NCBI RefSeq assembly: GCF_030068605.1
Contig: NZ_JASJOU010000018.1
Span: 124,001-188,000, forward strand
DNA from: Xanthocytophaga agilis
GTDB lineage: Bacteria > Bacteroidota > Bacteroidia > Cytophagales > 172606-1
Direction of reading: 5' to 3'
DNA: 64,000 nt
The notes under the pieces were generated by a model. The model made no database searches. It had not been told where the DNA came from and saw nothing but the letters and a program-made list of their open reading frames with translations. The position numbers and the translations under genes are program-made. Shown piece after piece: positions 1 through 64,000 of this stretch. Position 1 is the first letter of the stretch. Each line of letters starts with the position of its first letter.

Positions 1-2
1 AG

Positions 3-671
3 TCCATTGGCATTTTGAAGAATCTTAGGCGTTTGGAAGCTTCTATAGTGGAACTTACCTCTTTACCAGAATCAATGGGTCGATTGACAGGGTTAATCTG
101 GTTAGTACTAACAAACAATCGTCTAACGTTGTTACCAGAATGGATTGGACAGTTAGAGCAACTAGAGGAATTATCTTTATCAAGTAATCAACTTACCTCT
201 CTCCCTGAATCCATAGGTAAACTTACAAAACTGAAAAGACTAACAGTTATTGACAATGAGCTGACTTCTCTTCCTGAAACGATAGATCAGTTGAAGCAGT
301 TGGAATCGTTTCAGGCACGTTCCAATAAGCTTATCTATCTCCCTGAATCAATGGGTAAATTAACAAATCTAAAAAAGTTGGATTTATCAGATAACCTAAT
401 CTATGAATTACCAAAATCGGTAAGTGGACTTAGCAACCTGAAGGAATTACGTTTGCAGAAAAATCAGCTTACATCTTTGCCTGAATCCATTGGCAGTCTC
501 ACAAACCTGGAGAAATTAGATGTAAGTACCAATCCTCTCAAATCACTACCAGAATCTATCAGTGAATTACAAAATCTTCAAAGCCTAAATGTGTCTGGTA
601 CTCTCCTACCCCATCAACTGAAAAAGCAACTTTTTCGGTGGCTGCCTAACTGTTCTGGATTATCTGTCTAG
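3..671 (+). CDS. Leucine-rich repeat protein, 5' end outside the window
   Basis: The reading frame is open to the left edge, so the start lies outside the window. The visible 222 residues are almost entirely leucine-rich repeats of about 23 residues with the pattern LPESIGxLxxLxxLxLxxNxL, roughly eight or nine units. They end in a short non-repeat tail containing FRWLPNC. This repeat class forms a curved protein-binding solenoid and is common in large bacterial proteins with other domains, so the missing N-terminal part could carry a kinase, GTPase or export signal. No catalytic domain, membrane segment or sorting signal is visible in this part. The binding partner cannot be told from the sequence. 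Confidence 0.9.
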   Translation, partial: SIGILKNLRRLEASIVELTSLPESMGRLTGLIWLVLTNNRLTLLPEWIGQLEQLEELSLSSNQLTSLPESIGKLTKLKRLTVIDNELTSLPETIDQLKQLESFQARSNKLIYLPESMGKLTNLKKLDLSDNLIYELPKSVSGLSNLKELRLQKNQLTSLPESIGSLTNLEKLDVSTNPLKSLPESISELQNLQSLNVSGTLLPHQLKKQLFRWLPNCSGLSV

Positions 672-774
672 ACCTTCATGTTATACACTTTTGCAAACTA
701 CCGAAAGGGTTTTTCCAGGTATAATCATACATTTTCTCTGATTCCATGTATCTTGCTCTTAAAATTTACTTTCT

Positions 775-1227
775 ATGAATAAACCAGCCGCCGCATCCTA
801 TCGGCAACCCATGACAGAGGAAGAAATTCAGCTACTACACCAGATGGCATATATTGCTCCTGCAAAGATTCTGTTACTGGCAGGTTTTTATGGTTTTTTC
901 CTCTGGCTATCCTTTCATGTACATTTTACTGCATTATTGTTGCTGGTTGGGCTGATACTGTTTAGTCTTGCCTATATAGTATATACACAGTTTTTTCCAA
1001 ACAACTTGCTGAGGCAGGATATCAAAAATGGGCAAAAGATAGTCGTACAAGGTCAGGTTGAAGAGAAAAGTGAAGCTGGTCAAAACGATTCCTATACATT
1101 AACCATTCTCAACCATGCATTCACAGTTTCTGAAGAAGATTGGCAATCATTTAGGAAAGGTCAGATGGTAGAAATCCATTTTGCTCCCTTAAGTAAGCAC
1201 TTGTTTGAGGTCAATCCCATTAACTAA
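775..1227 (+). CDS. Small membrane protein of unknown function
   Basis: This is a 150-residue protein starting MNKPAAASYRQP. Residues about 30-75 form two closely spaced hydrophobic segments (LLLAGFYGFFLWL and LLLLVGLILFSLAYIVY). They are followed by a soluble C-terminal half of about 70 residues, rich in beta-type sequence (IVVQGQVEEK, YTLTILNHAF). The layout suggests an inner-membrane hairpin carrying a small beta domain on one face, resembling many uncharacterised Bacteroidota proteins. I do not recognise the family. It stands alone between the LRR gene and the convergent DUF421 gene. Confidence 0.7.
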   Translation: MNKPAAASYRQPMTEEEIQLLHQMAYIAPAKILLLAGFYGFFLWLSFHVHFTALLLLVGLILFSLAYIVYTQFFPNNLLRQDIKNGQKIVVQGQVEEKSEAGQNDSYTLTILNHAFTVSEEDWQSFRKGQMVEIHFAPLSKHLFEVNPIN

Positions 1228-1300
1228 TTCATAAATCAACAAGTATCATGCAACCCTTGCAAACTGGTAAGTGCCATGGTAAAAGCTGATCATAAGGATG

Positions 1301-1987
1301 TTATACGATGACTCCAGGCTCCCATTTATCTTTTTTACAAACAACACATGTAGAATCTTTTACAGCCTGTGTATTTCCACAATTGGAACACACATGCATT
1401 TCTTCTGACTTTTGTTGCTGATTTCTAAATCCCTTGTCCCATACAGGTATAAGTGACAAACCCGGACGGGGATTTTGTGATTCAATAATAGTAAAGCTGC
1501 CATTGGCTTCCATATACATACGTTCTATCATTCCCAGATGTAATATACCTTTTTGACGGATTGCAGCAGTGAGTCGCTCTTTGGAAAGCCCTACCTGATG
1601 CATGTCGTGGAGTTGAAACACTCCATCAGCAACCAGGGTATTGTATTTCCCATTAACCAGATTGGCAACCTTTTGATTGGAAAAAGCCCACAGGGAAAGC
1701 AGGCGCTGAATGCCTACAATCACAATCGCAATAATAATAGCCGGAAGTAAGCCTCTCGTGGGACTCATCATCGGAATTCCTATGGCAGCAGCCAGTGATA
1801 CTATAGAGGCCTGCTTGATACGATTCTGACTACCCGTTTGTGATTTTCCAGATAGTCGCAAGGTAATGATGAGAAGAATAAATAAAAATAAAAAGCGAAT
1901 AACCAATTCCAGTAAAAAACTAACGGGTGCATCTGACCCAAATAGAATTCTGGTAATATCATTGAATTTAATGTCTTCTGCTTTCAT
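1301..1987 (-). CDS. DUF421 (YetF-like) membrane protein with C-terminal zinc ribbon
   Basis: The protein has hydrophobic segments at its N-terminus, including LELVIRFLFLFILLIITLRLSG and AIIIAIVIVGIQRLLSLW, then the conserved DUF421 cytoplasmic domain (LVADGVFQLHDMHQVGLSKERL...IRQKGILHLG). It ends with CSNCG and CVVCK, a likely zinc ribbon. I chose the ATG at 1987 (MKAEDIKFND) because the second DUF421 protein in the window begins MKKEDIHLGD at the equivalent position; an earlier ATG at 2008 would add seven residues. The biochemical role of DUF421 proteins is not established, though they are often found near stress genes. A 30-bp near-palindrome lies about 105 bp upstream. Confidence 0.88.
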   Translation of the reverse strand: MKAEDIKFNDITRILFGSDAPVSFLLELVIRFLFLFILLIITLRLSGKSQTGSQNRIKQASIVSLAAAIGIPMMSPTRGLLPAIIIAIVIVGIQRLLSLWAFSNQKVANLVNGKYNTLVADGVFQLHDMHQVGLSKERLTAAIRQKGILHLGMIERMYMEANGSFTIIESQNPRPGLSLIPVWDKGFRNQQQKSEEMHVCSNCGNTQAVKDSTCVVCKKDKWEPGVIV

Positions 1988-2091
1988 ATTATGGCTGGAA
2001 TAAATCATTCTATATCACTACTATATATATATAAAATAATGTATAAAATAATGCCTGACATGAGTACAAACGAGTTAGATTCCATATGTGG

Positions 2092-2121
2092 TAAATACTT
2101 GTTTTGCAAAATGAGTATTTA
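2092..2121 (+). repeat. 30-bp near-palindrome, copy 1 of 9
   Basis: Arms TAAATAC and GTATTTA are separated by 16 bp whose core TTTTGCAAAA is itself a perfect palindrome. Right flank is CCACAG. It lies in the 440-bp gap between the divergent DUF421 and histidine kinase genes, 105 bp upstream of the former and 310 bp upstream of the latter. Nothing else in this gap looks coding. Confidence 0.85.
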
Positions 2122-2430
2122 CCACAGAAATATATCGTTAACCAAACAAGCAGGCGTCAAACAATAAATCCAATCCGAATATCACTTAAAATCAATGCGT
2201 TTCGCTTCGTAAGTAAAACGCACCTATCTGAATTTCAGCATTATTTTTGTATATTAGAAATCTGCAAAATCAGATTATATATAAGTATACAGAAGCTGGG
2301 CGGCCGTGATACAAATTAAAAAATAGATGGATGTAAGGCAATTACTCCCACTTACTGGAATGTGTAGCAATGAGTACAACTCCTCTATCACGTTCATCGT
2401 AAGCCCGTTATCAGTATAAACTCATTACCT

Positions 2431-5259
2431 ATGGAAGGTTATATGCAGTCTGAAGAAAAGGCCGCAAAGCCAGCGTCTTTAGAGGAAGCCACACAGCTTA
2501 TTGCACATTTACAAAGAAAGCAGCATGAATTACAAAGTCAAATTGAGCAACATCAATTCGGGTTGGCAAATGTAGCAGCTATGGTTGAATACGAAAATAC
2601 AAATATCGGAAGTGAAGTAGATAAAAGCGGACAGAATAGGCCATTCGGTCTGGAGTTTTTTCAATCCATCATAGATAGTTCACTGGATGTCATTCAGGTA
2701 TTGGAAGCTGTAAGAGATCTCGAAGGTAAAATTGTGGACTTCCGATGGATATTAAATAATAACAAAGCGAAAGCCCAGAATGGTGAAGTAATAGGAAAAA
2801 GCCTGCTTACACAAAATCCTGGCGTTGTAACTACGGGAATCTTTGATAAAATGGTGCAGGTAATGGAAACTGGTCAACCCTATGAACAGGAAATATACTA
2901 TCCCTATGAGCAGTTTAATAGTTGGTTCTATCAGGCACTTGTTCGACAAGGTGATGGTATATTGATGACTACACGGGATATTACTGTGCAGAAAAAGGCG
3001 GAACAGGAAATGCTACAGTTAAAAGATACCCTCGCTCAAAAAGCCACTGACAAATATCTTTCACTCTTCAATTCCATTGATGAAGGGTTTTGCATCATTG
3101 AGGTGCTGTTTGACACAAACCAAGTTCCGTTTGACTGGAGGTTTCTTGAGGTTAACCCAGCCTTCGAAAAAAATAATGGTCTACACAATGCTGCTGGTAA
3201 AACAATTCTGGAATTAACACCAGACATTGAACAAAAATGGTTTCATATTTATGGACGCGTTGCTCAGACAGGTGAACCTTTGCGCTTTGAGGAAAGTTCT
3301 GTTGCACTTGGCCGCTGGTTTAACCTCTATGCATTTCGAGTTGGAGATCCACAAGAAAATCATGTTGCTGTTATTTTCACCGATATCACCAGTCAGAAAA
3401 AAGCCGAGGGTGCCTTGCGAAAAAGTGAAGAGCAATTTCGCCTGTTTGTAACTGCCAGTTCAGATATAGTTTACAAAATAAGTGCAGACTGGAAACAAAT
3501 GCATTTTCTAACTGGTAAAAATACTCTCTCTAATACAGATGTCGCTACTACTAACTGGATAGAGACGTATATTCATCCTGATGATCAACCTTACATACAG
3601 ACAGTTATTACGCAGGCTATTGATACTAAAAGCATGTTTGAACTGGAACACAGAGTAATTCTGGCTAATGGCAAAGTAGGCTGGACTTTCTCCAGAGCCA
3701 TTCCTATGCTGGATGAAGAAGGTAAGATAAGTGAGTGGCTAGGAACTACCAGTGATATCACCATTCGCAAGCAGGCTGAAGAACAACTAAAACACTTTAC
3801 TAGTCAACTGGAACAGGAGGTAGAGAAACGTACGAAAGAACTAAGAGAAAGTAAAAATCTGTTGCAATCCGTATTTGATACCAATCTGATGGGAATGTCC
3901 TTAATGAATGCAATACGCAATGAAAATGGAGCAATCGAAGACTTTCAGATTATGCTGGTCAATCAAAAAACCATGAATGAAACGGGGAGAACTGATTTAG
4001 TCGGTAGTCGATTTACCGAACAATATCCCGGTATAAAACAGATAGGTCTCTTCGATCTGATGCTTCGGGTAATGGAAACCGGATATGCAGAAAGGATGGA
4101 ATATTATTATCCATACGAAGGCTTTAACAAATGGTATTCCTGCCAGTTTGTAAAGCTGGATGATGGACTCGTTGCTACGAATTTGGATATTACCAGTCGT
4201 AAACTAGCAGAACTAGAGAAGGTTAAACAATATCAGATTTTACATCAGGCCGAAGAGGTAGCTCGTATGGGTAGCTGGGAATATGATGCTGCCAATGAAA
4301 AGCTTATCTGGTCAGAGGGTATGTATCGTTTGTTTGGGTTACCCGTTGGTAGTGCGGTATGCCCCGAAACCTATATGAACTTTGTCTGGGAAGAAGATCG
4401 TTTCGTAGCTGAAAGGCTCATTCATAATCTGCGTCGTCAACCAAAGTCGCTGGAAGAGACATTGCGGATTGTGGTTAACAACAAACCTATTACGTTAAAA
4501 ATTAAAGCAGTCTTACTTCAAAATACAGACGAACAGCCTATAAAGATGTTGGGAGTAGATATAGACATCAGTGAATTAAAACAGTTGGAAGACGAAAACA
4601 TCAAAATACGAATAGAACAACAGAACCAACTTCTTTTAGCCATTCTAGAGGCCCAGGAAGAAGAACGCAGACGCATCTCAGAATCTATTCACAATGGAGT
4701 AGGCCAGATTCTATATGCCACCAAGCTCAATCTGAACCAACTTGAACTATATCTCCAATCTGAGGATAAACCGATGATTCAAAAGTCCCTTCAAGCTACA
4801 GAATCCATGCTTGCCGATGCTATCGCAGAAACCCGCAGAGCTTCTCATGAACTAGTTCCTATTCTACTCAAAGAATTTGGATTGGAAAAGGCCATTGGAG
4901 ACTTTTGCAGACGTTTTTCGAAGAGTGGTATAAAACTGTCCTGTCATTCATTACCCGAAAGATTACCTACTCATCTGGAAACAGCTATTTATCGCATTTC
5001 TCAAGAGTTAGTCAACAATATTGTGAAACATTCCGGTGCAACCCGTGCCCGTATAGAAATTACCCGTGATGACAAGTATATCTATGTGGAAGGACAGGAC
5101 AATGGTACAGGCATGACAATGAGCTTGTCTGGCAAAGGGATTGGACTAAAAACCATTCAGGATAGAGTACAACTGCTGGAAGGTAAACTGGAAATAGAAT
5201 CTACTCCCGAAAAAGGCACATTGATTACCATTATCTTACCACTGCGCAAAATAGTATAA
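2431..5259 (+). CDS. Multi-PAS sensor histidine kinase (HisKA_3 type)
   Basis: This is a 942-residue soluble sensor kinase. I see an N-terminal coiled region (1-60) and five PAS-like domains at about 80-195, 205-330, 335-455, 470-600 and 605-725. A NarL-type dimerisation domain carries the phospho-accepting His754 in ISESIHNG, and a HATPase domain runs from about 845 to the end (DNGTGM, GKGIGL). There are no transmembrane segments, so it should sense cytoplasmic signals. HisKA_3 kinases normally phosphorylate LuxR/NarL-type regulators, but none is adjacent; the nearest downstream regulator is a lone receiver at 5804, beyond a convergent cold-shock gene. PAS domains 1 and 4 share an unusual YYPYE...W motif (see findings). 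Confidence 0.93.
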   Translation: MEGYMQSEEKAAKPASLEEATQLIAHLQRKQHELQSQIEQHQFGLANVAAMVEYENTNIGSEVDKSGQNRPFGLEFFQSIIDSSLDVIQVLEAVRDLEGKIVDFRWILNNNKAKAQNGEVIGKSLLTQNPGVVTTGIFDKMVQVMETGQPYEQEIYYPYEQFNSWFYQALVRQGDGILMTTRDITVQKKAEQEMLQLKDTLAQKATDKYLSLFNSIDEGFCIIEVLFDTNQVPFDWRFLEVNPAFEKNNGLHNAAGKTILELTPDIEQKWFHIYGRVAQTGEPLRFEESSVALGRWFNLYAFRVGDPQENHVAVIFTDITSQKKAEGALRKSEEQFRLFVTASSDIVYKISADWKQMHFLTGKNTLSNTDVATTNWIETYIHPDDQPYIQTVITQAIDTKSMFELEHRVILANGKVGWTFSRAIPMLDEEGKISEWLGTTSDITIRKQAEEQLKHFTSQLEQEVEKRTKELRESKNLLQSVFDTNLMGMSLMNAIRNENGAIEDFQIMLVNQKTMNETGRTDLVGSRFTEQYPGIKQIGLFDLMLRVMETGYAERMEYYYPYEGFNKWYSCQFVKLDDGLVATNLDITSRKLAELEKVKQYQILHQAEEVARMGSWEYDAANEKLIWSEGMYRLFGLPVGSAVCPETYMNFVWEEDRFVAERLIHNLRRQPKSLEETLRIVVNNKPITLKIKAVLLQNTDEQPIKMLGVDIDISELKQLEDENIKIRIEQQNQLLLAILEAQEEERRRISESIHNGVGQILYATKLNLNQLELYLQSEDKPMIQKSLQATESMLADAIAETRRASHELVPILLKEFGLEKAIGDFCRRFSKSGIKLSCHSLPERLPTHLETAIYRISQELVNNIVKHSGATRARIEITRDDKYIYVEGQDNGTGMTMSLSGKGIGLKTIQDRVQLLEGKLEIESTPEKGTLITIILPLRKIV

Positions 5260-5324
5260 GTAAGTAGAACTTCCATCTATTTACTTGAATAATTGTAAAG
5301 TAATGATGGGGACTATCAGGCACT

Positions 5325-5358
5325 ATTAAAAAACAAAAAAGCCTCTATAATGAGGCTT
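5325..5358 (-). terminator. Rho-independent terminator of the cold-shock gene
   Basis: AAGCCTC and GAGGCTT pair around a 6-nt loop (5339-5358). On the minus strand the stem is followed by a T-rich run (TTTTGTTTTTT), placed 30 bp after the stop of the cold-shock gene. Confidence 0.85.
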
Positions 5359-5388
5359 GGGGTTAAAAAGAATCTTTGGCGGTTTATC

Positions 5389-5580
5389 TCAGGCTAATTT
5401 GACATTAACCGCATTCAGACCTTTTTTACCTTGTTTTACCTCAAAGGTAACTTTGTCATTTTCTTTGATTTGATCAATCAAACCAGTGACATGAACAAAC
5501 ACTTCTTCACCAGATGTGTTAGACTTAATGAAACCGAATCCTTTGGCTTCGTTAAAAAATTTTACTGTACCAGATTGCAT
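5389..5580 (-). CDS. Cold-shock domain protein
   Basis: This 63-residue protein is a single cold-shock (OB-fold) domain beginning MQSGTVKFFNEAKGFGFI. The two nucleic-acid-binding motifs are visible: RNP1 in KGFGFI (residues 13-18) and RNP2 in VFVHV (27-31). Such proteins bind single-stranded RNA or DNA and melt secondary structure, often during cold or general stress. The length is typical of Bacteroidota CspA-like proteins. It has its own terminator and a 223-bp AT-rich upstream gap facing the divergent receiver gene, so it is transcribed alone. Confidence 0.95.
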   Translation of the reverse strand: MQSGTVKFFNEAKGFGFIKSNTSGEEVFVHVTGLIDQIKENDKVTFEVKQGKKGLNAVNVKLA

Positions 5581-5803
5581 GAAATTAAATATTTTAGGAG
5601 CAGTCTAAAGATAAGTTTATTCTACATCTGTCAAAAATTTTATTTCATAAATTTTATTTTAGATCATAAAATCCTGCAAATTGCAGTTACAAGACTTGTT
5701 CTATCATCTCATAAGAGTATGAGATATTTTTTTCATTTTTTTATATACATATAGTATAAGAAAGAACATTCTTTCTTCGCCACCAACGCTGGAAATTATT
5801 TTT

Positions 5804-6226
5804 ATGTCGTCTGAAAATCCTTTTTTTATTCTGATAGCAGAAGATGATCCTGATGATCAGGATATTTTGCAGATACTGTTAGACACTCACTTTCCTCAAT
5901 GGCATTATCACATTGTCAACAATGGGCAGCTTTTGATTGACTATCTCACAAACAAAACTCCACGGCAATTTCCTGTCTCTCTGGTATTGATTGATATAAA
6001 CATGCCTGTCAAAGATGGAATAGAAACACTAAAGTCACTCCGTACTATGCTGGAGTACAAGTATCTGCCAGTTGTAGCATTTTCTACCTCAGGTAATAAA
6101 TGGATGGAAGATATCTTTATGAAGGCCGGAGGAAATGCTTATTTACAGAAACCGGATAAAATGGAACAAATGGTGTATATATTAAGCCAATTGCCTGAAC
6201 TAATCCAAAAAACAGGTAACAAATAA
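5804..6226 (+). CDS. Single-domain response regulator receiver
   Basis: This is a 140-residue receiver with no output domain. The acidic pair EDDPDD (residues 14-19), the phospho-acceptor Asp in LVLIDINMP (about residue 65), the switch Ser/Thr in AFSTSG and the Lys in LQKPDK are all present, so it should be phosphorylatable. The NxPxxDG-like loop (MPVKDGIE) resembles the Rcp1/CheY-like family found with PAS kinases. It may act as a phosphate relay or sink for the upstream multi-PAS kinase, but the intervening cold-shock gene on the other strand means they are not one operon. Confidence 0.92.
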   Translation: MSSENPFFILIAEDDPDDQDILQILLDTHFPQWHYHIVNNGQLLIDYLTNKTPRQFPVSLVLIDINMPVKDGIETLKSLRTMLEYKYLPVVAFSTSGNKWMEDIFMKAGGNAYLQKPDKMEQMVYILSQLPELIQKTGNK

Positions 6227-6522
6227 TTCTCAGCTTTTCCAAAAACCACGATAGCTATCTATGGCGTCAGTCTGACTTGTGCATTCGGCTAACCAGGATG
6301 ATTTGTTTTCTTTATGTGTCAAACTCGACTTGCATTTTTCTCGTCAAACCAGAAAATGTGGATTTAGATTCTCCAATACTCATAACCTCTATCTATACAC
6401 ACAGGCGATAAAATATCAGCTATAAGCTGAGTTCTGCTCTTTTGTGAAAATTCAGGATACTATATCTGTTAGCATTTTTTTAACGATAAAATAATAGTTA
6501 CATAAAATTAAGATAACATTCC

Positions 6523-6530
6523 TATATTTG
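6523..6530 (+). promoter_or_regulatory. Candidate -7 promoter element
   Basis: TATATTTG matches the Bacteroidota -7 consensus TAnnTTTG and lies 46 bp before the start of the OmpR-type regulator, within the otherwise featureless 350-bp gap 6227-6576. No convincing -33 TTG is seen at the expected spacing. Confidence 0.45.
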
Positions 6531-6576
6531 CGACACTGCTTCAAAATGCTATTTACGTGAAGATTGCCTGAGTCGA

Positions 6577-7242
6577 ATGAACTATAAGATACTCCTTATT
6601 GATCCAGAATCATCTGTAACCGAGTTTTTTCGCTCTATACTTCCTACACATCTGTATACTATCAAAAGTGTGAGCAATCAATCAGCATTGGAAAAAAAAA
6701 TCCAAAAATGGCAACCCGATCTGATTATACTAGGAGATGCGTCTGATACCTCATTTGAACTGTTAACCAGCATAAGTACAAATCCAACAACATCTTCTAT
6801 TTTTCTTGTCATGCTTGTTGAACAAGCATGTAAAGAAAAAGAAGCGGATGCATTTGATAAAGGAGCTGATGCTTTCTGGATAAAGCCTTTGCCTAAGCAA
6901 GCAACCCTGAAACGAACTGAAGCTCTACTCAAGCGAAAGACCCGGTTGACTTCGCTGGAAGAACTACAAATTGGGGAAATACTTATTAGTAAGGATGCCT
7001 TTACTGTAAAAAAATCCACTCAGATTATAGACTTAACCCAAATGGAGGTCTCTATTTTGTGGTTTTTGGCAACTCATCCTAATCAGGTATTCTCCCGCCA
7101 GGAAATTGCCACATATCTGTCAAGTGATAAAACTACTACTGACAACAGAAGTATTGATGTACACATTCTGTCTCTACGACAAAAAATAGGAGCTGAGTAT
7201 ATTGTTACCAGACGAAAACGCGGGTATCTGTTTAAACTCTAA
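6577..7242 (+). CDS. OmpR-type winged-helix regulator with degenerate receiver
   Basis: The 221-residue protein has a receiver-like domain (1-120) and a C-terminal OmpR/PhoB winged helix (about 130-221: LTQMEVSILWFLATHPNQVF, recognition helix NRSIDVHILSLRQKIG, wing RRKRGYLF). The receiver has lost key residues. The N-terminal acidic pair reads LIDPESS, and where the phospho-acceptor Asp is expected the sequence is LIILGDASD, with Gly in the usual position. The conserved Lys (WIKPLP) remains. This suggests phosphorylation-independent control, or use of the neighbouring Asp. A bidirectional hairpin follows at 7418. Confidence 0.9.
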   Translation: MNYKILLIDPESSVTEFFRSILPTHLYTIKSVSNQSALEKKIQKWQPDLIILGDASDTSFELLTSISTNPTTSSIFLVMLVEQACKEKEADAFDKGADAFWIKPLPKQATLKRTEALLKRKTRLTSLEELQIGEILISKDAFTVKKSTQIIDLTQMEVSILWFLATHPNQVFSRQEIATYLSSDKTTTDNRSIDVHILSLRQKIGAEYIVTRRKRGYLFKL

Positions 7243-7417
7243 GCTTAGCTTAGCTTTCACACTAAGTAACACAGATTAACTCTTATAAAAAGAGCATTCG
7301 TCCGAACCTTTTTGAGTTATAGCCTATGTCTCTACCAGTAGAGAAATTATGGCTTTCCTTAAAATCTATTAAATCGTCAAAGCATGTGCTTGTTATACAT
7401 ACTTTATTTAGGAATAA

Positions 7418-7463
7418 ATAAAACAAGCTTACTTTTTTCAAAACAAAAGTAAGCTTGTTTTAT
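7418..7463. terminator. Perfect 19-bp hairpin between convergent genes
   Basis: Arms at 7418-7436 and 7445-7463 are perfect inverted copies beginning ATAAAACAAGC around an 8-nt loop. It lies between the stops of the OmpR-type regulator and the chemoreceptor, fitting a bidirectional terminator. The rest of 7243-7662 shows nothing else. Confidence 0.8.
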
Positions 7464-7662
7464 CAAATCACAAAAACAGTAGGACTCGATTCAAGTAGAA
7501 ACTTTTCTCCTTACGTTGGGTAATCCTGTAACGGTATTATTCTAACGATAGCAGGTATTCTATTTCTTCTGAGTGCCTTTGTTCACTAAAGATCAAAGAA
7601 TAATATATACTTTAACTACCTCATAGACCAGTAACAAAGGAATACTTCACAGTATTTATTTT

Positions 7663-9366
7663 TTAATAGTGTTCATAATCAGCATCCGAAACCTCTCCCT
7701 GCATTTCCAGAGTCACTCCATTTGATTTAGGCTTAACTGTCTGTCTTTTCTTCATTCCCCAGACAGAACTGGTATTTCTATAACTATTCTGAGCTGAGTA
7801 AGAAGAAGTATTTGCTTTTTGCCGGGATTGTGAACCAGTGTTACGATCCAGAATATGTTCAATACGGAAAAAAGCAACTATATCCCGAAGCTGATCCGCC
7901 TGTGCAAATAACTCTTCGGCGCTGGAAGCTATTTCTTCTGCATTGGCCGCATTCGACTGGATGATCTGACTTAACTGCTGAATAGCTGTGTTGACCTGCT
8001 CTGCACCTGCGTTTTGTTCTAAGCTGGAGGCCGAAATTTCCTGCACCAGACGTGATGTTTTCTGAATGTCAGGAACGATCCGTTCAAGAACCCTGCCCGA
8101 CTGATCTGCAATCTCTACACTTGACTTTGATAATACATCAATCTCAGTGGCTGCCAGCTGACTGCGTTCGGCCAGCTTGCGTACTTCTGCTGCCACAACA
8201 GCAAACCCTTTTCCATATTCCCCTGCCCGCGCTGCTTCTACAGCAGCATTAAGTGCAAGCAGATTCGTTTGACGGGCAATTTCGCCGATGATGGAGATCT
8301 TATCTGCAATCTGCTTCATTGACTGCACCGTCTGATTGACAGTTTGACTCCCATCACGTATATCTTCAGAGGCTTTGAGAGCTATTTTTTCAGTCTGCTG
8401 AGCATTATCGGTATTTTGTTGTATGTTGGCAGCCATCTGTTCCATAGATGAGGATACTTCCTCCGAAGCAGCAGCCTGCTCGGAAGCCCCTTCAGACATT
8501 TGTTGTGACGAGGCACTCATTTGCTGACTAGCCGCAGCAATATTGTCAGCCGCAGTAGTAACTGATGAGATGACTTCTTTCAATTTGGTAATCATTGATT
8601 TTAGATAGTTTAATAATTCACCTACCTCATCCTGACTTGTATTGTCAATAGTGATGGTCAGATCTCCATTGGCAACCGCACTGATTGCCGCTCTTGCCTG
8701 AGTCAGCGACTTGGAAATAGAGGTAATAATCCAGTAGGAAACGATAGCCGCAATGAGTACACTAATGACAAGCATAATGATCATATTGTTTTTTCCTGAA
8801 TCATACAATACATCCGTATCTGCTGCTATTTTAGCCAGTTCCTTCTGGTTTTTCTTTACCAGCTTATAGCCCAGATCTCTGACAGCCAGAAACTGTTCAT
8901 CAGAAACAGTATTTATCAATTTATAGGCTTCTGCATTGCTTGAGTCAGTATTGATTGTAATGCCCAGATAGAGTACCTGATTCATTGTTTTTATATAGGC
9001 TTCTTTTTTTGCAATTAATTCTTCTATTATCTCTTGCCCTTCCTCATCAGCCAGCCCTTTAATCTCTTCCAGACGAGAATCCATCTCCTTTTTACGGCTA
9101 TCCACCTCTTCCATTAACTGTTTGCCTCTTTCCTGGGTAATAGATAAACAGGCTTCCTTTTCCCGTTTACTGATAAACTGAAGGTCTTCCGTTACCTGAC
9201 TGGCTAGCAGCATCCGTTTAGCATTGACTTCAACAATCGAATTAAGCTGGTTATTTAACGTATTGGAACTATTATTTCCAATGTAAAAGATAACACCTGA
9301 AAGGGCTACAAGCAGGCTGAAGGCAATAATGAGCCTTGCCCGGATAGTAAGTTTTGAAAGCTGCAT
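7663..9366 (-). CDS. Methyl-accepting chemotaxis protein
   Basis: This is a 567-residue transducer. It has an N-terminal membrane segment (about 10-30), a periplasmic helical four-helix-bundle-like sensor (30-190), a second membrane segment (about 195-217), a HAMP linker and a long coiled-coil signalling domain. The conserved hairpin tip is visible ([20 protein letters not shown], then [16 protein letters not shown]). It should sense an extracytoplasmic cue and control a CheA kinase through CheW. It lies 168 bp downstream of cheW on the same strand. No CheA is in the window, so it feeds a kinase encoded elsewhere, or works in a non-flagellar or gliding context. Confidence 0.96.
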
Positions 9367-9534
9367 TTTCTATCTGATTTATGTAGTGTTTGAAAATTCT
9401 ATACTACTAGACTAATTCTATATTGAAATACATTCACTGAGTTAGGTTAACCTATAGATTTGATGCCAATTGGTTCTAATCTAAATGGGGATAAATGAGT
9501 TAGTATAAAGTAAATTAAGCTTACCGGGATAGAC

Positions 9535-10026
9535 TCAATCTACTTGGCCGGATTGGGAAACAGCTGTTAGTTCTTCGGCTGAAAAGACCTGATCCATATC
9601 CAGCAACATCACAAAGTGCTCTTCTGTCTTGACCAAACCCAGCAGAAATTCAGATCTATATTTAGATCCCAGGCTGGGTGGAGTCTTAATCTGTTCATTC
9701 GTGATTTGAAGTACTTCCTGTACACTGTCTACCAAAGCTCCCAAAACGATGGACTGGTTATCAATAGTTACCTGCAGCACTACAATACAGGTATTCACAG
9801 TGAAATCAGTGGGGGTCAAACCAAAACGGATGCGTGTGTCAATTACAGGTAAGACTGACCCACGAAGATTGATTATGCCAGAAATATAATTGGGGGTATG
9901 AGGAACTCTTGTAATATAGGGTACTTCAAGGATCTCGAGTACTTTCGCCACATTGACAGCAAAAGTTTCCTCTTCAAGACGAAAGGATAAGTAAGAAAGA
10001 GGAACACTGGCAGTTTCTACGCTCAT
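9535..10026 (-). CDS. cheW: CheW chemotaxis coupling protein
   Basis: The 163-residue protein has the CheW signature: LSYLSFRLEEETFAVNVAKV at the N-terminus, the conserved core VPHTPNYISGIINLRGSVLPVIDTR, and VDSVQEVLQI near the C-terminus. CheW bridges chemoreceptors and the CheA kinase in signalling arrays. It precedes the chemoreceptor gene on the same strand, and the two likely form an operon with a 168-bp spacer. Confidence 0.95.
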   Translation of the reverse strand: MSVETASVPLSYLSFRLEEETFAVNVAKVLEILEVPYITRVPHTPNYISGIINLRGSVLPVIDTRIRFGLTPTDFTVNTCIVVLQVTIDNQSIVLGALVDSVQEVLQITNEQIKTPPSLGSKYRSEFLLGLVKTEEHFVMLLDMDQVFSAEELTAVSQSGQVD

Positions 10027-10393
10027 AATTCGGTTGATTTATAATTAGTTGATGAATTCACACACAGATTTGGTTGTAAAAGGGAGCTTTGCTGTCAACG
10101 AAGAATACTTAAGTGAATGCTTATCTGCGCCTGGCATAAGTGCCTATTTTCTATTCAAAGATAGGCTGAGAATAAATCTCTGTAAATAAGTAGAAAAGAC
10201 CCTTTTTAGTTGATTACTTCAAGGGGCATGGTAAGTAGTAAGTTTAGGGAAGGTGGACTAGTGATTTATAACTAGTAGGTCAAACTAAAGGATTTATCTG
10301 TCTGATTTAGAACGAGAAACCTTAAGTAGTGGGATGAAAACAATCCACGAAAATGCTATGCACAAGAGTAAATCCTACTTCCAAAACAGATTT
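10027..10393. other. Non-coding gap upstream of cheW
   Basis: This 367-bp AT-rich stretch lies between the cheW start and the stop of the NarL-type regulator gene, both read on the minus strand. It should hold the cheW promoter and the end of the regulator transcript. I see no clear hairpin, repeat or convincing coding frame. Confidence 0.5.
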
Positions 10394-11032
10394 TCAATCC
10401 AACAGATTAAGTTCAGATGCTTTTCTGATAAGTTCTGCTACGTTTTGGGCTGCTAGCTTTCTAAGCAGGTTAGCCCGATGATTAGAGATGGTATACTCGC
10501 TGACCACCAGTCGGTCTGCAATCAGTTTGGTGCTAAGTCCCAGTGCCAATAGTTGTAATACTTCCTTTTCGCGTGGAGTTAAACGGATCTCTACACGCTG
10601 ATGCAGCGAACGAATGGCTTTGAAAGCTGTATTATAGACAGATTCGCTAAAGTACTCCTTTCCCTTAGCTATTTGGTGGATGGCAGTGACAAGTTCTTCC
10701 CCCACAGTGGATTTGGGAAGAAAGCCAAGTACACCCTGTTGCATAGCTTCTATAATATATTCTTCCTTATCCTGCATGCTTAGAAAAAGCACTTTTGTCT
10801 GAATGGATAACTGGTTGATTTGCTGAACGAGTTCAATCCCATTCAGATTTGGCATGGCAATATCACTAACCAGAACCTGTGGCGCAAATTCTTTGATAAG
10901 GGCAAGAGCCTGAACACCATCAGAAGCCTCTCCTAGTATCTGGATAGTAGGATCTTTTTCCAAAATTAACCGGATTCCCTGGCGAACGATGCTATGATCC
11001 TCGGCAAGTACTACTGTTATTGGTTTATCCAT
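10394..11032 (-). CDS. NarL/FixJ-family response regulator
   Basis: The 212-residue protein has an intact receiver: acidic AEDHS at the N-terminus, phospho-acceptor in VLVSDIAMPNLNG, switch Ser in LFLSMQD and Lys in FLPKS. A LuxR-type helix-turn-helix follows at about 145-205 (LTPREKEVLQLLALGLSTKLIADRL). It lies 142 bp downstream of the CHASE3-like/PAS kinase on the same strand, and that kinase carries the HisKA_3 domain that normally partners this class. They almost certainly form a two-component pair. Targets are unknown. Confidence 0.95.
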   Translation of the reverse strand: MDKPITVVLAEDHSIVRQGIRLILEKDPTIQILGEASDGVQALALIKEFAPQVLVSDIAMPNLNGIELVQQINQLSIQTKVLFLSMQDKEEYIIEAMQQGVLGFLPKSTVGEELVTAIHQIAKGKEYFSESVYNTAFKAIRSLHQRVEIRLTPREKEVLQLLALGLSTKLIADRLVVSEYTISNHRANLLRKLAAQNVAELIRKASELNLLD

Positions 11033-11174
11033 CTGAATCAGCTTATATATTCAAAAACCAGATAAATCAGGTAAGAACCTGATTCGTTACAGTGATATAC
11101 AGGATATTGAAAAAAATCAGGCCATCTCCTATATACGCTTCCTTGTCCTTAGATATAGCAGTTGATTGGCTGTA

Positions 11175-13823
11175 TCAGATGAAGTGTGTGGATAAAGGTA
11201 CTTCAATGTTAATTAAGCAGCCTCTGCCGGTTTGGCTTTCAATAAAGATTCTTCCTTTTAATGTTTCTACCCGAAACCGCATGTTGAGAAGGCCAAATCC
11301 TTTTCGATCTGACAAAAGGGTTTTCTGGGGATCAAAACCAATGCCATCATCTTCTACCATTAGCAGCAGATTGGTGTTTGTATGTGTTATCTGCACTGAT
11401 ATATGACTCGCCTTAGCATATTTTGCAGCATTGCTTAATGCCTCCTGTATCATCCGGTAAACACTTACCTCCAAATTTGAACCGAAACGTGTTCCTTCCA
11501 GATCAGAAAAATAGTATATTTCAATACCTGTCACCTTCTGATACTGTTCGATTAGTTGTCTGATGCCTGCATGCAAACCAAAATCCTGCAAGACCAATGG
11601 CATCAGGTTATTGTTCATCGCCGATAACTCACTCAGGATCTGATCTAACATCAGACGTGAATCCAGAGGCACCATCTGTTGTACCAGTTGCATTTTCAAC
11701 ACATTCAGCATCTGGCCCAGTCCATCATGAAGCTCGCGTGCAAGCCGTTTTCGTTCCAGTTCCTGTCCTTCTATAAGTGCATTAGCCTGTACCCACTGTT
11801 CTTTGAGTTTATTGGAGAGAAGCTCTGTCTGCATTTGCTCAATTTGTTTGCGTACCCGTATTTTTTCGGTAATGTCACGATATAAGTAGGATATTCCTAT
11901 TACTTCCTGTTCCATGCCATAAATCGGATGTACGGAGACTTCAAAATACAACGTTCTATTCTTATCCTCCTCCGTTTCACTAGTTGGATAAGTATATTGG
12001 TATTCATAGCTAAATTTTTCACCCTGCTGAACCCGTGCCCAGTTTTCGATCAGCACTTTTCGTCCCTGCTCACTTATCATAAGGGATATGTCATCTCCTA
12101 GGTGAACGTCCCATCCCCAATTTTGTCGCCAGCTTTCTATGTAGGCAGTGTTATAAAAAAGCAACTCAAAACGGGCATTTAAGCCAAAAATAGAATCAGC
12201 CGAGTTTTCAATTGCTGAGAGTATATACGATTGATGCTCTTTTAATTGGTGTTGGATAGTGGCTATTTCCTCTATGTCTTTGCAGACCAGCATATATCCT
12301 TCATCCTCATCCAGATCCGTAAAACGTGAAAAGGTTAGAAAAATAGAATGCGTCTGCTCATCGGGAGTAAAGATAAGCACTTCACCTTTCCAGGTTTGTC
12401 GCTGATTCAGATTCTCATACAGCGTATTAATACTGGAGTTATCTTTGGGCTTAATGGTCAATACCTCAGAGAGTTGTTTACCTACTGTCTGCTCACTGGT
12501 TAATCCAAAAATAGCCTGGGCACCGTTGGACCAGCTACGGATCTGAAGTGATTGGGTAAGAGAGATAATTCCAATATCAATCAGTTCAAGCAGATGAGCC
12601 TGAAAACGTGTTTTATTTTCTGCTTCTTTCTGATCGGTAATGTCTAGATGAGTACCAACAATACGGGCAGGTCTTTTATTTTCGTTCCAGGCAAGTACCT
12701 TACCGCTGCTAATCACCCATATCCACTGTTGGTCTTTTCGTTGTAACCGATGTTCTACCTGAAATAAGGGAATGCTTCCTTTCAGATGCAATTCAAGCTG
12801 ATCCAATACCCAAGGAGCGTCAGAAGGATGTATCCAGGTAATCCAGTCGTTATTCTCTTTCCTGCTATCCAGTTTATGGCTTGGACTAGATTGAATTTCA
12901 GCCAGAGAGAAACCCAGCATATCTGCTTCTCGCTGGTTATAAATCACCTGGCCAGACACAAGGTTCCAGTCCCACATCCCCAAATTGCCTCCTAATAAAG
13001 CCAGTTCAAATCGCTGTTTTTTAATTTCCACCTGTTCAATACGTTGGCGTATTTCTTCTTCGCTAGACTTGATTTGCTGATTGGCTTTCTGGAGTTGCTC
13101 ATTGAGATACTGGAGTTCTAAGGTACGTTCCTCAACCTTTTTTTCCAGTATATGATTGAAGGTATCTTGTAGTCTAAGCTTTACCTGAAGTAATTTCCAT
13201 AAAAGCAATAAAAGCAGGAATACAACACACCCAATGATTAGAGTAAGAATAGAATGGCGCTCACGTGCAGTATCCAGTGCAGCCTCACGAGAGATGAGTA
13301 GTTGCTGCTCCTGTTTTTGTAGCGCATTCAGCTCACGACCAATCAATTCCACCATAATCCTATCTTTTTCCTGTTGATCTCTCCCCCTTTTACCTACACC
13401 AATAACGGATTTCATCACTTGCCTGTCAGCGAGTTCCCTGTTTTTAGTCCATTGATTCAGACTTATCTGAATGTGGTTTCTGATTACAGCAAGCTGCTTT
13501 TGCATCAAAGGCTGATCTGCTGTCAACGTAGAAAGGGTTTGCAGACTTTTAATCATCTGAGGTTGAACCTGTAGATAAAAGGTCAGAAAAGATGTATCCT
13601 GCGTTAACAGATAGGTATGATGGCTCCGGTGTGCATCCTTTAAATACGAATACAGTCGTTCTCCTTCAGTAAGTATCTGATAGGAACGTATAACCCGGTT
13701 TTCTGTTTTGTTATGCTGCTTAGTAAGGTCATAACTGAGAAAGACAAGCAGCGCTACCAATAACAAAGATACCCCAAAAGCTATGTAAAGTACTATTTTA
13801 CTATTTTTAATCACAAAGTTCAT
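11175..13823 (-). CDS. Membrane sensor histidine kinase (CHASE3-like, PAS, HisKA_3)
   Basis: The kinase has 882 residues. A membrane segment at 10-30 and a second at about 193-212 enclose a helical periplasmic domain like CHASE3 (LKDAHRSHHTYLLTQD). After a coiled coil come PAS domains at about 270-400, 405-525 and 530-660 (each ending in a DITxxK-type motif). Next are a HisKA_3 dimerisation domain with His699 in LARELHDGLGQ and a HATPase domain ending in DDGIGFDP and GFGLLNMRFR. It lies upstream of its NarL-type regulator. The signal is unknown; mixed periplasmic and cytoplasmic sensing is expected. Confidence 0.95.
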   Translation of the reverse strand: MNFVIKNSKIVLYIAFGVSLLLVALLVFLSYDLTKQHNKTENRVIRSYQILTEGERLYSYLKDAHRSHHTYLLTQDTSFLTFYLQVQPQMIKSLQTLSTLTADQPLMQKQLAVIRNHIQISLNQWTKNRELADRQVMKSVIGVGKRGRDQQEKDRIMVELIGRELNALQKQEQQLLISREAALDTARERHSILTLIIGCVVFLLLLLLWKLLQVKLRLQDTFNHILEKKVEERTLELQYLNEQLQKANQQIKSSEEEIRQRIEQVEIKKQRFELALLGGNLGMWDWNLVSGQVIYNQREADMLGFSLAEIQSSPSHKLDSRKENNDWITWIHPSDAPWVLDQLELHLKGSIPLFQVEHRLQRKDQQWIWVISSGKVLAWNENKRPARIVGTHLDITDQKEAENKTRFQAHLLELIDIGIISLTQSLQIRSWSNGAQAIFGLTSEQTVGKQLSEVLTIKPKDNSSINTLYENLNQRQTWKGEVLIFTPDEQTHSIFLTFSRFTDLDEDEGYMLVCKDIEEIATIQHQLKEHQSYILSAIENSADSIFGLNARFELLFYNTAYIESWRQNWGWDVHLGDDISLMISEQGRKVLIENWARVQQGEKFSYEYQYTYPTSETEEDKNRTLYFEVSVHPIYGMEQEVIGISYLYRDITEKIRVRKQIEQMQTELLSNKLKEQWVQANALIEGQELERKRLARELHDGLGQMLNVLKMQLVQQMVPLDSRLMLDQILSELSAMNNNLMPLVLQDFGLHAGIRQLIEQYQKVTGIEIYYFSDLEGTRFGSNLEVSVYRMIQEALSNAAKYAKASHISVQITHTNTNLLLMVEDDGIGFDPQKTLLSDRKGFGLLNMRFRVETLKGRIFIESQTGRGCLINIEVPLSTHFI

Positions 13824-14218
13824 CTACTAAATCAATTGTGTAGAATATACAGGTGATAAATTCTTGTACCAGAAGATTAAATCATATCAAAAAGAGCATT
13901 ATTACAATTTATTACTCCCGATAAAATAAATGACGAAGTTACTATTAGCTTAAATTCAGAAAAGTAATCACTTGTAAACTAGTGATAATTCATTAGTATC
14001 ACCTCCCCCGAAGTAATCAGCGTAAAAGGGTTCTTTTCCCTTATTTACAAATAGATTCAACCGTTGTAGCTTTGATATAAATTTCGGCCGTTTTTTTAAA
14101 CATTTCTTTAGCCATGTTGTTTTCCCTTTCTGAAAAGCTTGAAGAGTGCAGTTCTGATCAGACTTATTGCTGAACAAAACTGCACCCATTTTAACACTCT
14201 TACTAACTCTATACCACT
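13824..14218. other. Divergent intergenic region
   Basis: This 395-bp gap lies between the divergent kinase and single-receiver genes and should contain both promoters. A 73-codon minus-strand frame at 13968-14189 has no recognisable features and I do not call it. I see no strong palindrome or terminator. Confidence 0.45.
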
Positions 14219-14614
14219 ATGATAAAAGTGTTGATGGTAGAAGATGAAATATTAAATGCTTTCGTCCTTTCTGTTCAGTTAAAACAGTTGGGTTATCAGG
14301 TTGTGGATACAGTAACCGAAGGAGAAATGGCTATAGAGATACTAAAAAATGACACACCTGACTTGATTCTGATGGATGTTCAATTGAGAGGTAAACTGAA
14401 TGGCATTGAAACAATGGAGATCATTCGTACCTTTTCAGATTTACCTGTTATTTATATTACCTCTTACACAGATGCACTTATGATGGAGCGTATGAGCGCA
14501 ACACGCCGGTCAAATATATTGCAAAAACCATATCGAGAGGAACAGCTTGCAGCTATGCTTGTGTTAGCGCTGGAATCAGATAGTCCGGAAGACAATGTTA
14601 TCTCAGCAAGCTAA
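14219..14614 (+). CDS. Single-domain response regulator receiver
   Basis: This is a 131-residue CheY-like receiver. The acidic pair VEDE (7-10), phospho-acceptor Asp in LILMDVQLRG (about residue 55), switch Thr in YITSYTD and Lys in LQKPYR are all present. The loop LRGKLNGIE and the ITSYTD segment are typical of the receivers that pair with cytoplasmic PAS kinases or precede LytTR or kinase domains, but here the protein stops after the receiver. It is divergent from the kinase at 11175-13823 and may be an alternative phosphate acceptor for it. Confidence 0.92.
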   Translation: MIKVLMVEDEILNAFVLSVQLKQLGYQVVDTVTEGEMAIEILKNDTPDLILMDVQLRGKLNGIETMEIIRTFSDLPVIYITSYTDALMMERMSATRRSNILQKPYREEQLAAMLVLALESDSPEDNVISAS

Positions 14615-15093
14615 TCTAAATTATCTCACATAAGGGGTCTATGCATAAAAGGCGATCAAAATGAGGGTAATTATTGATTCTGCATTTTACTTCAACGCAG
14701 AAATTCTCCTTTTATAAAAAAGTTAATGATTTTTTCATGATTAGCACCAAGAACAGTATACCCTAGATCAGCATAATACCCCCTTGATGGCCAATAACCT
14801 GGTCAAAGGTAATAGAGTGTCAGTGTAATGGACGTTTGCTGAGTAGGTTACCTGTTTCGTGCTATCTTAAATTATTTAATTTAACTACTACTTTTTAACT
14901 ACCGCACTCTGTTCGCATTTATGCAGTAAAAGCCGGGTACTAACCCTGATGCTGAAAGCTATGATAAACGGGCAATCTGCTATGTATAACTGTTTTTTAC
15001 ATTCTTTTTTCTGTCTATTTTTGGCTGACTGGTTATACCCTTGACCTTCTACAAGTCTTCATTTGATACTCATTGCCACTTGTGCCAATCTTT
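14615..15093. other. Intergenic gap before the GH2 gene
   Basis: This 479-bp stretch separates the receiver gene from the GH2 glycosidase. Base composition rises in GC toward and into the GH2 gene. I see no coding frame of note, no strong hairpin and no mobile-element end. Confidence 0.4.
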
Positions 15094-16959
15094 ATGCTAA
15101 AACACATTCTTTCTCTTTCGGTGATGCTGGCTGCCAGCCTTCTTTTCGTTACTCAAGGCGCTAAGGCCCAGCTAGCTTCATCTTCCATTCAAAGGCCCCA
15201 GTTGCCAACCCGTTGGACCAAAGTTGCCCTGAAGTCCGCCTTACCACTGGGTGAATACCCGCGCCCGCAATTGCAGCGTAGCGAGTGGCTTTGTTTAAAC
15301 GGAATGTGGAATTACCGGGGCGGCCAATCGGTCGCTTCGGCTAATAATCCCACTCATACAGTAGAGTTTTCGGCAACGAGTGAAAAAATACGGGTGCCCT
15401 ATTGTCCCGAATCAGTGCTTTCGGGCGTTCATCGTAAGCAGGAGATCAATATGTGGTACCAGCGTACGTTTACCTTACCCGCTTCCTGGAATGGCAAGCA
15501 GGTCCTTCTGCACTTTGGTGCTGTCGATCACAAGGCTACCGTTTTTGTCAACGGCCAGAAAGCGGGCAGTCATGCCGGTGGGTATGACGCGTTTTGCTTT
15601 GATATCACTGCCCTTTTGACAAAAGGAGAAAACAGTCTGGTAGTGGCCGCCTATGATGCCAACGATGGACGAACGCCTTCAGGAAAAAACGGCCCCCGAG
15701 GCGATTACACCTTTACATCCGGCATCTGGCAAACAGTATGGCTCGAGCCGGTTAATGCCCAGTACATCCAGACATTAAGGCTGCTGCCTGACCTTGCTGG
15801 AAATCGCCTCAGAGTAGAAGTTAAGGCCGGCGGGACTTCCATTGCTGGTGAGGCCGCATCCGTTACAGCTGTTGTGCTGGATGGAAAAAAGGAAGTAGCC
15901 CGCGCCGAAGCCAAGGCAGGGACAGCGTTCTATGTTCCGATTGCCAACCCCAAACGCTGGTCTCCGGATTCACCTTTTCTGTATGATGTAAAACTCATCC
16001 TCAAAACGGCAAACGGACAAGTCTCCGATCAGGTGACAAGCTATATGGGCATGCGCGATGTTAAGCTGGGTAAAGTCAATGGCGTAGTCCGGCCCTTATT
16101 GAACGGGCAGTTTCTCATGCAGCTTGGTCTTTTGGACCAGGGCTACTGGCCAGACGGGATCTTGACCGCGCCAACGGAAGAGGCCCTCAAATTTGACATT
16201 GAGTATACCAAAAAAGCGGGCTATAACCTGATCCGCAAACACATGAAAACAGAGCCTGACCGGTTTTATTATTGGGCCGACAAGCTGGGTCTTTTGGTCT
16301 GGCAAGACATGCCAGCCATCTGGTATCCCGATGAAGATACATTAACCACCCGGGCCACGTTTCGAAACGAACTCAAAGCGATCATCGATCAGCATTACAA
16401 CTCCCCGTCAGTCATTGCCTGGGTGCCCTTCAATGAAAACTGGGGCGCTTTTGATGTGATCAGTATAACTGACTGGGTTAAGCAGTATGATCCATCCCGA
16501 CTGGTCAACGGCAACTCGGGTTTCAATAACAATCCATCCTATCAAAAAGCCTATGGCGATCCCAGAAACGGTGATTTTGTCGATACCCACATTTACATCG
16601 GTCCCGATGGTGCATCGGAACCTGATGAAAAACGGGCCGCCTCGCTGGGTGAATTCGGGGGAGTAGGTTTGTTTGTACGGGGCCACATGTGGCCGGTGGA
16701 AAACAATGCCTACGCCTATGAGCCCACCAAAGCAGCCCTGACTGACCGCTACGTTTTACTGCTTGACCAGGTTGAGCAACTGATGCGCTACAGGGGCCTG
16801 AGCGTTGCGATCTACACCCAGACAACCGATGTCGAGCATGAGGTGAACGGTGTGCTGACCTATGACAGACAGGTGGAAAAAATGAATACTGACCAAGTCC
16901 GGGCCGTCAATCAGGCCGTCATTCAAGCCGGTTCAACGCTGAATGGCCAAAAAGAATAA
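15094..16959 (+). CDS. Secreted glycoside hydrolase family 2 protein
   Basis: I chose the ATG at 15094 (MLKHILSLSVML), which gives a clean signal peptide ending near GAKAQ; an in-frame ATG 21 bp earlier is less likely. The 621-residue protein has the GH2 order. First is a jelly-roll sugar-binding domain (about 55-200: WLCLNGMWNY, WYQRTF, LHFGAVDHKATVFVNG), then an immunoglobulin-like domain and a TIM barrel. The acid/base is Glu448 in VPFNENWG and the likely nucleophile is Glu520 in LGEFGG. GH2 enzymes remove terminal beta-galactose, beta-mannose or beta-glucuronate residues; the substrate here is not deducible. Its GC-rich codons contrast with neighbouring genes. Confidence 0.93.
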   Translation: MLKHILSLSVMLAASLLFVTQGAKAQLASSSIQRPQLPTRWTKVALKSALPLGEYPRPQLQRSEWLCLNGMWNYRGGQSVASANNPTHTVEFSATSEKIRVPYCPESVLSGVHRKQEINMWYQRTFTLPASWNGKQVLLHFGAVDHKATVFVNGQKAGSHAGGYDAFCFDITALLTKGENSLVVAAYDANDGRTPSGKNGPRGDYTFTSGIWQTVWLEPVNAQYIQTLRLLPDLAGNRLRVEVKAGGTSIAGEAASVTAVVLDGKKEVARAEAKAGTAFYVPIANPKRWSPDSPFLYDVKLILKTANGQVSDQVTSYMGMRDVKLGKVNGVVRPLLNGQFLMQLGLLDQGYWPDGILTAPTEEALKFDIEYTKKAGYNLIRKHMKTEPDRFYYWADKLGLLVWQDMPAIWYPDEDTLTTRATFRNELKAIIDQHYNSPSVIAWVPFNENWGAFDVISITDWVKQYDPSRLVNGNSGFNNNPSYQKAYGDPRNGDFVDTHIYIGPDGASEPDEKRAASLGEFGGVGLFVRGHMWPVENNAYAYEPTKAALTDRYVLLLDQVEQLMRYRGLSVAIYTQTTDVEHEVNGVLTYDRQVEKMNTDQVRAVNQAVIQAGSTLNGQKE

Positions 16960-17222
16960 TCGGCAAATATCTGCCAGTAAAAGACGATAAGAAATGTATC
17001 AGCCTACCCATGTTACTGAAGGAAAAGACCTTGTTTTGAACCAGATTATGAGAGGCTACTGTCAAGTAGTTACGTAACATAGGGATTGATTTGAATCCGG
17101 TTGCATTTTGACTATAGGGTATTGGCTTTTGAGATGCACCAATTCAATACCAGACATGCAAAATGCGATTTATAGCCTTTAACAAGCTCTTTTTGTAAAC
17201 CTTCCGGTTGTTTTGTTTCCAT

Positions 17223-17266
17223 AATCGAACAGCAAGGGTCCACCTATGAACCCTTGCTGTTCGATT
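17223..17266. terminator. Perfect 17-bp hairpin between GH2 and GH43 genes
   Basis: Arms at 17223-17239 and 17250-17266 (starting AATCGAACAGC) are perfect inverted copies around a 10-nt loop. It lies between two convergent genes, consistent with a shared terminator, though no long T-run follows on either side. It is the only clear structure in the 361-bp gap 16960-17320. Confidence 0.75.
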
Positions 17267-17320
17267 CATTCATTTCGCTTGAAGTGACCGAGTCCTGGCA
17301 GACCAGGGACAGTGGCGATG

Positions 17321-18484
17321 CTACTTGCCCGAAGAGGTTGGCTTTACTCCGGAAGGAAGCTTTTGTGGGATGGTAGTCGGACCGTAAACCTCTATGTTTC
17401 CGTTTTTCACCTGCATACGATCTATAAATACAACTCGTTCGTCTCCTGTTTTGGCTGTTCTTCCATGATACACACAGAACATTTCTTTCCCATCCGGCGA
17501 GTAGGCAATGCTGTTGTGGCCTGTACCCGTTACTAATCCGCCTTCTCCTGTGTTTTTCTGTAATACAGGATTGTTATCGGCTTTTTTATATGGACCCAGT
17601 GGGGAGTGGGAGGTTGCATATCCGATTGCATAATGTGCTCCACCGAAATGATTGGCCGAATACATTATGTAATACAGATTGTCTTTTTTAAAGGTAACCG
17701 ATCCTTCTGTCCAGCGACGGTTTACTTCACGCTCAGTAACCGAGCGGCTTTCCCATTCTGCCTGTGTATCGCTCATTTGAGTCGGTGGCCTCAACACTAA
17801 GACAGGTTCTCCGATCACGCCTGAAAAGTCAGGTTTGAGTTCAACGCCATACACCCAGCTTTCTTCAATCTGATTAAACCATCCCTTTTCTTTCGCCAAT
17901 GCTGCCACTTCGCTTTTCACCGGATGTTTGTAGCAGCAACGGGAATAATATAAATAGATTTTGCCATTGGTATCAAAAAAGACATTGGCATCGATGACTG
18001 GATACCCAGGGTCAAAAACAGGTTTGCTGGAAAGGTCAATAAAAGGTCCCGTAGGCTTGTCGGCTACGGCTACGCCAATCCGGAAATTTTCCACCTCCTT
18101 GGTAGGATTGACGTTCCACTGCGCACTGTAAAATAGGTAAAATTTCCCTTTCACCTCATACACTTCCGGAGCCCAGTAAGCCCCTCCCCAGCTGGCATTC
18201 GGGTCACTCCAGCCGTTTTTATTGTTGTGAAAATACACCTGGCCTTCAAATTTCCAGTTCACCAGGTCTTTGGAGGAATAAGCCGCAAATCCCTTATCCG
18301 CTCCGCCGGTTCCGTACAGGTAATAGGTTCCTTTTGTGTACAATATGTATGGATCACCCAGTTGTACTGGCAGTGGATTGGTAAACGTAGCTTTATCCGT
18401 AGTCATACTTTGGGTAGGCTGGGCTAGTCCAGCATGTAAAACAAGTACGGTAAAGACACAAAAGAGGAGCAATACTTTTTTCAT
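17321..18484 (-). CDS. Secreted glycoside hydrolase family 43 protein
   Basis: The ATG at 18484 gives MKKVLLLFCVFTVLVLHAGLAQ, a clear signal peptide. The mature protein is a five-bladed propeller of the GH43 type. The three catalytic acids are visible: Asp in LGDPYIL (base), Asp in VIDANVFFD (pKa modulator) and Glu in WTEGSV (acid). Repeated blade motifs such as GKFYLFYSA and LYYIMYSAN are also present. GH43 enzymes cleave arabinans and xylo-oligosaccharides; the exact specificity is unclear. It converges on the GH2 gene, and the two probably act on the same plant or algal polysaccharide outside the cytoplasm. Confidence 0.93.
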   Translation of the reverse strand: MKKVLLLFCVFTVLVLHAGLAQPTQSMTTDKATFTNPLPVQLGDPYILYTKGTYYLYGTGGADKGFAAYSSKDLVNWKFEGQVYFHNNKNGWSDPNASWGGAYWAPEVYEVKGKFYLFYSAQWNVNPTKEVENFRIGVAVADKPTGPFIDLSSKPVFDPGYPVIDANVFFDTNGKIYLYYSRCCYKHPVKSEVAALAKEKGWFNQIEESWVYGVELKPDFSGVIGEPVLVLRPPTQMSDTQAEWESRSVTEREVNRRWTEGSVTFKKDNLYYIMYSANHFGGAHYAIGYATSHSPLGPYKKADNNPVLQKNTGEGGLVTGTGHNSIAYSPDGKEMFCVYHGRTAKTGDERVVFIDRMQVKNGNIEVYGPTTIPQKLPSGVKPTSSGK

Positions 18485-18865
18485 AGCAAACTTCAAATTT
18501 CATTTAATTTTCAACAAATTGACATCAGTAAAGCAGGTCTACGGGTATAAAGCAATCCTTAAATGCAGCTTGACACGTTTACCATGCTATAACAGATGAG
18601 CGAAGAGCACACTCTTTTCCCTGTTTCGCATGTACTACTTCAGCGAACATCTGGGATAAATCAGGCTTTTATTCGGCTTTTACTATAGTTTATCCGGCCT
18701 CAAGCCAGTTTCTTTTCATTCCTAAGAGCAAGGTACTATATTTAGGCTAGCCAGCCAAACAACCGGAATCTGCTGATACAACAGAATTACGTATGCTTGG
18801 TGAAAGAACCAACAGGCAGATAGTGGGTCAGCGTCAGATTGTGTATAATGGAGTAGATGGGTAAA

Positions 18866-18929
18866 TAGCCTGTCTGTTAGTGGCCCAATCTGATTTTACT
18901 CATCCAGCCAAAGTTTAACAGACAGGCTA
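18866..18929. terminator. 14-bp inverted repeat downstream of the epoxide hydrolase
   Basis: TAGCCTGTCTGTTA at 18866-18879 and its perfect complement at 18916-18929 are separated by 36 bp. The element lies about 100 bp after the stop of the epoxide hydrolase on the minus strand. It may be a weak terminator or a protein-binding site. It is the only structure I see in the 546-bp gap 18485-19030. Confidence 0.5.
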
Positions 18930-19030
18930 CGACACTTCCAGGGTTAAAAGCAGGCAGGAATCCCTACATGCCTTTGGAAGTGGTAAGTCACTTAAAAACC
19001 AAAAACCTATCCGGAATAAATCTCAACCGG

Positions 19031-20173
19031 TCAATCCAGTTCCAGCTTTCCAAAAAAGTTATTTAATTCAGTTGCATATACCTGGGGTACTTCCAGTGCG
19101 GCAAAATGTCCTCCTTTTTCCGGTTTGGTAAAGCTTACCAGATTGACCTTTCTTTCGGCCCATTCCTGTGGAAACTGAGCTTCTCCCGGAAACAGGGATA
19201 CGGCTGTGGGTACACTGACTTTCTGAGAGGATTTCAGTCCGCCGGTGTAAGCGGCTCTTGCATTCTCGGCATATGTCCGGATGGAACTGTTGATCGACTG
19301 GCTTACCCAGTAAATCATGATGTTGGTGATCAGCTCATCTTTCGTAAAACTATTTTCGATATGGCCCTGGTTATCGCTCCATGCATTGAATTTTTCCAGT
19401 AACCATCCCGCCAGGCCTACCGGAGAGTCGTTCAGCCCGTAACCGAGTGTCTGGGGCTTGGTAGACTGAATCATATTGAAAGCCCCTTCGCTGAAAAACC
19501 AGCCCTGAATTATCTGCCCAAACGCCTGTTCGGCCGGCGACATCGTGCTCCAGTCTTCCTGGCCGTCGGGATAGCCCACATCGGTAAGGTGTAAGGCTTT
19601 TACCTGTTCAGGAAACTGCACCGCCATGGATTTCCCGATAAGCGTACCCATATCCCCACCAGCCACAAAGTATTGCGTATACGACAGTACTTCTGTCATC
19701 AGCCGGTGAAACAGGATAGCAGACACATCGCCATTCACAGCCTGAGGACTTGAAAACCCAAACCCCGGTATGGAAGGAATGATCAGGTCATAGGAAGGAT
19801 CGGAAGCGGCAAGCAAGGGAATGATCTTATGAAAACGATAGAATGAATCCGGCCAGCCGTGAATCAGCAATAACGGCTTTTTCGCAGAACCCTTGCCTTT
19901 GATATGAATAAAATGGATGGAAATGCCATCGATAACGGTGGTGTACTGCGGCAATTGGTTCAGGGCTTCTTCGTGTGTACGCCAGTTGTAGGTGTTTGCC
20001 CAGTAATTGGCCAGTTCTTTGAGATACTCCGAATCTGTACCATACCCCCAGCCTGACCCCTCCGGCTGGGCTGTCCAGCGGGTGTTTTTCAGTCTGGACA
20101 AAAGGTCGTCCAGTTCAGTTTGTGGAACAGAAATGCGGAAGTCAGAGATACGCAGGTCGTTGTTGGTAGCCAT
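19031..20173 (-). CDS. Epoxide hydrolase (alpha/beta fold, EHN domain)
   Basis: I prefer the ATG at 20173 (MATNNDLRISDFRISVP) over an upstream in-frame start at 20221. The 380-residue protein has the N-terminal epoxide-hydrolase domain (WTAQPEGSGWGYGTD, LANYWANTYNWR) followed by an alpha/beta-hydrolase core. It shows the oxyanion motif HGWPDSFYRF, the nucleophile Asp in VAGGDMGT and a C-terminal His in KGGHFAALEVP. Such enzymes open epoxides to diols. The gene lies 116 bp downstream of an AraC-type regulator on the same strand, which may control it. Composition is GC-richer than the surrounding genes. Confidence 0.92.
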   Translation of the reverse strand: MATNNDLRISDFRISVPQTELDDLLSRLKNTRWTAQPEGSGWGYGTDSEYLKELANYWANTYNWRTHEEALNQLPQYTTVIDGISIHFIHIKGKGSAKKPLLLIHGWPDSFYRFHKIIPLLAASDPSYDLIIPSIPGFGFSSPQAVNGDVSAILFHRLMTEVLSYTQYFVAGGDMGTLIGKSMAVQFPEQVKALHLTDVGYPDGQEDWSTMSPAEQAFGQIIQGWFFSEGAFNMIQSTKPQTLGYGLNDSPVGLAGWLLEKFNAWSDNQGHIENSFTKDELITNIMIYWVSQSINSSIRTYAENARAAYTGGLKSSQKVSVPTAVSLFPGEAQFPQEWAERKVNLVSFTKPEKGGHFAALEVPQVYATELNNFFGKLELD

Positions 20174-20289
20174 GGTTACTGTTTTTTTAGGATGGTAAAT
20201 CTTTTCAGGATTATACACCAAAGGTACAAACCCTAAGAAACAGGGTATTGTAAAAAATTTACCTCCCGAATCTGCGTCTGACTAGTTCT

Positions 20290-21171
20290 CTAAAAAAGCT
20301 GGATATCGGTCAACAGTTTGTTGTGTTCCGATGCAACACTACGATTGAGGTATTCCAGCGGACTGAGCCCGGTAAAGTGAATAAATTCTTTAATGAAATG
20401 AGACTGATCAAAATACGCATGCTCGTAGGCGACCGATGCCCAGTTTACCTGCCCATTAGCTTGCCGCAAAGAGCCCAACACATTTTGGAACCGTTGCAGG
20501 CGCTGTAGATATTTTGGGGAAAACCCTGTTTCTTTTTTTACCATATGGATCAGGTGTTTTTGCGAATACCCTGACCTGCTGACCAGCCAGTCGATAGGTT
20601 GATGGATATTTGTATGAATAAATTTAACAACCGATGATTCAAAGCTATTGTTCTGAATATAGTTTTGAAAATAGGATTCTATATGTTGGAAATTCTGGTT
20701 GATATCGGTTTCATTCACCAACCGCTGATAGAGCCTGCTAAAGGAGCTACCGAGCAAGAGTTCGATTTCCAGACCAGGATGAATAATCTCAGACATGGGA
20801 ATCTTTGTAAGAGCATAAAATCCTCCGACGGCAAATCGGATACTTAGAATAGCGGAATCCGTGTTGTTTTTATAGACAATGGCTTTGGCATTGGCTCCTG
20901 AAATCCAACCATGCTTCATGGTATGTTCACCAGTAAAACTGGGTTCTACAGTATTGGCTTTTGTAAAACTGGTTGCTGTAAACAGGGTATTGGTGGTATG
21001 AACCCGGAGTTCAATGACTAGGTTTATTCTGCCATCAGGCAATTCCATCAGATACGGAAAGTGTTGTGGGCCATTGGCATAAATAATGTGCTCTATGTAT
21101 TGCGATAACGGATAGGTCGGTATGTGCTTTCTGAAAATCAATAGATTGCGCTTTAGTGGTTGGCAGATCAA
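20290..21171 (-). CDS. AraC-family transcriptional regulator
   Basis: The 293-residue protein has an N-terminal effector-type domain and a C-terminal double helix-turn-helix (about 205-275: SRSGYSQKHLIHMVKKETGF and WASVAYEHAYFDQSHFIKEF, then FTGLSPLEYL). The frame has no ATG before the conserved region; the likely start is a TTG at 21171 (IC QPLKRNLL). It lies just upstream of the epoxide hydrolase gene on the same strand and probably regulates it. The inducer is unknown. Confidence 0.9.
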   Translation of the reverse strand: MICQPLKRNLLIFRKHIPTYPLSQYIEHIIYANGPQHFPYLMELPDGRINLVIELRVHTTNTLFTATSFTKANTVEPSFTGEHTMKHGWISGANAKAIVYKNNTDSAILSIRFAVGGFYALTKIPMSEIIHPGLEIELLLGSSFSRLYQRLVNETDINQNFQHIESYFQNYIQNNSFESSVVKFIHTNIHQPIDWLVSRSGYSQKHLIHMVKKETGFSPKYLQRLQRFQNVLGSLRQANGQVNWASVAYEHAYFDQSHFIKEFIHFTGLSPLEYLNRSVASEHNKLLTDIQLF

Positions 21172-21447
21172 TGGTACTGAATCTACAAATTTATTCTACC
21201 CCATAAAATCCCAATGACATTTTTTAGCATTTGCAATACGTTTATTCCTCTATGATGCGAATCTGAATCTAGTTTCCGTCAGGCAGCAGGAAGTTTTTTA
21301 AAACCTGGTGTGAGGAAGATAACTCAGAAGGCAACTTTGCATTGTTTAAGTTGGAATGCAAACATTGGTACTATAAGGTACATGCAAAAGCAAAATTGGT
21401 AAAGAATCGTAAACAGACTTAGAAGAAAAAATGCTGAGAATCAGAAA

Positions 21448-21597
21448 ATGGACTTAATCGATGACAATTTCAGTCTACTCGAAAAATTTATTCCGAAAAT
21501 TACTGATATCTGTGTGATTGGCCACGACTTAGCTGGAATTCCTCCTTTTATGGAAGCCTTAAATCATTATTTACATGACACTAACAAGTATGTTTGA
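21448..21597 (+). CDS. Short 49-codon frame, possible gene remnant
   Basis: An ATG-started frame encodes MDLIDDNFSLLEKFIPK and ends with LNHYLHDTNKYV. The sequence looks like real protein (amphipathic helix, then DICVIGHDLAGIPP), but it is short and matches no family I recognise. It may be the last piece of a larger gene now lost. The rest of 21172-21769 is AT-rich and featureless. Confidence 0.3.
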   Translation: MDLIDDNFSLLEKFIPKITDICVIGHDLAGIPPFMEALNHYLHDTNKYV

Positions 21598-21769
21598 ATC
21601 AAGCATAAAAAATGCTCATCCCTATTGACATAGGGTTGTCACTAGTACAGTTGAAATTTGTAGCATAAAAATGTTACCACTTGCGAAAAACGTTACTACC
21701 AAATCCTTTATATAGATATGTTATTCGCATTGGAAACTCAATCACCAATATCAACCAAAATCTAAAATA

Positions 21770-22231
21770 ATGCACAATCAAATTATTCAAAAATTTTATG
21801 TAATTGGTATCTCTATCCGAACAACAAATGAAAACGGACAATCAGCCAAAGACATTGAGACAGTGTGGGGCAAATTTTGGGGCGAACAAATTCAAAATCA
21901 AATTCCCAACAAAGTAAATGATGATATTTACGCCGTTTATACCGATTATGAAACCGACTTCACCGGTCCCTACAGTGCTATTATTGGATTGCCCGTAAGT
22001 TCATTAGAAACCATACCTGAAGGTTTTACAGGAATCACAATCGAAAAAGCAGCCTACCAAAAATTCGTTTCAAGAGGTAAAATGCCTGAAGCAATTTTTA
22101 ATACCTGGGTAGAGATATGGCAAAATACAAATCTGAACCGGGCTTATAAGACTGATTTTACAGTCCACGGGAAAAAATATAACAATGGCGACCAGTCTGA
22201 GGTAGAAACTTTTATCTCAGTAAAAGAATAA
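21770..22231 (+). CDS. GyrI-like effector-binding domain protein
   Basis: This is a 153-residue single-domain protein resembling the GyrI/AraC effector-binding fold: KFYVIGISIRT, ETVWGKFWGEQI, DIYAVYTDYETDFTGPYSAIIG, then VEIWQNTNLNRAYKTDFTVHG near the end. Members bind small hydrophobic or cationic molecules and often act alone or fused to AraC/MerR regulators. No DNA-binding domain is present here. A hairpin at 22291-22341 follows. Confidence 0.85.
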   Translation: MHNQIIQKFYVIGISIRTTNENGQSAKDIETVWGKFWGEQIQNQIPNKVNDDIYAVYTDYETDFTGPYSAIIGLPVSSLETIPEGFTGITIEKAAYQKFVSRGKMPEAIFNTWVEIWQNTNLNRAYKTDFTVHGKKYNNGDQSEVETFISVKE

Positions 22232-22290
22232 AAATAGTAAACTCCTACTCAACTACATTGAATATTAGCTATACAAAACGTAGACCAAAA

Positions 22291-22341
22291 AACGCAAGCA
22301 TTCAGTGAAATATCCAGTGTATTTCATGGGATACTTGCGTT
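22291..22341. terminator. Long hairpin with two paired segments
   Basis: AACGCAAG (22291-22298) pairs with CTTGCGTT (22334-22341), and inside it TGAAATA (22305-22311) pairs with TATTTCA (22320-22326). A T-run follows on the minus strand only (TTTTTTGGTC). It lies 60 bp after the GyrI-like gene and 265 bp beyond the H1-like gene, so it may end transcripts from either side. Confidence 0.6.
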
Positions 22342-22530
22342 ATAAAATTCAACTTTTAGATAACCCATTTACTTATATACATAAGGGTATGTAGCTTTTT
22401 CTGTCAATCTAATACTTTATTAGATCCCTTCATAATGGCATAATGGGTAACACTAGATTTTGCCCGTTCAGGCAAGCCAGCTTATAATGACTAAGAATTA
22501 GAGATAATCAGCAAACTTGCTACTCTGAGG

Positions 22531-22594
22531 AACTGATCCGGGAAACATTCCTCGTGCCTTTGCACCTTTCAATCACAGTATTTTCGGATCAGTT
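22531..22594 (+). terminator. 10-bp inverted repeat with T-rich tail
   Basis: AACTGATCCG (22531-22540) and CGGATCAGTT (22585-22594) are perfect inverted copies 44 bp apart. The plus strand continues CTGTTTTTTCTTTT. It overlaps the end of the minus-strand H1-like gene, so it would stop plus-strand read-through into that gene. Confidence 0.5.
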
Positions 22595-22606
22595 CTGTTT
22601 TTTCTT

Positions 22607-23005
22607 TTACTGAGCTGGTTCAGAAACCACTTTGTCAGTAAGTGGCTTTGTCACTGCTTTTTGTGTGGTCTTAGCAGAAATCTTTGTTGAAGGAGTCTTT
22701 GTCGTTTCTTTTACAGTCGGAACAGCTGTATCTGCTCCTTGTTTTATTTTTGCTGCATTTGTTTTTCCCAAGACCTTTTTCTGGGATTCTTGTGCTTTTC
22801 TTAACTGCTTGATCGCTTTCTTACTTGCCTTTCTGGTTAGCTTCTTAAGTTTTTCTGGTTTTACTATGCCTTTCTTTTTATCGGCGGCTTTGTTTAGTGA
22901 GTTTTCCAGAAACTCAAAAATGGTTACAGCCAATTGAGTTGTTAACTGTTTTTTTAATGAAGGTTCTTTAGATGGTTTGATAAGTTGTTTTTTGGATTTA
23001 CTCAT
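22607..23005 (-). CDS. Lysine-rich histone-H1-like protein
   Basis: The 132-residue protein is extremely rich in Lys, Ala, Thr and Gln. A short helical segment (residues about 18-45: LKKQLTTQLAVTIFEFLENS) is followed by a basic region (LKKLTRKASKKAIKQLRKAQ) and a disordered Lys/Thr/Pro tail (KETTKTPSTKISAKTTQK). This resembles the H1-like nucleoid proteins of Bacteroidota and chlamydiae, which bind DNA non-specifically. The family is low in complexity, so the assignment rests on composition more than motifs. Confidence 0.7.
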   Translation of the reverse strand: MSKSKKQLIKPSKEPSLKKQLTTQLAVTIFEFLENSLNKAADKKKGIVKPEKLKKLTRKASKKAIKQLRKAQESQKKVLGKTNAAKIKQGADTAVPTVKETTKTPSTKISAKTTQKAVTKPLTDKVVSEPAQ

Positions 23006-23168
23006 AAGAAATATGTTTTAAGATGTAGCCTTTTTGTTGAATTCAAAATTAGGACATCTTTTTCATTAAGCAATATTTAATTAATATTATTTTAACAATT
23101 CCTTAACATTGGAAATAAAATCTATTGGATAACTGCAGGTTAGAAGGATACAGCCAAAATAAAAAAGA

Positions 23169-24371
23169 CTATAACTTGTGTGGAATAGGCGCTGGCGGAC
23201 TATCCGGATCATTCTTTACATAACCAGATAAAGCAAATTTCCTACCATCAAGCAATAACAATCCGGCCAGGTGTGGAGCTGCTGAAGAAGTACCACTCAT
23301 AGTGGCATACTGCTGGTTTCGGTAAGTAGACAGAATACCAACTCCCGGAGCTACTACATCGATAAAATCACTCCCATAATTGGAAAAGCCTGCCCAGGTA
23401 TCGGTATCGTCCATGGCTGCGACAGTGAATACATTGGGATGATTAATGTGAGATGGAGAAATCAACGCAACAGATTGGCTGGTGTTGCCGGCAGCAACTG
23501 CAAATAGTATACCTTTATTAGCAATGGCTATTACTTGTTTATCAATACTGGGTGAGATAGTATCTACTACCAGACTCATATTCACAACATCTCCTCGTGA
23601 AGCATGTTGATTAATATATTCCAGTGCAGCTACTACTGAAGAACCTCTGCCTTCTCCCAACTGGTTTAGTACTTTTAAAGAAACCAAATTTGCACCAGCT
23701 GCGACTCCAACTACTCCAATGCCATTGTTTTTAGCTCCAACAATACCAGCCACATGGGTACCATGTCCATGTTCGTCCTCAACTGAGCTTTGGCCTTCAA
23801 TAAAACAACGACTGCGAATGATATCAATATTTAGGTCAGGGTGTTGAGTATCAATGCCACTATCAATTATCCAGACGGTCCGTCCAGTGCTGGCACCATC
23901 TCCATAGCCTACTCGTTTTACTCCCCATGCTATCGTATTACTATCTACCACAGCAAGACAGGCAGAAGCGATGGTCACCACTCGATCTGGTTCGATAAAT
24001 TCAATAGCCGGATCATTTTGCAAACGTGTTGCCTGTTCAGTTGTCAGTCTGCAGATAAAGCTATGCTTGAAGACTGACCGCAGTGTCTGATCCGGAATAG
24101 CATTTCTGCCAAGAATGGTTTTCGCAAACACAGAAAGCTTTTCGGGTGTTCGAAGGGTTGGATTTACAATCTCTGAACGATAGTTAATGATATATATGCC
24201 TTCAATCACTCTTCCATTATTAGGCGATTGATCAGAAAAACAGGAAACAGGAATAATACCCGGATCAATATTCAGTTCTTCCTTTTTCTTACAACTCACT
24301 AAATACCATACAAAACAAAGGATACCGACAAAAAGAAAGTTACGCTGAATGAAAAAAGAAACAGGTTTCAT
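23169..24371 (-). CDS. Subtilisin-family (S8) serine protease lipoprotein
   Basis: I chose the ATG at 24371 (MKPVSFFIQRNFLF), which gives a lipoprotein signal ending LVSCKKK. A propeptide-like region (RLTTEQATRLQNDPAIEFIEPD, resembling inhibitor I9) precedes the catalytic domain. The triad is Asp170 (WIIDSGID), His203 (HGTHVAG) and Ser362 (MSGTSSAAPH), with the oxyanion Asn in AAGNTS. At 400 residues it is a compact, active-looking S8 protease anchored to the membrane. Its start is only 30 bp downstream of the TMTC-like gene, so the two likely form an operon. Confidence 0.95.
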   Translation of the reverse strand: MKPVSFFIQRNFLFVGILCFVWYLVSCKKKEELNIDPGIIPVSCFSDQSPNNGRVIEGIYIINYRSEIVNPTLRTPEKLSVFAKTILGRNAIPDQTLRSVFKHSFICRLTTEQATRLQNDPAIEFIEPDRVVTIASACLAVVDSNTIAWGVKRVGYGDGASTGRTVWIIDSGIDTQHPDLNIDIIRSRCFIEGQSSVEDEHGHGTHVAGIVGAKNNGIGVVGVAAGANLVSLKVLNQLGEGRGSSVVAALEYINQHASRGDVVNMSLVVDTISPSIDKQVIAIANKGILFAVAAGNTSQSVALISPSHINHPNVFTVAAMDDTDTWAGFSNYGSDFIDVVAPGVGILSTYRNQQYATMSGTSSAAPHLAGLLLLDGRKFALSGYVKNDPDSPPAPIPHKL

Positions 24372-24401
24372 AGAATGATAAAAGTAACTATACACAATAC
24401 C

Positions 24402-26426
24402 TTAATTCGGGCAGATTTGTTGCATATAGGCAGCTTCCGAACGATAACCCAATTTATAAGCTTGTCTCATATCCCCACACACAGTCTCTGTCAAACCAAG
24501 ACTTTGATTGAGATATGCCCGGTTATAGTAAGCCTCTGCCAATAGCGGATCTGCCTCAATAGCCAGGCTAAAGGTACTAAGAGCTTTTTGAAATTGCTCT
24601 ATCTTCACCTCTAGTAATCCTCTTAAATTGTATGCCTTTGCAAAGGCAGCATCAATCTTGATGGCTTGGTTACAATCTCGAAGGGCCAAATGCACTTTTT
24701 CTTGAAGATAATATACTTCAGCTCTATGATAATAGGCATCTTTTGCATGTGGATCTTGGTCAATAGCCTGGTTCAGATCAGTAAGAGCTTCTGCATACTT
24801 TCCGGCTTCCAGAAAAAGGATGCCCCGATTCAGGAAAAAGTCCGAATCAACAACAGGAAAATGCTCTGCTCTTGTAAAGTCAGCGAATGCCGCAGGAAAA
24901 TTTTTCAGTTGAGCATAGACAGATCCTCTGTTGATATACAGAGAGGACGCATATACTTTTGTTGAGTCGGCAAACAAAATGGCTTGAGAATAATCTTTCA
25001 ACGCGCCAATATAATCCTTTACACTTGCTTTGATTCCTGCTCGGCTACCATAATAGCCGGCTTTGTTAGCGCTATCGAGAACTATACATTTTTCAAAGTC
25101 TGCATAGGCTCCTACTGTATCATTATGTTTGATGCGTGCATGTGCCCGCAGGTTATATGCTTCTGCAAAAGCAGGATATTGTTGAACAGCATTATTCCAC
25201 AAAGACAAATCCTCCTTCCATAAGGTAGATTGGCGATAGGTACCTACTGCCAGCAAAGCCAGATACACAAAACCCACACCTACGATAAGGGTCCGATAAG
25301 ATGAAAATCCTGTGACTATTTTCTGGAAGCTGACTGCAACAATCCAGAACACACCCAGAGAAGGAATATACGCATAGCGGTCTGCCATTATAAAGCGTCC
25401 CACAGGTAAAAGCTGCAATACCATGCAAATAGAGGCTGTAAAAAACAGAAGACCAAACAGATATGCCCTGCTAAATCGTATAGAATACAATACCAGTCCT
25501 ACCAATAACAGGGTAGCTAGTACATATGTCACATAGATAAGAGGTATCCACTGCCCTGACTTTTCGGGATAAGGGTAGATAGCAGACAATTCAAGTGGGC
25601 ATAGTAGTTTCATCAGGTATTGCACAAAGGCATAACTAGCCAAAACAATACGTTCCGCAAAATTCCAGGGATCATTTTCAACAATTGACTGAGAAGCTTT
25701 TTGTGCCCAGATCGCAACTATACCAAAACACAGCGCCATGAGAAAAAACGGAATTTTCTCCATCAGAACTGTACGACTAAACATCTTTCGCTTCAGCAGG
25801 TAATCAATGGCTAGCAAAATCAGAGGCAATGAAACTGCCATCGCCTTAGATAGGATAGAGAACAGAAATAAAAGCAGAGTGTATATATACAGGGAAGTTT
25901 TTTGTTCTCTGGTATACTGAGCATAACAGAGTAATGCCCAGAAATAGAAAAATGTATACAGAACATCTTTGCGTTCAGCAATCCAGGTAACGGATTCGAC
26001 ATGAATGGGATGTAAGCCAAAAAGTATGGCACAGATAAGAGCAATCAGAGAAGAGGGATTTAGTTTACGAACCAGAAAGAAGACCAAAGCTGTATTACCC
26101 AAATGAAGCAGAATATTAGAACAATGATACACCTGCGGGTTAAGCTTACCCAATGCATAGTCTACAGAAAGTGAGAGAATAGTAAGCGGATGATAATTAC
26201 CAAATGTATATTCTGTAAAAATTCGTTTTATATTAAAAAAAGACCATTGTCGTATGACAGGATTATCAACTACATAGGGAACGTCATCCCAGTTAAGAAA
26301 AGAGGCACTTAAGGCTGGAGAGTAGGCAAAAAAAGTAAATACCAGCACATATCCCAGATGAATCCATGTAACCAGATCTGGAGTATGGGCATAAGCTATT
26401 TCGGGTTGGACAACCTGTGTTTTCAT
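24402..26426 (-). CDS. TMTC-like membrane protein with TPR repeats
   Basis: The 674-residue protein has an N-terminal half with about ten or more membrane segments and a C-terminal half of about six TPR repeats (YYNRAYLNQSLGL, YYHRAEVYYLQEK, FFLNRGILFLEAGKY). The first loop carries NWDDVPYV, and later loops hold GNYHPLTILSL and HPIHVESVTWIAERKD. This arrangement matches the TMTC/GT-C family, whose eukaryotic members are O-mannosyltransferases for extracellular domains. The bacterial members are uncharacterised, so glycosyl transfer is inferred from fold and the acidic DD motif. It precedes the S8 protease in an apparent operon. Confidence 0.85.
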   Translation of the reverse strand: MKTQVVQPEIAYAHTPDLVTWIHLGYVLVFTFFAYSPALSASFLNWDDVPYVVDNPVIRQWSFFNIKRIFTEYTFGNYHPLTILSLSVDYALGKLNPQVYHCSNILLHLGNTALVFFLVRKLNPSSLIALICAILFGLHPIHVESVTWIAERKDVLYTFFYFWALLCYAQYTREQKTSLYIYTLLLFLFSILSKAMAVSLPLILLAIDYLLKRKMFSRTVLMEKIPFFLMALCFGIVAIWAQKASQSIVENDPWNFAERIVLASYAFVQYLMKLLCPLELSAIYPYPEKSGQWIPLIYVTYVLATLLLVGLVLYSIRFSRAYLFGLLFFTASICMVLQLLPVGRFIMADRYAYIPSLGVFWIVAVSFQKIVTGFSSYRTLIVGVGFVYLALLAVGTYRQSTLWKEDLSLWNNAVQQYPAFAEAYNLRAHARIKHNDTVGAYADFEKCIVLDSANKAGYYGSRAGIKASVKDYIGALKDYSQAILFADSTKVYASSLYINRGSVYAQLKNFPAAFADFTRAEHFPVVDSDFFLNRGILFLEAGKYAEALTDLNQAIDQDPHAKDAYYHRAEVYYLQEKVHLALRDCNQAIKIDAAFAKAYNLRGLLEVKIEQFQKALSTFSLAIEADPLLAEAYYNRAYLNQSLGLTETVCGDMRQAYKLGYRSEAAYMQQICPN

Positions 26427-26498
26427 AAAAGTAATAATGCGGGAATAACAAAAAGGTATCCTGTATACCCATTAGCTGAAATGATCAAGCAGTAAAAG

Positions 26499-26528
26499 CT
26501 GATCAGCACATTGTTATGTGCGGATCAG
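26499..26528 (-). terminator. Terminator after the LRR gene
   Basis: CTGATCAGCACA (26499-26510) pairs with TGTGCGGATCAG (26517-26528) with one mismatch around a 6-nt loop. On the minus strand it is followed by CTTTTACT. It lies 27 bp after the LRR stop and separates that gene from the TMTC/protease pair. Confidence 0.7.
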
Positions 26529-26554
26529 ACAATAGTTTATGATTACAATAGGCA

Positions 26555-27994
26555 TTATTGCTTTACAACAGAGAATGTTTGTGTCTTAGCCCCCACACTC
26601 ACTTGCATCAGATAGATTGCGCTGGGTAGAGCTTTATCTAATTGTATAGGTTGGGTTAGGGAATGGGCTGAAGATTCATATACCAGTCGGCCTTGCACAT
26701 CGGTTATCGTAATACGGGCTTTCTGTTCTGAGGTATTATTACCAAATACATAAAGCGCATCTACAAAAGGATTAGGTCCTATAGTCAGACTGCGTTCTTC
26801 CGGCTGACTTTCCGGTGAACTTACCCGTGCGGAGCTTGACGCAGACCCGCCATATACATACACATAGATAGGTCTGCGGTTTAATATCAGGCCTGGCACA
26901 ACAGTATTACTTACCTGACAGGTATAGGTTCCTGCATCATCACTACTAATAGGATTAAGTGCCAGATAAGGTGTGGTCAGTGTATCAATAGCTACACTGT
27001 CTTTAAACCATATGTACTGATTATTTGCACTATTGCCAGCATAATTGGCAGAAAGCTGAATAGAACATCCGGCAGTGGTAACCACGATACCTTCGTTGCC
27101 AATATCAGCCTGCGGAGCATAGAAGCCAGATCCAAAGAAGCGATTTACAATCGGCTCCAGATCTTCAAATGTCAGACGATTATCATTTACAATACTAAAA
27201 CTCAATCCGGAAGGTAAAGCTGGTAGAGCCGAAAGACGATTTCCATTAACAGCCAGATAAGCAAGGCTGGCAGGCAAGGTAGGTAATGTACTCATGCGGT
27301 TATTATTAGCAATCACAGCACTTAAGCTGGCTGGCAAAGTCGGCAAAGCACTAATGCGGTTAGAACTGATATTCAGACTGGTTAACGCCGCAGGAAGAGT
27401 AGACAAAGAACTGATTCGGTTATTAGCAACTGCTAAATTAGTCAATCCGGCTGGTAATGAAGGCAGTGAAGACAATCGGTTTGAACTTGCATCTACTACT
27501 TTCAAAGCTGCTGGAAGTGCAGGAAAGCTTTGAATCTGATTGGAACCCACGCGTAGCACTTCTAATCTGGCTGGCAAGGCAGGTAAAGCCGTGATTACAT
27601 TGCTTTCGGCATTTAGTGAAACCAATGTAGCAGGTAAGGAAGCAATGCCAGAGATTTGGTTCCCAATTACCTGTACATCTAGCAGTGGCAGATTTTTCAG
27701 CGAAGCAGGTAGCTTTCCAGTCAGGTTATTGTATGACAGATTCAAGGCAACCACATTACCTGAACTGTCTACGGTAACACCATACCAGGTACTGACAGGC
27801 TGAGAACTCAACCAATTGTCTTTTGAGAACCAGTTAGTGCCATTTGTAGCATTATAAAATGATACCAACGCTTGATACTGACTGGCAGATACGCCTCCCT
27901 GAGCCTGGACACTCCAAACGGATAGCAAACAAAGTACTAAGGCAAACCAACATGCAGGTTTATGCAGCAGGCAGGAAAAGTAAGAGTACAACAT
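26555..27994 (-). CDS. Secreted LRR protein with type IX sorting domain
   Basis: The 479-residue protein starts with a signal peptide (FALVLCLLSVWSVQAQ). A cap like that of plant-type LRRs follows (YQALVSFYNATNGTNW, VVALNLSYNNLTGKLP). Then come about nine repeats of exactly 20 residues with the core NRISxLPxLPAxLxxLxxx, the short class known from YopM and IpaH effectors. An Ig-like domain lies at about 315-375 (SCSIQLSANY, DAGTYTCQVSN). The end (GPNPFVDALYVFG, IYLMQVSVGAKTQTFSVVKQ) is a type IX secretion sorting domain, so it should be exported to the cell surface. Its role is presumably protein binding or adhesion. Confidence 0.9.
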   Translation of the reverse strand: MLYSYFSCLLHKPACWFALVLCLLSVWSVQAQGGVSASQYQALVSFYNATNGTNWFSKDNWLSSQPVSTWYGVTVDSSGNVVALNLSYNNLTGKLPASLKNLPLLDVQVIGNQISGIASLPATLVSLNAESNVITALPALPARLEVLRVGSNQIQSFPALPAALKVVDASSNRLSSLPSLPAGLTNLAVANNRISSLSTLPAALTSLNISSNRISALPTLPASLSAVIANNNRMSTLPTLPASLAYLAVNGNRLSALPALPSGLSFSIVNDNRLTFEDLEPIVNRFFGSGFYAPQADIGNEGIVVTTAGCSIQLSANYAGNSANNQYIWFKDSVAIDTLTTPYLALNPISSDDAGTYTCQVSNTVVPGLILNRRPIYVYVYGGSASSSARVSSPESQPEERSLTIGPNPFVDALYVFGNNTSEQKARITITDVQGRLVYESSAHSLTQPIQLDKALPSAIYLMQVSVGAKTQTFSVVKQ

Positions 27995-28276
27995 AGTAAG
28001 TGTGATTGAAGTGATTAATTAATAAGTAGTAAAACCAGACATATGTCTGTTGATGAAATGTTTCCTTGTTAAAAATTATATTTTGCATGGTATCTCAAAA
28101 GCTCTATTTTATCAGAATAAACTTTAATAATGCTTAGCGCCATTAGTTAGGATAAAGCATTGGCAGGCCTTTGATATATCATTATTTTTCCTGTCAATGC
28201 CCAACCTCTGAAATACTATAACATCAGCCTAAAAAATCACATTCGAACACGTAACACCAGCCTAGGTATCCTCATC

Positions 28277-29992
28277 TCATTCAACTATGAAGAAATTTAC
28301 ATAGCTAGTCAAGATTATAGATTTTGTGATAATACCACCGCCATCCAGATTACTTTCCATTAGGCTATAACCAGAATTGTCTGCCCATTGTACTTTTTGT
28401 TTTACGGGATCGAGTGTAAGGAATTGCGTACTCGAAATTCCACCAGTACCTGGCGCCAAAGTGTTTAATGAACCCAGTGAAACAGATGTTCCGTTGACAT
28501 TACCCCAGAGAATACGATCCGGTTCACCCCAGTTTATATTGGAAACCTGATCCACTATATAGATACGTATTGTACCATTAACAGCTATAGCATCTATATC
28601 CAAAGGAAAAAGAGGGGCTGCTCCTGAAACAGTCATAAAAGAAGGCGTGCCCGATCCATCGATGCTTCCTTTACCAATCTTTTGACTGTTCTGATCAGTC
28701 CAGTAAATGTCAGATCCTACTACCGCGATGCCAAAAACTCCCATTATCTGATCAGAAGGTGAATCTCCATATAAGATTTGTATGGTTCCACTACCATCTG
28801 CATTAGCAGACTTAATCTGATTATTGTTGGAGTCAGTCCAGTAAAGCTTGCCATTTACGGCTTCCAAATCCGTAACAATGCCAGCTCCTGTAGGATCTGT
28901 CTGAAATAGTACTTTAAAGTCTGTCCCATCCAGATTAGTTAATGCCATAGTATTAAAACCACCATAATAAATTTTGCCTCCTGAACGGTCTACCGTCATA
29001 CATCGATTGGACGTACTGATTGGTAACAAAGCATTGTATTCATTACCACTACCATCAATGCTTCTGCGATACGTTGAATTTCCGTCTGTATAGTAAATGG
29101 TTGATATAATATTGGTCAAAGGTTTAAGTGTGATTTTCATCTCACTTGTTATGGGCATATCCCCAAAAATCATAACAATCGGAAAGTCTCCTGTACCCAA
29201 ACCAGCAGGTAAGGTTAGCTGCGCTTCTGTATTACTTAAAACTGAATAGTTGTTGATAGCCTGGCCGTTGATGCTGAAGCCGTTGATAGAAAACAATGCA
29301 TCACCCTGTAAAGCGATTGTCATACCTTCGGTTGCTTCTGCAGGAGAAATAGAGGCAAGCGAAGGTTCTTTTACAGTAAAGACGGGCCCTGTAAAAGTAA
29401 GGCCTTCCTGAACTAATGATACTGGTCCGGTCCGGGCTGCCTGAGGTACACCAATCATTAACAAAGTATCTGTCGCATAGAAAACAGTATTTCTCTCACT
29501 ATTGGTAAAATTCACATACGCTTTTCCTTCTAAAAAGTCATTTGTTCTGAAGTTTTTCCCCTTGATTTCTACTACTCCACTTCCAAGAGGTGCTTCTTCT
29601 GAACTAGTCGGAGAAATAGAAGTAATGACAGTGCCACGGCTTCTGATTTTGAATGGAAATTCGGCACTGATTCTGTGATTGGCATCAATCACAACAGGAC
29701 CCGATTCAGCACCATAGGGAACTATGATCCGCATTTGGCTTTCATTTCCATCTATTAACCTGGCAGCCTTTCCATTAAAAAGTGCAAAGTTATCTTCTGC
29801 ATAGGACTCAAAGAACTTTCCGGAGACTATAACAGTATCTCCAATATAGGCACTGTCCGGACTAATAGCCGTAATGACAGGCAATGTGACTTCTTGCTCT
29901 TTTTTGCAGGAAGTCGAAAAAAGAGTCACACTTACTAAAAAGAGTAAAACCAAATAGTATAATTGCAAAAAGAGCGGGTATGATTTTTTCAT
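28277..29992 (-). CDS. IPT/TIG and YWTD-propeller surface lipoprotein
   Basis: The 571-residue protein has a lipoprotein signal (LFLVSVTLFSTSCKKEQE). Three IPT/TIG-type immunoglobulin folds follow (VITAISPDSAYIGDTVIVSG, VITSISPTSSEEAPLGSGVV, LASISPAEATEGMTIALQGD). From about residue 295 it becomes a beta propeller with YWTD-like repeats (IYYTDGNS, LYWTDSNNN, DIYWTDQNSQ). Such proteins sit on the outer membrane and bind glycans or proteins. It is downstream of the beta-helix lipoprotein and TonB receptor, separated from them by a hairpin at 30131-30174. Confidence 0.88.
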   Translation of the reverse strand: MKKSYPLFLQLYYLVLLFLVSVTLFSTSCKKEQEVTLPVITAISPDSAYIGDTVIVSGKFFESYAEDNFALFNGKAARLIDGNESQMRIIVPYGAESGPVVIDANHRISAEFPFKIRSRGTVITSISPTSSEEAPLGSGVVEIKGKNFRTNDFLEGKAYVNFTNSERNTVFYATDTLLMIGVPQAARTGPVSLVQEGLTFTGPVFTVKEPSLASISPAEATEGMTIALQGDALFSINGFSINGQAINNYSVLSNTEAQLTLPAGLGTGDFPIVMIFGDMPITSEMKITLKPLTNIISTIYYTDGNSTYRRSIDGSGNEYNALLPISTSNRCMTVDRSGGKIYYGGFNTMALTNLDGTDFKVLFQTDPTGAGIVTDLEAVNGKLYWTDSNNNQIKSANADGSGTIQILYGDSPSDQIMGVFGIAVVGSDIYWTDQNSQKIGKGSIDGSGTPSFMTVSGAAPLFPLDIDAIAVNGTIRIYIVDQVSNINWGEPDRILWGNVNGTSVSLGSLNTLAPGTGGISSTQFLTLDPVKQKVQWADNSGYSLMESNLDGGGIITKSIILTSYVNFFIVE

Positions 29993-30130
29993 ACTTAGTT
30001 GGCAAGTGATAAGAAAATAAATAACTTCGCTTTTTAAGATCAGATCTATGATATAGATGGTCTTTTAAAATGGAGCATAGCTGCGAACTATGCCCCATAC
30101 TGAAAGTCCCTTCCATCTATGTTGTTTTAT

Positions 30131-30174
30131 AAAACAGAGGAGTGAATGTTATTCTGGCATACCTCCTCTGTTTT
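30131..30174 (-). terminator. 12-bp hairpin after the beta-helix lipoprotein gene
   Basis: AAAACAGAGGAG (30131-30142) and CTCCTCTGTTTT (30163-30174) are perfect inverted copies around a 20-nt loop. The element begins 5 bp after the stop of the beta-helix gene. It is either a terminator or a processing hairpin reducing expression of the downstream IPT gene. Confidence 0.7.
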
Positions 30175-30179
30175 GATTT

Positions 30180-31556
30180 TTAGTTTCCTACAGTAGGGAA
30201 TCTTAACCAGGTTCCAGCCAAATTCCAGCCAGCATTGTCAGTTGTAGTAGCACTGAAAGCACCACGATAGGGAGCTGAAACGAAGAAACCACTTGGAAGA
30301 GCTGTCGTAGTAGTAAGGTTAGTTGCATCTACAGCAAATGTTGGAGGTACTAAGCTGTTAACAGTAAAGCTTGTTGTACCCGTTGCAGGCTCAGAAGCAA
30401 CTACAGCAGATGCATAACTGCTTATCAGACCAGCCCATCCTGTTGGGATAGTAGTTGCGCCTGGAGTATAATTCTGTAAAGTGGAAGAAATTACTTGTGC
30501 AGAAGCATTGGCACCTGTTGCATTTACAGCTGCAGTACCTGTTTTTCCGTATCCGAAGATGACAGAGTTATAGATTCTCTGAGCAGTATTGCGACGTAAC
30601 AAAGCACCTGAACCAAAATACACTCCATCAGCGGCGGTAGGGCCTACTACTGTTACGTTAGCAAAAATAGCAGAAGTCAATGGAGTTACCGCATCGCTCT
30701 CAGGATCGTTATCTGATTCAAAACCATTTGAGTTGTTAGAAGCAGAAACCACGTCAAACTGAGAAGGCACACGCACAGCAGCAGCAAACTGAACACGACC
30801 AGAATAACCATAGTCCGTATCAAAATCATCATCCACAGTACCGTAAGAATACAGATAAGAAGCATTTACTGTACCACCAAACCACTCAAATGAGTCATCA
30901 TTACCATACAGAACCTGGATGTGATCAAGTGTAGTACCACTACCTACAGAACCCAATGTCAAAGCGTTGATTTCATTGTTTGCAGAAAGAGCCTGTCCAG
31001 CATACTCAATACGAACATAGCTAAGGCGTCCTGAATTGTCAGCATTGTTTAATGCCCCCCCTGGACCATAATAACCTGGTGCATTATTCCCTGCTGTTCC
31101 TAATGTGATACCTTCTATACCAAAGTTAGCAGCTTGATTATTCTGAGCTCGGCCTAAGATGATAATTCCACCCCAGTCACCAGGGGCTTTAGCAGTAGCT
31201 TTGTTAGAAGTAAATACAATTGGGTTAGAAGCAGTACCTACAGCAATGATATCTGCATCACGCTCTACAATCAATGTACCATCACACTCACCCTGAATAC
31301 GAGTACCAGCCTGAATAGTCAAAGTAGCTCCTGGCTGTACACGTACTTTACCACGCAATACGTAGGTATTCGCTGAAGTCCATGTAGTATTTGTTGAAAT
31401 CAGTGTATTGGCACTACAAGTACCAACTGTTACAACAGCTGCAGCACGGATAGAACTATCCTGAGCAATTTCTTCCTTTTTACAGGAAGAGAAAGTAGCT
31501 GCCAGTATTACACTGGTTACAGCTGAAAACGCGAGCAATTGAAGTCTGTTTTTCAT
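30180..31556 (-). CDS. Right-handed beta-helix lipoprotein, TonB-receptor partner
   Basis: The 458-residue protein begins with a lipoprotein signal (VILAATFSSCKKEEIAQD). It continues with a repeated pattern typical of parallel beta-helices (VQPGATLTIQAGTRI, GDWGGIIILGRAQNN, LSYVRIEYAGQALS, LDHIQVLYGNDDSFEWFGG). Such lipoproteins are often encoded directly after TonB-dependent receptors in Bacteroidota in place of a SusD, and presumably capture the substrate at the surface. Only 75 bp separate it from the receptor gene, so they are co-transcribed. The ligand is unknown. Confidence 0.88.
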   Translation of the reverse strand: MKNRLQLLAFSAVTSVILAATFSSCKKEEIAQDSSIRAAAVVTVGTCSANTLISTNTTWTSANTYVLRGKVRVQPGATLTIQAGTRIQGECDGTLIVERDADIIAVGTASNPIVFTSNKATAKAPGDWGGIIILGRAQNNQAANFGIEGITLGTAGNNAPGYYGPGGALNNADNSGRLSYVRIEYAGQALSANNEINALTLGSVGSGTTLDHIQVLYGNDDSFEWFGGTVNASYLYSYGTVDDDFDTDYGYSGRVQFAAAVRVPSQFDVVSASNNSNGFESDNDPESDAVTPLTSAIFANVTVVGPTAADGVYFGSGALLRRNTAQRIYNSVIFGYGKTGTAAVNATGANASAQVISSTLQNYTPGATTIPTGWAGLISSYASAVVASEPATGTTSFTVNSLVPPTFAVDATNLTTTTALPSGFFVSAPYRGAFSATTTDNAGWNLAGTWLRFPTVGN

Positions 31557-31631
31557 AAATGTTGTAATCGGTTGAGGTTTAAATAGTACTGTACATTATG
31601 AATAGATTGGAAGGGCGATTTGAAAAGCACT

Positions 31632-34600
31632 TTAGAAAGCAAACATGAGTCCCAGTGAGAAATAACTTCCTGGTCGGTATTGTTCTTCCAGATAATCCCG
31701 AACATATATCTGTTCCTTTGAATTAGATAAAGAGAAATGAGTTGGATTATAAGTTCGAGAACGATCCCTGTCACGATAAATGCGGAAAGCCTGGTTTAAA
31801 ATATCCTGTACACCTGCACGTATTCTCAGATACCGATTTATCCGTTGAGTTACTGTAAGATCTACTAAATGACGTGGCAATTCATACAATTCGGCAGTAA
31901 ATGAATTTCCAACTGTAGTTAATCGCTGACCGATCACATTATATAAAGCCGATATTTGCGTTCCTGATTGGGTATTATCATAATACAGGTTTACATTGAT
32001 TGCATAAGGAGAAGAACCTTGTAAAGGTCTTACAGGACGACGTAATTCATCATAATTTCCATCTTGTCTAATCTGCTCTGAAATATCAATTTCTGTTTTC
32101 AAAAGCGTCACATTAGCATTAATGGCCATATACTCAAACAACGGCAGAGGAATAAACGATAAGCGTTTGCGTACTTCCAACTCAAGTCCATAACCTGTAG
32201 CTTTAGGCGTATTGATATAATAGAAAAGATCTCTTTGAAAGCCACTATTTCCAATAGAATATATCTCAATAGGATTTTTGAAAGTCTTATAGTAGGCACC
32301 AATGGAAATGAGTTCATCTGCCCCCGGATAAAATTCCCAGCGAAGATCATAATTATCTATTTCAGCATTAGTGAGTGTATAGTTCCCAATAAAATCCATA
32401 TTACGATCCAGATCACGTGCCTGAATAGGTACCACCTCTCTGAATTCAGGACGATTGAGCGTCATCCCATAAGCAGCCCGTACCTGCATCTTAGGAGTAA
32501 AGGCATAAGAGACATTCAGGCTAGGTAGCCAGTAAAGCTTTTTCTGATCAACCCCTACCTGTATGATTGAATTACCATCTACGACACTGAAAGTCCCTGG
32601 AAAGCTAAAATGATTCCATTCAGCCCGTACACCGCCATATAGTGTCAAATGTTTAGTGAACAAGGGTAAATTAAAAGCCAGATAGACAGCCCGTTGATTA
32701 TTATTGGCTTCGTATCCATCATTTCCGCCAATGCCTTCAGCCAACGTAAAACCTGTATTATCATGAATCTGCAATCCTGTACCCTCGTTTCTGAAAAAAC
32801 GACGATCAAAAAATTGATTTGCCATGAAAGGCAGATCTTTGATGGTAGCTATTAGCAATGTATCTACACCTGTATTGCCATTATAAGAGAAACGACGAGT
32901 GGAGTAGGTGCGGGTACGATGGTCAATGAAGAATCCTGCTTTAATGAAAGCATCCGACAAAAACTTTTTTTCCAGATCAATTGCTCCCGTGTAGGTATCT
33001 TCTGCCAGATCATCATACTGATGTGTATTTAAATCAGTGACCTTAATAGTGGCACTTGGTATGTTAAATTGATAAGCACCTATCGGATCGCTTTCTCCCT
33101 CATAACCAGGTAATACGTCTCTTCTGCGGAAAGAGATAGAACGCAAGTCAGGTTGCTTATCGCTGGTATGCCCATATCCGAATCGCCAGTTAACGGACGT
33201 AAGCCATGGTTTACTGAGCGTATTCTCGCCGGAAAGAGTGCCTGTATAAAGACTCCGGCTACGGAAATTATAGTATAGCGTTTTATCCAGATAGTTTACA
33301 TAATTATCTACTGTATTGGTTGATGTTCTGTAATCCTGTACAATGACCCGATCTCTACTCAACTGATTGAAAAAGTTCTTAAACTCAATAGAATGTCTAT
33401 CGTTAAATACCCATTTGAAATTCTGCATAGCAGTAAGACGTACACTCTGAATATGACTTTGTTCAGTTGTTTGAGAATTATACAATTCAATCGGTTTCTC
33501 TTGATAGGATAGTAGAGATATGCCTTCAGAATTGTACTGTGGATATCCAAAAAACCGTTTTATTTCATTCAAGTTAGTCGTAGATGTATAGGTGATCGAA
33601 CTTAGACTGTTTACATATCCCATTCTTGGCATTTTCCAGGATGTATAGTAGTTGATAACAGCTCTTTTATCCAGATTACTATGAGCATTCTTCAGGTTCC
33701 AGTTGTTGGAAAAGGATCGTGCGAAACGGGCATTTTCTGCATTGCTCTGATCAGAAATTCCTACGACAGGAAAATCTTTAATAGACGGTACATGATTGGG
33801 CATATTGCGGGTGCCATCATCAAAGCCTAACCAGTCTGTTTTACCTCCTTTATACGTATAATAGTCTGTAAAGCTTGAGCCCTGACGATACTGAGTAGAA
33901 AGCTGAATCTGAAGTTGACGGGCATTGGCAGAATTTTTAGTGTATACTTTTACAACACCTCCGGCAAAGTCAGACGGATACTCCGGTGAAGCTGTCTTAT
34001 ACACCATTACCCGATCCAGGATAGAACTATTGAGCATATCAAACGAAAAGGCACGACGATCACTTTCTGCACTGGGTGTAGGGATGTCGTTGAGCATAGT
34101 CAGTGTATAACGAGGGTCCAGGCCACGTAATACAACAAAACGGTCTTGTACCAGCGTAACCCCTGTGGCACGACGTACCACTTCTGCGCCATCCCGATCC
34201 AGGTTACGGGCAATCTGTTCATTGGATATACCTGTTACTATATTGTTAGCCCCTTTTATCTCATTGATAACTGAAATCTCGGTGGAATTTTCCAGTTGTA
34301 CGGTTGCTTTTACTACTACTTCACCTAATACATTATCTGCAACCAGATTCTGATTGACACGTGTTACAGCATTGGCTTTTACCTGTATCTGCTCTGCTAT
34401 TACCTGCTTATATCCAACATATGAGAAAATCAAAGAATAGACCCCTTCTGCCACTCCGTCCAACCGAAACCTACCCTCGACATCTGTAGAAGCTCCTTTG
34501 GTTGAGTTCTGTATCATAACCGAACAACCTGGCAAACTTTCTTTCGTCTGATAATCCTGTACTACTCCTTCGATACTTCCATAGGAGATCTTAACAGGGA

Positions 34601-34937
34601 CAGGTTTGGATACAATGACAATGTTAGTTCTAACTTGCTTAAAGGTTAGATCTGTTCCGGAGAGAAGAGTATTCAGTACCTGTTGTAGGGATTGATTACT
34701 AACCTGAATACTCACTTTTCGTTTACTATCCAGCTGTTGTACATTATAGGTGATATCTATGCCGCTGACTCGCTGGACCTGATCAAGTGCATCAGCTAGT
34801 GAAACAGCCGACAGACGAATGGATATTTTGCTGGATAAAAGAGTTGAGTCTGTTTGAGCGTATACCCAGAGAGTGGTGAAAAAGTAACTGGTCAGAAAAA
34901 GAAAGAAGCTAAGTGTACTAAAGTAAATAGATCTCAT
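31632..34937 (-). CDS. TonB-dependent receptor with STN signalling domain
   Basis: This is a 1101-residue outer-membrane receptor. It has a signal peptide (residues 1-27, ending VYAQ) and an STN domain (about 35-110, RVSGIDITYNVQQL, LLSGTDLTFKQV). A carboxypeptidase-regulatory-like domain follows at about 118-200 (GVVQDYQTKESLPGCSV, GRFRLDGVAEGVYSL). The plug is at about 215-330 (VVRRATGVTLVQDRFVVLRG), then a long beta-barrel ending in an aromatic Phe. The STN domain is the hallmark of receptors that signal across the envelope to a FecR anti-sigma protein, which is encoded 353 bp upstream together with its sigma factor. The barrel should import a large ligand using TonB energy. Confidence 0.95.
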   Translation of the reverse strand: MRSIYFSTLSFFLFLTSYFFTTLWVYAQTDSTLLSSKISIRLSAVSLADALDQVQRVSGIDITYNVQQLDSKRKVSIQVSNQSLQQVLNTLLSGTDLTFKQVRTNIVIVSKPVPVKISYGSIEGVVQDYQTKESLPGCSVMIQNSTKGASTDVEGRFRLDGVAEGVYSLIFSYVGYKQVIAEQIQVKANAVTRVNQNLVADNVLGEVVVKATVQLENSTEISVINEIKGANNIVTGISNEQIARNLDRDGAEVVRRATGVTLVQDRFVVLRGLDPRYTLTMLNDIPTPSAESDRRAFSFDMLNSSILDRVMVYKTASPEYPSDFAGGVVKVYTKNSANARQLQIQLSTQYRQGSSFTDYYTYKGGKTDWLGFDDGTRNMPNHVPSIKDFPVVGISDQSNAENARFARSFSNNWNLKNAHSNLDKRAVINYYTSWKMPRMGYVNSLSSITYTSTTNLNEIKRFFGYPQYNSEGISLLSYQEKPIELYNSQTTEQSHIQSVRLTAMQNFKWVFNDRHSIEFKNFFNQLSRDRVIVQDYRTSTNTVDNYVNYLDKTLYYNFRSRSLYTGTLSGENTLSKPWLTSVNWRFGYGHTSDKQPDLRSISFRRRDVLPGYEGESDPIGAYQFNIPSATIKVTDLNTHQYDDLAEDTYTGAIDLEKKFLSDAFIKAGFFIDHRTRTYSTRRFSYNGNTGVDTLLIATIKDLPFMANQFFDRRFFRNEGTGLQIHDNTGFTLAEGIGGNDGYEANNNQRAVYLAFNLPLFTKHLTLYGGVRAEWNHFSFPGTFSVVDGNSIIQVGVDQKKLYWLPSLNVSYAFTPKMQVRAAYGMTLNRPEFREVVPIQARDLDRNMDFIGNYTLTNAEIDNYDLRWEFYPGADELISIGAYYKTFKNPIEIYSIGNSGFQRDLFYYINTPKATGYGLELEVRKRLSFIPLPLFEYMAINANVTLLKTEIDISEQIRQDGNYDELRRPVRPLQGSSPYAINVNLYYDNTQSGTQISALYNVIGQRLTTVGNSFTAELYELPRHLVDLTVTQRINRYLRIRAGVQDILNQAFRIYRDRDRSRTYNPTHFSLSNSKEQIYVRDYLEEQYRPGSYFSLGLMFAF

Positions 34938-35164
34938 AAAGTATAGGTAGATTGTAAAGGTATTTAACCTGTAAATGAGCCTCTGACAGATTAAACAGGT
35001 CTGGCCTGAGGGCTTCTGATTTTTAATTGCGCTTTACTTTTTCTATTTTCAGTCGCTTTTGGAAAGCAAAAAGCTCCCCTGAAGCACCTGTTGTATGTGC
35101 TTTTTATCCATTTCAGTAATGTTGCCAAACAATAAGGGAAGGATAGTAGTCACATTTCAGCTTC

Positions 35165-35192
35165 TACCAGGAATGCGTCAACATTCCTGGTA
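35165..35192. terminator. 11-bp hairpin between fecR-like and receptor genes
   Basis: TACCAGGAATG (35165-35175) and CATTCCTGGTA (35182-35192) pair perfectly around a 6-nt loop. It lies in the 353-bp gap after the FecR gene, so the receptor probably has its own promoter, likely recognised by the adjacent ECF sigma factor. Confidence 0.6.
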
Positions 35193-35290
35193 TTTCTGAG
35201 CATGACCACTTTGGAATGCCCGCTAGGGTTTTGTATTTGTTCTGTTGCACTCTAGCATAGGTGATTGGTTTTTAGTTGATGATCAGCTCT

Positions 35291-36301
35291 TCAGCACCCT
35301 TTGCCTGATAGGATTACTTTTTTATTTTGCCTATTATGTTCATAGTGAAAAGGTTTTGTCTGCTGCAGCACCTGTAAAATCTGCTCCAGGTGCATAGGCT
35401 TGAAGGTTGCCTTGAACACACACTGAGCCAGTTCGGGAGTTGCAAATACAATCTTCACATCATAATACCGCTCTAGTTCAGCGGCGATCTCTGCAAAGGT
35501 CAACTTATCAAAGACCAGCCGACCTTCTTTCCATCTGTTCTCAGCTACATTTAGCTCTGAGGTGATACTAGACTGCTGTGTATTTTTATGAAATATCAGT
35601 GACTGACTGGCTGTTAAAGTTGCCATTTTGTGAGAGGCACCTGCCAGACTCACCGCCACCTTTCCGGTAGCGACCGTAACAGTAGCTTTGGGATGATTCA
35701 GATAAGAACGCACAACAAAAGAAGTTCCCAGAACCTGTACCTGAAGTGTATCTGTATGAATGATAAAAGGTTTTTTCTTGTTATGGCTTACTTTAAAGAA
35801 GACTTCTCCTTCCATAAATACTTCCCGCTTGTTTTCCTGAAAAGATCGGGGAAAGCGTATTTTGCTTGCTGCACTAAGCCATAGTTGTGATCCATCTGGA
35901 AGGGTAACCTGTTTGCGTTCGCCACGCATGGTTTTAATTTCCATCATAGCCACAGAAGGTTTATGGGAAGCAGAGGCCCAGTACCAGACAAGCCCCAGCC
36001 AGCCTGCTCCCAGCACAATCAGCATAGAAGCTGCCAGCCGGAAAATTTGCTTGTAAGTAGGTCTGTAGTAGATAGGTATACTATCCGATTCAGCAAATTT
36101 TTCCTGTTGTAGCCTGCTTCTCAGTTTTTCCAGTCCGGTTGCAGTATCGTATTTTTGGGCAGAAGCTTGTTGCAGACTAATGCTAAGCTGATCAAATATA
36201 GCCTGATAAGCCGCATCAGTCGCCAGCCATTCTGCCAGTTGCCGGGCCTCCTCTTCTGAAGCCTTTCCCAATAAAACCCTGATCATTGATTCTTCCTGCA
36301 T
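35291..36301 (-). CDS. FecR-family anti-sigma factor
   Basis: The 336-residue protein has a cytoplasmic N-terminal part that would bind the sigma factor, then one membrane segment (about 90-110, AASMLIVLGAGWLGLVWYW). The FecR domain follows (about 120-225, MKTMRGERKQVTLPDGSQLW, MEGEVFFKV). It ends in a DUF4974-type module (LVFDKLTFAEIAAELERYYD, ILQVLQQTKPFHYE), which resembles the receptor's STN domain. It transmits ligand occupancy of the receptor to the sigma factor. The gene lies 101 bp downstream of the sigma gene. Confidence 0.95.
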   Translation of the reverse strand: MQEESMIRVLLGKASEEEARQLAEWLATDAAYQAIFDQLSISLQQASAQKYDTATGLEKLRSRLQQEKFAESDSIPIYYRPTYKQIFRLAASMLIVLGAGWLGLVWYWASASHKPSVAMMEIKTMRGERKQVTLPDGSQLWLSAASKIRFPRSFQENKREVFMEGEVFFKVSHNKKKPFIIHTDTLQVQVLGTSFVVRSYLNHPKATVTVATGKVAVSLAGASHKMATLTASQSLIFHKNTQQSSITSELNVAENRWKEGRLVFDKLTFAEIAAELERYYDVKIVFATPELAQCVFKATFKPMHLEQILQVLQQTKPFHYEHNRQNKKVILSGKGC

Positions 36302-36402
36302 AAAACTGTCTTTGATAAAACCTGGTGCTGTTTGGTATGATCAGAGACACGATTTACAGAAGAAAAGACTATTCTGACAGATTAAGTAATTGTTAACAAT
36401 TC

Positions 36403-37014
36403 CTATAAAAACCTTTCATACAGATAACTTAGCTGACCCAAATATCCCAATCCCAGTGTGCTTAGGCCAAACAAATAGGGAAGTTGTGCTTTCACAAAAC
36501 GATAAGCAGTTTGTAACTGATTTTTTACAGTACTTTCTGATAAATTTAATTCTATTGCAATCTGAGATATACGTAAACCTTCTTTCCAGTTCAGTAGAAA
36601 GATGCGTCGGCGTTGCTTGGGTAGTCGTTCAATAATCTGGTGCAGACCTTCTGCAAGTTCCTGTTCTTTGATTTGTTCATAGGGTGTAACCTGGGTGGAA
36701 TGGCTTGCCTGTAGGCTTTTACTTAAAACAGTAAATTTGATCTTCTTCTTTCGAATAGCATTTAAGGCTGCATTTCGGGCAGAAGCGTACAGATAAGCTT
36801 TCAGATTGATTGAAATAAGGAGCTCTTCACGTTTGTGCCACAGATTCACAAATACGTCTGAAACAATCTCCTCTGCTATGCTATCGTTTCTGACTATATA
36901 GGCAGTATAATCGCACAATGTTGCATAATATTTGATGAATATCAGTTCCAGTGCCTTTTCATTTCCCTCCTTAAACATATCCACTAATAGCTGGTCAGTA
37001 TCTACAGGTGTCAT
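36403..37014 (-). CDS. ECF-type RNA polymerase sigma factor
   Basis: I chose the ATG at 37014 (MTPVDTDQLLVDMFKEGNEK); the frame is open for 50 codons upstream but that part has no sigma-like sequence. The 203-residue protein has region 2 (ALELIFIKYYATLCDYTAYI, VSDVFVNLWHKREEL, AYLYASARNAALNAI) and region 4 (LPKQRRRIFLLNWKEGLRIS, LNLSESTVKNQLQTAYRFV). It is followed by its FecR anti-sigma gene and the STN-type receptor, the standard order of an iron- or glycan-type cell-surface signalling unit. Confidence 0.94.
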   Translation of the reverse strand: MTPVDTDQLLVDMFKEGNEKALELIFIKYYATLCDYTAYIVRNDSIAEEIVSDVFVNLWHKREELLISINLKAYLYASARNAALNAIRKKKIKFTVLSKSLQASHSTQVTPYEQIKEQELAEGLHQIIERLPKQRRRIFLLNWKEGLRISQIAIELNLSESTVKNQLQTAYRFVKAQLPYLFGLSTLGLGYLGQLSYLYERFL

Positions 37015-37654
37015 AGGGTTTGAAATACAGATAGAAAAAAGTTTTGGTATGGTTAACTGAATGTTGCCACTGAAATTGGCGTTTCCGAAAAGTTGTCTTG
37101 TGACAGAAGAGTATATAAACTGTAGTTGGAATCTTGAGTTAAAATCAATTGTACAAAGTATCATTTATACAATTGATTGTTTCAGTATCCCTAAAAATGG
37201 CAGAATAATAAGGCGTTCTGCAGGATTGTTTTTAAATCATTTCATTTGTTATACTTTCTATTTTATACGGAACTGATCTCAAAGATAGAGCAATGATATT
37301 TTTGAAGGTAATTTTGTCTGTTACCAAAAAATTAAATTTATCTGTCTGATATTATTAAAAGAGGACAAAACCCAAGTGGTATGTAAATGTATTTTTTGTA
37401 TTTTCTTTTATCCTCCCAAACTTTTGAGAAAAAAGATGAATACAGCGAAAAAAATAAAGGAAGATTACTTCAATTGTGGAAGGGCATAATTGTGTTCAGG
37501 ATTCATACCATTAATTATAATCCCGATGTAGTTGAGAAAGGATGGCTGGAAAAATGTTCAGCAAGCAAAGTGATCATGTTTCGAATTACTCTGGAAGTTA
37601 CCAGAACTCTATTTACTTTACTTGCCTGTTTATATATGAGATTCAGGAAGACAT
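37015..37654. other. Intergenic region upstream of the sigma factor
   Basis: This AT-rich stretch should contain the sigma-factor promoter. An 89-codon plus-strand frame at 37387-37656 has a basic, low-quality sequence and no recognisable domain; I do not call it a gene. I see no repeat or hairpin in it. Confidence 0.4.
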
Positions 37655-37703
37655 AGGTTGCAAGTGGTAGTTATAGGCAAAGTTATTCTTGGAAGTATGA
37701 GGT
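37655..37703 (+). repeat. Degenerate copy of a structured repeat
   Basis: The segment starting AGGTTGCAAGTGGTAGTTA closely resembles 54375-54423 (AGGTTATAAGTGGTAGTTA, then a similar AAGT-AT-CTT stretch). It overlaps the last codons of the small coiled-coil gene at 37683. Confidence 0.45.
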
Positions 37704-37889
37704 CGTCTCTCCCTGAATCTCATTTTGATCTTTTATCTGATCTCCGGTTTTGTTCTCTAGTGTGCGCTGAAGTTCTATGCGCACTTCGTTTTGTTCCTTA
37801 TTGAGTTTATGAATGCTGGCAGACTTTGCAGCAATCAATGTCTTTAAATGAACAATCTTATTTTGTATGTATACACTTTTTTTGTTCAT
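37683..37889 (-). CDS. Small coiled-coil protein, family member A
   Basis: The 68-residue hydrophilic protein is predicted to be mostly helical. It shares the pattern KI..L......I..L...QN.-R-EL with two other small proteins in the window (38869-39090 and 53944-54165): here NKIVHLKTLI...KEQNEVRIELQRTLEN. No signal peptide or membrane segment is visible. A 30-bp near-palindrome lies 56 bp upstream. The function is unknown; the shared core could mediate dimerisation or partner binding. Confidence 0.65.
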   Translation of the reverse strand: MNKKSVYIQNKIVHLKTLIAAKSASIHKLNKEQNEVRIELQRTLENKTGDQIKDQNEIQGETTSYFQE

Positions 37890-37944
37890 AGTATGAATGA
37901 CTACATTTCAAAGATGGCAATTAGAATGTATTTCTGAAAGAGCG

Positions 37945-37974
37945 TAAATACGCAATTTGAAAAATAAGTATTTA
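37945..37974 (+). repeat. 30-bp near-palindrome, copy 2 of 9
   Basis: TAAATAC and GTATTTA flank a 16-bp interior (core ATTTGAAAAA). Preceding bases are AGAGCG. It is 56 bp upstream of coiled-coil gene A. Confidence 0.8.
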
Positions 37975-38245
37975 TACATTAACGACCTGATTATCAATCA
38001 AAATTACGCAATTGCTTGTACTATACCTGTCACAATAAACGTCTGAGAGGTAGTATACCTTATTTTAAAGGAACTCAACAAGCAGATTTTGTAGCAAGCT
38101 GCGTTAATGCCTATAGATCAGTCGCAACGTGGTAAAGACTATGGCCGAAAAATTGGCAATGGCGTAATACAGGCTTTTTTAGTTCTTCAAGAACTTTAAT
38201 AGTATCTGAACCCTCTAAAAATAATTGTAAACAACCTCTAAAAGA

Positions 38246-38639
38246 TGACCGGAGTGCAGGACACTGAGTAAAAATGACCGGAACCCCAGTCACTCAGAAG
38301 AGATATCCGAAGTATGGTCACTTTTCTAATTAAAGACAAAGTGATCGGGCAACTATTTAGCAAGGCAAGTGACCATACTTCGGATCATTTTGCAAAATGA
38401 CCGGAACTCTGTTCACTTTTTATTTTGACCGAAGTTCCAGTCATTTTTTGTTTTAACCGGAATACCAGTCGCTTTTCAGAAATATTCGATCTCTGTTCAC
38501 TTTTGCCTTTGACCGGAAGTATGGTCACTTTAGAGAATGACTGAAACTCTGTTCAAACACGACAACTATTCGAATACCAGTCAAATTATCGGCTGACCAT
38601 AGTTCCGGTCACCAACCTGTATGACCATACTTCTGGTCA
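38246..38639 (+). repeat. Array of thirteen 18-bp imperfect palindromes, 28-bp period
   Basis: Units start at 38246, 38275, 38303, then 38370, 38398, 38426, 38454, 38482, 38510, 38538, 38566, 38594 and 38622. The last ten are spaced exactly 28 bp apart (18-bp unit plus 10-bp spacer). The best unit, at 38510, is TGACCGGAAGTATGGTCA; others keep TGACC or CCGAA and GTCA or GTTCA. Units at 38370, 38594 and 38622 are reversed. Spacers often start CTTTT. Units 3 and 4 face each other across a 49-bp core containing GGGCAACTATTTAGCAAGGC, giving a perfect 17-18-bp inverted repeat. The surrounding 979-bp gap has no gene. Confidence 0.88.
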
Positions 38640-38868
38640 GCAGACATACAAAACACTAAAGAAAACTCAGCTATACTATAGATCGTCAGGAGAAGATAAT
38701 ATGAAAGACAATATCTATAAAAGAAAAAAAGAAGCAGCCAAAGGCTTACTTCTTTTCAATCATAATCTATAGACAATAAGCAAGATGGTTACAAGGAGTT
38801 TACTATAACTATAAGGCACTATTTATATACAAGTCACACACAAAGTACACTATTGCTCTTTTGAATCA

Positions 38869-39090
38869 CTAGTTTGTTTGTTCCGGTTTCATGACAGGTG
38901 CTTCCAAAGAAGACATCCAGTCAATGGATTCTCCCTGCATTTGCAATCTCTCAAGTTCAAGCAACCGCTGTAATTCTATACGGTTCTTATTTTGTGACAC
39001 AACCATCGTCCGAATTTGCTCTTCCTGCCAGGATAGGACACATTGTAACTGATAAATCTTTTCACGAATAATATGAGAGTATCTATCCAT
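38869..39090 (-). CDS. Small coiled-coil protein, family member B
   Basis: The 73-residue protein begins MDRYSHIIREKIYQLQCVL and contains the shared core SQNKNRIELQRLLELE, closest to member A (EQNEVRIELQRTLEN). The C-terminal 25 residues are unrelated to the other members. It has no export signal. A 30-bp near-palindrome lies 121 bp upstream, and the palindrome array is 230 bp downstream. Function unknown. Confidence 0.68.
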   Translation of the reverse strand: MDRYSHIIREKIYQLQCVLSWQEEQIRTMVVSQNKNRIELQRLLELERLQMQGESIDWMSSLEAPVMKPEQTN

Positions 39091-39210
39091 AGCTTTAAAG
39101 TTTAGTAGTGGTTAACAAATAAAATACTTTTCCACCCAAGCTCCAGTAAACAGGAGCTGATTGACAGGGAACTACAAATATTGATAAGCTTTGCAGAGAA
39201 TAAAAGGTAT

Positions 39211-39240
39211 TAAATACGCATTTTGTAAAATAAGTATTTA
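39211..39240 (+). repeat. 30-bp near-palindrome, copy 3 of 9
   Basis: TAAATAC and GTATTTA flank GCA, core TTTTGTAAAA and TAA. Right flank ACGCAA. It lies between the pseudo-receiver gene and coiled-coil gene B, 121 bp upstream of B. Confidence 0.85.
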
Positions 39241-39303
39241 ACGCAAGTCTTATGCAATAAATAGTAGACGGTATACCTTTTAGGATTAGTCAGAACTGAC
39301 CTC

Positions 39304-39726
39304 TCACACATAGGTTGGTCGGGTAGTAATTGGCTGAAATGACTCAATGATTCGCTCCAGCGCTAAACATTCCCCTTTTGAGTGAGGTTTTACTACATAC
39401 GCTTTCACTCCCATTCTATAACAGCGTAGTATCCATTCTTCATTGCAATAATCTGCCAGACCTACAATGGGTACATATTTACACACAGAATTATTTCGAA
39501 TGGCTACAATTTGTTGAAAGTTGTCTCTCAGCATCATATCCACACTCCACAAAATCAGATCAGGCTGTATAGGTGCATAGCTAAGCCAGGCTAATGCCTG
39601 TTCATTTTCAGAAAGGGTAACAATCTGGCAATTGCTCAGAGATGTCTCCAGACAACAAGCCAGCTCCCAGCGGTAGTCAGCATTGTCTTCTATTAGTAGA
39701 ATCTGCTGTGTTGGAATAGATATCAT
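39304..39726 (-). CDS. Pseudo-receiver protein
   Basis: The ATG at 39726 (MISIPTQQILLIEDNADYRW) is preferred over an upstream start with no homology. The 140-residue protein has a receiver fold with an acidic N-terminal pair (IEDN) and the conserved Lys (VVKPHS). The segment that should hold the phospho-acceptor reads LILWSVDMML: the usual Asp position is Ser, although an Asp follows two residues later. It is thus probably not phosphorylated in the normal way and may act as a binding module. A 30-bp near-palindrome sits 72 bp upstream. Confidence 0.82.
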   Translation of the reverse strand: MISIPTQQILLIEDNADYRWELACCLETSLSNCQIVTLSENEQALAWLSYAPIQPDLILWSVDMMLRDNFQQIVAIRNNSVCKYVPIVGLADYCNEEWILRCYRMGVKAYVVKPHSKGECLALERIIESFQPITTRPTYV

Positions 39727-39797
39727 AAGCGTTAAAGAGGATAAATCTACATTGACGAAAACAAATTTGTACAATATCTATTGATATAGAAAGAGGG

Positions 39798-39827
39798 TAA
39801 ATACCTATTTTGCAAAACATGTATTTC
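39798..39827 (+). repeat. 30-bp near-palindrome, copy 4 of 9
   Basis: TAAATAC, CTA, core TTTTGCAAAA, CAT, GTATTTC. Left flank AGAGGG, right flank ACGCAG. It is 72 bp upstream of the pseudo-receiver gene. Confidence 0.82.
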
Positions 39828-39945
39828 ACGCAGGGCTATGTAATTTCCCCATAAGGTCATCTACAGAAGGTATTGATAACTAATCCTTTAACAATTGCTA
39901 GATTTATTTTTTATCTAGTGTAGATACAGTACAAAAAGGCAGGAA

Positions 39946-39975
39946 TTAAAAAAAGAGCCAGCAATCTGCCAGCTC
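39946..39975 (-). terminator. Terminator of the hydrolase pseudogene
   Basis: GAGC and GCA (from 39955) pair with TGC and GCTC (to 39975), interrupted by a CA/CA mismatch. On the minus strand the stem is followed by seven T residues. It lies 170 bp beyond the stop of the broken alpha/beta hydrolase. Confidence 0.7.
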
Positions 39976-40142
39976 CTTTTTACACTATACGTAAACTTAT
40001 TTTTGTGGGTAGATCCGAACAAAAAATGGACCTGGTTGTTTAAAATACTTTTTATTCCTTACTACAAGCTATTGTAAATAGAAGAGACGAAAGAAGTTAA
40101 TCTCCTAAAGAATAAAAAGCAGGCAGGTCACTCCTATTGCTG

Positions 40143-40926
40143 TTATCTGGCACCTTTGTTAAGGAAGTTTTCGTTCATTGGTACAACAAAATCACTTTCT
40201 GTAGAGTCTGTTTTTAGTGTTGTGATTTCGCTAATATACTCACCATGTCCACCGTGGATTATTGCCAGTTGTGAGTTGGGAATTAATCGATGCATTTCAG
40301 CAGCGTGTTCAGGAGTAATTATATCTTTTTCTCCAGCTATAATTAGCGTTGGGGTTTTAATGGATTGGATTTGCTTATCAGGAATATCTTTAAAACCAAC
40401 CATTCTTTTGGCATCTTTGTCGTGCATTATCTGTAAGCCCCCAGGGTCTGCTGCTACCTCTTTGTAGGCATCCTGCAGTAGTTGTGGCATATTTTCAAGC
40501 TGTGCTTGTTCCATAAAATTCCAAAATGCTGAAGGTACCCCATCACGCTTAGATAATGCTGAAACTGCAATCAGTGCGTTGACCCGTTCAGGATAACGAA
40601 TGGCTATTTGTAATGCTGTGGTTCCACCATTGCTAAACCCAAAGATATTCTGCTTTTTCAATGTTTAGAATGGTTAAAAGTGTGGCTACATCGTCAGCCT
40701 CCTGTTCAAATGAAAGTTCGTTTTCTCTGTCGTTTGTTCGTCAATGAGCCTGTAGTTCTACCGCAATAAGCTTCCTGTATTGTGCAAGCAGAGGTATGAT
40801 TCTTCCAAATGTTGTCTGAATAGTAGAGCCACCTCCATGAATTAATACAAGAGGTTTGCCTTCTCCATTTATTTCGTAATACATTTTTAGTCCGTTCACA
40901 TAAGAATAATCACTTTTAAAAGTCAA
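40143..40926 (-). pseudogene. Broken alpha/beta hydrolase gene
   Basis: Two frames together make one alpha/beta hydrolase. The first part (from 40926 down) reads NGLKMYYEINGEGKPLVLIH GGGS and runs into an in-frame TGA at 40741-40743, where intact relatives would have Gly in the HG motif. It continues open as NDRENELSFEQEADDVATLL, then needs a one-base frame change near 40650-40665 to join IFGFSNGGTTALQIA (nucleophile elbow with Ser) and the C-terminal half. That half has Asp in AGEKDIITPEHA and His in HGGHGEY. No ATG exists in the upstream part of the frame. One nonsense and at least one frameshift mark it as inactive. Confidence 0.85.
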
Positions 40927-41307
40927 ATGGTCAGTTTTGGTAGTTGTTATAAGATCAGGTGTTGCTACTAAAAAGGGTATAAAGGATGAATATCTGTAAG
41001 TTTGAATTCAAAGGGTTATTCATACTAAAGAAATTATTCAAGACAGAAAAGAAAAAAGTCATCAGTTATAGAATAGTTAATAAGCAGAGTGAGGGATTTT
41101 ATAGTCATACCGAAAAAGTTAGTGTAGAGATATGTAAACTTCGGGAAGTCTTCTTACGCATTGGAAACGCCTTATTACCAATGTATTATGGACTTTTCCT
41201 GTATATAACTAGATTAGATCGTGTTTCACCGTATAGTTGGTGAAATTATCCGGATAATGGCATTATTTTTTTCCTTTCAAGATGCACTAGGGTTAGAGTT
41301 GAGAATG

Positions 41308-41343
41308 AAAAAGCCAGACGACAGACAATGTGTCCGGCTTTTT
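41308..41343 (+). terminator. Hairpin with T-run
   Basis: AAAAAGCC (41308-41315) and GGCTTTTT (41336-41343) pair, with additional GAC/GTC pairing inside. T residues follow on both strands. It lies in the 464-bp gap 40927-41390. An 85-codon plus-strand frame at 40986-41243 precedes it but has no recognisable domain and is not called. Confidence 0.65.
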
Positions 41344-41390
41344 CTTATCTGATTATGTATATATGTGTAAATAGTGAAATGTGAAAATGT

Positions 41391-41732
41391 ATGAATACAT
41401 CCCATACTCCTCTTTCTACTACAGACAGCCAAAAGGCACTGGTAGCCATATTGGAAGAAATTGAGAAGCTGACTCCTTGTCTGGCAGATGCGCACGCTCC
41501 AATAGCATTGCGGTCTCTTATCTGGGTGGCTTGTGAGACAATTAGTGGATTTGCTTTGGCTCCGGATCAATCACTCACTTGTTTGGTGCGCAAACGATTG
41601 TGTACTGCTTTGGAAAATGCACAGGCGTTGATGGGAGAGCATGATGTCTGTCAGGAGAGATCTGTAGATGATCTGAGCCGGATCAGTGCAGAAGTGTATT
41701 TGTCTATTGACATGTATCGCCGGACAATTTAA
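41391..41732 (+). CDS. Hypothetical helical protein
   Basis: The 113-residue protein has an ATG start, balanced composition and predicted helices (KALVAILEEIEKLTPCLADA, RLCTALENAQALMGEHDVCQ). Four Cys residues are present (CLAD, ACET, TCLV/LCTA, DVCQ) but not in a zinc-like spacing. I do not recognise the family. It lies convergent to the GAF kinase gene, 80 bp from its stop. Coding status is probable but unproven. Confidence 0.5.
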   Translation: MNTSHTPLSTTDSQKALVAILEEIEKLTPCLADAHAPIALRSLIWVACETISGFALAPDQSLTCLVRKRLCTALENAQALMGEHDVCQERSVDDLSRISAEVYLSIDMYRRTI

Positions 41733-41811
41733 TCTTATTGCTTGTTTTAATTCAGGTGCGGTACAGGCATCAGTATATCCTGTTAAGTCAGATGGTTATG
41801 TTTGTCATGTA

Positions 41812-43062
41812 TCATTCCTGAGTCAATGGCAGAATAATAGAAAAGGTTGTTTCTATGCCAGGTTCTGATTTAACACTGATGCTACCTTGATGACTACGTA
41901 CAATTCTGCGACAATCGGAAAGTGTTATATCGCGATTTTCCAGAACCTGATCATAGGATAACGGATTCAGGATATCGAAAATCTTTTCCTGTTGTAATTG
42001 AGGAATACCAACACCTTTATCATTAACACAAATCTCAACAAATTTTGAGTCATTACCCATCATTTCGTAGATCCCCAGCTCACTTTCAAAGGTCTGGACT
42101 ACACTAATATGAATCTGGGCGGCTTGCTCTGGTTTGGCAAAGCGAATAGCATTACGGATCAGATGAGTAAAGAGCTGAGATAGTTGAGGACGAACTGCTT
42201 CAATGACTGGCAGGTTTTCCAGGGTTATGAGGGTAGATTTTTGTTTTAGTTCTGTTTGAAGCTGACCCAGTATTTCCTGGATTAACTGGTTTAAGTCAAC
42301 TTTCTCAAAGTTATTTTGTGTATTGGCAAAACTTGAATAACGAGATAAGTCACTGACCATTTTAGTAAATCGCTGTGCTTTTGTATGTATTTTCAAAGCC
42401 AGTAACTTTGCCTTCTCATTTTCATTCTGTTCTGTTGCTTCTATAAGCATTGTTGTAAACATACGAAGGTGTCGTAAGGGCTCCTGCAGATTATGATTGG
42501 AAATAAACTGATATCGTCGGTTTTCTTCCTGTGCATCTTTCAACTGTCTATGCAGGTTGTTTATCTGATTGTTGTCTTTATCAAATAAGCCCATATTCTG
42601 CAAATGCAAAGATATCAGATTGGCAAACAAGCTGAACATACCGATAGTGCCGGGATTATTCAACAACGCAGGTTTAGGGTCAATGGCAAACAGGGTACCA
42701 AAAAATTCTCCATTTTTAAGCAGAATAGGCACCGAAATATAACTTTCAAATCCATATAACTTGGGGGTGGGGTGATTACAGAAGTAATCATGCTGAGACA
42801 CATGGTCTATTGCAATGGCTTGATTGTCATGACGAACCTCTTGACAGATAGTAGTTTGAATAGGTAGTTCTTCACCCGATTTAAGTCCGAAAGCAATTTC
42901 ATCATGTACACAGCACGCCATCCAACGTTCTGCTGTCACTCTGGCAACCGCTGCGAATCCCATACCAGTTGTTTTACAAACAACTTCCAGCAGGTTCTGT
43001 ATAATGGGAATTTGCTTTACTTTTTCAACATCTGTTCTTAAACTACGAAGTTCACTATCCAT
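41812..43062 (-). CDS. GAF-domain sensor histidine kinase
   Basis: The 416-residue soluble kinase has a GAF domain (about 20-165, FAAVARVTAERWMACCVHDE, YISVPILLKNGEFFGTLFAI). A HisKA domain follows with His in FISNHNLQEPLRHLRMF (about residue 200), then a HATPase domain (about 270-416, HLIRNAIRFAKPEQ, NDKGVGIP, ISVKSEPGIETTFSIILP). The GAF type (CQEVRHDNQAIAIDHVSQHD) is the one common in phytochrome-like and redox-responsive bacterial kinases. In place of the second glycine box it has LSDCRRIVRSHQG. No adjacent response regulator is present. Confidence 0.92.
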   Translation of the reverse strand: MDSELRSLRTDVEKVKQIPIIQNLLEVVCKTTGMGFAAVARVTAERWMACCVHDEIAFGLKSGEELPIQTTICQEVRHDNQAIAIDHVSQHDYFCNHPTPKLYGFESYISVPILLKNGEFFGTLFAIDPKPALLNNPGTIGMFSLFANLISLHLQNMGLFDKDNNQINNLHRQLKDAQEENRRYQFISNHNLQEPLRHLRMFTTMLIEATEQNENEKAKLLALKIHTKAQRFTKMVSDLSRYSSFANTQNNFEKVDLNQLIQEILGQLQTELKQKSTLITLENLPVIEAVRPQLSQLFTHLIRNAIRFAKPEQAAQIHISVVQTFESELGIYEMMGNDSKFVEICVNDKGVGIPQLQQEKIFDILNPLSYDQVLENRDITLSDCRRIVRSHQGSISVKSEPGIETTFSIILPLTQE

Positions 43063-43627
43063 TTTTATCCACAGACTAATAGTTTTATAGTTCCAGCGAT
43101 AGTTTTACTACACACTAAAACTATATCCATATCTGGATCAGAGGATATAAAGGTATGAAAATTATCCTCAAAAAGATTACTGTTACATATGGGTTTACTA
43201 TATCTATCTAATCACAAAAAAACTTCTCATTTATAGCAGATAGAGTGAAAGGTTGTAAGTCGTATCCTGATAGTATCAGGATTCATCCCTTAGTACAGGT
43301 ACAGCCAATTGAAATTGTTTTTATCTTCTATCTCTCGTCTGAACGTAATTTTATACAGGCATCAATCACTGTATACACCTGATTACTATTATCGTACAGG
43401 TCATAGAGTGTATGGAATGTGTTATTCTCATAGCTTATAAAAGCTTTTTGGGCTTGCTGTAGACCAATAAGTAGTCTATCGAAACAAAAGGGGTTACTTT
43501 TATTACTAGCAGCTTGCCCTTTGTTGACAATTGCAGGTAAAGCTTTATGTCTGCTTTTACAGGTAGATTGCATTCTACAATTTGAGTATCTGAAACATAC
43601 TTATGCTCATAAAATGATTTTGAATGT
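43063..43627. other. Intergenic region with a doubtful 81-codon frame
   Basis: Upstream of the GAF kinase. A minus-strand frame at 43328-43573 begins MQSTCKSRHKALPAIVNKGQ and ends DACIKLRSDER; it has an ATG and reasonable composition but no recognisable domain, so I treat it as uncertain. No hairpin or repeat is evident. Confidence 0.3.
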
Positions 43628-43636
43628 AAAAAGATC

Positions 43637-43753
43637 ATGGAGTGGCGAAAGTACTGGCTACAGCAGATGCAGGAAGAAAAATGGGCATTGCTGATGTATC
43701 ATGATAGGCAGGAATTAATAAGAAGTTTTTCTGAAGTACTGGAAATCTTATAA
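43637..43753 (+). CDS. Possible 38-residue helical protein
   Basis: An ATG-started frame encodes MEWRKYWLQQMQEEKWALL and ends RSFSEVLEIL. It is strongly amphipathic and faintly resembles the DR-EL-...-LE part of the three small coiled-coil proteins in this window (NR-EL-ELLQ). It is too short to be sure. It could be a degenerate fourth member of that family. Confidence 0.3.
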   Translation: MEWRKYWLQQMQEEKWALLMYHDRQELIRSFSEVLEIL

Positions 43754-43995
43754 TGTTGGTTGCCGAAAATAACATTTTTATAGTCAGTATCTCCTCTCTT
43801 CATCCAGAGAGGTATGTAGACCTTATCTTGGAGAACTACTGTTCGTATAACGAGTCAATTCAGAGAATGAACAAAAAAATCAATAGCTTTACTGAATCAC
43901 AGTTTATCTGAATTCTTCAGCGGATAGAAATCGATAAATTATGCTGGGCTTTTTCCAATACTGCATGTATACAATCAGATAGAAAGGAGATAGTG

Positions 43996-44835
43996 ATGGT
44001 TTTTACTATATACAACTACGTTTCTGACAAGAAAGCGCAGAGAAATAAAATATTTCTTGAACAAAACCTTATTACGTTAGTAGAACAGGGAGAAAAAGTG
44101 GTGCACTATGCGAATAATGCGACAATAATCACTGATACTCAGTTTGCATTACTTTCTTCGGGGAATTGTTTGATGACAGAAAAATTGCCTGTGAACAATA
44201 TGTATTGCAGCACTATGTTTTTCTTTGATAACTCAGCACTAACAAAATTCTTTATAAAATATGCTTCTCTCATTGATAAGATTTCATCAAAGGTTGGTAA
44301 AGCAAAAGAGCCATTTGTTGTTTTTCAGAAAGATGATTTTGTCAGAAGCTACATAACTTCTCTTAAGCTCATCCATTCACAGACATCCGCTTTTTCAGAA
44401 ATGAAGCTAGAACTGAAATTTGAAGAGTTAATGCTGCATCTTTTGGAGAAATACCCGGAATCCATTCTGTCTTTTCAGCTTAGCAACCAAAACGAGTATT
44501 CAGACTTAGAACTACGAAAAGCCGTTGAGCAAAATATAACTAACAATTTAACTTTAGAGGAATTAGCTTTTTTGTGTCACACCAGTGTTTCTACTTTCAA
44601 ACGGAGATTTCTCAAGCTATACAATCTTACTCCACGTCAGTACTTTTTACAACGAAAAATGGAAATAGCCTCTTCCCTGTTGTTACAAAATGAAAATCCA
44701 GGTGAAGTGTTTTACAAAGTAGGTTTCGAAAACCACTCTAGCTTTTCGCAGTCATTCAAACAAATGTATGGTGTCAGTCCTAAGCAGTTCCAGCAACAAA
44801 AATTGACCTTTTCCCAACAATCTTTGATTGATTAG
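43996..44835 (+). CDS. AraC-family transcriptional regulator
   Basis: The ATG at 43996 follows an unusually good ribosome-binding site (AGGAG, 43985-43989), rare in this phylum. The 279-residue protein has a cupin-like N-terminal domain (NLITLVEQGEKVVHYAN) and a C-terminal AraC domain: helix-turn-helix one LTLEELAFLCHTSVSTFKRR, two GEVFYKVGFENHSSFSQSFK, then GVSPKQF. It lies 59 bp upstream of the PEBP gene on the same strand, but a -7 promoter element sits between them, so it may regulate that gene. The effector is unknown. Confidence 0.9.
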   Translation: MVFTIYNYVSDKKAQRNKIFLEQNLITLVEQGEKVVHYANNATIITDTQFALLSSGNCLMTEKLPVNNMYCSTMFFFDNSALTKFFIKYASLIDKISSKVGKAKEPFVVFQKDDFVRSYITSLKLIHSQTSAFSEMKLELKFEELMLHLLEKYPESILSFQLSNQNEYSDLELRKAVEQNITNNLTLEELAFLCHTSVSTFKRRFLKLYNLTPRQYFLQRKMEIASSLLLQNENPGEVFYKVGFENHSSFSQSFKQMYGVSPKQFQQQKLTFSQQSLID

Positions 44836-44861
44836 CTATAATGCAACTGTATGCTCGCATC

Positions 44862-44869
44862 TAACTTTG
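44862..44869 (+). promoter_or_regulatory. Candidate -7 promoter element
   Basis: TAACTTTG matches TAnnTTTG and is 25 bp before the PEBP gene start. No TTG is seen at the expected -33 position, so an activator, possibly the preceding AraC protein, may be needed. Confidence 0.5.
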
Positions 44870-44894
44870 CGTAACATTTAAAACGTAAAGAGAA

Positions 44895-45413
44895 ATGAAG
44901 ACCAAAGCATCAGCAATTATTGAACAGGCCAATACAGGCATTAGTGCTACACAGACATTTACACTGAAAAGTCATGAGGTAGGAGGACAATTCACCAACA
45001 GGCATTTTGGTAATCGCCCGGCTTGTCCGGGTGAAAACATTTCACCTGAGCTGCACTGGGAGAATGCACCTGAAGAAACAAAAGCATTCGCAGTAACAAT
45101 GTATGATATAGACGCACCAACAGGGAGCGGACTCTGGCATTGGGTAGTATATAATATGCCTTCTACTGTGACATCACTCGCCAGTGATGCAGGAAGCCTA
45201 TCTACAAACAATTTACCTGAGGGTGCTATTGGCGGATTGAATGATGTTGGTGTAAAGGGTTATTTTGGTCCTTGTCCACCTGCAGGCGAATTGCATCGCT
45301 ATATCATTACCGTCTATGCATTGAAAGAACCTATCCAGATAAATGAAAAGGCAAGTGCTGCACTCACCAGTTTTATGTTGAATATGAACACACTTGCAAA
45401 GGCTTCACTATAG
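44895..45413 (+). CDS. YbhB/YbcL-type PEBP protein
   Basis: This 172-residue protein is of the phosphatidylethanolamine-binding/Raf-kinase-inhibitor-like family. The conserved ligand-pocket motifs are visible: CPGENISPELHWENAP, then TMYDIDAPTGSGLWHWVVYN and YFGPCPPAGELHRYIITVYAL. It has no signal peptide, so it is cytoplasmic. Bacterial members bind small anionic ligands, but their function is not settled. Probably controlled by the AraC gene upstream. Confidence 0.94.
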   Translation: MKTKASAIIEQANTGISATQTFTLKSHEVGGQFTNRHFGNRPACPGENISPELHWENAPEETKAFAVTMYDIDAPTGSGLWHWVVYNMPSTVTSLASDAGSLSTNNLPEGAIGGLNDVGVKGYFGPCPPAGELHRYIITVYALKEPIQINEKASAALTSFMLNMNTLAKASL

Positions 45414-45594
45414 TATATGCACAGCAGTAAAAATTAGTAAACTCCATTCTGTTCTCTTTCTGCCAACAGAAACTGCTGGTCCAGTTTCATAACAACATCT
45501 TCTCCTGGATCTATAGGTTGTTGCTGCAGAAAAATATTTTTTTCTATTCACAACTCGTGTCTTTTATAAAACCATTATATCTCCCTGATAAAAA

Positions 45595-46095
45595 ATGAAC
45601 AAGAAATATTTTCTGGAATTAGCTGATTATACTATTTGGGCAAATGGTATAATTATCAAATGGCTGAATCAAATCAATGATGAACAGTGGGAACAGGTTA
45701 TATGTAGCAGTTTTAGCAGTATTAAACAAACTACTCTTCATATTGTTAGTGCTCAAAAAATATGGATTGATTACTGGAAAAATATTCCTGAACCCGCTTT
45801 TCTATCTGTCGAATTCAAGGGTACAAAGACTGATCTGATAGAGATTTGGGATAAGTTATCTAATGATTTGAAAAATTTCATTGAAATATACCCTGAAGAC
45901 AAATATCTGCAACCCGTCACTTTCAGATGGCCGAGAGGAGGAGAAGGGAAAATGGAGTTTTGGCAATCATTTACTCACATGCTTAACCATACCACCTACC
46001 ATCGTGGGCAACTAGTCACTTTGTTGCGTCAGGCTAACTTCACAGCACTCACTTCAACAGATTTAGCTACTTACTATCATATAGTAAAGCACTAA
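45595..46095 (+). CDS. DinB-family protein
   Basis: This is a 166-residue four-helix DinB-like protein. The family's metal-binding histidines are suggested by QTTLHIVSAQKIW (helix 2) and HMLNHTTYHRGQLVTLLRQ (helix 4). DinB-superfamily members are metal-dependent enzymes such as thiol transferases (bacillithiol or mycothiol S-transferases). The substrate here is unknown. The gene lies 180 bp after the PEBP gene on the same strand. Confidence 0.9.
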   Translation: MNKKYFLELADYTIWANGIIIKWLNQINDEQWEQVICSSFSSIKQTTLHIVSAQKIWIDYWKNIPEPAFLSVEFKGTKTDLIEIWDKLSNDLKNFIEIYPEDKYLQPVTFRWPRGGEGKMEFWQSFTHMLNHTTYHRGQLVTLLRQANFTALTSTDLATYYHIVKH

Positions 46096-46414
46096 CTCTG
46101 ATACAAGTAACTTTCTTTTGTTTTTCCGAAAGATTCTTCTGATAAATAAATCAATCTTAATTTGGACATATAGTTATGTATCATGTAGGGTCCCTTTGTC
46201 ACAGAATTCTTTTAGGGAGTATCAAAATAGTGGTAATAGTGGTAGACTGAAATACTTCTGACCAATAGTACTCAGATAGTGGGAACAAGCAATATTCCTT
46301 TTTTAAGTTTATATAAAGATAACGCGAAAAAGAGTCAGTAAGAGTATTGAGAATGCAATCAAAAAAGTTACATCTATATATTAGATCATACTTTACCCAG
46401 GTATGTAGGATAGA
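46096..46414. other. Intergenic gap between convergent genes
   Basis: This 319-bp AT-rich gap lies between the DinB and Kunitz genes. I see no strong hairpin, repeat or coding frame. Confidence 0.4.
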
Positions 46415-46660
46415 TTAGTCACCAGTCTGATTGCATTCACATTCCTTACAGGCTTCCAATGTTTCAAAGGGAACCACTCCCCCACATCCTCCGTAGATAA
46501 ACTCTTTACATTTTTTTTCCTCTTTGTCATAGTAATACCTAGGCATATAAGCATAACAAAGTCCTGGATCAGGTTCAAGCTGGCATCGTTCTGATGTTAC
46601 ACAGTCTTTTTTGCACATGGACAAACTAACGACAAGAAGAAGTAAACCAATGGATCTCAT
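46415..46660 (-). CDS. Kunitz/BPTI-domain lipoprotein
   Basis: The 81-residue protein has a lipoprotein signal ([18 protein letters not shown], lipobox Cys16) followed by a single Kunitz domain. Cys26, Cys35, Cys51, Cys59, Cys71 and Cys74 or Cys76 match the BPTI pattern. The spacings are 8, 15 and 7 residues exactly as in BPTI, then 11 (usually 12) and 2 or 4 (usually 3). The signature [20 protein letters not shown] is unmistakable. The expected P1 residue after Cys35 is Tyr, suggesting a chymotrypsin-like target. Kunitz domains are mostly animal proteins and rare in bacteria. It may inhibit proteases at the cell surface. Confidence 0.9.
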
Positions 46661-46728
46661 AGATGTTAAGGTTTAAGTTCATATTCCATGACCCTATAAA
46701 ATCTTAAAAGGTTGCATTTAGTTTAATT

Positions 46729-47481
46729 TTAGTCTACTAACTGGGTACAAAATGTAAGCAGCTTGTGCAAATCGTGAGGGTCTTTGAAGTTAATAGGATT
46801 ATCAATCAGGTATTGGTCAATCTCCTTTCGGTGTCGGGAAAATATCTTTCGTACAGCATAGGATCTGGCTTTATGAACACGGTTATTGTGATCAACAAAA
46901 TAATAATATATTTTTTTACGAAAGGTTAATGTATATTTGGTTTCTTGCCTGAATAACTTATTTGATTCGATAGTTCCGTCCTCTGAAGTTTCAAGGCTAT
47001 GTCCACGATTGCCATAAATTGTGGGACCAAAATATCCGGAAAATCTCCCATTCTTACCTTTTGATCCTTCTAGTGTAAATAGTTGTTTTTCGGCTAGTTT
47101 GACAGATGAATACATTGTAGCGACATTTACATATCCATTCTCTGAATCATAATAAAATAGTTTATCATCTATCTTAACCTGTTGTATAAGCTTTTCCTGA
47201 GCAAAAGACAATGTATCGCCCTTTGAATTGATAAATTGGATTTCTCCAAATAATCGGTTGTAATTCAGTAAAGCTCCCACCACCTGTCCGTTGTGAAAGC
47301 TGATAGTACCTTGTCTAAAATTGCTAAATGTATATTGATCGTTAAACGGAATTATTCTGATAGGTATCTGGCCTGGCTCTACCACAAATTTCTGATCAGC
47401 CTGAGCAGATAGATCTGTCACAAAACCGAGTAAGGCTGTAAATACTATGACTAAGAGCAAAATGTAATCTTTCTTTTTCAT
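46729..47481 (-). CDS. Secreted protein of unknown function
   Basis: The 250-residue protein has a signal peptide (MKKKDYILLLVIVFTALLGF, cut near LSAQA). The mature part is mostly beta-strand-like with repeated aromatic residues (KYTLTFRKKIYYYFVDHNNR) and a basic helical C-terminus (VRKIFSRHRKEIDQYL). It resembles uncharacterised Bacteroidota periplasmic proteins; I do not recognise a named family. It lies 68 bp upstream of the Kunitz gene on the same strand, so they may be co-transcribed. Confidence 0.75.
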   Translation of the reverse strand: MKKKDYILLLVIVFTALLGFVTDLSAQADQKFVVEPGQIPIRIIPFNDQYTFSNFRQGTISFHNGQVVGALLNYNRLFGEIQFINSKGDTLSFAQEKLIQQVKIDDKLFYYDSENGYVNVATMYSSVKLAEKQLFTLEGSKGKNGRFSGYFGPTIYGNRGHSLETSEDGTIESNKLFRQETKYTLTFRKKIYYYFVDHNNRVHKARSYAVRKIFSRHRKEIDQYLIDNPINFKDPHDLHKLLTFCTQLVD

Positions 47482-47947
47482 ACAAATAATAGATTGAGAA
47501 AGCAGTTACAAGTGAAATAGAAAGGGCTCCCTTAAAAAATACTATCTCTCAGGAAGATTGTGTATCTTCCTGTTAGCAGTTTTAGCAGAAAATGTATGGT
47601 TTGGCTTGTTAGTATTTGTGCACAAAGTTTGTGCCGGACTTTGGTCGGTATAAGTATATTTGTTGTGTAGAGGAAAATGAATTTTACGCTATTATTACCC
47701 TTTCCGATAAATGACATTGGAAAGTAACAGATTGAAAAAGAAGCCAAAACCAATTATTTTTTTCTTTTGCTTCTTAGAGAGAATTTCACAAATTTATGAA
47801 AGTGACAGGCATAATTTTTTATATATTAGCCTGTGCTATCAACTCCTTTATAGAAAGGTTAAAAATGAGTAAAAAAGCTCAAAATTATCTCTGATTGGCA
47901 ACAGGATTGTAGCCTTATTTGCCACACTTACTCAATCAAAAGAAATT
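47482..47947. other. Divergent promoter region
   Basis: This gap separates the secreted-protein gene from the NarL-type regulator. It is AT-rich with no clear palindrome. A 73-codon minus-strand frame in it has poor composition and is not called. Confidence 0.4.
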
Positions 47948-48685
47948 ATGATTAACCTATTATTAGCCGACGACCATAAAATCATCCGTGATGGCTTAAA
48001 AGCGGTGCTTACATTCTCAGATGCTTCAATTCAAGTGGTGGCGGAAGCTTCTAATGGAAAAGAAGTTCTGGAACAACTGGAGAAAGAAAAAATAGATGTA
48101 GTGTTGTTGGATATGAATATGCCAGAAATGGATGGTTTAGAGACAACTACCTATATAGCCAGAAACCACCCGGAAACCAAAGTGCTTATTCTTTCTATGG
48201 TAGAAAACGAGCATTTGATTGCGAAAGTTTTTCAGGCTGGTGCACAAGGTTATCTTCTTAAGTCAGCAGGACGCGAAGAATTGATACATGCTATTGAAAT
48301 TGTTCATAAAGGAAGTCGTTATGTAACAGCACAGATTACATTGTCATTATTGGGCAAACTGTCTCACAGCGAATTACCAATTACCTACACAGATTCAGTA
48401 TCTTCTCCTGTTACTTCGATGGAAAATGTTACTAAATCTGAAAAGTTAGGTCCCAGAACAGAAGTGGGACATACTGGACAGCCCGAAGGAATAGGATTAT
48501 CCAAGCGGGAAATGGAGATACTTCAATTGGTAGCCAAAGGTTATACAAATGCTAAAATCGCAGATTTACTCTTCACAAGCAAAAGAACCATAGAGAATCA
48601 TCGCCAAAGTCTGCTTGCTAAAACCGGTTGCAACAATACCGCTATGCTGATTCACTTTGCCTCCTCACATCATTTGCTGGACTGA
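47948..48685 (+). CDS. Orphan NarL/FixJ-family response regulator
   Basis: The 245-residue protein has an intact receiver (LADDHKIIRDG; Asp in VVLLDMNMPEMDG; Ser in LILSMVEN; Lys in LLKSAGRE). A linker of about 45 residues, longer than usual, leads to a LuxR-type helix-turn-helix (LSKREMEILQLVAKGYTNAKIA, SKRTIENHRQSLL). No kinase is adjacent. NarL-type regulators bind inverted heptamers, and the TAAATAC/GTATTTA palindrome has that form, so this protein and the one at 10394 are candidates to bind it. That link is inference. Confidence 0.94.
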   Translation: MINLLLADDHKIIRDGLKAVLTFSDASIQVVAEASNGKEVLEQLEKEKIDVVLLDMNMPEMDGLETTTYIARNHPETKVLILSMVENEHLIAKVFQAGAQGYLLKSAGREELIHAIEIVHKGSRYVTAQITLSLLGKLSHSELPITYTDSVSSPVTSMENVTKSEKLGPRTEVGHTGQPEGIGLSKREMEILQLVAKGYTNAKIADLLFTSKRTIENHRQSLLAKTGCNNTAMLIHFASSHHLLD

Positions 48686-48706
48686 TCACTTACTATATAA
48701 AAGGCT

Positions 48707-48753
48707 ATAGGCTACAAAAAACTCTCTGACACAGAGAGAATTTTGTAGCCTAT
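48707..48753 (+). terminator. Long hairpin after the NarL regulator
   Basis: ATAGGCTACAAAA (48707-48719) pairs with TTTTGTAGCCTAT (48741-48753), and inside it CTCTCTG pairs with CAGAGAG around a 3-nt loop. It begins 22 bp after the regulator stop. No T-run follows, so it may be a stability or termination structure. Confidence 0.7.
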
Positions 48754-48824
48754 GAATAAGATAACGAGGATAAGTAAACGAGATCTTATATATAACTAAC
48801 GTAAAATGGTGTCTTAAAATAAAC

Positions 48825-48899
48825 CTTAGGGATAAACCAGGGTAAGTGGTTTATATATATTAGTTTTTATCTTACAAAAAATCACTGTTCACCCCTAAG
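48825..48899 (+). repeat. Structured repeat, copy 1
   Basis: CTTAGGG (48825-48831) and CCCTAAG (48893-48899) form an inverted pair. The left part, AGGGATAAACC-AGGGTAAGTGGT, matches 54364-54389 (AGGGATAAAC-AGGTTATAAGTGGT), and the right end CACCCCTAAG resembles 54424-54434 (TACCCCTGAAA). Confidence 0.5.
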
Positions 48900-49076
48900 A
48901 TTTACCTTCTAATATCCGGTATGTGCGCTTATAGCAATAAGCTTCTATTTCCTCCTGGATTGTACTTACTATTACCTGTAATACTAAGTACAATATATTT
49001 CTATCCTTTCTTCTATTGTTGCTTATATTAAATTGCCAAACGAAGTTCGCAGAAAAGTTTCAGGGATAAAAGAGGG

Positions 49077-49106
49077 TAAATACGCATTTGTCAAAACAAG
49101 TATTTA
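49077..49106 (+). repeat. 30-bp near-palindrome, copy 5 of 9
   Basis: TAAATAC, GCA, core TTTGTCAAAA, CAA, GTATTTA; left flank AGAGGG, right flank CCACAA. It lies between the stops of convergent genes (regulator 47948-48685 and DUF421), so it is not in an ordinary upstream position. Confidence 0.83.
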
Positions 49107-49131
49107 CCACAATCCCTTTGCTTCTAGCCTA

Positions 49132-49920
49132 TTAACGTGTATAGGAAGAAATATTCTTCTGACCGTCTTTTGTCAGTTCCGGATCTATTGGGCCTGAATG
49201 AGGATTTTTATTCTGAATAGTTGTGTCTTTGATAAAAGCTTCTGTCCAGGCAATTGACTGACAATTAGGACACAATGCCTTGACACTGTGTACGGCTGAT
49301 GTTACCACATAACCACAACTAGAGCAAGCCAGATGTGAATGTGTCTTTGCCTGTCGGTTCACCAAAATCCGATCGTTGGAAGACAAAACGGATAACCCTG
49401 GTTTAGGAGATGCACTTTTATAGATACTTAAAGTCCCACATGCTTCCAGATATACCCGTGCTATTTGTCCCAGATGTACAATATTTTCTGAACGGAGATG
49501 AGCAAAGATCTGCTCTCGTTCAAAGCCTTCCTGACGAATCTGGTCAAGTTGCAAAACACCATCTTTTACCAACAAGCGTACATCTCCCTGTACGAGTAAC
49601 TCTATCTTTCGGTATTTATATGAAAGCAGGTTGAGACCCCTTAATACAACAAGCACACAAAGGAGAATCACTACACCTGGTAAAAGACCTCGTATCGGAT
49701 CTTGCATTGGAGCGGAAACAATAGCACCAAGTGTAATCATTACAGACATTTCTGTGAGACTCAACTGTGCATTCATTCTTTTTCCAAGAAGACGGGTTAT
49801 TACCAGCAAAAACAAAAAAATAAAGGTTGTTCGCAGAAATACCTCTAATAGAAAAATAGAAGGAGCATCCCCTAACAAAATTCGTTGCCAATCTCCTAAA
49901 TGAATGTCTTCTTTTTTCAT
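49132..49920 (-). CDS. DUF421 (YetF-like) membrane protein with zinc ribbon, second copy
   Basis: The 262-residue protein begins MKKEDIHLGDWQRILLGD, matching the other copy at 1301-1987. It has three N-terminal membrane segments (LLEVFLRTTFIFLFLLVITRLL, MSVMITLGAIVSAP, GVVILLCVLVVLRGLN) and the DUF421 domain (LLVKDGVLQLDQIRQEGFER...LRSENIVHLGQI). A C-terminal zinc-ribbon-like CSSCGY and CPNCQS, spaced farther apart than in the first copy, precedes a 35-residue polar tail. The function is unknown. Confidence 0.9.
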   Translation of the reverse strand: MKKEDIHLGDWQRILLGDAPSIFLLEVFLRTTFIFLFLLVITRLLGKRMNAQLSLTEMSVMITLGAIVSAPMQDPIRGLLPGVVILLCVLVVLRGLNLLSYKYRKIELLVQGDVRLLVKDGVLQLDQIRQEGFEREQIFAHLRSENIVHLGQIARVYLEACGTLSIYKSASPKPGLSVLSSNDRILVNRQAKTHSHLACSSCGYVVTSAVHSVKALCPNCQSIAWTEAFIKDTTIQNKNPHSGPIDPELTKDGQKNISSYTR

Positions 49921-50031
49921 GGTGCCTTACTATATAGCTGTTATTTCATACCAACAGGTCAATGTCTCATGCTGCCAATCAGAGATACTTTCTTTCAGTA
50001 TTCTTTTATTTTTGTCTTCTATCTATTTTCA

Positions 50032-50141
50032 TGTTTTCCTGAAAGGGTCTTTTCACAAGTTTGTCAATCGTTGATTGTAAAGCTATTTTACTAACAAACC
50101 AAACATCTTGTTATTTGTGACAAAATCCTTTCAGGAAAACA
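50032..50141. repeat. 15-bp inverted repeat around an 80-bp loop
   Basis: TGTTTTCCTGAAAGG (50032-50046) and its perfect complement (50127-50141) lie in the 313-bp gap between the TreZ stop and the DUF421 start. The loop has further partial pairing (CACAAG with CTTGT). It could be a TreZ terminator or a structured leader of the DUF421 gene. Confidence 0.5.
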
Positions 50142-50233
50142 GCAGGAAAAGTAAGATTAGGGTTACCTGCTTAACCGAACATCCGCTCCTGATTAGAAAC
50201 TGATTACCTAAAAAAACTATTCCTCTCTACTGT

Positions 50234-52141
50234 TTACTCCACTATCGAGGTCCAGGCTATGAAGTGAGGACCTGACAAAACAATACTATCCGTCTCTGTA
50301 TGTTCTGATATAGGAGTACTGGCAGAGTCAATCAAACGTTTCCATTTTTTATCTTCCGGCAATTGGAACTGAGCTTCTCCCTCTTCAAAAATAACAGCGC
50401 ATAATAGTGCATTATCTTTGGGATTTTCTGCCTGCTGCAACCACATCAGCACTTTATCTCCTTCAATCCAGGATTGTACACCTGTTCGTATGACATTTTG
50501 AAAGGCAGGATGCGTTTTCCTAATCCGTATCAGCTGTTTGTAAAAATCCAATATCTCAGCCCTTCCATCCCCCTGAAAGTCCCAGGACAAACGTGATCTG
50601 GCAAACGTCTGAACATCCTGTGGATCTTCGTATTCCAGTTCGTCCTTCTGAAATCCTTCAAACTCCTCTTTTCGTCCTTTACGAACAGCTTCTACCAATT
50701 CATCATCTGAGTAATCGATAAAGTAAAAGAAAGGATTTGTCTCACCGTATTCTTCACCCATAAACAACATAGGCACATAAGGAGATAACAAATATGTACC
50801 TGCAATTGCTTTTAGCATGGGCTTGCTCACCAGACTTGCCATCCGGTCGTTACCAAGGCGATTTCCAATCTGGTCGTGATTTTGGATATAAACTACAAAC
50901 TGATCGTAATAAGTATGTTGAGCAGAATTACCAAAGGTCTTTTCCCGAAAAGGAGAATAGGTACCATTGTATACATAACTATGCTCAAATGCCTTCTGTA
51001 AATGATTCAGTGTACCAAAATCCGCGTAATAGTGATCTTTCTCACCTGTAGCCAGTGTATGCAGCGAATGATGAAAATCATCCAGCCATTGCGCATCCAG
51101 ACCAAAGCCTCTATCTGCATAGGGTAAAAGCAGTTTTGAATCGTTCAGATCTGACTCAGCGATGAGGATATACTCACGTCCTGTCTGCATGCTGAGTGTT
51201 CTTACAGCTTGTGTAAGTTCAGCCAGAAAATGTGTAGCACCAAAATCCCAGATACTATGAACCGCATCCAGACGCAGCCCGTCGATATGATATTCATTCA
51301 GCCACATCAGAGCATTGCCAATAAAGTAACTGCGTACATGATCAGCTTGTTTGTTGTCAAAGTTAATGGCATCTCCCCACCCTTGCTGATAGCGTTTATG
51401 CAAGTAAGGTCCAAAGCAAGGCAAGCAGTTGCCTTCGGGGCCCAGGTGATTATAAACTACATCCAGAATCACTGCTATGCCTTTGCTGTGGCAAGCGTCT
51501 ACCAGTCTTTTTAAAGCCTGTGGCCCACCATACGAATGCTGAACAGCATACGGAAATACACCATCATATCCCCATCCTCTGGTACCGGAAAACTGTGATA
51601 GTGGCAAAAGCTCAATGGCATTAATACCCACATCAAGCAAATAGTCCAGCTTGTCAATAATAGCCTCTAGTGTGCTCTGGGTAGTAAATGTTCCTACATG
51701 CAGTTCATAAATAATCATTTCTTTCAACGAAGGAGCTTTCCAGTTTTGATCTGTCCATGTGTAATCTGCCGGCACAACAGCTGACAAATGAGCGGTGCCT
51801 TCAGGCTGAAAACGAGAGGCAGGATCAGGAACAGGACCTTTATCATCAAGGCAATATCCATACCGATAATCTGTATCCGTTTTTTCAACTTCTGCCGACC
51901 AGTATCCCCACTCATTTCGTTGCATTGCAATACGTTCTTCTTTATCTGGCTGACGCAAATGAAGCTCTACTTTTTCTGCATTAGGAGCCCATACTACAAA
52001 TCGTGTGTGTGAATCCACTATAAATGCACCTACTGGCTGGGTTACTCTGGCTGTTGGTACTGATCCCTGTCCTAGGCCATGAAAGTCCATCAAATCAGGA
52101 ATAGCTATCAGACCAGCTACATTTTCCGAAGCGTTTTTCAT
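50234..52141 (-). CDS. treZ: Malto-oligosyltrehalose trehalohydrolase
   Basis: The 635-residue protein has an N-terminal carbohydrate-binding-like domain (FIVDSHTRFVVWAPNAEKVE) and a GH13 barrel. Characteristic TreZ sequence includes DPASRFQPEG, GWGYDGVFPYAVQHSYGGP and the ILDVVYNHLGPEGNCLP loop. Catalytic residues are Asp in DGLRLDAVHS (nucleophile), Glu in LIAESDLND and Asp in QNHDQIGN. It releases trehalose from maltooligosyl trehalose, normally after TreY. No treY or treX is in the window, so the gene is isolated from its partner. A 30-bp near-palindrome lies 211 bp upstream. Confidence 0.95.
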   Translation of the reverse strand: MKNASENVAGLIAIPDLMDFHGLGQGSVPTARVTQPVGAFIVDSHTRFVVWAPNAEKVELHLRQPDKEERIAMQRNEWGYWSAEVEKTDTDYRYGYCLDDKGPVPDPASRFQPEGTAHLSAVVPADYTWTDQNWKAPSLKEMIIYELHVGTFTTQSTLEAIIDKLDYLLDVGINAIELLPLSQFSGTRGWGYDGVFPYAVQHSYGGPQALKRLVDACHSKGIAVILDVVYNHLGPEGNCLPCFGPYLHKRYQQGWGDAINFDNKQADHVRSYFIGNALMWLNEYHIDGLRLDAVHSIWDFGATHFLAELTQAVRTLSMQTGREYILIAESDLNDSKLLLPYADRGFGLDAQWLDDFHHSLHTLATGEKDHYYADFGTLNHLQKAFEHSYVYNGTYSPFREKTFGNSAQHTYYDQFVVYIQNHDQIGNRLGNDRMASLVSKPMLKAIAGTYLLSPYVPMLFMGEEYGETNPFFYFIDYSDDELVEAVRKGRKEEFEGFQKDELEYEDPQDVQTFARSRLSWDFQGDGRAEILDFYKQLIRIRKTHPAFQNVIRTGVQSWIEGDKVLMWLQQAENPKDNALLCAVIFEEGEAQFQLPEDKKWKRLIDSASTPISEHTETDSIVLSGPHFIAWTSIVE

Positions 52142-52351
52142 AAAAATTAACCGAGAATAAAATTGATTTATCTACATAAAGAATAAAGGCGTTTTACAAC
52201 AGCGGATGCCAGGTCAGAGCAGTTACTCAACGAATGACATAGTCAGGCCAGACAACTGCAGAATACAAAAGACGCCTTCCGGGTAAAAAAATTGTATAAA
52301 ATAATGCCTTTAAAAAATAAACACCCAATATCGTACGTATTACAGAAGTGA

Positions 52352-52381
52352 CTAATACTTATTTTTAAAAATGAGTATTTA
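52352..52381 (+). repeat. 30-bp near-palindrome, copy 6 of 9
   Basis: The left arm is CTAATAC (one change), interior TTA, TTTTTAAAAA and TGA, right arm GTATTTA, right flank TCGCAA. It lies 211 bp upstream of treZ. The rest of 52142-52928 is AT-rich with no coding frame. Confidence 0.75.
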
Positions 52382-52928
52382 TCGCAAAAAAATCAACGTT
52401 ATAACCTGAAAATGATATAAAAAATAGCAGGCTAACGCTTTCTAAGTTAACAACCGCCTGAACATCAATTCGTTAAAACATAAAATAGATTAATACTTAT
52501 TGCATTTTTAGAGAACGGCAAATACCTATCTGACTATAAATCAATTAATTCCCTCTTCTCTCTGTCCCTAATTATACTACTAACAGGCATACTTTTTAAC
52601 TCAAATCATCGCTCCACAAATTGTATTTTCCCGGTATAAATTCTCTACATACGACTATATTCTATTGGTTCTAAACTTCCAGCCTTTGAAATAATACCCT
52701 AACACTGTTTTTTTAATTTAATAGGATATATAAAGTCCCATAACCTTCCTTTTTGCTGTAGTTACTCTAATAAAAAGATAAAATCAGTATACTGCCGAAG
52801 CACTTATGTTCTCCCAAAACCTAAAGACGGTTAGGGTGAAGCAAGTGTACTAATACTGTTACTCAGACAGGAATACTATTTTAATCTACTCATACGGTCC
52901 TTCTCAGATAATCTGCTCAAAATACTAA

Positions 52929-53126
52929 CAGAATTGTCGGAAAGGTCTGATCTGCAATGGGACTTACCCTGAAGAAGGACAAGCGCTGGAGTTTATACAA
53001 GGGGGCAGAAAAAGATTTACGCATCCGGATCTTGATGAAGAGACTCAGCTTAATTCACCTGGCTCAGAAGAAATTGCTCCTCAGATGGTTGCAGATATTG
53101 CTAAAAAAATGGGAATAAAGATTTGA
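52929..53126 (+). pseudogene. Open frame without start codon, possible remnant
   Basis: A 65-codon frame lacks any ATG in its first part but reads like protein: GTYPEEGQALEFIQGG, then HPDLDEETQLNSPGSEEI and ADIAKKMGIKI before the TGA. The composition and charge pattern suggest a once-real gene whose start is lost. I do not recognise the family. Confidence 0.3.
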
Positions 53127-53265
53127 AAATACGTACGTACACAGATAATCTATGAAGTATTTCTTTTCAAAGCTCTGCCTCTTACAGGGGCTTTGACTGT
53201 TAACCGAAGCTTGGTAATTGACTATTGATTTACCAGACAGAAACATGTAAACTTTTTTGAAGACT

Positions 53266-53940
53266 ATGGATTTAAAGAGTAAAATTGATCAGATTAAAAA
53301 TAAGCTAAAAACAGAGGCTAATATACTTAGTGGACAAGAAAGCAAAAGCAAAGTATTCGAAAGTATCCGACAGCTGACTGATCAGGAAAATCTGGAACAA
53401 GAGTGGAGTAAAGCACAGGAGAGACTTTTTGATGTCGACAGATGGAGTGATGTAGGGGGCATTTCTACTGCCTCATTTTTACTGCATGATTCAATGGGCA
53501 ACCGTGTAATCAGAAAAAGACCACAGGTAGGTGACAAAATCAGTATTGATCTTCCAGGCCCACTCCCTTTGAACTGGGTAGAAGTAGTTCAGATAACAGA
53601 AGAGCCGGAAAAAGCAGAATTCATTGTTTGTCCTACTTCAGATCCAACTAAAACAGTAGATTCGGACCAAGACTTCTCGGGAGAAGATTTAGTAGGGGAA
53701 GATAAAGTCACTGATCATTTTTTTACATCAGACGCACTAAGCATTTTTCGGGTTGAAAGAAAGGATAAACAGCTTACTGCTACTCAGATAGGCTTACATG
53801 AAAAGATAAACAACTCTACAGAAGAAGCAGGCAATAAGGCTATGCTCAACACACTAGTAGCAGAGAGTGGGTGGTTGCTCTTTCAGCCACACCAGTGGCA
53901 AACCTTAACAGACTATGTAGCGGGTATTTCTGAGAAGTGA
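53266..53940 (+). CDS. Protein of unknown function
   Basis: The start is the ATG at 53266 (MDLKSKIDQIKNKLKTEANI). The 224-residue acidic protein has an N-terminal coiled coil (1-70) and a conserved-looking beta core (WSDVGGISTASFLLHDSMGN, RPQVGDKISIDLPGPLPLNW). After an acidic linker (SDPTKTVDSDQDFSGEDLVG) it ends in SGWLLFQPHQWQTLTDYV. There is no signal peptide. I do not recognise the family. It converges on coiled-coil gene C with only 3 bp between stops. Confidence 0.7.
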   Translation: MDLKSKIDQIKNKLKTEANILSGQESKSKVFESIRQLTDQENLEQEWSKAQERLFDVDRWSDVGGISTASFLLHDSMGNRVIRKRPQVGDKISIDLPGPLPLNWVEVVQITEEPEKAEFIVCPTSDPTKTVDSDQDFSGEDLVGEDKVTDHFFTSDALSIFRVERKDKQLTATQIGLHEKINNSTEEAGNKAMLNTLVAESGWLLFQPHQWQTLTDYVAGISEK

Positions 53941-53943
53941 TAC

Positions 53944-54165
53944 CTAAGCTTCCTTGCCATTTACTGGAATAGGTGCTTTGCCATCAGGGCAGGGAAGCTT
54001 TGTCACAGCTTTTTGTATTCGTTCTTCCTGTAATAATTCTTCCAGCTCAGCCCGGTTTTGATTCTGAAGCGTTATCAACTGGCAGATAAGTTGTGTCTGA
54101 GAGGCTATTTGTTTACGCTTTTCTTCTATTCTGACTCTGATAGATTTATTGACTGATTTGTACAT
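53944..54165 (-). CDS. Small coiled-coil protein, family member C
   Basis: The ATG at 54165 gives MYKSVNKSIRVRIEEKRKQI. The 73-residue protein shares with members A and B the core IxxLxxxQNQNRAELEELLQEE and a variable C-terminus (here with CPDGKAPIPVNG). It has no export signal. A structured repeat (54361-54435) and a 30-bp near-palindrome (54643) lie upstream. Function unknown. Confidence 0.65.
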   Translation of the reverse strand: MYKSVNKSIRVRIEEKRKQIASQTQLICQLITLQNQNRAELEELLQEERIQKAVTKLPCPDGKAPIPVNGKEA

Positions 54166-54360
54166 AAGCAATTAATTAATTCGGTATACGATGTATTCCG
54201 TATGTACTACAATTGATTCTGTATGATTCTGAGGACAGAGCAGAAAAAACCTTTCTGAATCAGGAAGGCTTTTCTCAACTTCGGCTGCATAATCAGTAAT
54301 TACGTGTATTATATACCGATATTTACTATTTAAAGATACTCCTGGTAGATAGCCAAGGTG

Positions 54361-54435
54361 TTTCAGGGATAAACAGGTTATAAGTGGTAGTTACAGCTAA
54401 GTCATCCTTAGGGTACGAAGCGTTTACCCCTGAAA
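54361..54435 (+). repeat. Structured repeat, copy 2
   Basis: TTTCAGGGATAAAC (54361-54374) and GTTTACCCCTGAAA (54422-54435) are inverted copies with one mismatch around a 47-bp loop. The left part matches 48828-48850, and AGGTTATAAGTGGTAGTTA (54375 on) matches 37655 on. It lies in the 720-bp gap 54166-54885. Confidence 0.6.
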
Positions 54436-54642
54436 TTTTTTCCATTTACCACAATCTATTTAAACTAACCAGTTGATGTCATTTCAACTGTTGATTGGAG
54501 TAAACTATTCTATATATACAAAGCATTCTGTGTTCAATGTCGCATTGTACTTTTATCTGGTTTCTGATAAAGTAAATAGAGTTCTATCCTGAGAATCAAT
54601 GTACTGCAAAGTTGAAGATTAGTATAAATCTATAAAAGAGGA

Positions 54643-54672
54643 TAAATACGCATTTATCAAAACAGGTATTTA
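54643..54672 (+). repeat. 30-bp near-palindrome, copy 7 of 9
   Basis: TAAATAC, GCA, core TTTATCAAAA, CAG, GTATTTA; left flank AGAGGA, right flank TCACAT. It is 214 bp upstream of the PAS/GAF gene. Confidence 0.83.
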
Positions 54673-54885
54673 TCACATATGCAAATAATAGCGATATAAG
54701 TTTTCTGTTTTTGGCACAATTTTGTGAAAATATATGCTTACATTGTGTATAACCAATAGCTATATTCTATAAAGAGTAGTATACTACCTATATATTCTAT
54801 ACAATCCTGCGTATCTCAATTTACATTTCATAGTGCTGAAGTTTTCAATAGTGTTGAAATTTGTGTAGAACCTCCTTCCCTTCTC

Positions 54886-57756
54886 TTGTCTATGCGAGCA
54901 GACGCGATTTCTTCTGATAACGACTCAGACTTACCCCGTTTAAAACAAGCGGAACAGATACTTAATAAAATTCCCGTTGCCTGTTATGAGCTTGACCATA
55001 ACAGCTGTTTTGCTTATATAAATCGCCACGCAGAGGTCCTCTTTGCCCGTTCAAAGGATACACTGATAGGTAAAAGTATATGGAAGGAGTTTCCTGAAAC
55101 TAGGCAAGCTCAGTGTTATACTGCTATCACTAGAGCTATTCAGCAGCAGGAACCCTCTACCTTTGAATATGTTTCATCTATTACCAATAGCTGGATACGT
55201 TTGTCTGCCATACCCAATCAATCGGGAGTAATTGTTCTTGCCACAGAAATTGAAGAAACCAAACTCATACAATTACAACTCAAAGAAGAACAACGCCGCC
55301 TTAAGTCTGCTCAGCAAATCGGACAGATGGGGTATTTTGAGCGATATCTGGTTAGGGAAGAATTATATTGGAGTGATGAACTTTATCGCATTCATGGTCT
55401 GGAGCCACAGAGCGAAATCATTACACTGGATAGAGTAATTGCTTTTATACATCCTGATGATCAGGAGATGTTTTATGAAACAGTAAAAGACGCTCTACTT
55501 CATAAGAATCCCTTCGAAATCACAAATCGTATTATTCGGGCAGATGGACAGATACGGATTGTAAGCCGACGAATGGAGTTTCTGATAGATTCACAGGGAT
55601 CGGTTAATCGTATGTATGGCATAGTACAGGATATTACAGAACAACAAAAACTAAAAGAGAGACAGAAAGCTAGTGATGCTCTCATGAAACAAGCCGAGCA
55701 GGCTGCAGGATTGGGAAGTTACGAAGGAGAGCTGACCACAATGACTTTTCACTTTTCAGATGGGATGTTCCGGTTGCTTGGCTATGAGCCATATGCGTTT
55801 GTTCCTACATTAGACTTTATTGACTCTCTCTCTGATCCGGAAGATGCGATTGAAGTCCGACAAATTATTGACAAGGCTGTAGAAACCAAACAACCTTATC
55901 AGTATCTGCGGCGGGTATACTGGCCTAACGGAGAGATGCATTATATTTTCAGTCGGGGTAAGGTGATTTGTGATGACAAGGGCAACCCTATAAAGATTCT
56001 GGGAATGGCCCAGGATGTGACTGAACAAAAGAAAGCCCAGGCTGAGATTGATGAACAGGCTAACTTTATCCGGCAGATAACAGAAGCCATACCGGGTACG
56101 ATTAGTATTTATGATCTGGAACAAGAACAAATTGTATACATAAACCGGAAACAATATACTCGTTTTGGCTATTCCGATCAGGAATTGAATGAAATGACCA
56201 ACTGGCGCTGGATTGCTAAGATTGTTTATCCGGAAGATCGGCGTTTGCTCTGGCAATTGCTTGAGGAGATGCCGGCCACACTTACAGATGTGGTCCGGAG
56301 GGTAGATTACAGGGTCCAGCACAAAGATGGAACTATTGAGTGGCGCAGAATCCGGGCTAAGGTATTCAAACGAAGTGAATCGGGTGCTCCCTTGCAATAT
56401 ATTAACTTGATACAGAACATCACTGAAGAGAAGCAATCCGAAAGCCAGATTACAGAAAGCCAGGAATTACTAGAGTCTATATTTGATGTTTCCTTATCAG
56501 GTATTTCTGTTTTTAAAACAATACGAAATGAATTGGGAGAGATTATTGACTTTGAATGGAGTTATGCGAATAAAAAAGCGAAAGAATACGCAGGACACAG
56601 AGAACTAACAGGTAAACGGTATGTAGAGGAATATCCTGGGATTAAAGAAGCGGGTATCTTTGATAGATATATCAAGGTTATAGAACAAGATATCTCCGAT
56701 GATTTTGAAGTATATTATACTTATCAGGGTTACGAGTGTTGGTTCAGGTTGGTAGCTGTAAAACTGGGTGATGGACTTGTAACTAGTTCGGAAAACATTA
56801 CAGAACGCAAAAAAGCGGAGCTGGAGCTAATCCAAGTCCGCGAGGCCCAGACTCAACAGATACAGGATAAATACTATTCCCTTTTTAACTCCATTAGTGA
56901 TGGTTTCTGTATCATTGAAATGATCTGGAACGAGGCCGACGAGCCTGTCGACTATCGTTTTCTGGAAGTGAATCCAGCCTTCGAGAATCATACGGGAATC
57001 AAAGATCCGATAGGCAAAACCATGAAAGAACTTGTGCCAGATCACGAGCACTATTGGTTTCAAATTTATGGAGAAGTTGCCAGAACCCGAAAGCCTGTCC
57101 AGTTTGAACAGCAGGCTCAGGCACTTATTGGTGGTTGGTATGAAGTAAATGCCTTTGCTATAGATGGAAGTGATAAAGTAGCTGTGCTGTTTCGGAATAT
57201 CACTCCACGCAAACAAACAGAACAGTTATTGCACAAGAGCCAAGAGAAACAATCCTTCTTACTCCGGCTCACGGACCTGTTACGTACGCTACATGATCCA
57301 AAGGAAATATCCTATCAGGCAGCTCGTCTGGTAGGAGAATATCTGGGAGCCAATCGGGTAGGCTATGCTGAGGACCGTGGTGATAATGCTACGTCTGCTA
57401 TTACATGTAATTACATCCGGGGTGTATCAAGCATTGAGGGGGTCTACCAATACAATGATTACGGAACAGAGTTACTAAAAGCTTTTCACGAAGGTCGTAT
57501 TGTAGTGCGAAATGATATAGCCAATGACCCATATCTGACAGAATCTGAAAAAAGGGCCTACCAGATGGCACAAGTGGGCGCAACTATGGGTATCCCTCTG
57601 TTAAAAGAACAACGTTTTACTGCTGTATTCTTTGTTCATTATCAACAGGCACATTCCTTCTCTCCGGAAGAAGTCTCTCTGTTAGAGGAAGCAGCAAATC
57701 GTATATGGGCTGCTATAGAAATGGCCAAGGCAGAAGAAGCAATTCATAGAAAGTAG
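54886..57756 (+). CDS. Multi-PAS/GAF sensor protein lacking a kinase domain
   Basis: The 956-residue soluble protein has about six PAS domains (near 15-130, 140-255, 265-385, 395-515, 525-640, 655-775) and a C-terminal GAF domain (about 785-945, VRNDIANDPYLTESEKRAYQ, VGATMGIPLLKEQRFTAVFF). It stops right after KAEEAIHRK, where sensor kinases of this type normally continue into another PAS or the kinase core. No HisKA or HATPase sequence is visible before or after the stop. It may be a stand-alone sensing scaffold, or a truncated kinase. PAS 5 and 6 are close to PAS 4 and 2 of the kinase at 2431. Confidence 0.9.
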   Translation: MSMRADAISSDNDSDLPRLKQAEQILNKIPVACYELDHNSCFAYINRHAEVLFARSKDTLIGKSIWKEFPETRQAQCYTAITRAIQQQEPSTFEYVSSITNSWIRLSAIPNQSGVIVLATEIEETKLIQLQLKEEQRRLKSAQQIGQMGYFERYLVREELYWSDELYRIHGLEPQSEIITLDRVIAFIHPDDQEMFYETVKDALLHKNPFEITNRIIRADGQIRIVSRRMEFLIDSQGSVNRMYGIVQDITEQQKLKERQKASDALMKQAEQAAGLGSYEGELTTMTFHFSDGMFRLLGYEPYAFVPTLDFIDSLSDPEDAIEVRQIIDKAVETKQPYQYLRRVYWPNGEMHYIFSRGKVICDDKGNPIKILGMAQDVTEQKKAQAEIDEQANFIRQITEAIPGTISIYDLEQEQIVYINRKQYTRFGYSDQELNEMTNWRWIAKIVYPEDRRLLWQLLEEMPATLTDVVRRVDYRVQHKDGTIEWRRIRAKVFKRSESGAPLQYINLIQNITEEKQSESQITESQELLESIFDVSLSGISVFKTIRNELGEIIDFEWSYANKKAKEYAGHRELTGKRYVEEYPGIKEAGIFDRYIKVIEQDISDDFEVYYTYQGYECWFRLVAVKLGDGLVTSSENITERKKAELELIQVREAQTQQIQDKYYSLFNSISDGFCIIEMIWNEADEPVDYRFLEVNPAFENHTGIKDPIGKTMKELVPDHEHYWFQIYGEVARTRKPVQFEQQAQALIGGWYEVNAFAIDGSDKVAVLFRNITPRKQTEQLLHKSQEKQSFLLRLTDLLRTLHDPKEISYQAARLVGEYLGANRVGYAEDRGDNATSAITCNYIRGVSSIEGVYQYNDYGTELLKAFHEGRIVVRNDIANDPYLTESEKRAYQMAQVGATMGIPLLKEQRFTAVFFVHYQQAHSFSPEEVSLLEEAANRIWAAIEMAKAEEAIHRK

Positions 57757-57951
57757 ATAGAAGGTTTCATACCTTGAATAGTTATCTCAAAGGTAAATAA
57801 GAATTGGTATTTGTTCTTATGTTGTAACTATCACCGAACAAAGAGAAGCTGGCACAAGCCTGTAAGTAGATGAAAAGCAGGTATCATTTTTTATAACTAT
57901 AGGTTATCCATTTACAAATAATTTTTCGGATAATTTAAAACACCTTTAGTT

Positions 57952-58449
57952 ATGACTAAGTTAAAAAGTTTAGAAGACCTGTTTGAACATGAAGTAAAAG
58001 ACCTGTACAGTGCTGAAAAACAACTTCTGGAAGCACTTCCTAAAATGGCAGAAACAGCCTCTGATTCACGTTTGAAAAAGGTATTCGAAAATCACCTGAA
58101 AGAAACACAGATACAAAAAGAGCGACTGGAAAAAGTATTCGAAATCTGTGGTCTGTCTGCCGGACGTAAAAAATGTGAAGCCATGGAAGGACTGATCGAA
58201 GAAGGTCAGAGCATGATTGACGAAAAAGCAACTGCTGAAGTAAAAGATGCAGGTTTGATTGCTTCTGCTCAGCGCATCGAACACTACGAAATTTCAGGCT
58301 ATGGTACAGCCCGCCACTTTGCTGAAAGATTAGGAAAAACTGAAGCCGTTAAACTGCTGGAAGAAACCTTGAAAGAAGAACAGAAAGCAGATACTCTACT
58401 CAATGATCTGGCGAAAAGCTATATCAATGAGAAAGCAATGAGTCAATAA
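57952..58449 (+). CDS. DUF892 ferritin-like protein (YciF type)
   Basis: The 165-residue protein is a four-helix ferritin-like DUF892 protein: SLEDLFEHEVKDLYSAEKQL, LKKVFENHLKETQIQKERLE, then AQRIEHYEISGYGTARHFAE and LLEETLKEEQKADTLL. The repeated Glu and His pairs are the expected di-iron ligands. YciE/YciF proteins are induced by osmotic and oxidative stress, but their substrate is unknown. The gene ends at a very strong terminator. Confidence 0.95.
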   Translation: MTKLKSLEDLFEHEVKDLYSAEKQLLEALPKMAETASDSRLKKVFENHLKETQIQKERLEKVFEICGLSAGRKKCEAMEGLIEEGQSMIDEKATAEVKDAGLIASAQRIEHYEISGYGTARHFAERLGKTEAVKLLEETLKEEQKADTLLNDLAKSYINEKAMSQ

Positions 58450-58496
58450 GTAATGGCTAATGCTACAAATCTTATCCTAATAAGGTGAGGTGGCTT

Positions 58497-58545
58497 CGCT
58501 GCAAGAAAGAAAGTCTATTTATGATCGACTTTCTTTCTTGCAGCG
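58497..58545. terminator. Perfect 19-bp terminator hairpin
   Basis: Arms 58497-58515 and 58527-58545 (starting CGCTGCAAGAAAG) are perfect inverted copies around an 11-nt loop, followed on the plus strand by ATTATTTTTC. It ends the DUF892 transcript and may also serve the convergent Crp-type gene. Confidence 0.9.
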
Positions 58546-58567
58546 ATTATTTTTCACCAATCTTAAA

Positions 58568-59140
58568 CTAAAATGCTATAGTTTTTCGTATCCTGCTCAA
58601 TGACTGAGGAGTTATGTTAAGATAGGAGGCAATGTACTGCTGTGGAACGTATAGAGCCAGATCAGGGTATCTTCTTATAAATTCTCTATATTTGTCAGTA
58701 GCAGTCCCAAAGTTTAGGAAATCAGTGTCTTTTAACTTAGTAAGTAACAGCGCCTCAGATAGGACTTTAGTAAGTATAAATAGCTGCGGAATGGTTTCTG
58801 TTAACTTTTCCCAGTCCTTGTGGCGTATACAATTTATCCGGCTTTTGACTACTGCCTGTAACGGATAGGTGCTTGGCTTACGGCTATAGTAGCTTTCCAG
58901 GTCAACGATAAATTGATTTTCTCTGAAAAAATACCTTGTCACTTCTTCACCACCCTCGCTGAGTAAATAAGTCCTTACAACTCCACTGCAGATAAAACCT
59001 ATTTCATTGCATACATTTCCAATAGTTAGAAAATACTCACCAGATTCTAACTCCCTTTCTTCAAAATAAGAAAGTATAGTCGCGATATCACTATTCGTAA
59101 GAATACCTCCAAAGCTAAGTACAGCTTTTAATTTTTCCAT
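58568..59140 (-). CDS. Crp/Fnr-family transcriptional regulator
   Basis: The start is the ATG at 59140 (MEKLKAVLSFGGIL). The 190-residue protein has a cyclic-nucleotide-binding-like beta roll (about 20-115, ELESGEYFLTIGNVCNEIGF, YLLSEGGEEVTRYFF) and a C-terminal helix-turn-helix (VPQQYIASYLNITPQSLSRI). It lacks the cysteines of FNR. It starts 4 bp after the stop of the epimerase gene, so they form an operon in which the regulator may control it. Confidence 0.92.
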   Translation of the reverse strand: MEKLKAVLSFGGILTNSDIATILSYFEERELESGEYFLTIGNVCNEIGFICSGVVRTYLLSEGGEEVTRYFFRENQFIVDLESYYSRKPSTYPLQAVVKSRINCIRHKDWEKLTETIPQLFILTKVLSEALLLTKLKDTDFLNFGTATDKYREFIRRYPDLALYVPQQYIASYLNITPQSLSRIRKTIAF

Positions 59141-59144
59141 CTGC

Positions 59145-60173
59145 CTACTTAACAAGACCTAGTTGAAAAACACTTTCAGCACAAGATAGGACAGATTCTT
59201 CAGGTTTGACAGGCTTCCATCCTAAATCTTTGATAGCCTTTGAATTATCCATTTTCCGTTCAGTATCCAGATCAAGCATAACTGGTTTTATAGTGGCATC
59301 AAAAAGTGAAAGCATACGCACCAAAAAATTGGGTAGTTTTCGGGAAGGCAATTTCTTTGCCGGATAAGCCTTTTGCAACACTTTATTTATTTCGCTGTAG
59401 GTAAGATAACCGGCAGAACCAATATAACGCTGATTAGCAGCTTGTGGTTTTTCCATAGCCAGAATTAATAGAGCAGCAATGGATCGTACATCTACTACCT
59501 CCCAACCAATTTGAGGTATGGCAGGCAAGCTACCATCCAATGCCTTAACAACTACATTAATGGAGGCACTAAAATCTTCTGCAAGCAATGGGCCAAGAAT
59601 AAGGCCCGGACATACCACTGTCAACTCCAAACCTGATTTTTCATGTTGCATAAAGTCCCAGGCTGCTTTTTCAGCTATAGTCTTACTTTTAAAATACGGT
59701 GTCAGATCATCTTTCCGGTTCAAATCAGTCCAGTTAGTCTCATCAAATCTTCCTTTCCGTCGTTCTATAGGCTGACCGTATGTAATAGCAGCAGATGAGC
59801 TTGTTATCACTACCCTCTTCACATTGTTGCTAACAGCAGCTGATAATATGTGTATGTTTCCCAGCTTTGCGGGTACAATTAATTCGTTTTCATCTTTGGG
59901 CATTACTTTCGGAAAGGGAGAAGCGATATGTTGCACATAATCAACATCTGCCATTATCTGTCTCCATATATTTGGATCTTGGATATCCGCTTCTACAAAA
60001 CGCAGATTGTCGGTTCTGGTATGTTTTGAAATGGCCCGCTTGATAGCCTCTGCCTTTTTCATATCTCTCAATGTACCAAGTACCTGATATCCTTTTTCAA
60101 GGAGTTGAATAGCGGTATGTGACCCCACAAAACCTGTGATTCCTGTCAGTAAAACTTTGCTGTTAGTTGTCAT
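59145..60173 (-). CDS. NAD(P)-dependent epimerase/reductase (extended SDR)
   Basis: The start is the ATG at 60173 (MTTNSKVLLTGITGF). The 342-residue protein has the NAD(P)-binding motif LTGITGFVGSHTAIQLLEKG and the catalytic Tyr and Lys in TPYFKSKTIAEKAAW. Family sequence includes HIASPFPKVMPKDENELIVP and ELTVVCPGLILGPLL. It resembles dihydroflavonol-4-reductase-like enzymes that reduce ketones or aldehydes. The substrate is unknown. It is co-transcribed with the Crp-type gene. Confidence 0.93.
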   Translation of the reverse strand: MTTNSKVLLTGITGFVGSHTAIQLLEKGYQVLGTLRDMKKAEAIKRAISKHTRTDNLRFVEADIQDPNIWRQIMADVDYVQHIASPFPKVMPKDENELIVPAKLGNIHILSAAVSNNVKRVVITSSSAAITYGQPIERRKGRFDETNWTDLNRKDDLTPYFKSKTIAEKAAWDFMQHEKSGLELTVVCPGLILGPLLAEDFSASINVVVKALDGSLPAIPQIGWEVVDVRSIAALLILAMEKPQAANQRYIGSAGYLTYSEINKVLQKAYPAKKLPSRKLPNFLVRMLSLFDATIKPVMLDLDTERKMDNSKAIKDLGWKPVKPEESVLSCAESVFQLGLVK

Positions 60174-60352
60174 GCTATAGAGTATTTGTTTCAAGAGCAA
60201 ATATGTCAATAGCAATCCAAGCATGAATTAACAAATGGTAAGAAATACAACCATTTGCAATTTAGATTACCTGAGACTTTTAAGGCATTCCATATCGTAT
60301 TGGTTTTAGAAATGCTAAGCGAAACGGATTTAACAAATCTGTTTCAAACATG

Positions 60353-60470
60353 ACTATCGAAGACTGAGCAATTGGGCAACTATTCAGCAAGGCAAGCGAA
60401 CAGAAACCGAATCACTTTACAAAATGACTGGAAGTATGTTTACTTTTGAGAGTGATCGGTACTCCGGTCA
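60353..60470 (+). repeat. Short second copy of the 28-bp-period palindrome array
   Basis: Units start at 60353, 60397, 60425 and 60453; the last three are exactly 28 bp apart. The clearest is TGATCGGTACTCCGGTCA. Between the first two lies GGGCAACTATTCAGCAAGGC, nearly identical to the core of the 38.3-kb array (GGGCAACTATTTAGCAAGGC) but with 23 bp fewer around it. It lies in the 694-bp gap 60174-60867. Confidence 0.8.
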
Positions 60471-60646
60471 AATAATCCTATGTCTAGGAATAGACGAGGT
60501 TTTCAGAATACGTTGCTGTAATTTTACAGCTTTGAGTGTAAGTATAGGCTTATACCAATGGCTGTCTATTTTGTAGTCCGTTCTTCTACAATTCCACAAA
60601 AATTTCCTCACTCTACACAATTTCATATATTCTACTCCTATCAGTA

Positions 60647-60676
60647 TAAATACCTGTTTTTAAAATTGAGTATTTA
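60647..60676 (+). repeat. 30-bp near-palindrome, copy 8 of 9
   Basis: TAAATAC, CTG, TTTTTAAAAT, TGA, GTATTTA; right flank ACGTAA. It is 192 bp upstream of the RES-domain gene. Its interior is nearly identical to copy 9. Confidence 0.83.
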
Positions 60677-60867
60677 ACGTAATCGAAAACTAATGGACAG
60701 AAAGAATATGCTTTGAGAATTAGTTTTTATCTGTTTGTGATATTTCAACTTGCCCGAGTTTTTTTTGGAAACAGGTCCATTGAAAGACTTAACCTGCCTA
60801 TAACATATATAGCTGATTATTATTTCCATCTTGCCCAGATACTGTATCATTTTTTACTATTTCTGCT

Positions 60868-62175
60868 ATGCATGTATACGATTTTATCACCGATGAATTT
60901 CATTATCAACTCAAACAAAAAGCCCGAAAAGGAAATGATCGGTTTGAGCATGTTATAAAAGAATACAAGACACAATTTTTTCAACATTTGCGACAATGTA
61001 AACCTGACTCTCCTACTCGTTATCTGCCCAGCTCTCTGCGGAAAAACAAATCTGTGAATGAGTGGCTTACACTGGTGTGTGAAACTATTCAGAAAGAAGA
61101 ATCAGTGGCAAAACAGATTTTTGAGGAAGTAATTGACGGTTATTTTCTATTTCTACGCGGAAAACATTTTCTATCGACTCTCAAATATCAGGACCTTTTG
61201 GAACGATACAATTTGTTGTTTGAAGAAGATATACTGAATCTAAGTCTGTTTTTCCGAGGTACTGACCTAAAAGGTCCAGGTAACAAAAAATTTTATCATA
61301 TACCCTACAACACACGGCATAAAGTAAAGAACCAGCGTTTTAGCTTTTCCGGAATTCCTTTCTTGTATCTGGGAGCCAGTATTGCCGACATCTATTTTGA
61401 GTTTAATCAGGCAGATCTACACACACATGAACCCTATGTAGCAGCCTTTGCTTTCCATCCTATGGATTTGAATCAAATCCATTCCAGACAACCCAAGCTA
61501 TTTAACATTACTAACTTACTTTTTAACGGAGTCAATGAGCAGATTGCCTTTCTTACAGATTCAAACCCCAAACCACCTATGAAACAAAAAAAGACGTTGA
61601 TTACAGATCTGACAGGTTGCTTTCGCAAATTAATCTTATCTCATGTATGTACCTTTCCCAGAAGGGAGAATGGTAGTGCCTTCTGTGAAGAATATGTCAT
61701 TCCCCAGTTATTTACAGAAGCGTTGCGTATGCACCAATACGATGGAATTATATTCTCGTCTACCAGCTTTTCCGAACAAAAGATAACGTATTCTATGCCT
61801 TTTCCCAACTTACGTTTTAAGGACAATCTGGTATGGTTTACTACCTACAAGGAAGATTCCCTTTATGATGAAAACCTTCTTGATATGTTTGAGATCACCG
61901 TAAAAGATATGAAAGGTTTTGGTCTGTCCGATAAGGCGGTTTTGGAGGAAAAAATATGCCATCAGATCCAGGATATTGAACAACAACTATCGGATAGACC
62001 CGACACTATCAGATGTTCGTATCTGAGAAGATCCCTTGCCGACATATCTCAACGCTTGGGACTCTATAAAGATATGAAAATTAATGGTCAGCTTTATTTG
62101 AATACCTATGCTGGCAAGCTCGAACTCATTTACACACAAAATTATCTGGCATTTTTGGAAAATCAACTCTTATAA
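60868..62175 (+). CDS. RES-domain protein with N-terminal extension
   Basis: The 435-residue protein has a helical N-terminal region (1-120), then a RES-like domain. Arg130 in LFFRGTDLKGPG, then RFSFSGIPFLYLGASIADIY leading to Glu178, and a Ser in DGIIFSSTSF (near 298) match the Arg-Glu-Ser set that names the domain. RES domains degrade NAD+ as toxins of type II systems. This protein is larger than classic RES toxins (about 150-230 residues). It has a C-terminal helical tail and no adjacent Xre antitoxin, so it may be a regulated, non-toxin or defence-type member. Confidence 0.75.
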   Translation: MHVYDFITDEFHYQLKQKARKGNDRFEHVIKEYKTQFFQHLRQCKPDSPTRYLPSSLRKNKSVNEWLTLVCETIQKEESVAKQIFEEVIDGYFLFLRGKHFLSTLKYQDLLERYNLLFEEDILNLSLFFRGTDLKGPGNKKFYHIPYNTRHKVKNQRFSFSGIPFLYLGASIADIYFEFNQADLHTHEPYVAAFAFHPMDLNQIHSRQPKLFNITNLLFNGVNEQIAFLTDSNPKPPMKQKKTLITDLTGCFRKLILSHVCTFPRRENGSAFCEEYVIPQLFTEALRMHQYDGIIFSSTSFSEQKITYSMPFPNLRFKDNLVWFTTYKEDSLYDENLLDMFEITVKDMKGFGLSDKAVLEEKICHQIQDIEQQLSDRPDTIRCSYLRRSLADISQRLGLYKDMKINGQLYLNTYAGKLELIYTQNYLAFLENQLL

Positions 62176-62333
62176 AACAACAATTCTATCTATATGAATT
62201 GCCGCTCTTTCGCTACATTCTCTTCTTTTATACCAAATTTTATACACCACAACCTTCTTCTGTAGATAAACCTCCCATCTGTTCCCCATCTTTATACATC
62301 CCAGGTCTGGAATTAATACGTAACTTACTGATA

Positions 62334-62363
62334 GAAATACGTGTTTTTAAAATTGAGTATTTA
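62334..62363 (+). repeat. 30-bp near-palindrome, copy 9 of 9
   Basis: GAAATAC, GTG, TTTTTAAAAT, TGA, GTATTTA; right flank GCACAT. It lies between the RES gene and the dehydrogenase, 333 bp upstream of the latter. A small GGGAGT/ACTCCC hairpin follows at 62392-62407. Nothing else is seen in 62176-62695. Confidence 0.82.
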
Positions 62364-62695
62364 GCACATATCATCCCTACATAGAAAACTTGGGAGTATA
62401 GACTCCCTTTCGTCTATAACGAGAGCCCATATGACCTAGCTCATCCTATACAGGCTTTATCTACCTGTAGAAGTAATTATTTAACCTAACTAAAATAGAA
62501 TACAAGCTATTTTCCGATTTGTTAAAGCCTTTCTAATTGAGGCAAAAGAGAATTTCTCAAAAAATAATCTAAGAAAGGTACATTTTTTATCGCCTTTATG
62601 CGACAGTTAAAGCAGCCTAAAAGCTTATAACCAATTCGTTTACAGGCTGTGATACTATAGTTTACTCAATTATACACCTCAACTAGTCACTTCCT

Positions 62696-63853
62696 ATGAT
62701 TGCTATGAATTTTCGGGGCCCTTTTCGGGTCCGTGCTGACCGCAACAAACCTGATCCCGTCATTGAGCATCCTGAAGATGCAATCGTTCGGGTTACCCGG
62801 TCGTGTATATGCGGTTCTGATCTGCATTTATACCATGGTCTTGTGCCGGATACCCGCGTAGGGACAACCTTTGGCCATGAATTTACAGGAGAAGTCGTCG
62901 AAGTCGGTTCCTCCGTCAAAAACCTGAAGGTCGGAGATCATGTACTGGTACCCTTTAATATTGCCTGTGGCGTATGTCCATTCTGTAAACAGGAATTATA
63001 TGGGAACTGCCATGAGTCCAATCCGGAAGCTACTGCAGTAGGTGGTATTTTTGGGTATTCGCATACAGCTGGTGGCTTTGATGGCGGGCAGGCAGAATAT
63101 GTACGTGTTCCATTTGCAGATGTAGGTCCAATGGTAATTCCTCCGGATCTGGACCTGGATGATGCCGTCCTGCTCACAGATGTAGTTCCAACTGGTTATC
63201 AGGCCGCAGAAATGGGAGGCATTAAGGAGGGAGATACAGTGGTAGTCTTTGGAGCCGGACCTGTCGGTATTATGGCAGCAAAATGTGCCTGGCTTTTTGG
63301 AGCAGGTCGGGTGATTATCATTGACCAGCTGGATTATCGGTTGGAATTTGCCCAAAGATTTGCTCAATGCGAAGCCTATAACTTCCGTTCATTATCTGAC
63401 CCAGTACTGTTTTTGAAAAAGACAACGGATTATTTTGGTGCAGATGTATGTATTGATGCCGTAGGTTGTGAAGCAGCAGGTAGTACACTCCAAACCATCA
63501 CAGGTAGAAAAACATTGCTCCAGGCAGGTTCTGCTACAGCTCTGCACTGGGCCATTAATTCTGTCAAAAAAGGTGGTATTGTGTCCATTGTGGGTGTATA
63601 TGGTCCTACAGGTAATCTGATTCCGATTGGCAATGTGGTTAACAAAGGTATTACCATCCGGGCCAATCAGGCCTCTGTGAAACGGCTGTTACCAAAACTG
63701 ATCGAACACATACGTGCCGGACGACTCAATCCCAAAGAAATCATCACCCATCGTGTACCGTTGGAAGAAGTATCAGATGCGTATCATATTTTTTCCCGAA
63801 AGCTTGATAACTGTATCAAGACAATACTTATACCTCCTTCTGCAAGAGCCTAA
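62696..63853 (+). CDS. Zinc-dependent alcohol/formaldehyde dehydrogenase (MDR family)
   Basis: This is a 385-residue medium-chain dehydrogenase. Catalytic zinc ligands are Cys in SCICGSDLHLYHG and His in FGHEFTGE; structural zinc Cys are in CGVCPFCKQELYGNC. The NAD-binding motif is VVFGAGPVGIMAAK, and the loop LLTDVVPTGYQAAEMGG is typical of glutathione-independent formaldehyde dehydrogenase-like enzymes. ATG codons at 62696 and 62705 are both possible starts. It oxidises alcohols or aldehydes with NAD. The next gene begins 25 bp downstream, so they are likely co-transcribed. Confidence 0.95.
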   Translation: MIAMNFRGPFRVRADRNKPDPVIEHPEDAIVRVTRSCICGSDLHLYHGLVPDTRVGTTFGHEFTGEVVEVGSSVKNLKVGDHVLVPFNIACGVCPFCKQELYGNCHESNPEATAVGGIFGYSHTAGGFDGGQAEYVRVPFADVGPMVIPPDLDLDDAVLLTDVVPTGYQAAEMGGIKEGDTVVVFGAGPVGIMAAKCAWLFGAGRVIIIDQLDYRLEFAQRFAQCEAYNFRSLSDPVLFLKKTTDYFGADVCIDAVGCEAAGSTLQTITGRKTLLQAGSATALHWAINSVKKGGIVSIVGVYGPTGNLIPIGNVVNKGITIRANQASVKRLLPKLIEHIRAGRLNPKEIITHRVPLEEVSDAYHIFSRKLDNCIKTILIPPSARA

Positions 63854-63877
63854 CACTAACCATAAATCTGAGCTATC

Positions 63878-64000
63878 ATGAAAAAAAAGCCTGAAGATTA
63901 TTCCCATATCAAGGGATGGGGAATAGATGCTGATCCGGAAAATGAACCAACCTATCCAATTAAGAAGTATACCGGTGATGACCACAAACGTCTTTCGTAT
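63878..64000 (+). CDS. Small protein of unknown function, 3' end outside the window
   Basis: An ATG 25 bp after the dehydrogenase stop opens a frame that runs off the right edge. The visible 41 residues include HIKGWGIDADPENEPTYPIK and GDDHKRL. The KGWGxDxDPxNxP motif is one I associate with a conserved small protein found beside dehydrogenase genes in many bacteria, but no function is known to me. The spacing suggests an operon. Confidence 0.75.
   Translation, partial: MKKKPEDYSHIKGWGIDADPENEPTYPIKKYTGDDHKRLSY

Follow-up and report, generated by a model that had tools for sequence, protein, structure and literature searches.

A phased array of imperfect palindromes in Xanthocytophaga agilis is probably a gene-less copy of operator arrays that precede small phage-type xre genes

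In lambdoid phages, the dimeric helix-turn-helix (HTH) proteins CI and Cro act at three operators of 17 bp, which are imperfect palindromes adjoining the proteins' own gene. The iterons of lambda O-type origins are likewise imperfect palindromes, of about 18 bp, and lie beside replication genes; phage origins cloned on plasmids compete for the initiator (PER). IS21 and Tn7-like elements carry multiple repeated sites at their ends, and intergenic repeats of the REP, BIME and MITE types are dispersed, palindromic and located at the 3′ ends of genes. Dispersed operator sites are already known inside phage genomes. The stoperators of cluster A mycobacteriophages such as L5 and TipsytheTRex serve one phage-type HTH repressor, which has many such sites in short intergenic spaces and is proposed to stop elongation there, not initiation. 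Each is a single asymmetric site of 13 bp within the phage genome and points in the direction of transcription; the repressor is a monomeric two-domain protein (PMC9283540). In the open-access literature searched, we found no description of whole tandem operator arrays dispersed on a bacterial chromosome and present at the same sites in two species.

The array considered here lies at positions 38246–38639 of a 64,000-nucleotide stretch of X. agilis DNA, the whole of which is called the window. Twelve of its 18-bp units are clear; another, the first, is weak, and a further degenerate one lies within an interval previously taken as a 49-bp core. The features of the window that bear on the argument are as follows; a strand is given where one applies, and the half-site classes are defined further below.

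38246–38263: unit 1, weak (TGACCGGAGTGCAGGACA), 29 bp ahead of unit 2
38275–38320: units 2 and 3 (TGACCGGAACCCCAGTCA, ATATCCGAAGTATGGTCA), step 28 bp
38321–38369: 49-bp head interval, made up of 21 bp, a degenerate unit (38342–38359) and 10 bp
38370–38639: ten units in exact 28-bp register, starting at 38370, 38398, 38426, 38454, 38482, 38510, 38538, 38566, 38594 and 38622
38640–38683, + strand: tail resembling the leader between the last unit and the xre start codon of xre-linked copies (..CAGCTATACTATAG versus ..CAGTTATACTATG), with no xre gene after it
37543–37615: second array, class A, degenerate, three units at steps of 28 and 27 bp (E 2.5e-5)
60398–60471: third array, class A, three units at 28-bp steps (E 9.1e-15)

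The preliminary description had counted thirteen units, ten of them in a 28-bp register that never slipped. The register is exact, with starts at 38370 + 28n (n = 0–9) and the last unit at 38622–38639. The thirteenth unit, the first one at 38246, is weak: it is absent from the list of 12 units obtained at a score of 7 and present only in the list of 13 obtained at a score of 6. The core exists as an interval, but the real steps across it are 39 and 28 bp, because the degenerate unit sits inside it. Palindromic ends had been ascribed to every unit, and this does not hold for the units at 38303, 38482 and 38566, which begin with ATAT or CTAT. The motif CTTTT, said often to open the 10-bp spacers, opens three of the nine spacers of the regular block. 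More generally, many class A units either join two differing half-sites or start with ATAT or CTAT, and are untidier than a simple repressor operator.

Both the periodicity and the palindromic character of the array stand out from shuffled sequence. Between 38200 and 38700, six units at the 28-bp register reach a similarity of 12.2/18, compared with 7.08 ± 0.30 in Markov shuffles, none of 300 of which attain it. Among periods of 20–40, 28 scores best, and the palindrome-only score lies above all 400 shuffles. The near-identical repeats and unique spacers of 20 bp or more that define a CRISPR are not what is found here, where variable 18-bp units alternate with 10-bp spacers; the findings are consistent with the earlier suggestion of a multi-site platform, presumably for a dimeric protein, rather than a CRISPR. 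A structured RNA was considered and rejected, because many units have no internal complementarity; the window had no Rfam match at the gathering score, and our model of the array, R1, is of sequence only. We also rejected a protein-coding repeat, since 28 is not divisible by three and both strands of the units contain TGA.

The window array is flanked by genes for an ECF sigma factor, a FecR protein and a TonB-type receptor on its one side and by a gene for a response-regulator protein on its other side; small conserved ORFs lie in between. Two other repeated sequences occur in this neighborhood. A 30-bp near-palindrome (TAAATACGCA.TTTG.AAAATAAGTATTTA) is found at 37945–37974 and at 39211–39240, upstream of two short ORFs (68 and 73 aa) that look related; a similar sequence also occurs near positions 1506–1544 of locus L061, where the aligned stretch of X. 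flavus ends. This gives the impression of a small regulon-like motif. Immediately upstream of the array, positions 38046–38241 hold a separate dispersed intergenic repeat that several other places in X. flavus match.

A search of the host and its relatives for the 18-bp unit at 28-bp spacing, as had been suggested at the outset, returned dozens of copies, many at sites common to two species. With three or fewer mismatches allowed, the best unit occurs 84 times in the host genome, compared with 12 times for a reversed control. R1, a model of three consecutive units built from 62 aligned triples, has at least 166 matches in the host and at least 159 in X. flavus YF14B1; the search scored 150 candidates per genome, so that array numbers are lower bounds. 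By hand count, the matches listed group into about 47 and 43 separate loci, respectively. R1 had no match in the third Xanthocytophaga genome (G002, 72% complete) or in three genomes of the same family (G003, G004 and G006). Among the species genomes of GTDB 220, which possibly do not include the host's own records, the three-unit pattern was found in 12 stretches: eight in X. flavus and four single stretches in unrelated taxa, the latter probably due to chance.

The 53 host loci and 40 X. flavus loci read, all chosen because they contained matches, yielded 48 and 36 clusters of three or more units, respectively. Flanking sequence pairs 31 of the 36 X. flavus clusters with a host array, 26 of them by both flanks and five by one. 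Gene-less class A arrays make up 29 of these 31 pairs, and one pair (L009/L048) is possibly paralogous. Judged by their flanks, class A arrays are old and have stayed in place in the two species. In X. flavus, the array that corresponds to the window array lies on contig C62; it has one 28-bp unit fewer and an additional 1-bp gap within it. It is also the closest array match to the window array (L071), followed by the xre-linked arrays L025 and L050. No clean empty site emerged from the two loci compared for this: for L021, X. flavus gave array matches alone, with the flanks unmatched, and for L029 the flanks are present in X. flavus around a far shorter array (about 112 bp versus 296). X. flavus L057 contains two class A arrays, at 3095–3460 and 6036–6401, with about 3 kb separating them. 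Another dispersed repeat, of about 130 bp, occurs near several arrays (L010, L014 and L036).

Whole 28-bp units are gained or lost between the two species. Over the 31 pairs, 28-bp gaps occur 11 times and 56-bp gaps three times within arrays, as against a single 28-bp gap in the flanks. Gaps of 1–10 bp number 33 in 7528 aligned columns within arrays, where the counts include several 28-bp gaps split by the aligner, compared with 196 in 16,751 columns in the flanks. Substitution rates were compared in 27 solo pairs, leaving out the two xre-linked pairs and those with fewer than four host units. Changes affect 283 of 3626 positions in units (7.8%) and 180 of 1348 in spacers (13.4%; Fisher p 7e-9). 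The unit rate is close to that of the flanks (1221 of 14,645, or 8.3%), which are partly coding. Pair by pair, units changed more slowly than spacers in 18 cases, faster in eight and equally in one (p 0.076); constraint is therefore not demonstrated for each array.

Some class A copies are linked to genes. In five loci (L009, L016 and L025 in the host; L048 and L050 in X. flavus), the array lies directly upstream of a gene for an Xre/Cro-type protein of ∼78 aa that matches HTH_3 (E 3.7e-6) and phrog_8 (E 1.5e-12). Upstream, all five loci have a weakly excisionase-like gene (phrog_66, E 0.007) and an initiator-like gene, for which one of the two copies tried matched phrog_678 (E 3.3e-7) and phrog_186 (E 3.9e-6) and the other matched nothing; four of the five also have a phrog_35728 gene. 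An RHS gene upstream of L009 was considered and rejected, the ORFs there forming a replication-type module. On the right side, pairwise alignments of gene-bearing copies stop at, or close to, the point where xre ends. Decayed partial xre 3′ ends lie ∼2–4 kb past the intact gene at L087 (8021–8096) and downstream of xre at L088 and L086, as if cargo had inserted at the gene's 3′ end. Upstream of one gene-bearing array element, at L085 8324–12736, SIR2-like and TIR-like ORFs were noted by eye as a possible defence island.

The window array can be compared directly with these gene-bearing copies. It has the 18-bp units, the 28-bp steps and one 39- to 42-bp step, and its half-sites are those of class A, a class linked to an xre gene; no xre lies directly downstream. 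We call it a solo copy because the leader-like tail is present and xre is absent. Of 42 gene-less arrays tested, all from the first sets retrieved, three retain this kind of tail, namely the window array, its counterpart in X. flavus and a third array. No remnant of the linked genes was detected alongside solo arrays by tblastn at 1e-3 in 93 loci. Because the window copy and one other keep the leader-like tail up to the position of the xre start codon, gene-less copies probably derive from xre-linked arrays.

The relationship between array and gene extends beyond class A. Matches to the small xre family number 18 each in the host and X. flavus, including a few fragments; G002 has three weak matches and G003–G007 have none. 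The arrays are distributed much like this family across the genomes searched. In 18 of 25 regions upstream of xre, the periodicity score exceeded all 300 shuffles with a best period of 28; in a control of ∼60 window pieces, none beat all of its 60 shuffles and the best period was 28 in two. On the palindrome-only score, seven of the 25 regions beat all 400 shuffles, nine were reached by 1–10 of 400 and nine were indistinguishable. A recognizable upstream array is present at 20 of the 25 xre loci, 15 of them outside class A; the five loci with no clear array (L190, L192, L193, L201 and L202) were excluded from the class analysis and from the Mantel test below. The xre-linked arrays contain 6–13 imperfect 18-bp palindromes at 28-bp steps with one longer step, and in all 20 classed arrays this step measures 39–42 bp, or 65–67 bp if the unit inside it is too weak to score. 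The arrays fall into five classes by half-site, grouped by eye.

Class A: half-site TGACCaGAA, the window type; xre type MNLKDIGERIR..
Class B: half-site TGCGGTGAA
Class C: half-site TGCGCtGAA
Class D: half-site TAACCGGAA
Class E: half-site TGAACaGTA

The distance between Xre proteins follows that between half-sites (Mantel r 0.89, 0 of 5000 permutations; 0.82 for the helix region alone), in a comparison where the site models derive from the same loci and the xre loci are not independent. Part of this co-variation could stem from common descent of adjoining DNA. Classes A and D have QGNLSSLEKG in common in the recognition region, and their half-sites are similar (TGACCaGAA and TAACCGGAA). Counting the xre-linked copies, class B sites match 26 and 24 times in the two species; four other genomes gave no match. 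Both species contain class B solo arrays: in all 18 loci fetched, which were taken because they matched, units stand at 28- or 29-bp steps; eight have a 66- to 67-bp interval, and none has an xre match within the piece read. For class E, each species has its own xre-linked copy and G002 has one 41-bp match, with no solo copies found. The class B and D elements L188 and L185 have phage-like components, with genes for a VapE/primase-helicase, an AAA_25 ATPase, a Holliday-junction-resolvase-like protein and an amidase (phrog_822, E 5.6e-43); capsid, terminase and integrase genes were not seen in the one contig read further out (ORFs by eye). An ORF resembling a Y1 (IS200/RAYT-like) transposase adjoins a class C xre-array locus at X. 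flavus L199 6206–6805; its match to Y1_Tnp (E 1.2e-4, 22.6 bits) falls just under the cut-off of 23.

Solo arrays occupy a distinctive place between genes. With gene models defined as plain ATG ORFs of at least 120 aa, host solo class A arrays of four or more units lie in 15 convergent, 22 tandem and two divergent gaps, compared with 21, 77 and 30 for the other gaps of the same loci (Fisher p 0.007 and 0.01). They lie a median of 70 bp from gene 3′ ends and 257 bp from 5′ ends, and one of 40 host arrays examined falls mostly within an ORF. The corresponding X. flavus counts are 10, 18 and 2 versus 18, 65 and 23 (p 0.072 and 0.066), the same trend in weaker form. Since solo arrays are rarely at promoters, classical repression of their neighbors is unlikely. 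Their location near gene 3′ ends would suit roadblocks, sinks and tolerated repeats alike.

Taken together, we consider it probable that the window array is a solo copy of the class A operator array of a cognate Xre protein, which would bind it and might form a filament there. In such a model, one Xre dimer would occupy each 18-bp unit. Because 28 bp corresponds to 2.67 helical turns, each dimer would be rotated by 240 degrees relative to the one before, which could allow cooperative assembly of a nucleoprotein helix. Ahead of xre, the array would serve autoregulation of that gene and would separate replication genes from lysis genes. At solo sites, the same filament could be a roadblock to transcription between genes or a repressor sink. 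Scattered platforms of this kind may let phage-like elements act on the host chromosome, or be titrated by it. A broader and frankly speculative proposal, which we hold to be unlikely, is that phage-like elements of this genus have planted multi-operator arrays of two or more sequence classes between the genes of the host, where Xre would assemble into helical nucleoprotein filaments and create a network of roadblocks or decoys. If this were true, an element-controlled, chromosome-wide network would couple host transcription to element repression and would give cross-immunity among elements of the same class. The five paired xre/array classes, built on one geometry, also provide a natural data set on the joint change of an HTH protein and its half-site.

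Other explanations of the arrays differ in how far they account for these observations. Solo arrays could be functionless dispersed repeats that xre-array elements have shed or that a REP-type (Y1) transposase has mobilized; gene conversion would keep them homogeneous, and they would be tolerated at the 3′ ends of genes. Their dispersed, intergenic positions and rarity in divergent gaps would suit such an origin, as would the exact 28-bp gains and losses, which are what recombination between units is expected to produce, the lack of linked-gene remnants beside them in the loci searched and the retention of the leader in just three of 42. On the other side stand the slower change of units than of spacers, the lower number of 1- to 10-bp gaps within arrays compared with their flanks and the pairing of 31 of the 36 X. 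flavus arrays with host arrays, and we see this explanation as possible but somewhat doubtful. Its transposase version can draw on the weak Y1_Tnp match of the ORF beside the class C xre at L199; against it, that ORF has no full-length relative among the 148 loci compared, and a genome search with PF01797 had no match in either the host or X. flavus, although it missed the L199 ORF too, so that absence is not proven. The arrays might instead belong to a chromosomal nucleoid or segregation protein whose sites were borrowed by phage-like elements. A genome-wide distribution and sites common to two species would be natural for such a protein, but the half-site classes follow the xre classes and class B has its own solo set, which makes this very improbable. 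Nor does the array look like the free-standing cellular locus envisaged in the preliminary description; it is read here as a copy of one that precedes small phage-type xre genes.

That description had also offered an iteron-like locus, and of its branches the regulatory one fits better. For the origin branch, the array would be the iteron block of the linked replication module, and solo copies would compete for its initiator. In favor of this are the position of the array in the five gene-bearing class A loci, downstream of the weakly excisionase-like and initiator-like genes and, in four of them, a phrog_35728 gene, and a relative (L095) in which a 17-bp tandem array follows a module with a phrog_35728-type gene. 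Other relatives point elsewhere. Genes of the phrog_35728 type occur in 33 of 390 genomes of the order, and at 12 of 30 such loci a tandem repeat with a period of 21–35 bp lies upstream of the gene. All eight of these repeats that were inspected sit in an open frame at the initiator's place, a frame that is only putatively the initiator, and six are clearly palindromic. At L144, L146, L149, L150, L158, L163 and L166, palindromic repeats with a period of 22–23 or 33–35 bp lie within the frame upstream of the phrog_35728-type gene and differ in sequence from locus to locus. The gene-bearing copies have in-gene repeats of their own that are unlike the array, with a spacing of about 20–23 bp and more at X. 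flavus L087. Because of these repeats, the 28-bp array is unlikely to be the initiator's iterons; moreover, the fifteen arrays of the four other classes precede xre with different genes upstream (ORFs by eye). We therefore regard the origin branch as quite improbable. The window array, as a solo copy, has no initiator gene beside it. With the initiator-like and phrog_35728-type proteins as queries, tblastn gave no match in a plasmid collection, and a search of phages gave four weak matches (best E 0.04). As for the ends of a transposon such as IS21, raised earlier as one option, no istA/istB-like gene was seen among the window ORFs beside the arrays (by eye) or among eight proteins near the three window arrays searched against Pfam, nor was a transposase seen beside the window array (by eye). 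In gene-bearing copies, the array is internal, between two genes; the check for terminal repeats and target duplications covered these five copies and was made by eye. These observations make transposon ends extremely unlikely.

Read as a solo Xre operator array, the locus can be set against the systems described at the outset. Lambda O-type iterons resemble it as imperfect palindromes of ∼18 bp adjoining replication genes, but in relatives of the gene-bearing copies the repeats lie within the frame found at the initiator's place, whereas the array here precedes xre. Like REP, BIME and MITE repeats, the arrays are dispersed, palindromic and near gene 3′ ends; unlike them, they keep a 28-bp register and a conserved long step and are linked in some copies to a cognate regulatory gene, while a Y1-transposase-like ORF is found at one locus only (L199). 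The lambdoid CI/Cro operators share with the arrays the arrangement of imperfect palindromes beside an HTH gene, and Xre itself matches HTH_3, HTH_19 and phage repressor families. However, the arrays have 6–13 sites of 18 bp at 28-bp steps, with dozens of copies elsewhere. The mycobacteriophage stoperators are the closest working analogy for the solo arrays. They differ in that here the sites are near-palindromic, form tandem arrays on the host chromosome and fall into several sequence classes, and the protein is a single-domain Xre of ∼78 aa. The two systems would have in common many sites for each phage-type HTH repressor, and the placement of solo arrays near gene 3′ ends is compatible with this analogy.
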